Positions 1 through 64,000 of a stretch of 64,000 bases of DNA are shown in pieces. Position 1 is the first letter of the stretch, and every line of letters begins with the position of its first letter. The translations under genes were made by a program, and so were the position numbers. Location: the NCBI GenBank assembly GCA_030737835.1, contig CM060856.1:13247116-13311115 (forward strand), read 5' to 3'. The DNA is from Acorus gramineus. Lineage: Eukaryota > Streptophyta > Magnoliopsida > Acorales > Acoraceae. The notes beneath the pieces were generated by a model. It was not told the DNA's origin. It searched no databases and saw nothing but the letters and a program-made list of their open reading frames with translations.

Positions 1-2713
1 ACCACGATATTGACCAAGGAGTTCATTGATGCTCTGCCGAATGGATGGGAGGAATATGCGTGGCGCAGGATCAATAAGGGCATTAATCTGTGAGTAAACA
101 TTATGACTGAAATTTCACACTGTATATGTAGTGGATGATTTTTCTTAATAGGAAAGATTATGGTGCATCTGTATTGTTCATTGTAGATGCATACATTAAT
201 ACCTGAATGCTTCATAATGACTCATGTAATGTTTTTGATGCTATTTTTTATCCGTGGAATTCGCAATATGATGTTGTACCGTACAATTCTTTGAATAATC
301 TAGTCCAAGTTCATGATCGGTCCTATCTGTATTCTTGAAAGTGATGCTATTCAATTGAATCTTCAATATCCAAGGTGACACAGAAAATTGGTTTATATAG
401 TTGGACTTGAAATAATGGATATCCACTGTTAGTTGTATTCCAAACATCAGTTGTTATATATCAATAAAGCATGCCAATGATCCTGCTTTTTGAGATCACA
501 AGATATGAGTGACTCTGAAATCTGGGAGATATGGTTCTCAGGATCCCTCAACATTATAATCTGTATGTTATGTTGTCACATATGTGTGTGCCTTGTCCAT
601 GCTGCATTCCACTATTCAGACCTAATGTATCTTTGTTATATGTTAAGGTGACCACATGTCCCTCTGATTTTTATTGGTATAATTTTGCAGCAACCGCTGT
701 GAGAATAAGACTCTCTGTTTGGAAAAACTAGCACTGGTGCTTCCTGAAACACCTCCATATGTACCACGCCAATTTGGTCGGTGTGCAGTAATTGGGAATT
801 CTGGAGATCTTTTGAAAACAAATTTTGGAGAAGAGATAGATGGTTATGATGTTGTAATAAGGGAAAATGGTGCACCAATTCAGGTTATTGTCTCTCATTG
901 AATGCTTTGACTGTTATGCTTTTTTATCGTCTTCTTACAACCTAAATGTTCTGAATTTTGTGATAATGCAGAACTATACCAAGTATGTTGGTAGGAAAAG
1001 CACATTTCGTCTTCTTAATAGAGGATCTGCAAAAGCACTTGATAAAGTTGTAGAATTAGATGGTATGAGTGGCACTTTATTTCTTTTTCGGACAATGTCA
1101 TTGCGGTAGAAGGGTACTAAAGATTTGTATTGTACAGAAACCAGGAAGGAGGTGTTGCTCATAAAAACTACAATTCATGATATTATGAACAAGATGATTC
1201 GAGTATGTCCTCATCCCTTGCATCTTTAATCTGAAATTGAAAACCTTTTGTCAGAATAGCATTCATGAGTTGTTTCTTTACAAGCACCCAACTTTTATTA
1301 CAGTAACGTGGTTCACAAGTTTTTTTTAATGCTTTTTTGGTATGTTATCCGCTTTTTGGCTCCCAGTGTTTTCTACCGTTACCCCATGATTTGGCAGTTA
1401 CTTCCGACATTGCAGGCATCAGATGTTACTGCATATTAATTTTCTCATGTTTTCCTGTAGGAAGTCCCAATACACAACCCTGTATATCTGATGTTAGGTG
1501 CGTCCTTTGGCTCAGCTGCTAAAGGAACAGGGCTGAAAGCTCTTGAGTTCGCCCTTTCAATCTGTGATTCTGTTGATATGTATGGTTTCACTGTAGACCC
1601 AGGCTATAAGGAATGGTAATTGACAATCTACATTTCCATTTACGTGCCATATATTTATTGATTGTTGCTATTGAACTTATTTATTTTATTGTGTTTTTCT
1701 TATACTCTGTGCAGGACTAGGTACTTTTCTGAGTCTAGACAAGGGCACACTCCACTGCATGGTAGAGCATACTACCAGATGATGGAATGTTTGGGAGTAT
1801 GTTATTATTTTTTGTCACTTTGGCTCCTTTTTTCTTCTCTCTATTTAATATTCACAATCGATTCTGCCATACTCTGATATTATTTTTCCCTGATATTATG
1901 AAGCTTATCAAGATCCATTCCCCAATGAGGATGGATGTTAACCGGGTAGTTAAGTGGGTAACAAGCCGCAGTACACTTCATGCAGCCAGAATTGCATCAG
2001 ATAAAGTGCTTAGGTACTTACTACAGCCCCAGTGTATTCTTCATTCTCTAAAAAGTAAACTTTGGTCCTGTTCATTTATATATTAAAAAAAAAAACTGGT
2101 GGCTAGTTTGGAATCTCAAAGCATCATCAAACCTTGTAGACAGGCTTCATTTTCCTTTTGTTTGAACATCATGGCAAATTTTTGTGACAGTATGAATTAT
2201 ATAATATGTAACATATGCACAATATGTTTCTCGGAGTCAATCATTTGTGACTTGTTTATTCAATCTGAAATATCTGTAAATCAGATGAACTATCTGTGAT
2301 GTGTTGAGCTAAGATTAGGACAGGGCTTATCCCTGCAGACTTAAAAAACATTTGCCCTATACTTGAGAAACTTTCATTTCTTTGATCGATAATGTATTTT
2401 CCATGTTTGTCTCACTATTTTTTTCATTTTTATTTATATATGTAATCAATCATTCATGCTAGAAATAACAGTGCAATTAGTTGTTTGGTTTATAATAAAC
2501 CTCCTCTTTACTTTGAAAAGGAGGTTTCGAAGTGAGGACGATCCACTGGGTGCATGCTCTCTTGTCAAGAAGCGGCATACATCACAGGTGAAGAGTACTA
2601 CGGGCCTAAGGAATGTCGCTGTTAAGCATCAACAATATGTGAAAGGTGCAACCATGTATCCACTGGAGCATAGCATCGGAGATGGCGTCCTCTGTATGGT
2701 ACCTAAAGATTGA
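1..2713 (+). CDS. Sialyltransferase-like protein (GT29), C-terminal 325 residues; 5' end outside window
   Basis: Golgi-type glycosyltransferase of family GT29, the plant relatives of animal sialyltransferases; plants lack clear sialic acid metabolism, so the substrate is uncertain. Eight exons join in frame: 1-89, 691-883, 972-1062, 1138-1202, 1461-1615, 1715-1796, 1904-2013 and 2521-2713 (TGA), all GT-AG. The large sialylmotif is visible in exons 2-3 ([12 protein letters not shown], then GYDVVIREN, then NRGSAKAL). The small-motif region is in exons 5-6 ([15 protein letters not shown], then [12 protein letters not shown]). The cytosolic tail, signal anchor and start codon lie before base 1. 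The end of the protein is basic, then [11 protein letters not shown] and VLCMVPKD. The closest family is Arabidopsis MGP2/sialyltransferase-like 1 and 2, from memory of the family. Family assignment is firm; paralogue identity is not. Confidence 0.9.
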
Positions 2714-4816
2714 AATTTTGAGGAATGATTTCCACAAAAACCATGGCACAGCTTTCGATAGTAAAAGATTGATCAAGGAAGCCCAGCCCAATGATCTCTC
2801 TTCCATGCTCAAGCATCTATGTGGGATCTCGATATGTTCTTCAAGCCTGTGAAAGCTCTCATGTCATCTGTTTATTTTTTGTGTGGGTCTGTCATTTTTG
2901 TGCCAAACATTCTTTTATATAACTCAATTCAGATACTGAAAGATCAATATATCCAAAAAACAGGTCATCAAACAAATTGTGTCATTTGATTCCTCTCTTG
3001 TTAACATTCAAATTTCTACATTACTTCACATTATTGAATTATGTGCTTGCAAATATTCAATTGCAGTCAAGTAGATGTGATGACTTGATCATTGGCACAT
3101 GTTTTTCGGGCTATTTTGAAGGGAAAATGTTACGCTCAGTCATATTCATCAAACAAAACTCAGATCTCACATGTTTTTATTTTTTTTAAAATAATAAATA
3201 TGATCTAATGAGGTATATGTTTTGATCAAAAGTGTATATCGCTTCATTTCGAGTTGAATGAATCAATTTTTAGTAAGTCTAAGAAAATATTTAATGTGGT
3301 ATATATAACATCTAACAAGATATATGTTTCACTGGATTTCTAATATGGTATATAGGACTGTGTTTTGGACTGAGAAAAAAACTGAGCGTAACAACACTCA
3401 TTTTGAAGTGGTTGGAGTAATAGTTCCAGCTTCCAGGCCCCACAGAGATAAAGAGGCATGGCAGCTGCGCAGTCTTATTCACTGCACCTTTTAGTTGTGG
3501 ATGTTTTTATTTTTTGAAAAAAGATACACACAACCTTTTTTACAGTCTCAATTACAGTCCATCCCGTTGTTTTTTTTTAAAAAAAATCATACACTCACCT
3601 TTTGAAGTATATGCTGTTATATAAAATGAAATATATACTGAGATATATTAGTGTATTTTTTTTCATAATGAAAAAATGAAGAAAAAAATATTGGATCATA
3701 TACTATGATAGGATTCATACACTATGATAGCGTAGTATATACTGTGTTATCATAACGTATAGGATTGTAAAATAAACTAAAAAAAAGACTACGTGTATCA
3801 ACTTTTTTTTTTTTTTTTTTTTAACAGGCATAAAAAATTTTGTGCATTCCTAAGCCCATTCCCACAAAAAACCAGAAAAAACACAGCACCAAAATGAACA
3901 TTTAATGCTACTGTGTTTTAGCTCCTATTTTTTAAAATTATAATATATGGTCACGTGGGATAACACTTACATAGAATAAAATATATGTTTTAATGAATTA
4001 TGTATCCATTTTTATAAAATTAAAATTTTATTTTATTTAATAAAATATATATTTTATTAAAAAAATGAGATTACATATTGAGAATAATTCCATTAATAAG
4101 TTTTGATTTATAAAATTTTCATATTAAATTTTAAAACATAGTTACACGCAAATGTTGTTACACGTTCTTCTCATGTTGCAATGCATTTTTTTCTAGCAAG
4201 ATACATAATTAATTAGGTAATAATGTATAAAATTTTGTATATTTCCTTTTCTTTTCTCTCAAAAACTATAAATATATATATTCATTTTTATAAATAAAAA
4301 ACGAACTATAAATGAAATTATAATTATTAAATCATCAAAGAGAATCTGTTGCTGCACGGAATCAAATTGTTCGGCTGACAATGGCAGGAGTAGATAACAA
4401 TACGAGGTTAAAACCGTGATTTCACGCTTCGCAGACAAACATCCGTATTTTCTGATTAGATGGCATTAAAAAAAAATTGCCCCTTTTTGTTCTCTAAAGC
4501 GAGACCGGACAAAATTTATGGTCCGCGTCTCCCCGTCTCTTCAAATCCTGAACAGAATGTTAGGGATCCGAATTTCTATCAAAATTCGTCTATCCCAGTT
4601 GAAATTGTACCTTCGACTTCCTTTTCCGATCGAATTTGAAACCTAAAGCATCGATTTCACTCTTGTTTGTTGGGCGAAAAAGAAAAGCAATCAAGACATC
4701 AAAAAGAGGAGCTTAGGATTTGATTTTTGGTGGAAAAAGGAGCGTTCAAAGGCTTTGCGTGGTTCGAATTATGCTGGCTGTCCATGGGAACCTATTAGGA
4801 GTTCCCACTGTTGAGG
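2714..4816. other. Intergenic: GT29 3' region, AT-rich repeats, LAZ1 5' region
   Basis: Bases 2714 to about 2950 look like the 3' UTR of the GT29 gene. From about 3190 to 4330 the DNA is AT-rich, with repeat relics that recur elsewhere in the window (near 36.9, 47.4, 55.1 and 38.1 kb) and a T-tract at 3804-3822. From about 4490 the composition becomes mixed and probably holds the LAZ1 core promoter and 5' UTR. I see no further gene. Confidence 0.6.
3530..3790 (+). repeat. AT-rich interspersed repeat, copy 1 (inverted copy near 38 kb)
   Basis: This stretch contains 'gaaatatatactgagatat' and 'gcgtagtatatactgtgtta'. It aligns with the reverse complement of about 37990-38270 over most of its length, including the phrases around tatatactg, ttagtgtat and the atcataacg/cgttatgat end. 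This looks like two old, oppositely oriented copies of a small non-autonomous element. I could not define its ends or target-site duplication. Confidence 0.5.
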
Positions 4817-4947
4817 ATGGGTGGGTTTTCGGGGGTTCTGCCATGGGTGCTTGTGGTTTCGGTTTATTTTCTGCCGACTTGGGCCGCGGTTGTCGCGGTG
4901 ATGTTCGTGGTCATCTCCCTCTCGCTCTCGGCTTTCCTCGTGTTTGA
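4771..4947 (+). promoter_or_regulatory. Upstream ORF overlapping the LAZ1 start codon
   Basis: An ATG 46 bases before the LAZ1 start opens a different reading frame of 58 codons, which runs through the LAZ1 ATG at 4817 and stops at 4947. If the transcript begins upstream of 4771, scanning ribosomes would meet this ATG first, which would lower LAZ1 translation. The transcription start is unknown, so function is inference. Confidence 0.35.
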
Positions 4948-7900
4948 GCACCTATCCGCGTACAAGAACCCTGAGGTTTGGTTTGATTGGGATAGAATTA
5001 CATCTTTGTTTAGTTTTTCTTGGAAATCTTGGATAGAAAACCCTTCTTGTGTTTCTTCTTGCAGGAGCAGAAGTTCTTGATCGGGGTCATTTTAATGGTG
5101 CCGTGTTATGCTATTGAGTCGGTAAGAGTCCCCACGGACCTCACCTATCTTCTTCTTGTATTGATGAGTGGTTTCTGATCAGGGTCATCTTCTTGATTAG
5201 TTTTTTGCATGCTTATGATGGTGGTTTGATTCGTTGTTAATGAATTGTAAATCAACTACTTGAGGACGTCTGGATAGGTTGCATTCCAATTAAATCGTTT
5301 ATGAAGGGATGTGGAGATTGTTTGAGAAGCGATCTGATTAGGTTTAAATCCGCTCGTGTGAATTGAGAATGCTGAGATAATGTTTTTGGGACAGGAAGGT
5401 GCGGTTAGGAAACAAATAATATAGTGCAAATAATTGACAACTTAGTGGAAGGTGGAACAAAATTTAGAGGCAATGCTGTTAAGAGAGAATGAATGGTTTA
5501 AAACCAAAGGTAACAGAAGAGGGTAATACGGATGTGGTGTTATGGATTGTTTAAGTGCAGAAGCTTTAGTCTTGCATAAAGTTTAGAGTTAATTTCGTCC
5601 AATGAACTCCACTAGCCAACTCATGGTGCGGTCTCAGTGATCATTTTTTGTATAATTATATTTGATTGGTGAAATGGTTTTACTAGTTGAATTGTGTGCT
5701 CTGTTTGGGCCTGGAAAATTAGTAAGATAGTGTATACTGGTAGCTGTGGACTGGCATAATGCTGATGAAATGCTACTTTTATAAGGAGGTTTTATATCTG
5801 ATCATATTTATAGCTCAAGAATTGGTTTGTATTTGGTTATATTTGGATCATGGGATACGTGATTGGTTTGAGTTGAATTGATGTTATCTAGGATTTGAGC
5901 ATGTAGGAGTCAGAGCTATTTGGGATCTCAGCAGCTTAACAACGCTGATCCAGCTAAATGTGTCTAGGTAAATTATGCACTGTAATAGGGTAATATTATT
6001 ACTTGTAACGGGAGGGAGAAGAGCTATAGCGGGACTATGATCAGGCAATGAGAATAAATTATTATTTAGTGGGTCCCTCAATGAAGAAAAGTATGAGAAA
6101 AAAGAAAAGAAATTTTCATCTGATTTGATAGAAATTTTTTTTTTTATTGAAGCTTTACTGGGCGATTGTAGGTGGCATGTTGTATTGCTGTTTTTGAGTT
6201 TTATGTTGCCATCAGCATATCTTTAATTTAAATTAATCGTCATGCTGGCCTGGCACTTATGATTTTGGATGATACGTCATTAATAAACTCATCTCTTGAG
6301 TTTTTGGAACTTTTAATCTCCATCTTTTGAATTTTTCTTACCTGTCAAATTGTGTAGCTAACATCCTTTTTTTTTTTGCTCTAGTATGTGTCATTAGTGA
6401 ACCCATCAATCAGTGTGGATTGTGAGATCCTGCGTGACTGCTACGAGGCATTTGCTATGTATTGTTTTGGAAGATATCTGGTCGCATGTCTGGGTATTGC
6501 ATCTATAAACCCTTGTGTCATTATTTTAAATTTTACCATCTGGTTTTACTGCGTAGTGAGTAGGTGCATTGTGTTTCTTGGAGAATGTACCCTACATTTT
6601 TACTCTTTTGTCAATGATGGGTCTACTTTGGTGATACATTTGATAAATGTGAGTTGGAGCCGATGCTAGTTGAGCCATATTTTTCTTTGTGATTGTTTAC
6701 TGTGCTTATTTTATATAATTTAGTGACTATGCATTGTTGTGGATCATGTTTGGTTCTTTGTCTGGCTAAATGCCTCAGAGATGCAAATCCTATACGAAAT
6801 GCACCTTCTTACTCTTCTAGCTGTATATCTAGCATATGGGTTAACTGTGAAGCTTGAGTGACTGACAAGGTAGGTTTTTCTACTGTCATGCCAAGAACTT
6901 GATAGCAGGTGTCCCTCCTGCTTATCAACTGGCCTCCTTGGAATATTTGCATTATTTATAGAGTGCTTGATGCAGTAATAAAAACCAAAAGAATCACCAA
7001 GGACCTCTTTCAAACTCAATAGAAATAATTATAAAAAAACCAATGACTTTTACAACTCTAATGAGACATTTAAGTTTGTTGAGGTTGGTTAATATCAAAT
7101 CTAAATCTCAAACCATCTCATCAAACAAATATATTAACCACCTAACAACTCAATATATTATTAACAGTCTAATCCTTACAAATTTATTTTCAAATTCATA
7201 GATAATATCTATGGTTACATAACAATCTAAATTATATCCCTCTACCGGGGGAGAAGAAAGGGGGGGGGGGGTGTTTGGTTCCTAATAATGTATCTACTTT
7301 GGGCACACTCTCAAATATTAATAAATTAAGGACATCTGAACACCTTTATAAGAAAGAAATCAAAACAACCCTATATTCAATTTGTATAGGTAAGTCAAGT
7401 TTATAGATGATCATATAATATGTTGATTTTGTATGGAGCCTATTTGATTTCTTTGAGATATGTTCCATTAGTTTCATCATTCTCCCAATGTGTAATACTC
7501 TTTTTGTTGGAATTGCGATTAGATATGACAGCTTGGCATATGACAAAAATTCAGTGGTCCTTCCCATTTACTCTTTTTGATTTTGCTTCAGAAAATTGTA
7601 CATGCAACATTATTGATGGGAAGAATAGTTAGTTATAGGAAAAATTATGGGGAAAATAATAAATATCATGCAGTAGGACGTGAATTTTTTATTCAGATGA
7701 AGCACATGAATTAATGTAGACACTTATCATTCAAATGATGGATCGGTAATTGTTATGTTATTCAGTGATCTCTTGTTGCTTCTTGAACATAGATATGCTC
7801 ATTCTGGTCTCTTCATTTAAGTGTGTAAGTTACTGCATTAGAAATTGAATCACAAATGGGCCCCAAAACTATTCAGAAATAGATCTAAACCTTTTGTAAT

Positions 7901-10814
7901 AGACAATGTCATGATCTTTCCTTCTCTTATTTTTTAAGAGGTTTATTTAATAAACTGATTGATATTTGTTGGATATGAGGATAAATGAACCTTGTATATT
8001 ACTCTTTTAAAGCTTTCTTTTTTCGGTTTCTGAATGGATCCTGAATACTCTTTAGGTGGGGAAGAGAGAACAATTGACTTTTTGAAGAGGCAGGGTGGAT
8101 CAAGTTATACCACACCCTTATTACACGATGATGATAAGGGAGTTGTAAAACATCCTTTCCCAATGAAATACATTTTGAAACCATGGAGACTTGGTGAATG
8201 GTTTTACCAACTTGTCAAGTTTGGAATTGTCCAGTATGTAAGTCTTTCCTCCCACAAAAGATCTCTCAATTCTTATATACTACTTGTTTACCCATTTACA
8301 CATTTGAAGAACATCATAATTAATTTTTTTGTTTTATCTCTTCAGATGATAATAAAATCTTTTACTGCTCTTCTAGCTGTGATTCTGGAAGCTTTTAATG
8401 TGTACTGTGAAGGAGAATTCAAATGGGGATGTGGGTAAGAGAATATTGTTATATGCTTGCATGATTTAGTAAGATGCTATTTTATTTCTTTAGAGTTAAT
8501 TTTGTTCACCTGTTTGTGTTCCCTCACCCAGTCAAAAGGTTTTGTTCCTGTTTCCACTTTAATCATGGTGGTTTATCCCATGTTAATTTCTGGTAGTTAC
8601 TTTCACATAACCTTGGGCAGATATGAGCAATTCGAAGTTGAGCAGTGAGGTTTTTTTTTTAATCTGATATATGATATGTTTCTTGTGTGTAACCATTTAT
8701 ATGTTGATTTTTGTTCTTTTTACTTTGTCTTGTGATTTGTGCAATTTGGTTGGATGGTAGCATTGTATGGTATTGATTTGTAGACTTCATAGCCCTCATA
8801 ATGGCAATCTGATAAGAAAGCATGATTACTGAGATTCTAAATATTGATTAGTCATGTGATAGTTTTAATATCGTGCTTTTATCTTTATTATTGATAAAAA
8901 AAGGATACCCTTTTTATGAATAATAATTCTATAATCTAGAGCAGGTTCCTTCCAAAGGAGCTAGAAAAAAAGTGTCACCTCCTTATATGGGAAGTTCATG
9001 TAAATATGATGAGAAGATGCTCTGTGGTTCCAAGTGACACTCATATATTCTTTTTCTTTTTTTTTCATGCACATTGTGTGTGGATTTAAACTAGTTATTG
9101 CTAACTGAGAATGGTGATAGCGGTAGAGTTCAGACATGTTTCGCAACAGATCATGTAACAAATTGGTAAGGGAATATCGCTCTAGGAATATGAAAGACAT
9201 GGTCCAACTTTAGATTAGGATAGAGACCCAATTTTGTTATTGTTTTGCACCCATGCAGGTGATGAAGTGGTACATACAAACCCATATGCTTGCAGAATTA
9301 TTCTGTTTACTGATGTGCATTTGTGCACAGATTGATATGCACAGACCAATCATGTATGTTGACCCACAAATCATTCTACATGTTTAAGTTATGTAATCTG
9401 CGGTTATTCCATGAGTGCCTAACCCCATCCAAAAATTGCTTTAGGTATCCCTATATGGCAGTGGTTCTGAACTTCAGTCAATCATGGGCACTTTATTGTT
9501 TGGTTCAATTCTATACTGCTACAAAAGATGAACTGGCTCATATAAAACCATTGGCCAAGTTCTTAGTGTTCAAGTCGATCGTGTTCCTGACTTGGTGGCA
9601 GGGTGTGGCAATTGCAATTCTTTACTCATTTGGTTTATTCCAAAGCCCAATAGCTCAGGGATTGCAGTTCAAATCAAGCATTCAGGATTTCATCATTTGC
9701 ATAGAGGTATATATGATTCTGTATATTCTCACTTTCCTTATTTATTGTCCTATTTTTGCGGGTGCCAATTCACTCTTGTGATTTGGTACCTTTCTAGCTA
9801 GAGTTGTTGCATTTGTGACTTCTCAAGTTTTCTAGTTTTTTTAATTTATATTTTCCAACAATATTTAATCTGCATAACAACTAATCCAATGGATTTCACA
9901 AATATATATACACATGTATATCAATAAGAATATACCCATGAATTTGAGTTTAACCATCCAACAAAAAAGTTGGAGATATTATCCAATAGGTGTGATTTTT
10001 TCCCATGTTTTTTGAATAGTTTTTTAACCACCGGTATCATGTCCGCACCTGCTTTAACTTAATGAATGAACGATGGCTTATGCATATAAAATTGAAGTAT
10101 GACAAGGCAGTATATTCTTCCAGCACAGATGGGTGTTGCTTCCATTGTTCACCTCTACGTTTTCCCTTCCAAACCATATGAATTGATGGGTGACCGCTTC
10201 CCTGGAAGCGTTTCAGTACTCGGGGATTACATATCCGCAGACCCATTAGACCCTGATGAAGTAAGGGACAGTGAGCGACCCACAAAGCTACGGCTTCCTC
10301 AGCACGATGTCGATGTCAAGAGTGGGATGACCATCAGGGAAAGCGTCCGCGACGTTGTCATTGGCGGTGGGGGATATGTAAGCTTCTCTCCTCTTGGTTT
10401 CAATTCTTGAATATGACTTGCCACAACCTTGAGTACCTGAGATGTTGTGATCACTTGCAGATTTTTGATGATGTTAAGTTAGCGGTCACGCAGGCTGTTG
10501 TGCCCATGGAGAAGGGCTTGACACGGTTCAATGAGAAATTGCACAAAATGTCCCAGAAAATCAAGAAGCATGAAAAAGATAAGAGGAGAACGAAGGATGA
10601 CAGTTGCATCTCCTCATCGTCACCAGCGAGGAGAGTGATCCGTGGAATAGATGATCCGCTCCTCAATGGAAGCTTCAGTGACAGTGGGGTTGCGAAGGGG
10701 AAGAGACATCGACGGAAATCAGGGTATACGAGCGCGGAGAGTGGGGGAGAGAGCAGCGACCACAGCCATGGCGGATATCAGATTCACGGGCAGAGGTGGA
10801 TCACTAAGGAGTGA
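4817..10814 (+). CDS. LAZ1: LAZ1 homologue (DUF300 / organic solute transporter alpha-type membrane protein)
   Basis: A predicted 486-residue multi-pass membrane protein of the DUF300/TMEM184/Ost-alpha family. In Arabidopsis, LAZ1 is linked to programmed cell death and to tonoplast and brassinosteroid signalling. Eight coding exons: 4817-4975, 5065-5121, 6385-6493, 8056-8237, 8346-8434, 9445-9706, 10129-10377 and 10461-10814 (TGA). Exon 1 gives two hydrophobic segments (VLPWVLVVSVYFLPTW, then AVMFVVISLSLSAFLVF). Family signatures follow: FLIGVILMVPCYAIES, ILRDCYEAFAMYCF, and WALYCLVQFY followed by FKSIVFLTWWQG. The tail is hydrophilic, rich in Lys, Ser and Gly (KLHKMSQKIKKHEKDKRR), and probably cytosolic. 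Length matches Arabidopsis LAZ1 (about 485 residues). The start was chosen at ATG 4817; the TTG at 4811 is in frame but not a normal plant start. Introns of 1.26 and 1.56 kb flank exon 3. Confidence 0.92.
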
Positions 10815-11042
10815 TTACAGTGATAGAAGGATGAACAAATGGAAGGACTTCTCCCTTCTTGATTGGTCTGCAGTATTACATGCAGGTTTGAGTCGACTGG
10901 GTTGGTCTTGGGTTGTTAGAGTCTTCTTTTGGTGAGGTATTTCTTCTTGAACTACACTCTTGTCTTTTATTTTGAACATGTAAACCAAATGGCCCCTGGT
11001 CAATCCCTTGACATCCAGGTTAAGAAAGAGTGAACATATCAA

Positions 11043-11048
11043 AATAAA
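11043..11048 (+). terminator. LAZ1 polyadenylation signal candidate
   Basis: AATAAA about 230 bases after the LAZ1 stop codon, followed by a T-rich stretch. Confidence 0.4.
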
Positions 11049-11234
11049 ATTGTAATATGTTGATCATACCATGATGTATATTTTAAGGACTTTTTTTTTT
11101 TTTTTTTTGGTGACTAACGACTCTCAATATTAGTTGAGAAGACCAGGATGCACTAAATGCACTAAATCATTTATAAATCTTGCGCATCAGGTAAGCATAT
11201 ATGATTGAACTTGATACATATGATGATATGAAAA

Positions 11235-11297
11235 GCAAATCCATGACATGTTTGGATTTTACCAGCAAATCTATGACATGTTTGGATTTTACCAGCC
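11235..11297 (+). repeat. Two tandem copies of a ~32-bp unit
   Basis: The phrase 'tgacatgtttggattttacc' occurs twice in direct tandem with the preceding agcaaatc, one substitution apart, giving a recent 32-bp duplication just before the poly-C tract. Confidence 0.7.
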
Positions 11298-11344
11298 TGT
11301 CAACCCCACCCCCCCCCCCCCCCCCCCGGGTCTGTTGTGATCCA

Positions 11345-12570
11345 TTTAATTTGTTTGAGGCGGTTTAAATTTATATATTATAACTTTTTGATAAGTTATA
11401 AAACAGTTTTTGTACAATTATAAAAAAATATCTTTAAATTGTAGAAGTAAAAAATTGATTTATGTTTGATAAAATAAGTTGATTTTTATATATAAAATTA
11501 ATTTTATAAATGTTTTTTTAAAAATCAAATTAACATAAATAATATTTTAAAATTACTACCATATTTTCAAATATTATATTGTAGAATTTTAATAAATGAT
11601 TGGGATGATGTGTAATAAATGAATTTTTCAAATATATTACATTATAGAATTTTTCAAAATCACTACCATATATTTCAAATTTCAAATATATATATAAATA
11701 AGCAGAGTGTAGGCTTGTTCATCTATAATATCATCTATGATCACATAAAGACTCTACCCTGTCTTTAGCCTGACAGTGGAAGATTTGGAGCCACCACCTT
11801 CGAGACACTACACAAAGTGCATGGATCATCTGCTTAAACTTATAAGCTACATATTATAGCTTTTAGTTTAAAATAAACAGTTGTTGCATGTTTGTTTAAA
11901 TTTATTAAAACTTATTTAAGTTAAAAACAACTTTAAAAAGTCATAATCTCTAAGTTGGGTTAGGGGTACTTTTCAGATTATAACTTATTGATTTTTTTAA
12001 AAAAAATCTGTTGAACATTTAATACCCTTCACTTTATTTAATAAAGACAAATATTTTCATCTTCTTTAAATATTCTTTTCATCTATCAAAAATTTGAAAT
12101 AACTCATATAAGTTTATTTTTCTAAACTTAACTCATAAAAGATTAAAACTTTGGATTGTAATTTTTTTTAATAAAATTTAGATTATAGCTAGAATATTTT
12201 ACTTGTGTTTTTTTATTAATAGAGATCAAGTTCTACTTTTTTAATTAACGTGATATTTAATATTTCATTAAATTTTTTACATTTTATTTAATGTTAATGG
12301 ATGATGAGTTAGTCATCATCATTTTGTAAATAAATTCACATTATTTTATCAAAGAGAAATTAAATTTAACTTCTACAATTTCAAAGGATATTTTTGACAA
12401 TTACACAACAAAAGCTATTTTACAGCTTATTTTAACAAACATCCACAGATGCTTATTCTCTGATTTTCAACAACTACAACAAACATATTATCTGCTTATC
12501 AAAAATGTTATAATTTATAATCTATAAGTTATAATTCATAATCTATAAATTTAAGCTACAACAAACCTGA
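11345..12570. repeat. AT-rich element with long imperfect inverted arms
   Basis: The left arm (about 11365-11500) contains a caattat, atatcttt, aaattgtagaagt series. The reverse complement of about 12330-12430 contains the same series, followed in both by a 'tgataaaataa' phrase. Outer parts on both sides carry ttataa/ttgataag phrases. This suggests an old inverted-repeat transposon or two opposed MITE copies. No clean termini or target-site duplication were found. Confidence 0.35.
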
Positions 12571-13286
12571 TCTTTATATTCTTAGATTCAAATGAATGGG
12601 ATGACTGTAATACATAAATGAACCGTTTCACTTAATAAATTTTGAACCGTTTAGTTGATCTAAACAACAAAATAAACACAAAAAACATAAGCAGATGATC
12701 TAATCTCCTCAACACAAGTAATAATTCTCATCTAATAATGGTTTTGAGCATTCTTCCATTCCATTGGATGATGCATCGAGGTCAACTTCTGTTCCTGCAA
12801 TCACTTATAACACCAACAGAGTATATAATTTTCTCTAATACTCAATGTTCTAATATAAAAATATATGGCATTCAATTCATTCAAGTATTTCATTTTTTGT
12901 GAAGGTGTAAACTTTTCATTACAGGTACATGCCTTCAAACAAGATTAATTCAAAACGTGTTAGGACTGCAAAAAAAAAATACACAACAGTTTCCATGTTC
13001 AAAACTAGAATAGTTACCACATGCCCACAAAGTATAAACGGATCATGAATTTTTTCAAACTTAAAATCATTCAGAAATAAGACACCATGTGAGGTTTCAG
13101 GAATTAAGGAAAAAAGACTACCGAGTACAAAAATATCTCCCCATTTGGAAATCATCCTTGTCCAATATAATATAAAAGCATTACTCAATAAGGGCAACAG
13201 TACCTAGAAAAAACCAGACCAAGTCTTGAGGTTCGAATTTAAATAGACACAGATAAAACTGCTGCCTGGCTGCAATGAAAAGGAGT

Positions 13287-14527
<1,241 letters not shown>

Positions 14528-14543
14528 CCTGACAGCTGAAGTT

Positions 14544-16878
14544 ACTGCAACAAAATAACAGGTCATTGATTTTCTGGGATAAAAAACAGGACAATAAGAA
14601 GGATAATCATCCAAATGAATGAAGATACTGAAGAATTAGTGGACAGTGAAGATATAACAGTACATGAACCACCAAATTTGGCCTCAACCTAACACAACAT
14701 ATATGGTTTCCAGTAGTTTTTGAGAAAAGATGATTTGTTTCACTTCCCTAGATTCTGCTAAAATTTATAGCGCGACAAAGTGTGTGATACGAGCGCGCGC
14801 ACACACACATTTTATAAAAATGATGTTAATGACAGAAAAAATACCAGCTAATTTAGGCAATAAGTAAACAGGTACAATGGAAATATCAGTTGTAAGAGTA
14901 AATGACATTCTTTCACGGTCTAACAGCATCTGGAAATGGACATCATCTTGGAAAATCCAAACAAACCAATGAGCACATTATTAACTGTTGTCATTAAAGA
15001 ACATCTGCATTCATTATTCTTAATATTTCTTATCATATTTTAGCCGATGTAAAATTATGCCTATAGTTAGTGAATTCCTCATGTCCTGCAACCCACAGTG
15101 ATTTGACAAAATAATTTTATTTTTAATACAGCCCAAAATAATCCAATCACTATTCCTTGTCAAGGGATGTTAAAATGCTTATATTCATGATGAATAAATA
15201 CTTTTCATGTGAATGATCTAAAGGTTGAATATTGACAGAGAGATGCTTAAAATAAGTAAATGTCTAGCCCCGACCATCTTAAAATCACATTGATTCACAC
15301 TGACTCACATTCCATGACATAGATGCAAAATAAGCAATATGTATCAAGGTACCTAACCAAGAAACAAATTCAAGTGTAGATGCAGTGGCAGTGTTGCACT
15401 AATAATCTCTTAATTTCATGTAAACCCTCGGTAATACTTCTTATTACTTAAACCCCTAATTTTATATTCTTAATTTTTTCCATCTTCCCTTACCATTCAC
15501 ACCCCAGAAAGTCTACTACAATAGGGTTATGGGTCGCCACTAACCAAGAAGCAAAATTACTGGAAACATCCTTAATTAGCTTGGCACATGAATGATGCAC
15601 ACACGAGGAAGAGAAAAGTTGAGAGATTGATTAAGTGAGAGGAGCCTTAGGCATTTTAACTTTTCCCCCAAAAAACGTAATTTCGGACCCAACAATATAG
15701 ACTCCCCAGACAGAGTATCAATAACTTTAACCAACTTGGAGGTTTGGACTACTGAGAGATTTGCATGAAATTAAAATTTTCAGAGTGGCACATGTACAAA
15801 GCCTTAAAAAATCCTGAAGTTGATATACAAAGTACCCTGACTCATAATAATATGGTGGAAGAAAAAAACAATATTGATGAAAAGCTTCGAGTCTTCATGT
15901 AAAAACAGATTTGTCCACAATACATGCCACTCCACATGGTGGGCATTCTACTGATACATATCATTATTTTACATATATGCAACAATAGCAAGAAGGCACC
16001 ACCACATTCTGAAATATCCAAACATACATGAGTTATAATGTCTGAACTGTACAAAAGCAAGTTCCATTATGCAAAAAGACATACTGTGAAAAACAGAAGT
16101 AAAGAAGCATGAGGCAAAAGAAAAAGAAGAAAGAAACCCATATCATGAATAGGTTAGGCATGGCCGAAAAATTAGACGACTTGGAGGCATGCATCCAAAT
16201 TGTAAGTTTGAAACTGAGAAATCACTGCTTCAGAGGGAAGTGAGTCTAATGGCAATTTGATAACTGCATTACAAAGTGTTTCTATTTCTATATATGAACA
16301 CTTCAAGAGGATGGAACATGACCATACCAGTGGTCATGAGAAAGATGTAAATTCCACTACCTTTTTAATCAATACAACATCAATGCTGCCCACTTCAAAG
16401 CAATGTATTAGAAAATCGACAACCAAAATACAAAAATTTCAACCGCACCCACAAACAACATAAAAAATTAAAGAAACACAAACGTCCCCACAATAGACCT
16501 CAAAACAAGAAATGAAATTAATTAACACGTCCACATTTTATCGCATGAGTGAACAAAAACACAGATATCTAAGAAACACGTAGGCTTCAAAATCACATCT
16601 TGATTGTTAGCTCCATTTCCCTCGGAACAACCGAATCACAGTTTCAGATGCACAATGAAACAACCAGTTCTCCCAATTAATACATTCGAAGATATTCCTA
16701 AAAGATCCCCAACTCAAAAGGTAGCGATAGAAATGAATAGAATGATATAAAACAGATGACAGATCTACCGATCAAACAAACACAGGTGCTAAACTATGGA
16801 AACAACGAAACGGGTTTCGAATCGAGACCTTACAATGAGATGATGAGACTGAAGAGATAGAAAGAGAGAGAGCTCACC
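14544..16878 (-). other. Long 5' UTR intron of RPS7 with non-coding first exon upstream
   Basis: Reading the minus strand, CTCG|GTGAGC at 16878/16877 is a good donor that ends a pyrimidine-rich leader (about 16879-16945). TTGCAG ends at 14545, just before the exon carrying the start codon. A leader intron next to the ATG is common in plant ribosomal protein genes. The exact transcription start is not visible. The intron is AT-rich and I find no gene inside it. Confidence 0.6.
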
Positions 16879-16973
16879 GAGGTTTGGATGAGATTGAGAG
16901 GAGCAAAGATGGTGCCGCGCCGCAACCAAGAGTGAGAGAGAGAGAGAGGACTCTAATCGAATTGCGGGGATAG

Positions 16974-16993
16974 AAAACCCTAGTTAGGGTTTT
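16974..16993 (-). promoter_or_regulatory. Palindromic telo-box at the RPS7 promoter
   Basis: Bases 16974-16993 read 'aaaaccctagttagggtttt', a near-perfect palindrome with the AAACCCTA telo-box on both strands, just upstream of the inferred first exon. Telo-boxes are typical of plant promoters of translation genes. A role for the inverted pair is inference. Confidence 0.65.
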
Positions 16994-17069
16994 CTGTTTG
17001 TGTGTGACGTGGATTTTACGGAACTGCCCTTTCGGATAGCAATTTTGAAACTGGGGTAGTTTTGTCTTT

Positions 17070-17932
17070 GTGCGTGTCTATCCCCACCAAACATTTTCCT
17101 TAACCCACCAGCCAAAAAAAAAAAAATTGGTGTTTGACTTTTCCCACCAATTCAGGTCGATCGAACTTGATCGTCATTTTAGGTTTTAAATGACCGAACT
17201 TGATCGTCATTTTAGGCTTGGGGCGACCGAACTTGTCGCCATTTCAGGTTTTGGGCGACCAAAATTGGTCGAACAGAATCCAGAACTATATCTATCTATT
17301 TTTGTAAACAAATTAATTTTTGGGTTAATCCATCATATTCTACGTTTATTCTTTTATCCAAACAACAGCTAAGGGACTGAAAAAAATGTAAGTATGTATA
17401 CTTTCAATTAATTCAATTTTTTATAGAAAATATCTTATTAGACAAATATATATAATTTTTAAGCTTCTTTTAAATTTGTGGTTAAGCGGATTCTTTGTTT
17501 AAAAAAAAACCTAACAGTTGATCCAAACACATTTTATATCTGGCTTTTGAAAATTTATCCCTCACTTATGTAAAAAAATTATTCTTATGTTTTACATTTA
17601 AGAATAATAATTGAATATCCCTATATTACAACTTAAACTTGGAGTGATATGAAGGATCCAAGAAGAATATACATCATAGGTTTAAGTTTCCAAGAAAAAA
17701 ATTATAAATTTTATCACAAACCTTGTTTGACCAAGTTTGGTCGTTCAAAACCTGAAATAACGACCAAGTTAGGTCGCCCAAAACATAAAATAACAACTAA
17801 ATCCGGTCGACCAAAACTTAAAGTGGCAACCAAGTCTGGTCGAACTAGCCGAATTGGTGGGAACAGAAAAAACACCTTTTTTTTTTTTGATTGGTGGGTT
17901 AAGGGAAATGATTGGTGGGGATAAACGCGCCC
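17070..17932. mobile_element. Non-autonomous Mutator-like element with 9-bp target-site duplication
   Basis: The 863-bp element is flanked by the identical 9-mer TTTGTCTTT at 17061-17069 and 17933-17941. Its ends are inverted: GTGCGTGTCTATCCCCACC at the left and the complement of GGGCGCGTTTATCCCCACC at the right, continuing with matching CATTTYCCTTAACCCACCA. Nine-bp duplications with long inverted ends are the hallmark of Mutator-like elements. Each arm carries about four ~33-bp subterminal repeats (17158-17271; inverted in 17722-17855) built on gaccgaacttg, tcgtcatttta and ggttttgggc. There is no transposase; the interior is AT-rich. It lies about 80 bases upstream of the RPS7 telo-box. Confidence 0.85.
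17158..17271 (+). repeat. Subterminal ~33-bp tandem repeats of the 17.1-kb element
   Basis: Three full units and a partial unit beginning gatcgaacttg or gaccgaacttg and ending ggttttgggc. The same unit appears inverted about four times in 17722-17855. Such arrays often serve as transposase binding sites in plant DNA transposons; that role is inferred here. Confidence 0.7.
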
Positions 17933-18022
17933 TTTGTCTTTTGGGTTGGCCATACAGACTTATGACAGTTCTGAGTGGATTATCATATTCGGCCCAATAA
18001 GGATGTCCAGTCCACTCATTTC

Positions 18023-19262
18023 GGGTGGGGCTATTTGCACCACCTTTTTTTCCCATCCATACCCAACATAGATCCATTTATGTTGGGTGTGTGTTGGGTG
18101 TGCTTAGGTAGGGAGAGGGAGGAGTGTTAGGTGGGTAGAGCCGCAAAGGGCGAGGGCTGGGACGGAGGATGAGGGGAGGTGGTAGTGAGGAGGAGGCGGC
18201 GGCAAAGGGGGCGGGATTAGTGGTGGAGGTAAGGTTTGCAATGAGGGTGATGGAGGAGGCGGGCTCGGCGGACTTTGCGGGGACCGATCCTCCGCCGCCA
18301 TTATTGGTATGGTTTTCGTCGGCGGGGGACAGCTTCTTGTTGAATTTTTGTGTATATGAAAATGTTTTATGTGTTTAGTTTGTATTTTATTGTTTTATGT
18401 ATCCATAGACACTGGAACTGTCGATAAAATCAGATTTTATAGACATTGTATCTGTTGACAAGGTCTCACAAATAAAGCCAAGTGGCTTTCTGAACCCAGA
18501 GACACTGGAACTGTCGACAGAGTCTGATTTTGTAGACACTGGATCTGTCGATGAGAGTCCATAAAACCAAGTGGTTTCTGGACTTTGTAGACACTATAAA
18601 TATCGATAGAGTTAGCTTTTGTAGACACTGGATCAGTCGACGAGGCCTTAGAAATAAAGCTAAGTGATTTTTGGAGAGAACATGAGCTATTACCATAAAG
18701 AGAGGTGAGGGAGACAACCAATTTGTTATTTTTTTGTAGAGATTTGGAGGGACAAATAAAATGTTAAATTTTTTTTTTTTTGAAATGATTGACACATGGA
18801 GTGTCTATGAAATGTGAAACCGTCGATATTGGTAGTGTCTATGCGTGCAAAAGAAGGACAACTTATTCACATCTTCGATTCCATCCCCCAGAACCTCGCC
18901 TCCACCTACACCCACCACCCCCTCCACGATCACTGCTTCCACGCACTCGCCTTGAAAACCCCACATCGGCCCGACGTTGATTTTGATCGGGCGACTCTCC
19001 TCACTGCCTCTCCGCCTTCTCGGATCTCCGTGGACGTCGAGGGCTGTCGACGTATCTTCTCGGAGGCCCTTTTCCCCACCCGGGCCATCCCCACCCTCTA
19101 CCCCAGCCCTCCTCCTCCTCCTCCTCCTCCCCCTCTTGTATAAATGGATCTCTGGTAATATCCATTTACTTGGGGGGTGTTTAAAGCATTCAACTTATTT
19201 GAGTGGGGTGTATAAAGACAGGGGTGTGTGTGGTAAAAAGAGGGGTGCAAATAGCCGGACCC
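18023..19262. mobile_element. Pack-MULE-like element with 9-bp target-site duplication and GC-rich cargo
   Basis: The 1240-bp element is bounded by the identical 9-mer ACTCATTTC at 18014-18022 and 19263-19271. Ends are inverted: GGGTGGGGCTATTTGCACC at the left, and GGGTCCGGCTATTTGCACC on the reverse strand at the right. Two internal blocks are strikingly GC-rich against their surroundings: 18104-18330 and 18880-19140. The second block has an open frame of about 109 codons (18814-19143) containing IHIFDSIPQNLAS and DVDFDRATLLTASPP, ending in a poly-proline run. I do not recognise its parent gene. The pattern fits a Mutator-like element that captured gene fragments. No transposase is present. 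Confidence 0.75.
18402..18675 (+). repeat. Three ~90-bp tandem repeats inside the Pack-MULE-like element
   Basis: Units start near 18402, 18494 and 18591. Each has two half-units built on 'tagacactggatctgtcgac' and ends with aaagccaagtggttt-like sequence. A single inverted half-unit (gtcgatattggtagtgtcta) lies at 18822-18841 on the other side of the element. Confidence 0.7.
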
Positions 19263-22200
19263 ACTCATTTCAACCCAGTAGTTCGTTTAACTGGACTCGG
19301 GTTGAACGGATTTGGGCCATCTTTGGGATTGATTATTGGGCCCATCCTTGTTGTAGCCTTGTAGGTAGCAGACATACAAATTTTGATAGAGTTACAATAT
19401 TACACTCAGTGCATTTTACGGTCTAAAATATAAATCACACGTCTTTTTATTTTTTACTTTTAAAATCATATACTTCATCCAATTAAAATATGTACTTTTA
19501 TAAAAATGTGAATTATATATGCTAATGAATTGAATGATATCATTATATAAAATATTAAAAAATTAACAAAGTAATACTTCGTTTATAATGAGTTGATGGT
19601 GCTAACGTAGGTAAATAGAATAGTATTTTAGATTGTAAGACTGATTTAGTGTAACAACACTCAATTTTGACTAATTTGATGATCCAAATTAATATATGTA
19701 AATAACAACATGACATGAATTATGAATGTTTTACTTTTTGGAATTATTCAAAGAAAAAAGTGGAAAACAATTATGTTTACACCCTTGCTTGTGCAATCCT
19801 TATCTATTTTAATTTTTTTAATAATATATATCATATAATGAGATATCTACATTTTTAATGCACGAAGTAGATGTACCTATTTTTATCTGACCATGTAAAC
19901 AAAACTCGGGAGTTTCAAAATTTACATGGTTGAAAGTTGAAAGGATAGAATCCAGTAGTCAAGAGATACATATTTGGAAGTTGAAGAGGTGAGGTATTTT
20001 TAAAAAAATAAAGATAAATGTTTGCTATCTCATTTCATTTCTGAATTCAAATTATAAATTTTGAAGGGGGGAGAATAGAGAAAAAAAGAAATACAAGGAT
20101 AAGGAAACATTTGTTGCAGGTTGGAAGAGTGATTTAACTGACAGTGCAAAGAGTAATCTAACTGACAAGGCAAAAGCTGTCACCCTGTGATATGAAGGTT
20201 TCCATCTCAAAAAGATAGAGGTTTGGGAGTCGGAAGAAATGAGTCGGGAGATGAAGAAGTGGTGAACTTCAAAGTTCCAGATTTTGTGGTAAAGTGACAC
20301 TTCTCTCTTAAGCCTCGTTTGGTTTGTGTCAATTTAAGATAGATTTTAATTCCATGTGAGATTATCAGGAAATTGTGTGAAATCTACTATTTGGTTAGTG
20401 GTAATTTTAATGGTAATTTGTGGGCTCCACTGAAATTAGATCTATGCATATGAAAAAATATGGTGGAATCAAAATCCCATCCTTTGTAATTGTAATATCA
20501 AATTCCACTAGGAATTTTAAATTAAATTATCATTCTACCATTTATAAATTAATTAAATTACTATTTACATATCTTATAAAATAAATAGCATATTTTATTT
20601 TTTTACCCACCTCCTCCTCTCTCTTTTTTTCTTTTTTTATTCGCTCTACTAGATTTAATACCTCCATTGAATATCAGGTATGACTCGATTACATTTGATT
20701 TTATAAACAAAATTGTTTAATTTTTTGAAGTTAATATAATTTTTAATAGAACCTCCGCCATCCTCAGCCAAGGCTGGCAAATTCATGCGCGCCATTCAAT
20801 AAATTTTGTTTTATTTCTTGTCTTTTAACTTTAGAAAAAATATTTTATTTTGAGTTATTAATATTCCATCATTTGAAGTTTTTAAAGAGTTCATAATATT
20901 CAACTAATTTAGAAAAATTACTATTATTATGTGTTTAATTATATAATCGATTATATAATTTATTTATTTGCATTCGTTAAATATTTATAAAAAAATTATT
21001 CATTTTTTATAATTATGATATGGATAAGGAAATAAATTTTGTAAGTAGATTTATAATAGTAAACATATTTTAAACATTTGAACCAAATTCCTTGCAAGAA
21101 TCTATGTGTGAACTAAACATTGAAAAATGATTAATTACAAAAATTTACTTGCGAACCAAATAGTCTAATGAAATTTAAATTATTGATAAAGTAAAATCCA
21201 TAAAAAAAATAACACGAAAAAACAGGACCTTAGAGCAACTCTAATCGGCCTACAAAATGAGGATATGCAGGCCGACTGGCTCCAATGGGAATGTAAAATG
21301 CAATTTTAAAGACCCCAAATTTACTCTAACTTTTAAATTTAAAGACCTATTTTTAATTTCAAATCGGATGTTTAAATCTGGTGTATGCTCATTTAAAAAT
21401 TGAAGACTTTCTATAAATGACATTTTTTTTATTGGATATGAGGAAGTTTATAAAGAAAACAAGGGTTGGGATGTAAAGCAAAAACAACATATGAATCATG
21501 TGTTTAAACTATCAAACATACGCATTCAAATCAATATCTTAAAAGTCTCTTCTAAATCTTGATTAATTCCTGTCTAAATTTAAGTGAATCAACCCGCAGA
21601 GCTTAGAGCCTATCCATTTTTTTTTATTAATCTTTAATAAGTTATTAAATTACTTTTTATATTATATATTGATTAATTATTTTTTTATTCTATCTTCTCA
21701 ATCTTTCCCCGAGCGCCCAGCTTTTTTTCCAATTTTATCCCAAACCATGCCTAATATGGATTATCCCAATTATGGACGTTAATGATTGAAGAAAGGCAAA
21801 ATAATCCCTGATCATCTTGTCCTTTATAGTACGTGGAATAAAAAATGAAAAATATTATTATATCATATGATGCGTATGTGTACTTAAGACAAAAATAAAT
21901 AAACGGTCACAAATTGCCAACTATTCCACGAATGATTTGTTATTGTTAAGAACCACCATCTGATCGTCATCAACTCCAGACATTGATCAAACCACACTGA
22001 TTTGACCCCCCCTCGTACAAGAAGACGACAATAGTTCTGCTACTTATAATCCATATAACCCCCTCAGTTGTCTGAAATCCTTATGAACCCCTAATTTTTT
22101 TTTTTTTAAGTCTATATAACTCTCTACGTGCACATGTGTAAATCCAAATAATTTGTAAGTTAAATTTTTGTTGATAGAAAATAAATATTATATAAATATT

Positions 22201-22643
22201 TTATTTGATTAACTTTAACTAAAAATATTTTATATCAAAAAATTCTATGACATGTTAATAACACAATTATTTAAATAACTATTTTATTTTTTCAGAAAGT
22301 GCTTTATGATCTATTTAGAAAGATAAAATCATTAATTACATAAAAAAATTTTGCATTTTTAAATAGGAATTTTGATATACTGTGTTTTCAAATAGAGTTA
22401 ATCAAATAAAATATTTGTATAATATTCATCGTATTAACTCAGTGTGTTATTTGGATTTATACTTGTTTTTAGGACTAAAAAAAAAAAAAAATTATAAGGA
22501 TTTTTTTCGAACAGTTTCCTGGGAAATATTAGATTTTTTTCAAAAAAAGAAAAAAGAAAAAAATGATGGACCGTTGAAACTCCATTGATTGTTCAGTCTA
22601 AAAGGAGCACGAGAAGTGGCAAACCCTGCCATTGAAAGAAAAC
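19263..22643. other. Intergenic upstream of SBE1
   Basis: AT-rich DNA with no credible gene. Stretches near 20311-21236 and 21229-21600 look like decayed small DNA transposons, but I could not find matching ends. Near 22045-22140 there is a relic resembling the ends of the elements at 47.9 and 57.1 kb. The SBE1 5' UTR probably starts near 22590. Confidence 0.5.
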
Positions 22644-25600
22644 ATGTCATGCTTTTGTTACAGCCTATTCGGTTCTTCCACTGCGTTGAATCGAAGAGAT
22701 GTAAGATCCATATTGAACTCTTTTTTTGCCCGAAATTTGGGGCTGTTTTGGTGATTTTGAAAATTGGGTGTTTGATATCTGGGTTAGTTTGCTTCAGATT
22801 GAGTATCATTTGTGTGTACCTTTTTGGGGGCGAATGGGTTTTAGTGGATTTGTTTTAAAAGGTTTTTAAAGAATTTTCATTGTGGATCTGTTAAATCATC
22901 TCAACATTGATGTAATTGGGTTTGTTTTAGCTTCTAATTGGGTTTTAATGATTAATTTGATGAGATGCCCAAGATTGTATTCTTTCAACTCGATTGATTG
23001 TCCATGTTCAACCATCATGGATCTCTTGCTGACACAGTTTCCATGCATTTTTCCGTGGCGTTTTTATTTTTGAATGTTCACTCTATGATCAATGTATCTG
23101 TACTGACTCTCCCAATGTTCACTCTATGAATGATACACTTTCATCCTATCAATATAAGCAACTTTTTTTTTTGACTTGCTTTGGTATATTTGACAAATGC
23201 ACTCGATACAACTCTGATTTCTTCTCTCTTATATATTTATTTTTTGAGAAAGATATTGTTAGAACAGTATTAAAACGGTGAACAAGCAGTGCAAATGAAA
23301 ACAAGATCAAGGAAAAGAATATTCAGTGTTGGGTGGAAGGATATAAAGTAAATCCCCCGGCCACCATCCAACTTTACATCAATTTAGACCTTCCCTCCCT
23401 CCCTCAACTAAGAAGAGGCTTTCCCTATCAATACACACCCTCTCCTTCCAAACAATTTTCACCAGTTTTTTTTTTGGATTGACCTCTGATGTCCGAGTAT
23501 TTTCTTTGTACATCACCGTCTGAAACAACTCTCGTTCCTAGATGGCTATAGAGCCAAAATTTCCCTTTATCTCTTAGTCTTTACACACATTTATATTGTT
23601 TCTATTTCTAACCACAGTCTTCAAAGGCGCATGGATTCCCCAGGAGAACGTATCCAAATTTGGTAACAAATGAGCCCAAGAAATTGCTTGGACACACCTC
23701 TATTCGCGCGCAGAGGCCAAGGACCCACGTAAAGGTATTACTCAATAACATACAAACTCAAGTCAGGATTGCTAATAGTGTGAATTTATATCGGTCATCG
23801 AATGCACACACAAAAATTTCCACGATGCTTACCCTATCGAAGGTTAATTATATCTATGTACTCAAGGTTGAGCAAAATTCTACAATTACAACTATCTCAG
23901 AAGATAATTCATCAATGGGAAACGTTGAAGGAGATGCTGAAATGGTTGGAATTTTTGATGTGGATCCACACTTGAAGCAATTTAAAGACCACTTCAACTA
24001 TAGATTCAAAACATATGCAGAACGAAAGAAGCTGATTGAAAAATATGAAGGAAGTTTGGAAAAATTTGCACAAGGTCAGGTTTCAATTATGGGAAAGAAA
24101 TGACGAATGTTTATTTCTTTCAGTGGTGATAATCTGGCATTCTACATTACGTTGATATGATATACCAGTTCATGACGGTTTCTTCTATTTGCAGGATATT
24201 TGAAGTTTGGATTCAACAGAGACCAAGATGGCATTATTTACCGTGAGTGGGCTCCTGCTGCACAGTGAGTTCACAAACATATTCCACACTTTGTTCACTC
24301 CTTTGGTAATATGCACATGTAGAACTATAATAGCATTTGCAACCTGATATGAATAAAGCACTAACATACCATTTTTACCTATAAACAGCTGTACTGAGGC
24401 TGTGCACTGTAATCAATCCCCTCTCTGTTGACTAAAGTATAAACTTACATTCATGTTTCATCTAAAGTTTCTATTTTCTTGGCGAAGGGAGGCACAACTT
24501 GTTGGTGATTTTAATGGATGGGATGGGTCAAACCACAAAATGGAAAAAGATGAATTTGGCGCGTGGACGGTCCGGATCCCAGACTCTGGTGGAAACCCGG
24601 CCATCCCACACAATTCGAGAGTCAAATTTCGGTTTAAGCATGGAAACAAATTATGGGTTGATCGGATTCCAGCTTGGATTAGATATGCAACTGTGGATCT
24701 TACACAATTTGCGGCACCGTATGATGGTGTGTATTGGGACCCACCACCCACAGAAAGGTGCCTGGAGCTTTTTATCTTTCCACTAGTTATCACAAACTTA
24801 AATGAATTTTTATGATGAATTAATTCTATTCAATCATTATTTGCTCCATTCTTAACATGCAGGCATGAGTTTAAGAATGCCCGTCCTCCAAAGCCTACAG
24901 CTCCACGCATATACGAGGCTCATGTTGGAATGAGCAGCTCTGAGCCACGCGTAAGCTCATACAGAGAATTTGCAGATTATGTTCTCCCTCGCATACATGC
25001 AAACAATTACAACACAGTTCAGTTGATGGCAATTATGGAGCATTCATACTATGGGTCATTTGGGTATCACGTGACAAACTTCTTTGCAGTTAGCAACCGA
25101 TCAGGAACACCAGAGGACCTCAAGTATCTGATTGACAAAGCCCATGGTTTGGGAATGCATGTTCTGATGGACATTGTTCACAGCCATGCAAGTAACAACA
25201 TCACTGATGGTCTCAATGGCTTTGATGTTGGCCAGAGTACTGAAGAGTCTTACTTTCACACTGGAGAACGAGGTTTTCATAAGCTCTGGGACAGCCGATT
25301 GTTTAACTATGCTAATTGGGAGGTCCTCCGGTTCCTTTTATCTAACCTGAGATTTTGGGTGGATGAGTTTAAATTTGATGGTTTCCGATTTGATGGGGTG
25401 ACTTCAATGTTATATCATCATCATGGAATCAACATGGGGTTCTCCGGAAATTATGTAGAATATTTCAGTGAGGCGACTGATGTGGATGCAGTTGTTTATA
25501 TGATGCTGGCTAATTGCCTGATTCATGACCTCTTGCCAGATGCCACTGTTATTGCTGAAGATGTTTCGGGGATGCCTGTCTTGGGTCGTTCTGTCTCTGA

Positions 25601-28600
25601 AGGTGGAGTTGGATTTGATTTTCGTTTGGCCATGGCGATACCTGATAAGTGGATTGATTATCTAAAGAACAAGAATGACGAGGAGTGGTCAATGAACGAA
25701 ATTGTTCAGAACTTGACAAACAGGAGATATACCGAAAAGTGTATAGCTTATGCCGAGAGTCATGATCAGGTATTTGCATGTTGCTCTGTTGGTTGATTTT
25801 TTTTTCATGAGTTTGTTTTCTGTCTGGAGATAATGGCATAATGTGGTTTAGATATTATAAAAAGTGGTAAATGAAATGTATCCCCAAACATTGGCCACGA
25901 AAAATATGACTACTACACCATGCAAATATCATGTAAGCACAACACAAAACTTCAACATGGAAATTGTAAGATTTAGACTCGACTACCATGTTCTCACATC
26001 CATGATTTTAGAAAAACATCAGACACCCTTCTGTGGGCACGCATGAGAGATTTTTTTTTCTTCTCTTTTTTGTGGTGGTGGTGATTTTGGGGGTGGAATA
26101 CAACCTGTTAGTCCTGATGTTACCTTAACAATCTTCCTGTAAAGCAACTTGATTCTTCTGCTGTTGATTTATAAGTGGAGACATAATAATAATAATATAC
26201 AAAGTAAGACTCAACTGGTGATTTAACTGTATGCCATTTTCTCATTCCATAGGCTATTGTGGGAGACAAGACCATGGCATTTCTCTTAATGGACAAGGAG
26301 ATGTATTCCGGAATGTCTGCACTACAGCCTGCTTCCCCCATAGTTGAGCGAGGGATTTCACTTCACAAGGTTTGTGCCTTTGCTGCCAGGTGGACATCTT
26401 TAAGAATGCACATCATAAAGAATGGCCAATTCCTTTGAAATTTGAATAGCATCTATATACTATAGATGTTGTTTTATGAAATTTGTAGTGTGTTATTTTG
26501 TTCTCACTAATATTTTATACTCTGCTGCAGATGATACATATCATAACAATGGCTCTAGGAGGTGAAGGGTACCTCAATTTCATGGGGAATGAGGTGATAG
26601 ATTTAGTTTTATTTTTTAATTGCTATGGTTTTCTCTATCCCACAACAGCCTCCCTGTTTGTGTTCATGCAATTAATGTGGCATAATCTTAATCCAGTAGC
26701 TGTCTATCATGGAGGGACTGCAGTTGAGTCATGTTATGGTTTTGCAATATAAAATGGTTGTGTGGTCCATAATGCAGCATATGAAGCCCATGCAATGTAT
26801 GATAACCTGCCACCATAGCTGGCCTAATCAGTGACTCTGTAAGTCAGTCCCAATCATCAGTGAAGGCAATTGGAATAGTTTGTCTGTGGAGATCATTGTG
26901 GAAATCGGATCACACGAACAAGTAGATTTGAGCATGCAATGTTAAATTTTTTTTAAAGACCTAAGAAAATGATGGTGTTTCATAGTGAAATTAAGATTTT
27001 GGGGACATCAGTGAAGAACCTATTTGTGAGGGTTTCCAGGAGGCAGAGAGGGAAATATGACATTCTGAGCTGTTCACTCTCTATTTATAGAGAACAAATA
27101 GGAGGTGTATCACATGTGAGCAGCCTGCTTCCTGCCAGAGCCAGCATGGGTTTCAATAGTGCAAGTAGCATCGAACTGATAATTTCCACCTAAACCTTTA
27201 TACATAACAAGGACACGGGCAGGTTGACATGGCATATTCAAACAGGCAGATAAGATAATGGTTATGCATATCTTGAAATTTTTCAGTGTATGTCTATTTT
27301 GCATAAACATATGTCATGGGCCAAATAGAATTAAACCCAAGAAGTGACATCACACATGCATGATTTATTTTGTATTATTTCATCATTTATTTTAATATCT
27401 GATCTGAAATGGCTAGTGAGGTTGACCAAAAGTTGTCAATCATGTAAGTAAGACACTGGCACACTTCGTCAGACAGCACTTTAGAAGGCATAATCAGTGA
27501 ATATGATGTTGCCTGACCGACATGGATACAGAATGTCTGACAAGTCTCCAAAACCTGGATGTAAATTGTCTCCTTACTAGTTACTACTTGGCTTTAAATA
27601 TCTAATATGAGATGCATATAATATCAGATATCTTCCTGATTTGGCAATCAGAATGATCATCAAATAAAGAAGAATGTGGCAACTCTGTGTGTATGTATGT
27701 ATAAATGCAGTAACATCCAATGTTGTCTTCTTTAATTTAATGAGATGAACGGATGATGATAGATATAAACATCATAAGCATGCCAATTTGAGATTCAATT
27801 TGCAATTCGATCACACACACAAAAAATATTATTCATTGGTTGTCTTGCAAGTCAGTCTCATGTAAGGGTTTACTTTGTATGGTTAGACCGTATCATTGTT
27901 TTTCATTTTATGTCTGTCATGTTGCTTTATTTGTCCTTTTTTTTGGATGTTGGCGAACAAATTGATTAAATACAGATATTTGCTATAGTTTGGTCATCCA
28001 GAATGGATTGACTTTCCGAGAGAAGGCAATGGTTGGAGTTATGAAAAATGCAGACGTCAATGGAACCTTGTTGATACAGATCACTTAAGATACAAGGTAA
28101 ACTGTGTCTTTGTAGTGTATCACCATCGATTTTGAGGATAATGATTTGCTTTGTTTATGAAGTATTCTGGAATGGAGGATCACTTGATTTGAGTAATATC
28201 TTCTTTGTGCATAAAAAAAAACCCAGCATATGAATGCCTTTGACGGAGCTATGAACTTGCTCGACGACAAATTTTCCTTCCTTTCATCGACCAAGCAGAT
28301 AGTGAGCAGCACAAGTGAAGAAGATAAGGTTTGATCGATTTGAACTTCTTGTAGATGCATGTTCTCTGTATTGTTAATAGACTAAATCTTAGCAGCAATA
28401 TGTGCATTATGATGTGCTTTCTCCATCCACTTGCAGCATTTTATAAGATAAAATGTGTAGACATTTTTTCTCTGTCAGTGGGCCTCTCTTTTAAGAACTT
28501 GAGATGATGCATAATGTGATTAAAGAGCTATCATTAACCACTAAAGACTAAGACCTTTATTTTTGGAAAAAAAATTGTCAAATAGATTTTCCTTGCATAT

Positions 28601-30552
28601 ATGCACAATTACAAACATGGGACTGGAAATTTTCTGCATCTCTCATCCTTCTACGTTCAAACTAAAATCCAGATCTAATCCTTTTTTTTAAAATCTCATT
28701 GGATGATGTAAGTCAAATAAACCTAAAGTTTGTACACGTAGTTACTCTTTTTCGTTGAAGACCTTGGTGCATACCTTAAAATGGCAAAAGTCATCCTTCT
28801 ATAATTTTAAAGCAGAATTTTTGTGGTTGTTCTCCTTTACAGGTGGTAATGTTTCTATCTTTTTTTTATTATTATAAATAACTTGATAAATTGCTGGCTA
28901 TCTTAGGTTGAAGTAACATATGCATACCGTTGGATTAATAACCGAACGTGCAAATTTTTTTCTTGCTAAAATGAAATCTAGTGAATGCAACTTAAATATT
29001 TCTTTAGGTGCCAATGGCCGATATTCCAAGATCAAAGCTTTATGAACAGTAACTCCCTCTCACAGATAAATTCAGGCAAAGCTACAATCCATGAACATAG
29101 TCATCCTCATATACTTCAAACCCCCCCCCCCCCCAAACCACAAACACGCACACACAAAAAAAAAGGTTGTGTTTTTAATCGTGATATAGATGACAAACAT
29201 TATCTACTTAGAGAAAATCAAGGTCAAAGAATCTCATACAATAAGCTGTTGGCATAGTTTGTGTTTCATTTCCAAGATACTGATTTTTCCAATTCCTGAA
29301 ATTTGATGCGTCATTTTTTTTTTCTGTGAGCTTTTTCACTTTTCCCGTGCGGTACATCAGTTTGTTGAATTATTGCCTCACATTCTAGATCATTGTTTTT
29401 GAACGTGGAGACTTGGTATTCGTGTTCAACTTCCATCCAGACAACACATATGAAGGGTAAATGCATTAATCCTTTTCCTTTAATGTTAGAAATTCTACTC
29501 TTGTAGAGAATTCTTCCTGAATTTTGTTGGGACACACAACAGGTACAAAGTTGGTTGTGACTTGCCAGGTAAGTACAGAGTTGCATTGGATAGTGATGCT
29601 TCTGAGTTTGGAGGGCATGGACGGGTAAGATCCTCTTTTGTATAATGTCAAAATATTATCTTCTATGGTATCATTTGGAAACCTGTTTGAAAAGAAGCCT
29701 TGCATTTACAACTGCTTTTGAAATTAGAGTCACATGAAGCATAATTCATAACCTTTTTTTTTAAGCTGCGACCACTTGGGGCTTCGCACTAGTCTCATTA
29801 GTTCTTGCTATGGCATAATATGAAGAAAGCATAATTTTGTGATTGAATAAATCAATAACTCCAAAATTCATCTTTTACTCATTTTCTCCAACCATATCAT
29901 GCATTATGATTGTAGTTAAAGCTCTCTAATTTCAGGTTCCATAGACCATAGCACCAATGTATTTGATTTAGCTGCCATACTCATGATCTGAGCCATCTTG
30001 ATGAAATCTAATAGTACTTCTTTTACCTTAATCTTTCAGGTTGGTCATGATGTGGACCACTTCACATCCCCTGAAGGTATACCAGGTGTACCAGAGACGA
30101 ATTTCAACAACCGACCCAGCTCCTTTAAAGTATTATCACCCTCTCGCACTTGTGTGGTATGTTATTCAGCGACTTATTCTCACTTATCACTACACTTTTC
30201 ATTTCAACTTTCTTCAAACTCGTAAAATATAATCCCAAGAAAATCTTAAGCTCAGATCTTTTTTCAAACAGCTTCAATATAAACCATTCCATGCAAAGTT
30301 ATGTAAAGAAGTCATGTCTTAGTTACATTTTGCGTATATTAGGATATCAACTTTGCTATGGTATCCTCCATTTCATGCTCTCTGAATGTCATGTCCTGCA
30401 ATTGAGCATATCAGGTATACTATAAAGTCGATGATGATATAGATGCTGATGATGGAGAGATGGCCAGCATTGGTGAGACAGCAACGATACCGAACCTTGA
30501 AAGGGATGTGGAAGATGAAGATGACACGGCAGACCCTGATTCAGATGATTAG
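22644..30552 (+). CDS. SBE1: 1,4-alpha-glucan (starch) branching enzyme I, plastid
   Basis: Cuts alpha-1,4 glucan chains and rejoins them through alpha-1,6 links to make amylopectin in plastids; GH13 family, predicted 807 residues (rice SBEI about 820). Fourteen coding exons: 22644-22700, 23618-23734, 23867-24074, 24195-24264, 24488-24757, 24863-25769, 26253-26369, 26531-26593, 27989-28096, 28227-28328, 29389-29456, 29543-29624, 30040-30156 and 30415-30552. Residues 1 to about 60 form a Ser/Arg-rich, acid-poor transit peptide ([19 protein letters not shown]). The CBM48 region holds YREWAPAAQ and DFNGWD. The catalytic barrel shows [20 protein letters not shown] (nucleophile Asp), [10 protein letters not shown] (acid Glu) and AESHDQ. 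The C-terminal tail is acidic and shorter than in cereals. ATG 22644 was chosen because it alone gives a continuous transit peptide; the exon 1-2 junction is the least certain part. Confidence 0.93.
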
Positions 30553-31495
30553 GAGGTGACAAAATGGCGCTATGATGTGTTTGGAATAATAAAGCAATGA
30601 ATCATGCATGTTCAACACATGCACCCAGTTCTTTTTAAGGAAGAAGTTTTTGTATCAATGTTGAATAGACTCTCACCAAGTCAGAAAATATGGTTGTTTT
30701 ATTATTATTATTGTATATTATGAAGAATACTGGAAGATATCTGTACAATGTTGTTCTATCATAAGCAGTGAGGAATTGTTCAATCAAACGGACGTGGGCT
30801 CCACGAAAAATATTATCATCTAAAGTAGATATTATGCAGAGCTGAATAATACGTTTGCAAGAATGAGTATAATTATACCAGAATTAAATTGATATTGGTA
30901 TTTTGGATCTATCTTTAAATTGTGTTATTCTTTCAATTTTATTTTATTGCGATAAGATGATTCACATGTCATCACGGAAGATCAATTGTCAAATTATATT
31001 CACATTTTATGATTTTTTTATTCATTTTTATCCATAATTTATTTGTGATGAAACAAAAATTTCATTAAAAATGTTATGGTATTTCACCAATGCTGGCAAT
31101 GTCATTGTGGAAGAGTTTCCTCCATGAATGAAATTCTTATAGGATGACTCATTATAGTCCATGTAACGTCTCGCACCTCCGGAAGCATATATTTATCAAA
31201 TTTAAGTGCTATATGTATTGTTATAGGTACAAGAAGATCCAAACGAGACACCAGAAAAATGGACATACACGTCATTTAAATTTCTAGGAGGGGCATTTCA
31301 GTCACTCGTTCTTTACACGTTCCTCCGCCACGAAGAACCACGAATAAAGCACCGACCCGAAACGCCATCGACACGTCAAAAAGACGCTATTGCCCCTCCA
31401 CCCTTCACTGGATTACTTGCTCGCAAATTCTCCAGAGATCCCACTCTTTCATTTCCCCCATCTGAAATCCTAGCAGAGCGAAATCACCTTCACCA
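30553..31495. other. SBE1 3' UTR and SLY1 promoter region
   Basis: The SBE1 3' UTR extends past a polyadenylation signal at 30588. The rest is AT-rich until about 31240, where composition shifts towards the SLY1 leader (CT-rich from 31390). No other gene is visible. Confidence 0.6.
30588..30593 (+). terminator. SBE1 polyadenylation signal candidate
   Basis: AATAAA 36 bases after the SBE1 stop codon. Confidence 0.5.
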
Positions 31496-33443
31496 ATGGC
31501 GCTCAATCTCCGCCAAAGACAAACCAGTAAGTCTCTCTCTCTCACTTCTCCATCCGAAACCCTAATTTTCTCTATCTCACTCTCTGTCAATCTCAGGCTG
31601 CGTAGTTCGGATGTTGAACCTGAACCAGCCCCCGAACAGGACCACCGGATCGGACGGCGGAGGATCCGCCGGCGACGAGGTCTACAAGATCCTGATCCTG
31701 GACCCCTTCTGCCGTGACGTCCTGTCGCCGTTGATCCACGTGAAGGACCTCCGCAAGCACGGCGTCACCCTCTACTTTCCGATCGACAAGGAGCGCCACC
31801 CGGTCCCCGACGTCCCCGCCGTCTACTTCGTCCGCCCGACGCCGTTCAACCTCTCCCGCGTCGCGTCGGACGCCGCGAAACATCTATACGACTCGCTCCA
31901 CCTAAACCTCTCGTCCTCCCTCCCCCGCCCCCTCCTTGAGGACTTCGCCTCCTCCGTCGTGAAGTCCGACTCCCTCCACCGGATCGCCAAGATCTATGAC
32001 CAGTACCTCGAATTCATCACCTTGGAGGACAATCTCTTCTCGCTGGCCCAGCCGGATGTGTATCTGAGGGTGAATGATCCGGCGGCGGGGGACCGTGAGA
32101 TCGAGGAGATCGTCGATCGGGTGGTCAATGGCCTCTTCTGCGTTCTGGTGACCCTCTCTGTCGTCCCGGTGATCCGGTGCGACCGAGGTGGCCCGTCCGA
32201 GATGGTCGCGGCAGCGCTGGACGCGAAGATCCGGGACCACCTTATCGTGAAGAACAACCTGTTCAACGAAGGCGGGAGCGCCGGTTTCCAGCGTCCGCTC
32301 CTCTGCATCTTTGATCGGAATTTTGAGCTTTCAGTGGGGGTTCAGCACGACTGGGCGTATCGGCCATTGGTCCATGACGTTCTCGGGCTGAGGCTCAACA
32401 AGGTGAGCGTGAAGGATCCGGCGGGGGCAAAGCTGTCGTACGAGCTGGACGGGTCCGATCCGTTCTGGGTCACCAACGCGGCCATGCCGTTCCCCAAGGT
32501 GGCGGAGGAGGTCGATAGCCAGGTCAAGAAATACAAGGCGGATGTCGACGAGGTCAATCGGAGGACGGGAGGGGGATTCGACGACCAGGATTTGGCTGGG
32601 AACACGAAGCACCTGATGAGCGCGGTGAATTCGCTTCCCGAGCTCACCGAGCGGAGGAAACTCGCCGACCGGCACACCAACATCGCCACCGCCCTTCTCA
32701 CCGAGATCAAGGACCGGTCGCTTGATTCGTACTATGACCTGGAGAATGACATGCTCACAAAGGGGTCTGTTGACCGGGCGACCCTGATAAGTGCGCTGAA
32801 GGGGAAGGGCAGCAAGGCTGACAAGCTCCGCCTCGCTATTGTGTACCTCTTGTCGATGGAGGTGACACCACAGCCAGAAATGGAGGCTGTTGAGGTGGCG
32901 CTGAGGGAGTCGGAGGTGGACGTCTCGGGTTTCTTGTATGTGAAGAAGATCAAGTCTTTGAATGCGTCACTGGCGGCGAACTCGGCCAACTCTGCGAGTC
33001 GAAGCAACATTGTGGATTGGGCGGAGAAGTTGTACGGGCAATCAATAAGCGCGGTGACAGCGGGGATGAAGAACCTTCTGGCGGGAGGGCGACAGCTAGC
33101 GGTGACAAGGACTGTGGAGGCATTGATGGAGGGGAGGCCAAACCCCGAGGTGGATCACTACCTGACGTTTGATCCACGGGCATCAAGATCAGGAAGTGGG
33201 GGGAGTGGATTGATGGGGCCATTTAAGGAGTCTATCGTGTTTATGATTGGTGGGGGGAATTATGTGGAGTATGGGAGCTTGCGTGAGATGGGGCAGAGGT
33301 CGCAACCGGCGAAGCATGTGGTGTATGGGACTACAGAGTTGCTGACGGGGACGGAGTTTGTGGAGCAGCTGGGTGTGTTGGGGAAGAAGATGGGGCTAGG
33401 GGTTAGCAGTGGTGGCGGCGGCGGTGGCGTGGCAGCATCATGA
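31496..33443 (+). CDS. SLY1: Sec1/Munc18 family protein SLY1
   Basis: SM protein that binds syntaxin-5-type SNAREs and supports ER-Golgi vesicle fusion; cytosolic, peripheral to ER and Golgi membranes. Predicted 625 residues from two exons, 31496-31526 and 31597-33443. The small first exon gives MALNLRQRQT, and the junction yields SCVVRMLNLNQ, as in Arabidopsis SLY1. Conserved stretches include YKILILDPFCRDVLSPL, VYFVRPTPFNL, QYLEFITLEDNLFSLAQ, RPLLCIFDRNFELSVG, LVHDVLGL, ELTERRKLADRHTNIATALL, NIVDWAEKLYGQSISAVTAG and FMIGGGNYVEYGSL. It ends in a Gly-rich run (GGGGGG) then VAAS. Exon 2 is very GC-rich and codon bias is strong, unlike neighbouring SBE1; this gives many long antisense frames that are not genes. 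ATG 31611 is internal; the upstream start is supported by the splice and by family conservation. Confidence 0.96.
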
Positions 33444-35531
33444 GCTGATGGGGTCTATTTGTGAGTATGATTTGTTTGATTGAAGTTTATACATTCACTG
33501 CTTTTTTTTTTTGGAGTTTGTTCTTTTTGAACTGAGGAAACCTAATATGTCTAGAGTTGTGGGTTGTGTTAATTAATGATATTTTTTGTTATTGTTTAAC
33601 TTGTTGTCTTGAAGCAATGATAATCTATTAAACTAACACTTATCCTATCAGAACTGGCGATCTTTTCTGATAGGATGAAAGCCTCTTTGGTAGTGGTGAA
33701 CATTTTCAGTTTGGATAGAAAAAAACTGAAGCAAACAGATGAAAAATAGTTTCGTATTTTTTTTTTTTTTTGGGAGGGGAGGGGAGATCTGTATTAAGGA
33801 AAAGTAGCGTCAAATATTTTGATTCAAATTAAGAATATTCAGCATTGTTGTCATCAAGAAGAAGATGAACTGCACAATAATCATTGTACAGTCAGGTTGC
33901 AAATCAGTCTTTGAATGCTCTCAAGTATCATTTTTGGAATGGAATGCATGTATGATATTGATGACCTGTTTTGTTGTACACTGAGTCATAATTCTTGATA
34001 CTGTTTACTGTTATGTTCAATGGACTCTTCACTTTGAAGGAATGAACATGAAGTGATCAGCTTTTCCTAATGCGTGGGGGGAAAATGTAGATATATGGAG
34101 AACCGCAGATTCATTTTTTCATGTTATCTGTTCAAAAGGTATATGAGCAATATGTTCTGGAATGCTTCATCAGTTAAATGATGTGGAATTTCTTGAAATG
34201 TTTGTTCACCATTTCTGTTAAACCTATTATTTAAACTTGGATGTCATTGCATAACAAGTGAACAACATCTCAAAAGGTGACCTTTCATCCCGTGGAAGAA
34301 AACGACATTTAATCCTTTCAACTTTACATTTATTTAGCAGGTTTTTACTGCTTGACAGATTATATATGTTTTTTAATGGGAAGGTAGACAGGCTACCACG
34401 ATTCATTAATCGGGAAACAAGTCAATTATTAAAAGAAATTATATATATTAATTACTTCTTGTTAGAAGAAGTTCTGATTTAGAAGAGCTCAATTCTACCC
34501 CTGTTCAGTTTGCTCTGATATCTCTTCTTCCAATAGTTGGTTGAAAACTTGGAACTGCAAGAGCCTTTGTCATGAAGACACTGATGCCATGAGATTCAAA
34601 CATATACAGGCCTTAACCAAATATTTGAAATATGAAAATTTTCTTGTTAGATTTCAGTTTCTGCACAGGGATATACCCAGGTTGGAAGCATTGCCCTATT
34701 TAAAAGAATCTATATTTTACTATCTAACCTGGTGTAAAAAAAATTTCTTCTCTTCCCCTATCACGTGGTTCACAAAATTTCTCTTTCAATAAAGGCTGAT
34801 GGGGTTTATCAAGTCGCCATGGATGTGGAAGACAAATAGGCACTTTTAAATACTGCATTCCCTTTTGAATCTCTCATTAATAATCCTGACAAATCTCATT
34901 TGAATCTGCAATCAAGATGAATCATGTCTCGTGTCCACTTCATCCAATTTTTCGTTATTTATATATATAAACACGTTTACATGTATATGCACTCACAATG
35001 TGTGTGTGTGGGGAGGGAGGGAGGAAGATCCCATAATTTCTCATTCAGGATAATTGAAATTTTAGTTGGTTTTTTTCCAAGATGAGCTATTTTCTGATCC
35101 TGTTTCTTTAATTTTCACATAAATTGATGTTTGTTATTGTTTGTATTCATTGTTTTTTTTATTTGCATTGGTTATGTTTGATTGGATTCGAGCTTGGTGG
35201 ATGATTGGTTTTGTCAAGATCAGATTATGTTAATGGGTTATGATTGTTTTACTTTTCCCCCTATCTGAGTAATGTTTTTTTTTTTAATATAGGATTATTT
35301 CAATTAGAATGCTTGAAATACATAAAGATCAGATCTTTATGTTAACGGATTTTGATTGTTTTGCTCCTTTCCCACCTTTTGAGTAATGAGTTTTGTTTCA
35401 TCTCTTCATTGTATGTTTCACTTCGATCTGCCTTGCCTATGGTTTTGCTTCTGTCAGATCACATAGAAATGTGGATTGAATTGTGATATCCATCCTATAA
35501 GTATCATATTCCATCAATATGAACGCTTGTA

Positions 35532-35741
35532 TAGTTGTATGTCCTCAGTGGTCATAGCATAACGGTTCAAGGCTTACCTGTATTAAGGGTAGGTCTTGAG
35601 TTTGAGTCTTGGCACTGTGTCATACTTCCTGTTTATTAGGTGAAATTTAAAAGAATTTTTTGTGGGACCAGAGACAAACAGGCGAAGCCGTAAGGTCAGC
35701 CTCAAGGAGTCCCTCCGATACCAAAAAAATAAATAAAAAAA
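35532..35741 (+). mobile_element. tRNA-derived SINE with 13-bp target-site duplication
   Basis: The 210-bp element is flanked by the identical 13-mer ATGAACGCTTGTA at 35519-35531 and 35742-35754. Near its 5' end are a box A-like segment (tggtcatagcataacgg, 35550-35566) and a box B-like segment (ggtcttgagtttgagtc) typical of pol III promoters. The body has a gtgggacc and ggcgaagccgtaagg block, and the 3' end is a short A-rich tail. The long direct repeats mean insertion by target-primed reverse transcription, so this is a complete, fairly young copy. Confidence 0.85.
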
Positions 35742-36474
35742 ATGAACGCTTGTAATTTTGTAATTATGAATTATTTTGGGGATTTCCACTGTTGCATGCT
35801 TCAATAAGAGTGACAATTCCGTAAATTAACTCGACTGTTGTAGGATGTCACCTTTCCTGGGTAAAATTTTATGATAAGAATTCTGTTATTTGCATCATTG
35901 GAGTTCTTTAAGATCTTGTCAGTGAAGGCATATGACTTGGTAGGCGAGATATTCATTGGTATAGATTTTTCCTATCTTAAAAGAAAATGTCACATTTTAT
36001 TTTCTTAATTGATCACCTGTCAGAGATAGGCTTCTATTGAAAAAGAGTTGTTGGGATGGGATTTGGGATTGATTGTGTTGAAGAATTTGCATGCATATTG
36101 ATATGTATGAGGTGTGGTATAAAGCAAACAACTGATGTTTCAGTAACTGCATATTTGGGACTATTGGAGGAGCTATCATGTTTGTTTTTGAGTTAGTCCC
36201 TAAACCACTGGGGGAGCACTAGAGATTATTGAATGATTATGTTTTCTATGAGTTCATGTTTTTGCAGTTAATCACAATAAACAGGACCTGGGATACTACG
36301 CATAACTGCATAAGCAGATGATGAGAGAATAGGTCGAAGCCGCGAGGTAAGCTTCAGATGTGAGATTTCAGATCTGTCTCCCCTTTTTTTTGTTCGTTTG
36401 ATTTTGTGTTTCATTGTTATTTTAATAAGGCAATCTGGTGTGCTTTGCAATTCTCACACCTAATTTTTTCAGGT

Positions 36475-36600
36475 ATTGACAGGAGTGGATTATCACAATA
36501 GGAATTTTATTTGAAGAACGGTGCTCTCAGGATTTGATCCCTTGACCTCTGTCACAGAGATGAGAGGTGTTTGCTGACTTAACTAAAGCTATTACATTAA
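36475..36600 (-). mobile_element. SINE copy, second family, minus strand
   Basis: On the minus strand this reads cagcaaacacctctcatctc, then an agaggtcaagggatcaaatc box B-like segment, then a gttcttcaaataaaat tail. The same layout recurs at 54712-54796 and in intron 2 of both acyl-activating enzyme genes. It resembles a tRNA-derived SINE head plus A-rich 3' end; boundaries are approximate. Confidence 0.5.
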
Positions 36601-37989
36601 GAATTGTCGAACCTTTTTTATATGCTATAGCCTATAGGTGAATTTGGTAGGAAAACACAATCCATTTCATTGAGGAATGGGCAAAAAGCTGCGTTTGGAT
36701 GCCATATGTGGTCGGGTCATAAAAGGAAGAGTGTTTTTGAGTGTGTTTTGGTTGTCTGTTCTCATCATCTGTTTATGAGCCGGTCACTGTACTACTAGTA
36801 AGAGTTCTTTGACCACCAAGGGACTTTACGCCAAAAAAACAACTAAAAATGTACTCTCGCCAGCAGCATTTCACTTGGACTGTAAGCAGTACTTTTTTAG
36901 TTTTATATATTTCGTTAGTCTCGTATACTCACCATAATAAAGTATATGTCTTATTAAATTTTTTTTATAAATATATAAATTTTATTAAAAGATATATATG
37001 ATTTTTAAAATAATGAAAACACGTGGGAGTGTAGGACTGGTGTAGCAAGGATAAAGATTGTGTTTGTGACAGTGAAAAGGATTGAGTGCAGTACTGTCAT
37101 TTTTCTTTTTTTTATAGGTTTAGGACCACATCAAGCAAAGGCCTGACCAATTAGATCATCTGAACTGGTCACCTACGCACCCAGTGGCTTCAGCCAGTGA
37201 CTCCGGCGAGACCAATAAAGAATATGTTTTGTATCATTAAACGAAGTACACGTGTCGTTGAATTTTTTTGTATTTATTAAAAATAATTTCATACAATTTG
37301 AAATAAATATATAAAATATATGTATATATTGTCATATTCAATTTGAGTGATGCACATTTTTTTTAATTTAAATATATACATCGGTAGATGATTTTTATCA
37401 TCTAAAAAAAAATATGTGGTTTGTATTTTGAACTATAGGAATGATCTTCTAATATTTTCCATAAGAAACAATTGGGAACACAGCCCCATAAGCCAGCCCA
37501 TCTATGCTTTTCCACTTCTACTTTTTTCGGACTTTGCATTTGGCAAGGCCCAAGCCCTCCCCATTGGGGAGCGGTGTATCAGACGATTGTGATCTCTTGA
37601 AAAGTTCTTGTGTTGCACCTCAAATTTCTATTTATACCTTCTTCCTGCACCTATTGTTTTGTTTATTATTTTTGTTCTGCGTTGATTTTATGATGCTTTC
37701 TCTAAATAATTCTTATGTTATTTGATCTTGATTAAGGCATTTTTAGGATTCACATTTGGTAAATTGTGCTTTTCAAACGTCAAACGTGGTTTTAAACAAT
37801 TTCTGGCAAACACAATGTTTTTTTGTGGTTTTATCATTAAATTATCAGTGTTCCAAACAAAATCTCTTAAAATAATGCTTTAAAACTAAGATTGAATTTT
37901 TAAAAAGTTGACTGTTGAATTCTACATCCAAACACGACCGAAGACCTAATGACAACTTCATGTACATTTTGTAACTTATAACAAGTTTC

Positions 37990-38270
37990 AAAGCTTAAAG
38001 TGATGATACTCAGTCTGTTTTGCAGTCTCATACGCAGCTACGCTATGATAACATAGTATGTATTACACTGTCATAGTATATGTGGCTTTTATCATAATAT
38101 ATGGTGTAATTTTTTTTTATCATTTTTTTAATTTGAAAAAAATATACTAATGTATTTCAGTATATACTTTATTTCGTATAATATTATGCACTTCATTTAA
38201 AGATGTGATTTAAAAAAACATAGAAAATTAGTGTGGACTGTAACTGGATCTACAATGAGAGTTGAATGTA
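37990..38270 (-). repeat. AT-rich interspersed repeat, copy 2 (inverted relative to 3.5 kb)
   Basis: The reverse complement of this segment aligns with 3530-3790: the tatatactg, ttagtatat and 'gttatcatagcg' phrases occur in the same order. Ends are not resolved. Confidence 0.5.
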
Positions 38271-38800
38271 TCATTTTCCATATTTTAGACCACAAGAAGA
38301 TTCCCCATCGACGGGTACTTCAACCTAGATTGTAATTTCACCAAATTTGTGCCAAACAAACGTTTTTTTGGGTCAATTTATTACTTTCCACCGATCAAAG
38401 GCGTTTCAGTTTCCACATTAAACATAAAAACCATGTGCGGAGAATCTAATCTGGCCATACATCACCCCAAAAATTGAACAAAATAAACTACACCAACTGG
38501 GAATATATGCCTGAATTCAGGGGTTGGTTATATATGAATAAAAATAAAAAGAAAGCGATTTAATGATTATAAAGTTGAATGACTCAATCGGTTTGCTTGT
38601 GCTTACGCTGATACAAATTTAATTTATGTTGTTTTGATTTTTTTATTATTATTTTGTATAGATAATTATTAATGATTTATATTTGTTATGTAAACTAATA
38701 GAACGGTTAAAAATCCTTGGGAATCAAAGTTCCGTGTCCCATCTGAAGTTCCTGTGACTTTGTGTTCAGTTCATTCAAATTTTTAACTCAAATCCAATCT

Positions 38801-38860
38801 AAATGAGGTTCAGGTTATTTGGATTCAATCTAAATGAGGTTCAGGTTATTTGAATTGAAG
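38801..38860 (+). repeat. Two tandem ~30-bp units
   Basis: The phrase 'atctaaatgaggttcaggtt' followed by atttg occurs twice in direct tandem, one or two substitutions apart. Confidence 0.65.
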
Positions 38861-39400
38861 CTCGGGTTGAATCTAAATGTTAGGATCTTAACCTAAAATC
38901 ATTCAAAAATATAGATAATTTTTTTATATATTTTATTTAGATAATTAGTTAATGATTTTTTAATTATTACATAACTATGTATTTGATCTGTATTAGATAA
39001 GCTTGTTAATATATAGGATATGAAAATATTACACTCAATCTATTTTATAACTCAAAACATAGACAATGTGTTTTTATTTTTTAAAAAATTATGTTTAGTC
39101 TAATGAAAATATTTTTATAAAACATAAAATATATTATAATGAATTAAATAATATTATTTATAAAAAATATAATTTTTTTAATAAAATATATATTTTAATA
39201 TAATGAATGAAATAGATTAATAAAATATATAAAAATGTGTTTGATACGGTAATATGGATTGTGCTACGAGACATTTTAAGATAACGCATTATTAACGTCT
39301 AACGAGCTCAAAGCACGCAAGCATCCGTGCAAAACCGATAAACAAATCGAACGGTTAATAATCCTCGAAGCACTTACGATCCAACGTACCGTCAAGTTCC

Positions 39401-39410
39401 TATAAAAACC
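39401..39410 (+). promoter_or_regulatory. Candidate TATA box of eIF5B
   Basis: TATAAAAACC in a GC-neutral block about 390 bases before the eIF5B start codon; leader-like sequence follows. Position fits a long 5' UTR, possibly with an intron. Confidence 0.45.
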
Positions 39411-39544
39411 TCACCGTCTCCCCAACTCAACTTACCAACGACGGCGGGCACAAAATAAAAAATAGAAATAAAAAATAACTCTGATCGATCCAACGGCGGT
39501 CAGCATTTCGATAAGCTCATACGCTCCTCAGCTTCTCCGGAATC

Positions 39545-39582
39545 TAGGGTTTGCCGTTTCATTTCGTTTCGTTCTAGGGTTT
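39545..39582 (+). promoter_or_regulatory. Two TAGGGTTT telo-box motifs in the eIF5B leader
   Basis: TAGGGTTT at 39545-39552 and 39575-39582 is the reverse of the AAACCCTA telo-box that marks many plant translation genes, as at RPS7 in this window. Confidence 0.5.
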
Positions 39583-39794
39583 ACTCCAGTTTTTTTTAAT
39601 CAGCTCGATCGTTAGATCCAATCTATCAGTGATTTCACTATGTGCAGATTGATTTTTGATCAATCGTGGAATTTTTTTTAATTTTTTTTTTAAATTTTTT
39701 CCGATCGAGTCTGGTTGTGATTCTGGATTCGATCGCTCCACGGGGAAAATATATATATATATATATAAAATAGATTGAACTCCGTTGGTTCGAG

Positions 39795-42700
39795 ATGGGG
39801 AGGAAGAAGCCCGTCTCCATTGACGACGACGAGTACGCTCTCTCCGAGGAGAACCACGACGGAAGCAACGACGCCAACAAAGACGGACCCTCGGCACCCG
39901 CGGTCCCGGCAAAGAAGAACAAGAAGGGTTCGAAGCAGCAGCAGCAGAAGAGCACGCCCATCGATGACGCCGCGGAAGAGGCCGTGGACCCCGCCCCGCC
40001 TGCGGAGGCCGAGAACGACGTGGATGAGGAGATCCAGCTCGTCTTCTCGGGGAAGAAGAAGTCCTCAAAGTCCAAGAAGAACCAGGGCGCCTTCACCGTG
40101 TCCACTCCGAGCCTCTTGAGCGTCCTCGCCGAAGACGAAGAGGCGAATGAGCATGAGCCGGAACCCGAACCAGAATTGAAGCAGTCCAACGAGGTTTCCA
40201 GGGATGTCGTGGCGGCTAACGATGGGGCAGATGCGATGAAGAAGCAGAAGAAGAAAAAGAAGAAGAGCGGAAGGACCGCTCAAGAGGAGGATGACCTGGA
40301 TAAGATCCTCGCCGAGCTTGGCGAGGGCCCATCGTCCCGGGCTGCGTCCGTCGCTCCGCCTCCGACTCCCCCACAAGTGGAGGAGCCAGTGGTTCTAGCT
40401 GAGCCTGAGAAGCCGGAATCGGTGGAGGTTAATGAAGAGGAGGTGGGAGGAGGGGGACCGAAATCGGCGGCTGCGAAGAAGAAGCAGAAGAAGAAGGAGA
40501 AGGAGAAAGAGAAGAAGGCGGTGGCTGCTGAGGCAAAGGAGGAGGTGGTGAAGGCGAAGGTGGGAGGGGATAATAAGAAGTTGCCAAAGCATGTGAGGGA
40601 GATGCAGGAGGCCATGGCGAGGCGGAAAGAAGCGGAGGAGAGGGCAAGGAAGGAAGAGGAGGAGAGGCTGAGGAAGGAGGAGGAGGAGAGGCTGAGGCAG
40701 GAGGAGGAGGAGCGGCGGAAGGAGGAGGAGAAGAGGAGGAAGAAGGAGAGGGAGAAGGAGAAACGTCTCAAGAAGAAGCAGGAGGGGAAGATCTTGACGG
40801 GGAAGCAGAAGGAGGAGGAGAGGCGGCGCGCGATGATGAGGAACCAGTTCCTCGCTAGCGGTGTGGAGATTCCGATCGCGGAAGGGGAGGTCAAGAAGCG
40901 GCCAAAGTATGGGTCGAGGAAGTCGAGGCCTAATGCGAAGGCGGTGGAGGAGACACAACAGGAAAGTGAGTCTGTCACACAAGAGGAGGAGGTGGAGGAG
41001 GATGAACAGCAAGTGGAGGAGGTGGTGATGGAGGAGGAGCCTGAGTTGAATGGCGGGGAAGCCAAGGTTGAGGTGGAGGAAGAGGAGGAGGAAGAGAATT
41101 GGGACGAGAAGAGCTGGGATGATGTTGATGTTGGGCTGCACGGCTCAAGCGCTTTTGGTGATGAGGAGGACAAGGAAGAAGAGGAGAAAGTACATCCCGA
41201 GCCTAAGAAGAAACCTTCACAGCCTACCGCTACTCCCTCGGATACCCAGAAGCATTCTGCTGCTGTTCCTGTGAAGCCTGCTGCCAAAACGACCATCGCT
41301 TCTCATTCGCCCCCTTTGAAAGGGGAAGGGGAAACCAAGTTAGAAGTTGATTCTAAGAAGAGCAAGAAGAAGGGAGAGGTGACCGAAGATGTCTCTCAGA
41401 AAAGCGAGGATGATCTTCGTTCACCAATCTGTTGCATTCTTGGGCACGTTGATACGGGTAAGACAAAGCTTTTGGATTGCATTCGGGGAACAAATGTTCA
41501 GGAGGGTGAGGCAGGTGGTATTACCCAACAGATAGGCGCTACCTATTTCCCGACTGAGAACATAAGAGAGAGGACCAAGCAGTTGAAGGCGGATGCTAAG
41601 TTGAAGGTTCCTGGCTTGCTTGTCATTGATACCCCTGGTCATGAGTCCTTTACCAATTTGCGATCAAGAGGGTCAGGATTATGTGACATTGCTATCTTGG
41701 TCGTCGATATCATGCATGGTCTTGAGCCACAGACAAAAGAGTCAATTAATCTCTTGAAGAGTCGGAACACGGAATTCATTGTTGCATTGAATAAGGTTGA
41801 TAGGTTGTATGGGTGGAAGTCCTGCCCGAATGCACCTATTTTGACAGCAATGAAACAGCAGAATAAAGACGTTCAGAATGAGTTCAGGATGAGGGTCAGC
41901 AAGGTCTGTGTACATGTTGTCTATTTGTCTTCTTTTCTTTCAGATGGAGATATTGAGTTGGGTCTTAAGTAAGATATTATTTTTACTTTTTTCAGATCAT
42001 CACCGAGTTTATGGAGCAGGGTTTGAATACTGAGTTGTACTACAAAAATAAAGAGATGGGAGAAACTTCCAGCATTGTTCCTACAAGTGCAATAAGGTAT
42101 ACCCCTGCATATTCTGCTTCTTTCGCAGAGTTCTTGATTGTATGTGCTAATTTGCTTATGCTGCTTTATTGAATAAAATGATGCTTGTCTTTTATAGTGG
42201 TGAGGGCATTCCGGATCTTCTCTTGTTGTTAGTGCAATGGGCTCAGAGAACTATGGTGGAAAAACTTACATTCCAAAAAGAATTGCAGGTTCACTACATT
42301 CGTAATTCTTACAATTTTCAATACATTTTCCTATTCCTGGTTGTCTCCTGGAAACCCTTCATTTTGTTAGAGATTTACAATCATTCTTAAATTGATATGG
42401 TTTTACCTCAATCACAAGATAATACTATTTCCAATTTCTTCAAATTTTGGTGTATTGTCTTGGTGTCGTCCTCTTTTTTTCATCACTTGGGTCTCTGGAT
42501 TACTAAACCATAGCAAGAGTTTATTTTTACACTATGGAATTTCTCTGCAGTGTACCGTCTTGGAGGTCAAAGTGGTTGAAGGACTTGGGACAACTATTGA
42601 TGTTGTTTTAGTTAATGGTGTACTTCACGAAGGAGATCAAATAGTTGTCTGTGGAATGCAGGTAACATCATTGATGTTCACTAGGTTTGCAATGTTTTGA

Positions 42701-45700
42701 TGGCATGTGTTGCATCTCCTTAATGCAATTTCATTTTTTTATATCAGGGGCCCATTGTAACTAACATACGCGCTTTGTTGACTCCACATCCAATGAAGGA
42801 GCTTCGGGTGAAGGTGAGTAGCCCATTGCTTGGGATTATTGTTTGTTTATGTTTTGTGTAATGTTAGCCTGTTTGTTTTCCTTTCTCATCTTTTTTAAAA
42901 CCTCATAGCCCTTCATTATCTTATTATTTTTAGTTGTGTTTTGCATATCAAGCTCGTATCTGTTGTTTAATATAGCCTCATAAGATGAAGAAAATTGCAA
43001 ATACCAAAAATGAAACTGATTTTATTTATTTTAAAATTGTGCTATAGTTTATTTTGATCAAGAACAAATATAATATGTACATATTTTTGAACCTAAGGTA
43101 ACATAATATTCATGTTGGTGTCTGCAAATAACTAAAAATAAATATAAAAAGTTTTGTACAACCAAGATCAGGTACCAATACTCACTCTTCTGATATTAGC
43201 ATCAGTATATTATTATATATATATATATAGACACACACATATATACATCTATATGTATATGGATAGGAATGGAAAATATCCTATTATTAATTATTTGTTT
43301 CTCGAAATTTGTTGATAAAATAGAAGAACAGTTAAGAATATCTCAAATTTTTTCTATACATAATTCTTATCATTTACTTGTTTTAAAGAATAGTAGAAAT
43401 TGTGAATTTAGTTCATTAATGTATTTTTAAAAATTATTGATTACCATAAAGTGAATAAAAGGTTAAAATGCCTATAGATCAAGTTGGGGAGTGATAATTG
43501 GTGCCTAGGAGGGAGGCTAAAGAAAATGGCCACTGTTGGTTTCCCTGGGAGGAGGGAGGCTTGATGTTTTGCATTAATGTCCTTGATGGTTTCTTCTGTC
43601 CCTGTATTTGATGGTCATAAAGTTGAGGTTGATTCCGAGTGAACATGTAGATTGAAATCAATTCTAGTCCATGTGATTGGTATGTTTAAACGAACTTACA
43701 CCATGCTTATTTCCCATTCTTGATGTAAGCTTATTTCAACATTTTGTCTATGTTGCACTCTGCACACATTGCACTATGCGCGCGCGCGCGCCTTGATATC
43801 TAATGTAACCGGGGATATAGGAGATTTACCAACATCCACAGATATGCTGGACTGCAAGCAGAAACAAGCAAAACATGGAGCATTAATCAAGCAATTTATT
43901 TATCCTCATTCATTTGATCCATTTGATGGATGAATTTGTTGGTTTTTACCAAGAATGCTGATGAATTTTTTTTTGAGGAATCATAATTAGGTGCATCCAA
44001 TTTATGCTTGACCAGGAAATGCTCTGGTTTATTGCATTTCCTTTAAATTCCCAAAGAACATCACATCCATGTTTATGAAACACTAAGAACAGATAGGATA
44101 CACTGTCAAAAGCATTTAGGTGGACCTTTCTGGTTCCTACATTAATGTCAAAAGTTTTTATTGTTGTTAGGGTAACACAAAATTAAAGTTCAACATGATT
44201 TTTTTTAATGCATACAAGCCACTAGTATATGCGATTCATTGATTACTTTTCTGCATTTCCATCATGAAAAATTCAACTTTAATAAATTGCCAATAATTAT
44301 TTGCTTCCACAGGCTTATAGTAATCAGAAATAGACTCCAAGACTCACCTGCTATATGAATCTATTTCAAAAACTAAATATTTGGATTTGGGATCAATTAC
44401 TAGTTTCAATGGGTTTCGGTCCATAGCTTAGTAGTTGAGAAGTATGTTTGCAGCTAAGATGTCTTGGATATGAGTATACCTAACCTATATAAAGAAACAA
44501 TAATAATCTCAAGGTAATGAAATGTTGATGTGTAGCCTCCATTGCTTTTATCGATATAATACTGACATTTCTTCTAATTCATCTCTTTGTTAATGAAATA
44601 ATAATATATTATCATTTGGTTCCATTTGAGGTAATGCATGAGTTAATGTTGAGCAGTTGATTAAATGTGTAATTGTCCCGAGCATATAGGTTGTATGTGG
44701 ATTGGTGCTCGTTGTTATTTCCATTTTTAATACATTGTATATCTTGCCTTGTGGTTTTCGTTGAAGTTGGGCATATTTATGATTACTGCTTCTATGACAA
44801 ACTCTTGACATAAACTTAGTTCTGGTTAGTGCACTGTTTGATGAGTTTTTCGTGATGCATATGTAGGGATCATATCAACATCATAAAGAGCTGAAGGCCG
44901 CACAAGGAATAAAAATTACTGCTCAGGTCAGATCTGCTTCTCATAAACATGGTTGCGCTTAAATGTTCAAGAATGTACTTGAATTTTGAAATGCAAGTAT
45001 ATGTTCCGTTTACAGGGCCTTGAACAAGCCGTTGCTGGTACTGCACTGTATGTAGTTGGTCCAGAGGATGATGTGGAGGATGTCAAGGAAACTGCAATGC
45101 AGGATATGAAGAGTGTGATGGGCAGGATTGACAAGAGTGGGGAGGGGGTGTGCGTGCAAGCGTCTACTCTTGGTTCTTTGGAAGCTCTGCTTGAATTCTT
45201 AAAAACCCCTGAAGTGAACATCCCCGTAAGTGGTATTAACATTGGCCCAGTACACAAGAAAGATGTTATGAAGGCCAGTGTCATGCTTGAAAGGAACAAA
45301 GAGTATGCTGCTATCTTGGCATTTGATGTTAAAGTGACTCCTGAAGCTCGCGAGCTTGCGGAGGAGACAGGCGTAAAGATATTTATTGCAGATATTATCT
45401 ATCACTTGTTTGACCAATTCAAGGCTTACATCGACAATCTCAAGGAAGAAAAGAAGAAGGAAGCCGCTGAAGAAGCAGTCTTTCCCTGTGTCCTGGAAAT
45501 TATGCCGAACTGTATCTTTAACAAGAAGGACCCCATTGTTTTGGGTGTTGATGTTGTTGAAGGCATCGCTAAGGTAATACGTTTGCATAACTTATCGAAC
45601 ATTTTAGTTTATATGCACTTCCAAATTCTCAACTTTTTGTCGCCTCAAATGGTAGGTGGGCACACCTGTCTGTGTCCCTTCGAGAGATTTTATCGACATT

Positions 45701-46351
45701 GGACGAATAGCATCAATTGAGATCAATCACAAGCAGGTTGATGTAGCTAAGAAGGGTCAGAAAGTGGCCATAAAGGTAAGAGTGAATGTTAAGTCCCGAT
45801 TTTTATGTGGATTTGTACAACCTAGCTACTCACTGATGATCTTCTCTATGTGCAGATTGTAGGCAGCAATTCTGAAGAACAGCAGAAGATGTTTGGAAGA
45901 CATTTCGAGATTGATGATGAGCTTGTTAGCCATATCTCGAGGAAGTCCATAGATATTCTGAAAGCAAATTATAGGGTAATGTGCTTCAAAAAACCTTGTT
46001 GTCATCTGATGCGGTTCATCTAAATGGTCCGTTGCAGAGTATCCAGTGGATCAACACATGCATACAGCCATCATCGCATGCCTGCATTTGATCACATAAA
46101 CACTTAACATTCTGGCCATCGATTGTTCTAGGACTGATCAATATGATTGGTTTGGAAAACAACTATGTTCCATTCTACCTACGTTTTTCATGGATTTAAT
46201 CCAGTTACACTTGGACTTACAGATGCTTGCATGCTTGTATTTGCGATGCTTAGCATTCTTAACATGTCATTGTTTGGTTTTGTAGGATGAGTTAACCATT
46301 GAAGAGTGGCAGCTGGTAGTAAAGCTGAAGAGGCTATTCAAGATACCCTGA
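39795..46351 (+). CDS. eIF5B: Eukaryotic translation initiation factor 5B (IF-2 type GTPase)
   Basis: Cytosolic GTPase that promotes 60S subunit joining at the end of initiation. Predicted 1133 residues from ten exons: 39795-41903, 41996-42096, 42198-42288, 42551-42661, 42748-42813, 44867-44926, 45016-45573, 45656-45775, 45856-45975 and 46286-46351. The first ~530 residues, all in exon 1, are low-complexity charged sequence with Lys/Glu runs and a long Glu/Arg/Lys helix, as usual for this factor. The G domain follows: GHVDTGKT (G1), [12 protein letters not shown] (switch I), DTPGHESF (G3) and NKVD (G4). Domains II-IV then give [47 protein letters not shown] and the end [16 protein letters not shown]. 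Every junction keeps frame. Intron 5 is about 2.05 kb. ATG 39795 gives MGRKKP, the common start of plant eIF5B. Confidence 0.97.
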
Positions 46352-47859
46352 TTTGTGAGAGATGCTGCGGTTTTTGCAACCTTGAGTACGTGTTGTTGTA
46401 CTTGAATATCTAATCGAGTTTTCCACTGGAATCTGCTGTGACTGAACAGGATTCGGAAGAAGAGAATGACGATGGCTGAAATGGGAAAGTCTCACAGGGT
46501 TCTGGAGTTGTGTAAATGCACCAGTTCATCGGGAGTGCGGTTTGGACAACATTTGATGAGTTTTTTTTTTTTTTTTTTTTTCAATGGGGTTATTTTCAAA
46601 AGAGTGGGCAGTCATCTTGCATCCTCAACAGGTGTGAGGAAATTTTTTTTAGGGGGGTTGGCTGGAAATTTTTTTTTGGTTTAAATTTTTAAAAACCATA
46701 TAAAGATATACTTGATGGATTTGGCCTTTTAATATGCCACCTGGTTGTCATTTAAGGCCTAAAGTAAACCATGAATTCAGAATCCAGCTTTAGTGCTTTG
46801 CCATTGACACTGCAAGCTAGGGTTGTCAAGATCTTGCGTTGGAGATTATCACATTTATTCTGTCTGTTATAAAAAAACGATAGGTATCAAATGTGACAAT
46901 TTTTTGATTTATAATGAAAATGAGTTTTTTTTTTCTTTCCTTCTTCTAGTTAGAATAATGTTTATCTTCTCTTTTTCTCTGTATATTGATAAATGCGAAT
47001 AAAAATAGATAGATTTTTTATCTTTTAAAATCAGGATAATTTATCTTCCAAACTCTTTTTTTGTTTTTATTTTTTGTCAAATTACCCCTTTAGTATTTTG
47101 ATTGGAATTGAATCTAAATCTATCATGAAGGTGGAACTTAGGATGGGTTGAGTCAAAGTTGGAGTTGAACCTAATGTGACTGAAATTTGAGGTGAACTTG
47201 AACCGCACTGGTCAGGTTTGATTTGGTTTGTTGTTGGACTCATATTGAATTTAAAATAATTTGATTTTCAAAACAATGTTATTTTAAACTAATTATAATA
47301 GTTATAACAGAGAGGAGAGATTTAAATAATATAAATTTTATATTAATATTGAAATTTGAACATAATTTTTAAAAGGATAATGTTAAGTACAGTTTAAAGA
47401 CAGTCTCACAGATAATCCGTACATGTTTTAAATTTTTAAAAATAGTAAACCTGTATATATTTTTAAAATTGAGTGGATCTTTTTTCAGCAAATGCTAATT
47501 TTTTTTTTAAAAAAACGATATATAACTCATTGGATTGTTAAAGTAGTATATGAGATTGTATTTAAAGCATTAAAAAGAACGGTGTGTACCTAGTTTCATT
47601 ATCACTCATCCATCGACTTCCAGTTGAACCTTGCTAACTCAACTTCTCAACACAAATCTAATCAGAATTATATATGTCAGGTTTATTTAAAATCGGATTT
47701 GAGTTGAACCCAACTCCTAACATCCTAATTCGAATCCACATTAAAAATTGGATTAGATCCGGTCGAGCCATTTTAAATTGCATCCCTAATTGCATTAGTT
47801 ACATGCGTACATCACACCCGTTATTTATTTTTTATTATTTATTTTTAAGTTTTTAAAAA

Positions 47860-48398
47860 GGAAAATTTGCATATAAGAAAGTACAAATAACCCCCTCAAA
47901 AATTGATCTATCCATGTAACAACACCCTATAATTCGTCATGGTTAAACAAATAATCCCTTGATGTAAGTCTCTTGTTAACAAAATTGAATATTCCATGAA
48001 ATATTCCGTCCACCTGAAACCTATAAAACCCTTCTAAAAATTAACAAAATTCAAAAAGCCCTTCTAAATGAATATATTGCCCTTCTTGATGATATTGTCC
48101 CCTTCCAACAGCTCATCTCCGCCGTTCAATTCTGCCATGACCGCGACATCTCCACCGCGATTTCAAATTCGAGAACCTCCTTTGTAGATGCGGAGGCGAG
48201 GAGGAGCGGAGGAGTTGAAGAGGGTTTGCATTTCTTCCTGATCTCCTTTGAATTGCGTTTCATGTCATCTGCTCTGTTTTTGTATGTAGAGAGAGAGAGA
48301 GAGATTCGTATTATGTAATGAATGAGAATATGAGATCAGACGGTAGTGGTGGTTTGGGGTCAGATAACGAACGGTAGAGATGTTGTTGGTGGTGGTCT

Positions 48399-48439
<41 letters not shown>

Positions 48440-49925
48440 TAGCCTCTGTTTTTAATGGTCTCAATTCATTCAATACCACTGCGACATGTACTGGCTGTTC
48501 AGCCTAAGAAGATTGAGTGGATCAGATGATCCAAGAGAGGGTGTGTTTGTGTGTTTTGGATCTCATTTTCTAGTTTTTTAGTTTTAAGTATATGCATGCA
48601 TGTCTATTTAGAAATCCATCCATCATTTCTTCATATTGTTTTTAGGTTCCGAGAAGTCTCAACCAAAAGTTTGTCCATCTACAGCTAGAATGTGAAAAAT
48701 GATTTTTATTTTTAAGTCTCTATAATTCATGTTATTTAGTGATCAGTCCATTCCTTCTTCATATTTCAATTTAAACTCCACTTTAATTATTTTTTTTTTA
48801 CTAATATATGGATAAAATGTCTATATGATTTTGTAACTATTTTGATTTTTGAAACTTGTACACAAAATATTTGGTGAAATATGTAAATCAAAACTGCATT
48901 TGCATTATTAGGTGTTCAGTGATAATTTTAATGTTATTCAACATTGTATATGTTCACCCAATCCGATATTGCAGTCTCTTATAGTCTTAACTGTCTAATT
49001 AAGAATGATTAGATAAGCAGAGGGTATTTTCAATATTAAATTTTGATTTAAATGATTTTTTCTTAGTTTAAAATTGTGACATATTAAATTAGATATTTTG
49101 AATGCATTAAATTTTAAATTTAAAATTTAATGCATTCAGATGTCATTAAAAAAGTTGTATGTAGTTAATGAAAAATTTATTTTACATGATTCTAATATTT
49201 TATTTATTAAAACATTTTATTTTGCATGAAAAATTAAAATCACGCAAAATAAAAATCATACAGACATTTTGTATATAAGTTTCAAATATCAAAATACTTA
49301 AAAAATCATATAGACGTTTTGTTAGGGACTAATAAAAAAATACATTTGAATTTAGAGATTTAAAATGAAATATAAAGAGGGACCGACCACTAAATAACAT
49401 AGTTCATAGACTTAAAATAAAAATAATTTCACTAACTCGGAAGGACTAAAAACGAAGTGAGTGGTTGAAGGAGACTTAAAAATAAATATGAAGAATAGAG
49501 ATATTGATATCTAAATAGACATGTTTATAAGGACTTAAAACTAAAAATCTCTAATATATATATGTTGATATTGTTAAAATTAGAAAGTAATAACAATGGG
49601 ATCTAATTTTATTATGTATGAACTAAAGCCATGTGTAACAAATAATACGATGAAGGAAGATATATGAACAAGTATATGTTACACGTGTAACAAATAATAT
49701 AATACATGTGTAAACTAACCCTTTAACATACATATCTAGAAGGTTGGGGGCATACTTGGGAATTTTACACGTGTGGTTTTAAGTTAATCATACATTGGAT
49801 TATAGGGTACAGCAGGGGGTATTTTGAATTTAATAAAAAAATTATAAGGTTTTACATGGATATATTAATTTCCGAGGGGTTTTTCTGTATTTCGTTGATT
49901 TTCACGGGTTATATACATTTTCCCC
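47860..49925. mobile_element. Mutator-like element with captured kinase fragment (unit A copy)
   Basis: The left end (ggaaaatttgcatataag, later aataaccccctcaaaaattg and atctatccatgtaacaac) matches the reverse complement of the right end (ggggaaaatgtatataaccc, then atatccatgtaaaacc and atacccccTgctg-like sequence), giving inverted arms well over 100 bp. The ends resemble those of the element at 57102. Target-site duplication is obscured by A/T tracts. A shorter copy is at the same place in unit B (55909-56527), so insertion came before the duplication. Confidence 0.6.
48095..48190 (+). pseudogene. Ser/Thr kinase catalytic-loop fragment inside the 47.9-kb element
   Basis: Translation gives FQQLISAVQFCHDRDI in one frame, then HRDFKFENLL after a one-base frame change near 48151. 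Together they read like the alpha-E helix and the HRDxKxEN catalytic loop of a CIPK/SnRK-type kinase. The flanks are not kinase sequence and the frame is broken, so this is a captured, non-functional piece. It is GC-rich against its surroundings. Unit B lacks it. Confidence 0.5.
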
Positions 49926-50796
49926 TTAAAAAAATAAATAAAGTTGACCAGTGGACCAGATGATGTACCTCATATGACAAACTTTGCATACCCTCACATG
50001 GAAAACTAATGTTTTCTGTTTTCTTGTGGGAATTTTTTTTCTTAGTCAAATTTTATTTATTGAATTTGGATTATTTTTTTGGGTACATAGGCCTGGATAA
50101 GGCGACACAGAACAGACAGGTCAACAGAGACCCTATAACAACTACTTCGTCAAAACTCATAGTAAACTAGTCCAACAGGACTGGAAAATTATGTTCACCT
50201 TGTTAGAAACAAGGGCTGAACTTTGATCATCCCCACGGAGTGGGGGTGTCCCTATCAACATGGGAGAGCCACCGGGGACATTTAATTGTAAATTTGGTTA
50301 ATGCTCTCCTTAAACAAATAGCATATACAATTACATAAGATCCTTGTATTTACTTATATTAAATTTGGTTGTAAATTCATGTTAATCCTCTCTTCAAACA
50401 AATAGCATATACAATTACAGAAGATCCTTGTATTTACTTACATCAGATTTCAACTTTTATGCAGATCTACTTGACCAAAGGTATCTCCACGGACATTTGT
50501 ACAACTCTAACACATACTATTCAAGCAGAGCAATCTTTTTATTTATTATATCAAATGCGAGTATTATATTCACGTCCTATGCATATCTGCAAAGTCTAAT
50601 CAATCCATGCATATTAACTACTCAAACATAATCTAAATTTCAGTTTACAAGGATAACAATTTGGGTAATCAACAGACCATATCTAATTCATGCCAAATGT
50701 TATAAATGAAAAAAGAAAAATCTTACAAATAATCCAACATGCCAAAATTTGAAAGATTTCTACATTCTTGTATGTATAACTCTCACTAGACCTCCC

Positions 50797-50804
50797 TATA
50801 AAAT
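50797..50804 (+). promoter_or_regulatory. TATA box of the first acyl-activating enzyme gene
   Basis: TATAAAAT about 130 bases before the start codon, in a block conserved with the second copy (59603-59610), including downstream leader phrases 'agaagaagaaagccagcatt' and 'aaaatcaagtgaattctctt'. Confidence 0.7.
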
Positions 50805-50929
50805 CCCACCATCAGACCTCCAACAAGAAGAAGAAAGCCAGCATTAGCTAATACAGAGAGAGAGCTCTGAAAATCAAGTGAATTCTCTTTATATTCTTGT
50901 TTTTTTTTCATCACTCTCCATTCTCAACA

Positions 50930-53386
50930 ATGGAAGGTACTATCCGGTGCCCAGCGAACTACGTTCCGCTGACCCCAATAAGCTTCCTCAAGAGGGCGGC
51001 GTTGGTCTATGGAGACCGAACCTCCATCATCGACGGTCCGGCGAAGTTCACCTGGTCTGAGACGTATGAGCGATGTCTCAGGCTCGCCACGGCTCTCACT
51101 CAAATGGGTGTGTCCAAAGGCAACATTGTGAGTACTTGTTAATCAAGTGTGGATTACATAATTTTATGTTTAGTTGTTATTTTATGGATAAGATTGTGTG
51201 ATAATTAAGATTCCCTTGGTGTAAGATAGTTATTGAAACAAAAACCACAGGGTCCGATTGGAAACCCGTTTAAACACGATTTTGCTTTAAACGTGCTTTT
51301 AAACTGTTATGGAAAAATCTATTTAATTAAAAAGTTTATTTCAGTTTCTATTATTCAAAGTATATTTTTTTGTAAGTGAAGAAAATAAGTTTTTGAAGAA
51401 TCGAATTTTATTAAACTACTTTAATCATCAGGTTGCGGTGATCGCCCCGAACATCCACGCGACGTATGAGATGCACTTTGGCGTCCCAATGGCCCAGGCA
51501 GTCCTCTGCATCATCAACCACTACTACGATGCGCAAACGCTCTCTGACGTCATCACTAATGTCGCGCCGAAGTTTCTCTTCGTCGACCACCAGTTCCTCC
51601 AACTAACCCAACAAGCCCTCCAAACCGTCACCAACCCACCCACATTGGTTCACATCTCCGACCCAGACTCCGCTAAATCCGAATCCGAACACGAGCACGC
51701 GCGCGCGGACTACGAGTCCTTGTTGCGCGCCGCTGACTCTTACGCGGAGTTTGAGGTGAAGTACCCGGAGGACGAATGCGAGGCGATATCGCTCACGTTC
51801 ACGTCCGGCACGACCGCGACGCCCAAACCGATCGTGTACAGCCACCGCGGCGCGTACCTGAACGCGCTCGCGTCAATCCTCGTCAACGAGATGGTCCCGC
51901 GCCCGACGTACCTCTGGACCGTGCCGATGTTCCACTGCAACGGTTGGACCTTCTGCTGGGCCATGCCCGCGGTGGGCGGCACCAACATCTGCCAACGCAG
52001 CTTCTCTGCCAAATCCGTCTTCGACGACATCACACGTCACGGCATTACCCATCTCGGCGGGCCCCCAAGCCTCCTCAACATGCTTGCGCGCGCGTCCGAG
52101 GAGGATCGGAAACCGCTCCCGCACCGTGTGGAGATGATGACGGGGGGAGGTCCCCCGCCACCACAGGTAAAGACACAAAAAAGGCCCTTCACATTTTTAT
52201 AAGAAAAGAAAGTCTCTTTTATTCTCCCTCACATACTCACAAGGAAGGCTTATCTTCATTATTAGAGCAATAGAAAAAACATATAATCTCCTGAGGAAAG
52301 TTTATTTTCATTAATGGAGTATATACTCACATTCACGGTGTACATGTTTTGATGGAAAAAACATATATTTTTTTTCTCCTTGAAAGAGGTCAAGAGATTA
52401 AATTCAGGAGAATATTATTCTTTAAAAAAAATAAAAAAGCAAACAAACCTCTTACTTTTTCAAAAGTGATCAAGGGATCAAATCCTGATTTAAAAAAAAA
52501 TGAGTATATGCTCTATAATGGGTGTCCAGAAAAACTGATTTTTGTAGACAATCCCCTAAGAGCCCCTATATATATATATGATTCTCCTGCTTATTCTAAT
52601 GGCAAATCAGTTATTTCATTTTATTACCTTTTCTTCTTTGATGATACGGTGGTGTGATCTTCCACCTTTTGATTTGCAACTTTTAAATAGGTAGTGCTGG
52701 AACTCGAGTCACTGGGTTTCCGTGTTCAACACTGCTACGGCTGCAGCGAGACCTACGGCGTGGCCACGTTGAACTACTGGCGTCCCGAGGAATGGGACGC
52801 GCTCCCGCCCTACGAGCGCGCGTGCCTCAAGGCGCGGCACGGGCTCAAGCACCCGCTGATGGAGGAGGTCGACGTGAAGGACCCCATGACGATGCGGTCC
52901 GTGCCCGCGGACGGTGTCACCATCGGTGAAGTCATGATGCGGGGCAACAATGTCTTGCTTGGATACTACAAGGACCGGGTGAAGTCGGAGATGGCATTCG
53001 AGGGAGGTTGGTTCCGACACGGGGACCTGGCGGTGAAGCACCCAGACGGGTACATAGAGATGAAGGACAGGAAGGTGGACGCGATCGAGTCGGGCGGGGA
53101 GTATCTGAGCACGGTGGATATAGAGAAGGTTTTGTATAGTCACCCAGACGTGTTCGAGGCGGCGGTGGTTGGAGTGAAGGATGAGGAGCTTGGGCAGGTG
53201 CCTTGCGCGGTTGTGAAGCTGAAGGAGGGGAAGGTGGGGGACGCGGAGGGGATTGTTGGGTACTGTAAGGAGAGGTTGCCCGAGAAGATGGTGCCGAGGA
53301 AGCTTGTGTTTGGGGAGATTCCGAGGGTTGGGTCCGGGAAGCTGCAGAAGAAGGGGTTCAGGGACATGGTTTTTAGTGAGGACTGA
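50930..53386 (+). CDS. Acyl-activating enzyme (AMP-dependent acyl-CoA synthetase), copy A
   Basis: Probably activates a carboxylic acid with ATP to an acyl-AMP and then to its CoA thioester; the substrate is unknown. It resembles plant AAE1/AAE2-type enzymes. Three exons (50930-51127, 51432-52166, 52691-53386) encode 542 residues. The start MEGTIRCPANYVPLTP is typical of the clade. Visible motifs: LTFTSGTTATPKPIVYSHRG (P-loop-like), FHCNGW, GCSETYG, HGDLAVKHPDGYIEMKDR, SGGEYLS, and GSGKLQKK with the C-terminal catalytic Lys. Two changes are odd: the P-loop reads PKP where the family has PKG, and the hinge region reads DRKVDAI where relatives read DRSKDII. The protein stops 14 residues after the catalytic-Lys GK, as DMVFSED, with no SKL/SRL-type peroxisomal signal. 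Exons are very GC-rich. Intron 2 holds SINE 3' ends. Confidence 0.9.
52350..52502 (+). repeat. Two SINE-like 3' ends in intron 2 of copy A
   Basis: Two successive segments, 'agaggtcaagagattaaatt' and 'gtgatcaagggatcaaatcc', each have a box B-like core and an A-rich tail. They match the family at 36.5 and 54.7 kb, and intron 2 of copy B holds the same pair (61235-61375), so they came before the duplication. Confidence 0.5.
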
Positions 53387-54090
53387 GGATTGAACATTTG
53401 AACTTCCTTATTTTTATTTTTTAAGAGGTTGTACTGCGCGCGCGTATTTTTGTGCTTGTGTTGTGATGATGCAGTGGAATGAAATAAAGCTATCATTTTT
53501 GGTTGAGATCTACTTGAGAATCTATATATATATATATTTATACAAAAATAAATATAATTTCTTGGTGTTTGAGTGATTTAATGGTGTTGATTAAATTATT
53601 TAAGTATACGAGCACCCCCTCATTTATTATTACACCAAGTATATGGTCCGCCTTTCATTTCAAGAGGTTGTAGTTGATTCTCCTGCAATCAAAATCTGAA
53701 CTTTATGACATCTGTGGAGGTTCAGAAAGGGGTACCCCCATGCTTGTCACCCGGACCTAACAAGGTATTGAAATCTCCTGCCAACAATGCCGACAAACCA
53801 GTAGATAAGACTCCTGAAGTTTCGGTCCATAGGAAAGACCCGATTTCAGGATCTGGGCTTGCATAAATGCCTTCTAAAAGCCACGGAGTAGTCTGCGGCA
53901 CAACTAGATAAACCATCTGATCTTGCTCCAATGAAATCAATAAATCTGGGTGAGACCGCCAACAGACGATGATTCCACCCGCGTGACCTGTGCCTGGGAT
54001 ACCATTACAACAAAAAGATGCTCCCAACGATCTGTAGAAATTGTTTTTTGCATCCTATCTGCCAAGGCATGGGTTTCCAAAAGAACCAAA
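53387..54090. other. Junction between duplication units
   Basis: Holds the copy A 3' UTR, a (TA)n tract (53524-53537), and the LINE fragment listed separately. A short match to sequence after copy B occurs at 53564-53595. Confidence 0.55.
53483..53488 (+). terminator. Polyadenylation signal candidate, copy A
   Basis: AATAAA about 97 bases after the stop codon of copy A. Confidence 0.45.
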
Positions 54091-54097
54091 ACGTCAA
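53715..54097 (-). mobile_element. LINE endonuclease fragment, frameshifted
   Basis: On the minus strand, one frame gives LDVLVLLETHALADRM. A shifted frame then gives GHAGGIIVCWRS and ALLAGDFNTLLGPGDKHGG. The ET-H-R cluster and GDFN motif are those of the apurinic-type endonuclease domain of plant L1-like LINEs. Only about 125 codons remain, with a frameshift and no reverse transcriptase. It abuts the left edge of duplication unit B. Confidence 0.75.
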
Positions 54098-54711
54098 GCT
54101 TTAACTGCTTTTACCGTTGACATTGCAAGTAAGTGTCCGTTTGGATGGATGGAAGGCTGGGGATGCTGTGTTGGGTTACCTCAGGGGTGGTTTAAAAAAG
54201 TGTTGTTTTGACGCGTCAGATAAGTTAGAAAAAAAATATATGTAACATGTTAAATTTTTTTTTGTTTTTGTTTTTGTTTTGGCATTTGCGTTCAACGGAG
54301 TTGCCGACACAAACTCGGGTGACACACGAAGCTAAATAGTGTCTTAGGGTTGTCAAGATCTTGCATGCGTTGGAGATTATTATATTAATTATGTTTGTTA
54401 TAAAATATAAATAAAAGGTATAAAATGTGACAGTTATCTGATTTTATAATGAAAATGAGATTTTTTTTCCTTCTAATTAGAATAATGTTTATCTTCTCTT
54501 TTTCTTTGTATTTTAATAAATGTAAATTAAAATTAATGGATTTTTATTTCTTAAAATTAAGATAATTTGTCTTTCAAAATCATTTTTTTTTTTGTCAAAT
54601 TACCCTTTTAGTACTTGGGTTGGAATTAAACTTGAATCTATCATGAAGGTGGAACTTTGGATAGGTTGAGTCAAAATTAGAGTTGGACCTAATATGAGTT
54701 TAAAATTTAAT

Positions 54712-54796
54712 TTGTAAGCACCTCTCTTATCCTTAAAGAAGGTCAAGAGATTAAATCTTGGGAAGAACCATTCCTTAAAAAAAAAAAAGACTCTAA
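54712..54796 (+). mobile_element. Truncated SINE insertion present only in unit B
   Basis: A segment reading gcacctctcttatccttaaa, then 'aaggtcaagagattaaatct', then an A12 tail interrupts unit B where unit A is continuous (near 47195). TAAAATTT occurs on both sides (54703 and 54794 areas), a probable target-site duplication. It belongs to the same family as 36475-36600. Confidence 0.6.
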
Positions 54797-55908
54797 AATT
54801 TGAGAGGTCAACTTGAACATAACCTGTCAAGTCTAGTTCGGTTTCAAGTTGAACTCATATTGAATTTAAAATAAAATAATTTGATTATCAAAACAATGTT
54901 CTTTTAAAGGATTGGAATTTTATAGTAGTTAAAACAGAGAGTAATCAGCTCTAATGGAGCTAAATACGGGAGGAGAGATTTTAAGAAAAATATAAATTTT
55001 ATCTTAAATATTGAAATTTGAACTGAAATTTTAAATGGAAAATGTTAGGATTGTTCAAAATACAATCCTATGGACAATCCGTACATGTTCTAATTTTTAA
55101 AAAAGTAGTAAAACCTCCTCTAATGAGATATATGTTTAGATAAAAATTATATATCGTCTCATTTTGAATTGAATGAACCATTTTTTAGCAAATGTTAAAC
55201 AAAGTACATAACTCACTAGATTGCTAAAGAGGTTTTATAAGACTTTATGTGGGGCTATAAAAAAAATGTGTGTCCCTGATATCAGCATCACCCATCCATC
55301 GGCTTCAAGTTGAACCTAGCCCTCAACACAAATCTAATCAGAATTATGTCAGGTTTATTTAAAATCGGATTTGAGTTGAGCCCAACTCCCAATTCCTAAC
55401 ATCTTGAACCCATGTCAAAATTGGATTAGATCAGGTCAACCATTTCAAATCGCATCCCTAATTGCATTAGTTACATGTATACATCACCAGGGTCGATCGT
55501 GAGAATTGAATTTCTTGAATAAGTCATAGGCAAAATTTTAAAGCAGGGCTCCATACATTATTTTTTTAAAAAAAATCTAGATTATTTTAATCTTGCACAT
55601 CCATCTATATTATTAAATAAATACAAAATATTATATAATAATTTAAATTAAAATATTATCCAATTTTTTATGCATTTAATGAAACAAAAAAAATTTAAAT
55701 TCTAAAAATTAAAATGTCTATTGAATTATAGTTGAAGAGGTCTAGGGAAAAGAAAAATTTTAGGAAATATCAAACAGATTGATAAAATTGGTTGAAAGGG
55801 ATTAATTAAAGTAACTATTTATTTTTATTAAAATCCAATGATTCTTAGGGCTCTGACATCACACACATTATTTATTTTTATAAAATAATTTTTTAAGTTA
55901 AAAAAAAA

Positions 55909-56527
55909 GGCAAAATGAGTATAACCCCCTAAAAAAATCAGCAAAGTACAGATAACCGCCTCAAATTGATCTATCCATATAATACCCTAAAATCTATCAT
56001 GATTAAACAAATAATCCTTTGAGGTCTGTCTCTGTGAACAGAATCGGAATATTCCATAGAATATGATCAAAGAGAGGGTGTGTTTTGGATTTCATTTCCA
56101 ATGATATATATGTTGATATATATAGAGATATGTGGAAATGGAGATTTAAATGGGTTGGGTTGATTAGGCTGCCTATATTATAATGCAGATATGGTGGATG
56201 GTGCACGTTGGATGCGAGGGCGGTGGCAGCGGAGGTCTTCGAGCGGCGCCGGAGGTGGCCAAGGTGGGGGTTTTTAATTTGAAAAAAATACATATAATCC
56301 CCTGAGAATTACATATGATGGAATGAATCATTTGCTAGGGTTGGGGGCATACTTGGAATTTTACATATGTGGTTTAAATTCGTTAACCCTACATTGGGTT
56401 ATAGAGTGTAACAATATAGGGTATTTTGAATTTAATAAAATATTACATAGTGTTATATGGATTATTAATTTTCAAAAGGTTAATATGTATTTTGCTGATT
56501 TTTTAGGGGGTTATATACAATTTTTTC
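55909..56527. mobile_element. Internally deleted unit B copy of the 47.9-kb element
   Basis: Both ends match the unit A element: gagtataaccccct and ctatccatataatacc at the left, 'ggggttatatacaatttttt' type sequence at the right. The interior is cut from about 2.07 kb to 0.62 kb and lacks the kinase fragment. A GC-rich patch at 56190-56270 is of unknown origin. Confidence 0.6.
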
Positions 56528-57101
56528 TTAAAAAAATAGATAAAATTGGCCGTTGGACCCAACCACGTACTTCACGTGACAAAGTTTGCATTACCCTCAC
56601 ATGAAAAACTAATGTTTTTTTTATTTATTTTTATTTTTGGTATAGAAGTTCTGTAGGGTCATTACAACTGATGGATCTAATAAGGTGATTATAAACTTAA
56701 TAGCCTCAAAAGGACCACAAATACTTTCATACACAATCTAAGTTGAGTCAAGCCCATGAACAGTCATAGCTGTGCTTTAATTACCACATTTTTTCTTGCT
56801 AGAAGCAAGAATTGATCATGTGCCTCCTCTTGGGAAGGGTGACCCTTTATCAGGCGAGCTATGGCTCGCCATCTAGGGCTCACCATTCACTAAATGGAAT
56901 GGGTTTCATTGAATTTGGTTGTAAATTCATGTTAATCTGCTCTCAAACAGATAGCATATACAATTACAGAAGATCCATGTATTTACTTACATAAGATCTT
57001 TCCACTTTTGTGCAGATGTACTCATTTACTTGACCAAAAGTTATCTCCATAGACCTTTGTACAACGTTAACACATCCTATTCAAGGAAAGCAATCTTTTT
57101 A
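56528..57101. other. Unit B noncoding DNA between two elements
   Basis: Aligns loosely with 49930-50541 of unit A: shared cttgctagaagcaag-like and gtaaattcatgttaatc phrases, and 'tagcatatacaattacagaa'. No gene is seen. Confidence 0.5.
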
Positions 57102-59214
57102 GGGAAAAATCCATGTAACACCTCAAAAACATAAGAAAATTCAGATAACCCTTACATTTTCTCAAAATCCAAATAACCCCTAAAACATATAACCAAAATC
57201 CAAAAAAACCCTTCTGTCAGTTAAATTAACTATATATTACCTGAATTTAACCCAACATGTATATTTACATTTATACCCTTTATTAAACAAACCTTAACCT
57301 CCGTCGCCCCCCCAAACAATCTTGAGTCTCCCGAATACAAATTAATCGAGATAGATCGGATCTGGAGCGGAAGATCTCATCAATGACATCATCTCATCCC
57401 CTCATATTGCATATCTTCGTCCCCGAACACAATATCATCCCTTGAGTGGTCCTCGTCTAATCACCGACGTCTTGTGTGTTCCTTTCTGATAATATGAATC
57501 GCTTTTAACGAGCAGTTCTCCCTTTTAGCAGCGGTGGTATGTGATTTTTTAACCCTCAGGCACCTTCAAATAGTTCCATACCTCCTCACACACAACTTTA
57601 TTCATTGCACTCACCAACCTCATCTTCGTCATTTCTCTGGCATCCACATCCACCCATCTCTCATCTTAAATTTTTTTATTATTATTCATGCAATGTGAAG
57701 CCATATATATATTTTTTTTTTCATTCCTCCCACTGTATCCGCCTTGTTAGCTCTATGATAAGCAATCTATGTTGGCTGGATATAGCATCGACACAAGTAT
57801 GCACATGGCAGAGGGGCGAGAAATGGAATGACAAGAAAAATAAAATCCTAACAGAGGAGTTCCATCTAAAAACAGAGCATAACCCAACTCGATGTCCACA
57901 CCAAAAAAAAAAAAAGAAACAATAAACACCACCCAAAAGAATACAAATGGCTGTTGATGTTATCTCCATTACATGCTCAAACATATGAAGATTATAATGT
58001 TCACTTAAGATGTTATACATGAAAATCTCTATCACCATAGCAAAATCAGTGGCTTGGATCTATGTATTTTACTTTTGTCTTGGACACAAGTGGACTTGAT
58101 GTAGATGAAGAAGATGACATTTAAATGAAGGAGTTTAGATAGGATGAATTGGGTATTGGAGATCCATCTTTTGATCGAATTCCAATGGGTGTCAACGGGT
58201 AAGTTGGAGAGGATTGAAGGAAGAAGAATATATATAATTATAACACAGGAGGGGTAAAAGTGTAATTTGTAGGGGTTTATATGTGTTTTTCCAAGTTTAC
58301 AGGGACTAAATTGATAATTTTTTTTAATTAGGCTGTGATTATTCCTACTATTATTCAGCCATAATCACTCCTAATTACTACCCCTAATCATGGCTGATTA
58401 TCCTCTATCACACTAGTTTCTACACAGTTGATTATTGACTTGTATAGGCTAATTAATCCCGCCATTATTTGTCCATTACACCACCTATACAGACAGTCAT
58501 CACTTACCTTGCATTGAAGAAATGTAACTTAATTCCTATCAATCACATGGTTAAATACATATTTCTTATACAATAATACAAGATGTGTAACGAATTCTCC
58601 CTTATTACCAATTTTATCATAGTTTTCATATTTTTTTCTACAAAAATATGGTTATAAAATTTTTAAATCTTTGTTAGAATGATTCTTTTTTTTTTTTTAT
58701 CTTTACTAGCCTAGATATATTGAGATCAATTGTATTTTTTTCAATTATGAAATCTATTACAACACTTCACACTGAGATGAAAGATGATTTTCTTGTAGAT
58801 TCTATGATTATTTACATTGAAATTTTATTTTGCTGAAAATATTGACTCAGATCGGATAAAAGATGATTTATATTCTTTAAAGGATCGTAAATACAGTTTC
58901 AATAACATATTTATGAAAAAACTTAATCTTTTGTCTATTTTTATATTTTTGCATATCTATGACAAAATTTACTAGAAATGAAGTAAAAACTTGTTTGGTT
59001 TATATAAAATTTAAATTGTTTATTAGATTTGGAGTTCATCTTAGCCCCTCCCAATATAAAATCCTAGTTCCGCCCTTGTCTGTCAGTGGTTAATTAACTC
59101 ATGGGGGTGTTTTAGATTTTGATTATGTTTATGAGGGGTTATTTGGATTTTGAGAAAAGTCAGGGGGTTATCTGGATTTTTGTATGTTTGTAGGGGGTTA
59201 TATGGATTTTTCCC
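57102..59214. mobile_element. Mutator-like element, 2.1 kb, 9-bp TSD, empty site preserved in unit A
   Basis: Flanked by identical 9-mers ATCTTTTTA at 57093-57101 and 59215-59223. Unit A has the 9-mer once, uninterrupted, at 50533-50541. The termini are inverted: GGGAAAAATCCATGTAAC at the left, and GGGAAAAATCCATATAACCC on the reverse strand at the right. Similarity continues inward for more than 100 bases (tctcaaaatccaaataaccc on both arms). The interior has a GC-richer block at 57300-57490, a T-rich region, and no transposase or recognisable gene, so it is non-autonomous. The insertion came after the segmental duplication. Confidence 0.88.
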
Positions 59215-59223
59215 ATCTTTTTA

Positions 59224-59602
59224 TTTATTATATTATATTAAATGCGAGTTTTATCTTCACGTCCTATGCATATCTGCAAAGTCTAATTAATCCATTCATA
59301 TTAACTACTCAAACACAATCTGAATTTTAATTTTTCTTATATTTATACTGTATATCTCCTGAGATCTTTCCTTCTTGGCTCGCTTTTCTTCCATTCCTAA
59401 CTCTATATTCGAACTTTTTGTTATAAAAAGTCTGAGTTTCATTTTTTTTTAAAAAGAACAATGTGAGTAATCAACAAACCATATCTAATTCATGTCAAAT
59501 GTTATAAATGACAAAGAAAATCTTATAAAAGAATCTAAAATGGCAAAATTTGAAAGATTTCGAAATCCAATTCTTGCAAGGATAACTCTCACTAGACCTC
59601 CC
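59224..59602. other. Upstream region of copy B
   Basis: Aligns with 50542-50796 of unit A (cacgtcctatgcatatctgc, 'caaaccatatctaattcatg'). It contains an extra T-rich insertion near 59330-59455. It probably holds proximal promoter elements shared by both copies. Confidence 0.55.
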
Positions 59603-59610
59603 TATAAAAT
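59603..59610 (+). promoter_or_regulatory. TATA box of the second acyl-activating enzyme gene
   Basis: TATAAAAT about 130 bases before the start codon, at the same place as in copy A, within a nearly identical ~130-base leader block. Confidence 0.7.
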
Positions 59611-59737
59611 CCCTCCATCAGACCACCAACAAGAAGAAGAAAGCCAGCATTAGCTAATAAAGAGAGAGCTCTGAAAATCAAGTGAATTCTCTTTGTATTC
59701 TTTTTTTTTTTGTTCATCTCACTCTCCAGTCTCCACC

Positions 59738-62240
59738 ATGGAAGGTACTATCCGGTGCCCAGCGAACTACGTTCCGCTGACCCCGATAAGCTTCCTCAAG
59801 AGGGCGGCATCGGTCTACGGAGACCGGACCTCCATCATTGACGGTCCGGCGAAGTTCACTTGGTCTGAGACATATGAGCGATGTCTCAGGCTCGCCACGG
59901 CTCTCACTCAGATGGGTGTGTCCAAAGGCGACATTGTGAGTACTTGTTAATTAAGTTTGTGTTATCAAGAATTACATAATTTTATGCTTAGTTGTTATTT
60001 TATGGATAAGATTGTCATAATTAAAGTTCCCCTGTTGTAAGTTGGTCATCAAAACTAAAAACATAGGGCCCAATTGAAAACCTATTTAGACACGATTTTG
60101 TTTCACAAGAATCAACAAAACTAGTGTTTCCAAATGATTCTTGGAAAAGCCTGCTTAATAAAAAAATTTAGTTTTTCAAAAGCGGAGAAAGTGAGCTGTA
60201 ATTTTATTGAACTACTTTAATCATACCATTCAAACTGGTTTTCGAAATGATCTTATCAGGTCGCGGTGATCGCCCCGAACATCCACGCGACGTACGAGAT
60301 GCACTTTGGCGTGCCGATGGCCCAGGCGGTCCTCTGCATCATCAACCACTACTACGACGCGAAAACATTCTCTGAAGTCCTCATCAAAGTCGCACCGAAG
60401 TGCCTCTTCGTCGACCACCAGTTCCTCCAACTAACCCAACAAGCCCTCCAAACCGTCCCCAACCCACCCACATTAGTTCACATCTCCGACCCAGACTCCG
60501 CTAAATCCGAATCCGAACACGAGCACGCGCACGCGGACTACGAGTCCTTGTTGCGCGCCGCTGACTCTTACGCGGACTTTGAGGTGAAGTACCCGGAGGA
60601 CGAATGCGAGGCGATATCGCTCACGTTCACGTCCGGCACGACCGCGACGCCCAAACCGATCGTGTACAGCCACCGCGGCGCGTACCTGAACGCGCTCGCG
60701 TCAATCCTCGTCAACGAGATGGTCCCGCGCCCGACGTACCTCTGGACCGTGCCGATGTTCCACTGCAACGGTTGGACCTTCTGCTGGGCCATGCCCGCGG
60801 TGGGCGGCACCAACATCTGCCAACGCAGCTTCTCTGCCAAATCCGTCTTCGACGACATCACACGTCACGGCGTTACCCATCTCGGCGGGCCCCCGAGCCT
60901 CCTCAACATGCTTGCGCGCGCGTCCGAGGAGGATCGGAAACCGCTCCCGCACCGCGTGGAGATGATGACAGGGGGAGGTCCCCCGCCACCGCAGGTAAAG
61001 ACACAAAAAAAAGCCCTTCACATTTTCATTAGAAAAGAAAGTTTCTCTTTTATTCTCCCTCACAAACTCCCAAGGAAGGTTTATTTTCATGCATATACTC
61101 ATATTAACAATAACAAGGTATATGTTTCAATAGAAAAAACATATATCTTACAAGGAAAGTTTATTTTTATTAATGGAGCATATATTCACATTCACAGTGT
61201 ATACGCTTTGATAGAAAAAACATATATTTTTCATCTCCTTAAAAGAGGTCAAGAGATTAAATCCAGGAGAGTATCATTCTTCAAAAAAAATAAAAAAGCA
61301 AACAAACCTCTCACCTTTTGAAAAGTGGTGAAAGAATCAAATCCCGGAGAATACCATTCTTAAAAAAAAAAAAAGAGTATATGCTCTATAACAGAATGGG
61401 TGTCCAGAAAAACTGATTTTTGTAGACAATCCCCTAAGAGCCCCCATATATATATTCTAATGACAAATCAATTATTTCAATTTTATTACCTTTTCTTCTT
61501 TGATGATACGGTGGTGTGATCTTCCACCTTTTTGACTTGCAACTTTTAAATAGGTAGTGCTGGAACTCGAGTCACTGGGTTTCCGTGTCCAACACTGCTA
61601 CGGCTGCAGCGAGACCTACGGCGTGGCCACGTTGAACTACTGGCGTCCCGAGGAGTGGGACGCGCTCCCGCCCTACGAGCGCGCGTGCCTCAAGGCGCGG
61701 CATGGGCTCAAGCACCCGCTGATGGAGGAGGTCGACGTGAAGGACCCCATGACGATGCGGTCCGTGCCCGCGGATGGGGTCACCATCGGTGAAGTCATGA
61801 TGCGGGGCAACAATGTCTTGCTTGGGTACTACAAGGACCGGGCGAAGTCGGAGAGAGCATTCGAGGGAGGTTGGTTCCGACACGGGGACCTGGCGGTGAA
61901 GCACCCGGACGGGTACATAGAGATGAAGGACAGGACGGTGGACGCGATCAAGTCGGGCGGGGAGTATCTGAGCACGGTGGATATAGAGAAGGTTTTATAT
62001 AGTCACCCAGACGTGTTCGAGGCGGCGGTGGTTGGAGTGAAGGATGAGGAGCTTGGGCAGGTTCCTTTCGCGGTTGTGAAGCTGAAGGAGGGGAGGGTGG
62101 GGGACGCGGAGGGGATTGTTGGGTACTGTAAGGAGAGGTTGCCCGAGAAGATGGTGCCGAGGAAGCTTGTGTTTGGGGAGATTCCGAGGGTTGGGTCCGG
62201 TAAGCTGCAGAAGAAGGGGTTCAGGGACATGTTGGTTTGA
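59738..62240 (+). CDS. Acyl-activating enzyme (AMP-dependent acyl-CoA synthetase), copy B
   Basis: Tandem duplicate of the gene at 50930, same three-exon structure (59738-59935, 60260-60994, 61554-62240), 539 residues. Exons 1 and 2 have exactly the same lengths as copy A. By eye about 19 residues differ in the shared ~535. Seven of these fall in residues 101-114 (AKTFSEVLIKVAPKC here, AQTLSDVITNVAPKF in copy A). The same PKP variant of the P-loop is present, and the hinge reads DRTVDAIKSGGE. The C-terminus ends KKGFRDMLV, again with no peroxisomal signal, and differs from copy A because homology breaks just before the stop. The frame stays open 327 bases into intron 2 (to 61321), while copy A stops after 36. 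It appears intact and expressible; substrate and expression are unknown. Confidence 0.9.
61235..61375 (+). repeat. Two SINE-like 3' ends in intron 2 of copy B
   Basis: Same pair as in copy A: 'agaggtcaagagattaaatc' with an A-rich tail, then gtggtgaaagaatcaaatcc with an A13 tail. Confidence 0.5.
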
Positions 62241-62262
62241 GGGGGCTCGACTTGAGTATCTA

Positions 62263-62268
62263 AATAAA
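62263..62268 (+). terminator. Polyadenylation signal candidate, copy B
   Basis: AATAAA 23 bases after the stop codon of copy B. Confidence 0.4.
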
Positions 62269-63043
62269 TGTTTTTGAAAGTACCTAAATAAATGTTATGT
62301 TAAGATGTATCCGAAAAAGGATATTTTCATCTTTTTGAGTGATTTAATTGTGTTAATTGACATATTATAAAAAATGAAAAAAAAAAGTTATCTACATCGG
62401 TTAATATACAAATTTTTTAAATATTTTGGTAACATAAATAAATAACATGTTTATATATATATATATATATCAGCCCCACACTAATATATATATAGTGTCA
62501 TACACTATCGATTTGACATACTATGAGAAGTGATGATTAATTTATCCAAAATCTGATTTAATATGGATGTTATTGTTGTAAACTAAATAAAATACTTGAA
62601 CATAAGAATATAAAAACAAAACACACAAGTATATATAGAAGAGAAGTAGAGAGAGATTTCTTATTCTTCTATTCTCAATTTATAGGGTCCATGTAGAAAA
62701 CTCAATGGTTGAAAGTTACAAGTAATAAGAGGTGAGAGTACATAATGGAGTGTTAAAGAGGTGAATGTTTAGGGAAATGAAAAGAGAGGGTTATGGAGAA
62801 AGTGGTAGGAGTTGTGGTGGTGGTGGTTATCCACATTATTCACAACAGTTATTTATTTGTTGACTCTTTATTATTTTTAGTAGCTCATTGTGTTATTATT
62901 TTCAAATCAAATAAAGATTTAGTAACAAAAATTAAGATGGAAAATATAAACTCATAAAAATTTGACAATTCATTCTTTAACCCCTGTATGGCTAGAGAAA
63001 TAAACCAAGAATAAGAAAGAATATAGGAGAATAGTAAAAAAAA

Positions 63044-63365
63044 GTTGTTTGTTTTGACAGAATAAACCTTGATAGTTATGTCTGGATAAGCTAGGATAAG
63101 GCATGATAACTATTCTAAGGAAATGTTGGAATTGCTTATCAGGCCTTATCTATGCCAATAGATAAACGTACCCTTCTCTGTCTTTTTAAAAAATTTATCT
63201 CACCTAACATCTCACACAGATTTCAAAAACTGTCACATCTATCAAATCAATCATATATTTCTCATACTATTCCCAGGGATATAGTTGTCATTTAAAAAAT
63301 CATAAACTCTTATTCATCCCTTATCAACCATTTATCATCACTTTATCCAAGATGAACCAAACAAC
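63044..63365. mobile_element. Possible small DNA transposon (MITE)
   Basis: Begins gttgtttgttttg and ends gaaccaaacaac, so the ends are short inverted repeats, each next to a run of seven A. Inner parts share ggataa and gataagg phrases in inverted orientation. The A-run is too simple to prove a target-site duplication. Confidence 0.35.
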
Positions 63366-64000
63366 AAAAAAATCATTTTTACGTTTTCCAATGAGAATAA
63401 CAAAAAATGCAATCAAACAAAAAATTTCTTATTCAGTCTGAATTGTTATCTATCATAGTATAGCTATCAAGAGCAAATAACCTAATGACACACCCCATAG
63501 GGGGGGTAAAATCATGTACATGCAAAAATAATAGGATGACATGTTCCATTTTAATTGATGTAATATATGTTAGATAAAAAGATGATCACAAAAGATGATC
63601 ACATTTTTGACACTGAATGTCTAGATCAGATCCCTTTCAAATCACACATCATTAGCTCGATAATGTTATCTCATCCGTTGAAGGTTCTATAGCAAGGAAC
63701 TCAAGATTCATGCCATAGCTTCCACTGATGTCAATGTTTTTATTTTTAGCTGAAGTTAGACATTGTATTAAGATAGGAACATCAATACAAAGTCCAAAAT
63801 TTGGAAAAGAGAGAGATAAAGTACATAGACTAAAAAAACCAGAGGAATAAAATAAAGGAAGGGAATACCCCGGACCCCCGCTGGATAAAAAACTATGGTA
63901 GGCGAGACACTACCTAGAGCAGTGACTAGCAAAGTCCGTAGCCATCAACAATCATCCTCCCTCCGCGGAAACGGACCGATGTAGCCCCAGATATAAAACA

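Follow-up and report, generated by a model that had tools for sequence, protein, structure and literature searches.

A Mutator-like element and its unoccupied sister site upstream of duplicated AMP-binding enzyme genes in Acorus gramineus

Two closely similar AMP-binding enzyme genes (copies A and B) lie in a 64-kb stretch of Acorus gramineus DNA, which we analysed as a whole and refer to as the window. The duplicated unit that carries copy B (unit B) is interrupted in front of the gene by about 2.1 kb that the corresponding unit with copy A (unit A) lacks. What is this additional DNA, and can the order of gene duplication and insertion be read from the two units? We conclude that it is very probably a non-autonomous Mutator-like element (MULE), which would have been joined to its target by a MURA-type transposase from elsewhere, most likely after the duplication, and which would later have been hit by a young repeat.

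A first-pass annotation of the locus had reported a perfect 9-bp target site duplication (TSD), an empty site in the sister unit and element ends fixed to the base. The observation of the element, the TSD and the unoccupied site is confirmed (Table 1). The two TSD copies are identical, and unit A has one 9-mer at the corresponding position; elsewhere in the 64-kb window, ATCTTTTTA has a single further match, on the minus strand at 63575. When the element is removed together with one TSD copy, unit B aligns with unit A across the insertion point. The two units differ by five bases in length in an AT run, a few bases downstream of the junction and not at the junction itself. Both element ends, read inward, start with GGGAAAAATCCAT, which has no other exact match within the window. 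The left and right terminal inverted repeats (TIRs) are 82% identical over 112 aligned columns, and each is built of four sub-repeats with the core AAATCCAnATAACCC. The lengths of the TSD and of the TIRs lie within what is usual for MULEs, which have TSDs of 9-11 bp and long TIRs, typically of 100-500 bp. The element coordinates given earlier proved exact, and genome copies (see below) support them as well.

Table 1. Coordinates of the features discussed in the text (positions in the window)
Feature	Position	Strand	Remarks
Mutator-like element, apparently non-autonomous	57102-59214	.	2113 bp including nested repeat
Left TSD copy, ATCTTTTTA	57093-57101	+	
Right TSD copy, ATCTTTTTA	59215-59223	+	
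Unoccupied site in unit A, 9-mer ATCTTTTTA in single copy	50533-50541	+	
Left TIR, four ~30-bp sub-repeats	57102-57211	+	
Right TIR, four ~30-bp sub-repeats	59104-59214	-	
MULE interior	57212-58310	.	L027 (closest sibling found) matches in blocks, 81-88%
Nested insertion, young high-copy repeat, unclassified	58311-59078	.	~768 bp; left junction within 58311-58320
Older related element, unit A	47860-49925	.	2066 bp
Same older insertion, unit B, shorter	55909-56527	.	619 bp
AMP-binding enzyme gene, copy A	50930-53386	+	3 exons, 542 aa, open
AMP-binding enzyme gene, copy B	59738-62240	+	3 exons, 539 aa, open

The ends of the element recur throughout the genome examined (398.6 Mb). The 22-base family end was found at 7148 sites with at most three mismatches, in comparison to one site for the reversed pattern, which served as a control. 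A genome search with the left TIR yielded 165 candidates, and all 40 that were scored showed at least 78% identity. We took 34 loci, covering 38 left-TIR matches outside the window element. TIR matches in both orientations were present at 28 of these loci, while at six (L016, L017, L031, L034, L039 and L040) the TIR was seen in a single orientation, so that any longer elements there were covered in part. The ends gave 33 pairings, seven of which were dropped: those of L009, L014 and L041 that were inner or crossed, two from L015, and the pairings at L027 and L036, where the far end was only partly matched. The 26 pairs kept and the window element make up the 27 pairs analysed below. Two close TIRs in the same orientation were also observed at L041:2912-3206 and L015:3742-4112, resembling the tandem-TIR MULEs described in PMC3310237.

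The first-pass annotation had proposed a search with the element ends for genome copies with 9-bp TSDs, and such copies exist. The flanks match exactly at 9 bp in 7 of the 27 pairs (6 of 26 when the window element is set aside), compared to none of 702 cross-paired flanks. Exact matches at 8 bp were found in 2 of the 27 pairs, and at 4-7 and 10-14 bp in none. With at most one mismatch, the flanks of 11 of the 27 pairs match at 9 bp, where the cross-pairs predict 0.15, and three at 8 bp (0.58 expected); the 5- and 6-bp registers, with six pairs each (2.77 and 1.23 expected), show a milder excess in A+T-rich sequence. The nine target bases have an A+T content of 92%, in comparison to 70% at 11-30 bases leftward (27 pairs). 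At the register used, a 9-bp duplication is absent in 16 of the 27 pairs, and in some of these (e.g. L010 and L024) it emerges when an end is shifted by 2-3 bases. Loci L018, L019 and L020, about 98% alike over kilobases, were not accepted as independent evidence for the TSD, and the seven exact cases include none of the three. Different termini among the copies or a TSD of another length had been named as results that would contradict the assignment. Neither was seen: the termini are common to the copies, and 9 bp is the only length that stands out. The window element belongs to a large Mutator-like family that is apparently non-autonomous.

Unoccupied sites were also found for other members. 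Joined flanks of the 27 elements were checked against the window and the fetched loci, and for three elements a match spans the site: for the window element in unit A (85%), for L021 within its own locus (99%), and for L023 at L037 (90%). L021 has a local duplication, with the element in one copy and an unoccupied site in the other. For both L021 and L023, the flanks read through after removal of one 9-mer, and the two TSD copies differ by one base. These two additional pairs of element and empty site, together with the genome copies, support the Mutator-like anatomy and the repeated family proposed earlier.

Within the window, family ends had also been described at 47.9 kb. A related element is indeed located there, but it is diverged and older, is present in both units, and has termini other than GGGAAAAATCCAT. 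When the window outside 57102-59214 was scanned for arrays of four cores, the scores were 46 at 22047, 45 at 56522, 44 at 49920, 41 at 55913 and 37 at 38857, with a top score of 36 in 20 shuffles as a control. The arrays at 49920, 55913 and 56522 are parts of a single older insertion that the two units share, the left end of which in unit A (47.9 kb) scored 34 at 47960, not above the shuffles. The unit A version additionally shows an imperfect inverted repeat at 48572-49550 (72%). At 22043-22500, the array at 22047 is followed by an imperfect palindrome (22181-22429), and a second end is unconvincing.

MULEs are known to be mobilised by a MURA-type transposase that can be supplied in trans, with a 9-bp stagger at the target. 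For the window element, such a transposase, encoded elsewhere, would have recognised the TIRs and joined the element to its target by cuts staggered by 9 bp, and repair would then have produced the 9-bp duplication. MULE transposase domains (PF10551) are abundant in the genome (150 scored of 1162 candidates). Linking one of them to this family, as the first-pass annotation had suggested, did not succeed: when 116 of the 150 scored domains were compared with 134 end sites (34 of the 40 left-TIR matches and 100 of the 7148 pattern sites), the closest pair was 11.4 kb apart, and the 19 Pfam-scanned frames from the fetched loci (translations for 4 of the 34 loci) contain no MULE domain, leaving no autonomous MURA partner with the same ends among them. 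One L034 frame matched Transposase_32 and one L029 frame the plant mobile domain, both located outside the paired TIRs found there. Contig 3 (G000:C3, 13610949-13616326) has a pair of exact family ends in facing orientation, 5.4 kb apart, a size that would suit an autonomous element. Around the window element, five of the 23 listed frames (126, 111, 109, 67 and 66 aa) were compared with Pfam; none of these five matched any family, such as might mark a captured host gene fragment between the TIRs of a Pack-MULE.

The length of the window element is partly due to a second insertion. L027 matches the window element in three blocks, is without 58321-59078 and bears an insertion of its own; about 47 bases of L027 at the place of the nested repeat are absent from the window element. 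A genome search with the nested repeat (40 scored of 236 candidates) revealed 39 other copies with 91-98% identity, 26 of them matching over the full length, and in most of the other copies the repeat starts at the position corresponding to 58311. When the left junction was used as query (40 scored of 158 candidates), one match, the window itself, spanned the junction, while two covered just the MULE part and 37 just the repeat. Together, L027 and the junction query indicate that the window element consists of a MULE of about 1.35 kb and a younger insert that no other MULE copy was seen to carry. The repeat would thus have entered the element later, provided that it arrived in place. Its right end resembles hAT ends (Tip100); with no matching second end found at up to two mismatches and no 8-bp duplication visible by eye at the borders, we leave the repeat unclassified. 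The nested repeat was also rejected as a firm lower date for the element, as its closest relative (98%) only caps the age of the nested insertion.

Regarding the order of events, the element would have inserted into an A+T-rich 9-mer upstream of copy B, most likely after the tandem gene duplication. This is the simplest reading of one occupied and one unoccupied unit, yet "proves", the word chosen in the first-pass annotation, is too strong, given that precise MULE excision is reported (PMC5225508) and that no third unit was found. In yeast assays, excision of Muta1 from TSD-bearing donor sites was about 90% precise, and a value of 97.44% is quoted in the same paper for excision of rice Os3378 in yeast (PMC5225508). 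Since MULE excision is mostly precise in these assays, unit A could represent a clean loss: the insertion would then predate the duplication, both units would have been occupied, and unit A would have lost the element and one TSD copy. A 603-base unit A query gave five genome matches, all within the window; the assembly thus yielded no third unit by which the change could be polarised. Identical TSD copies would be expected with a probability of 0.39-0.45 even if they were as old as the duplication (flank divergence between the units 0.09-0.11, K2P), which favours a younger insertion by only about twofold. A loss from unit A would require two events instead of one, and no trace of the element is present in unit A; we consider such a loss unlikely. 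We prefer an insertion into unit B after the duplication.

The insertion had also been called dated, of which a relative bound remains, as 9-mers carry almost no clock. The TSD was rejected as a clock for its near-zero information (the probability given above), and TIR divergence was rejected because the two ends differ in many copies. Its insertion probably followed the duplication and preceded that of the nested repeat, the latter on condition that the repeat arrived in place. More generally, where MULEs are concerned, finding a paralogue with a clean empty site is not in itself proof of which event came first.

The divergence between the two gene copies is uneven. It amounts to 0.23 in intron 1 and 0.10 in the other intron, and synonymous divergence is 0.097 overall; within the coding sequence, the first 567 bases show 0.18 and 0.15, the 366 bases that follow 0.05, and the remainder 0.075. 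A coding run of 294 bases is identical between the copies (permutation P = 0.001), which, with intron 1 at 0.23, suggests gene conversion between copies A and B. The start codon of copy B is located 524 bp past the element end, and that of copy A 389 bp past the unoccupied site. The window element provides a base-exact, family-checked case of a MULE a short distance from the start codon of one member of a pair of closely similar enzyme genes. The two copies offer a natural comparison for an upstream insertion, which might, as the first-pass annotation suggested, change the regulation of copy B.

We also investigated the sub-repeats of the TIRs in 40 ends from 20 of the 27 elements (a further analysis took 30 ends). 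The median spacings are 30, 29 and 31, and exactly these values were found in 30 of 36, 22 of 35 and 17 of 32 measured cases, respectively. At least 11 of the 14 core letters are present in 38, 34, 35 and 22 of the 40 ends for the four sub-repeats, compared to 0.6-1.9% of shuffled ends. This conservation does not amount to independent proof of constraint, because the copies share descent and were found by their TIR likeness. The four sub-repeats most likely offer the transposase several places to dock at each end. In maize, MURA reportedly binds a TIR motif of about 32 bp (PMC3310237), close to the sub-repeat length of about 30 bp. More tentatively, and as a possibility we would not rely on, the fixed, phased array of four non-identical sites per end (30, 29 and 31, about three helical turns) could form a defined four-site complex for a transposase or an anti-silencing protein, and not a loose tandem repeat; this design would then underlie an end population that, with about 7100 sites in 399 Mb, ranks among the larger ones known for MULEs.

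Should the sub-repeats mainly be targets of a MULE-encoded VANC-like anti-silencing protein, their role in transposition would be secondary. VANC target regions of Arabidopsis VANDAL elements are indeed described as tandem repeats, but as rapidly diverging ones (PMC10398659), whereas order and spacing are kept among the copies aligned here, and we regard this as highly improbable. Foldback-type behaviour, with the sub-repeat array as the mobile signal instead of a Mutator-like TIR proper, also appears very unlikely. Tandem sub-repeats in long TIRs do define Tm1 (9-bp TSD; PMC3169594) and Muta1 (8-9 bp; PMC5225508), and Muta1 has been called a type 2 Foldback TE (PMC5225508). However, Foldback elements vary in sub-repeat number, with 1-9 units reported for Tm1 (PMC3169594), while the aligned copies have four per end at near-constant spacing, a constancy of number that the choice of copies by TIR likeness favours. 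In addition, the TIRs make up only about one tenth of the element, and the Foldback label overlaps with that of MULEs, as Tm1 and Muta1 are themselves Mutator elements. We did not meet a TIR of four ~30-bp repeats among literature titles and the starts of abstracts, and such TIRs may exist elsewhere. With its four sites, the TIR offers a compact test bed for studying end recognition by long-TIR MULEs.

Compared to known systems, the element fits the long-TIR MULEs; the finding is genuine and was well observed, and it is of an ordinary kind. The long-TIR MULEs of plants, as described in PMC3310237, likewise have TIRs longer than 100 bp, TSDs of 9-11 bp, non-autonomous copies and tandem-TIR variants (here L041 and L015), and differ from the present family in that its TIR is built of four sub-repeats and no autonomous partner has been linked to it. 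Muta1 of Aedes aegypti shares the Mutator superfamily, a TSD of 8-9 bp, a long TIR of tandem repeats and many non-autonomous copies, but it is reported from an animal host and with nine 12-bp repeats separated by spacers of 3-4 bp (PMC5225508), in contrast to four repeats of about 30 bp here. The Tm1 Mutator/Foldback family of root-knot nematodes also combines composite TIRs of repeated motifs with a 9-bp TSD; its units, mostly of 14 bp, vary in number between ends (PMC3169594), whereas four per end are found here. MuTAnT of Medicago is likewise a non-autonomous plant MULE with A+T-rich targets, for which empty sites, a standard form of evidence, were used, and its copies outside TA repeats have a 9-nt TSD, as does the window element (PMC4486113). 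The MuTAnT elements are mostly foldback elements of 200-300 bp in TA microsatellites, with 218 copies reported (PMC4486113), while the element described here is longer and belongs to a family with thousands of end sites.
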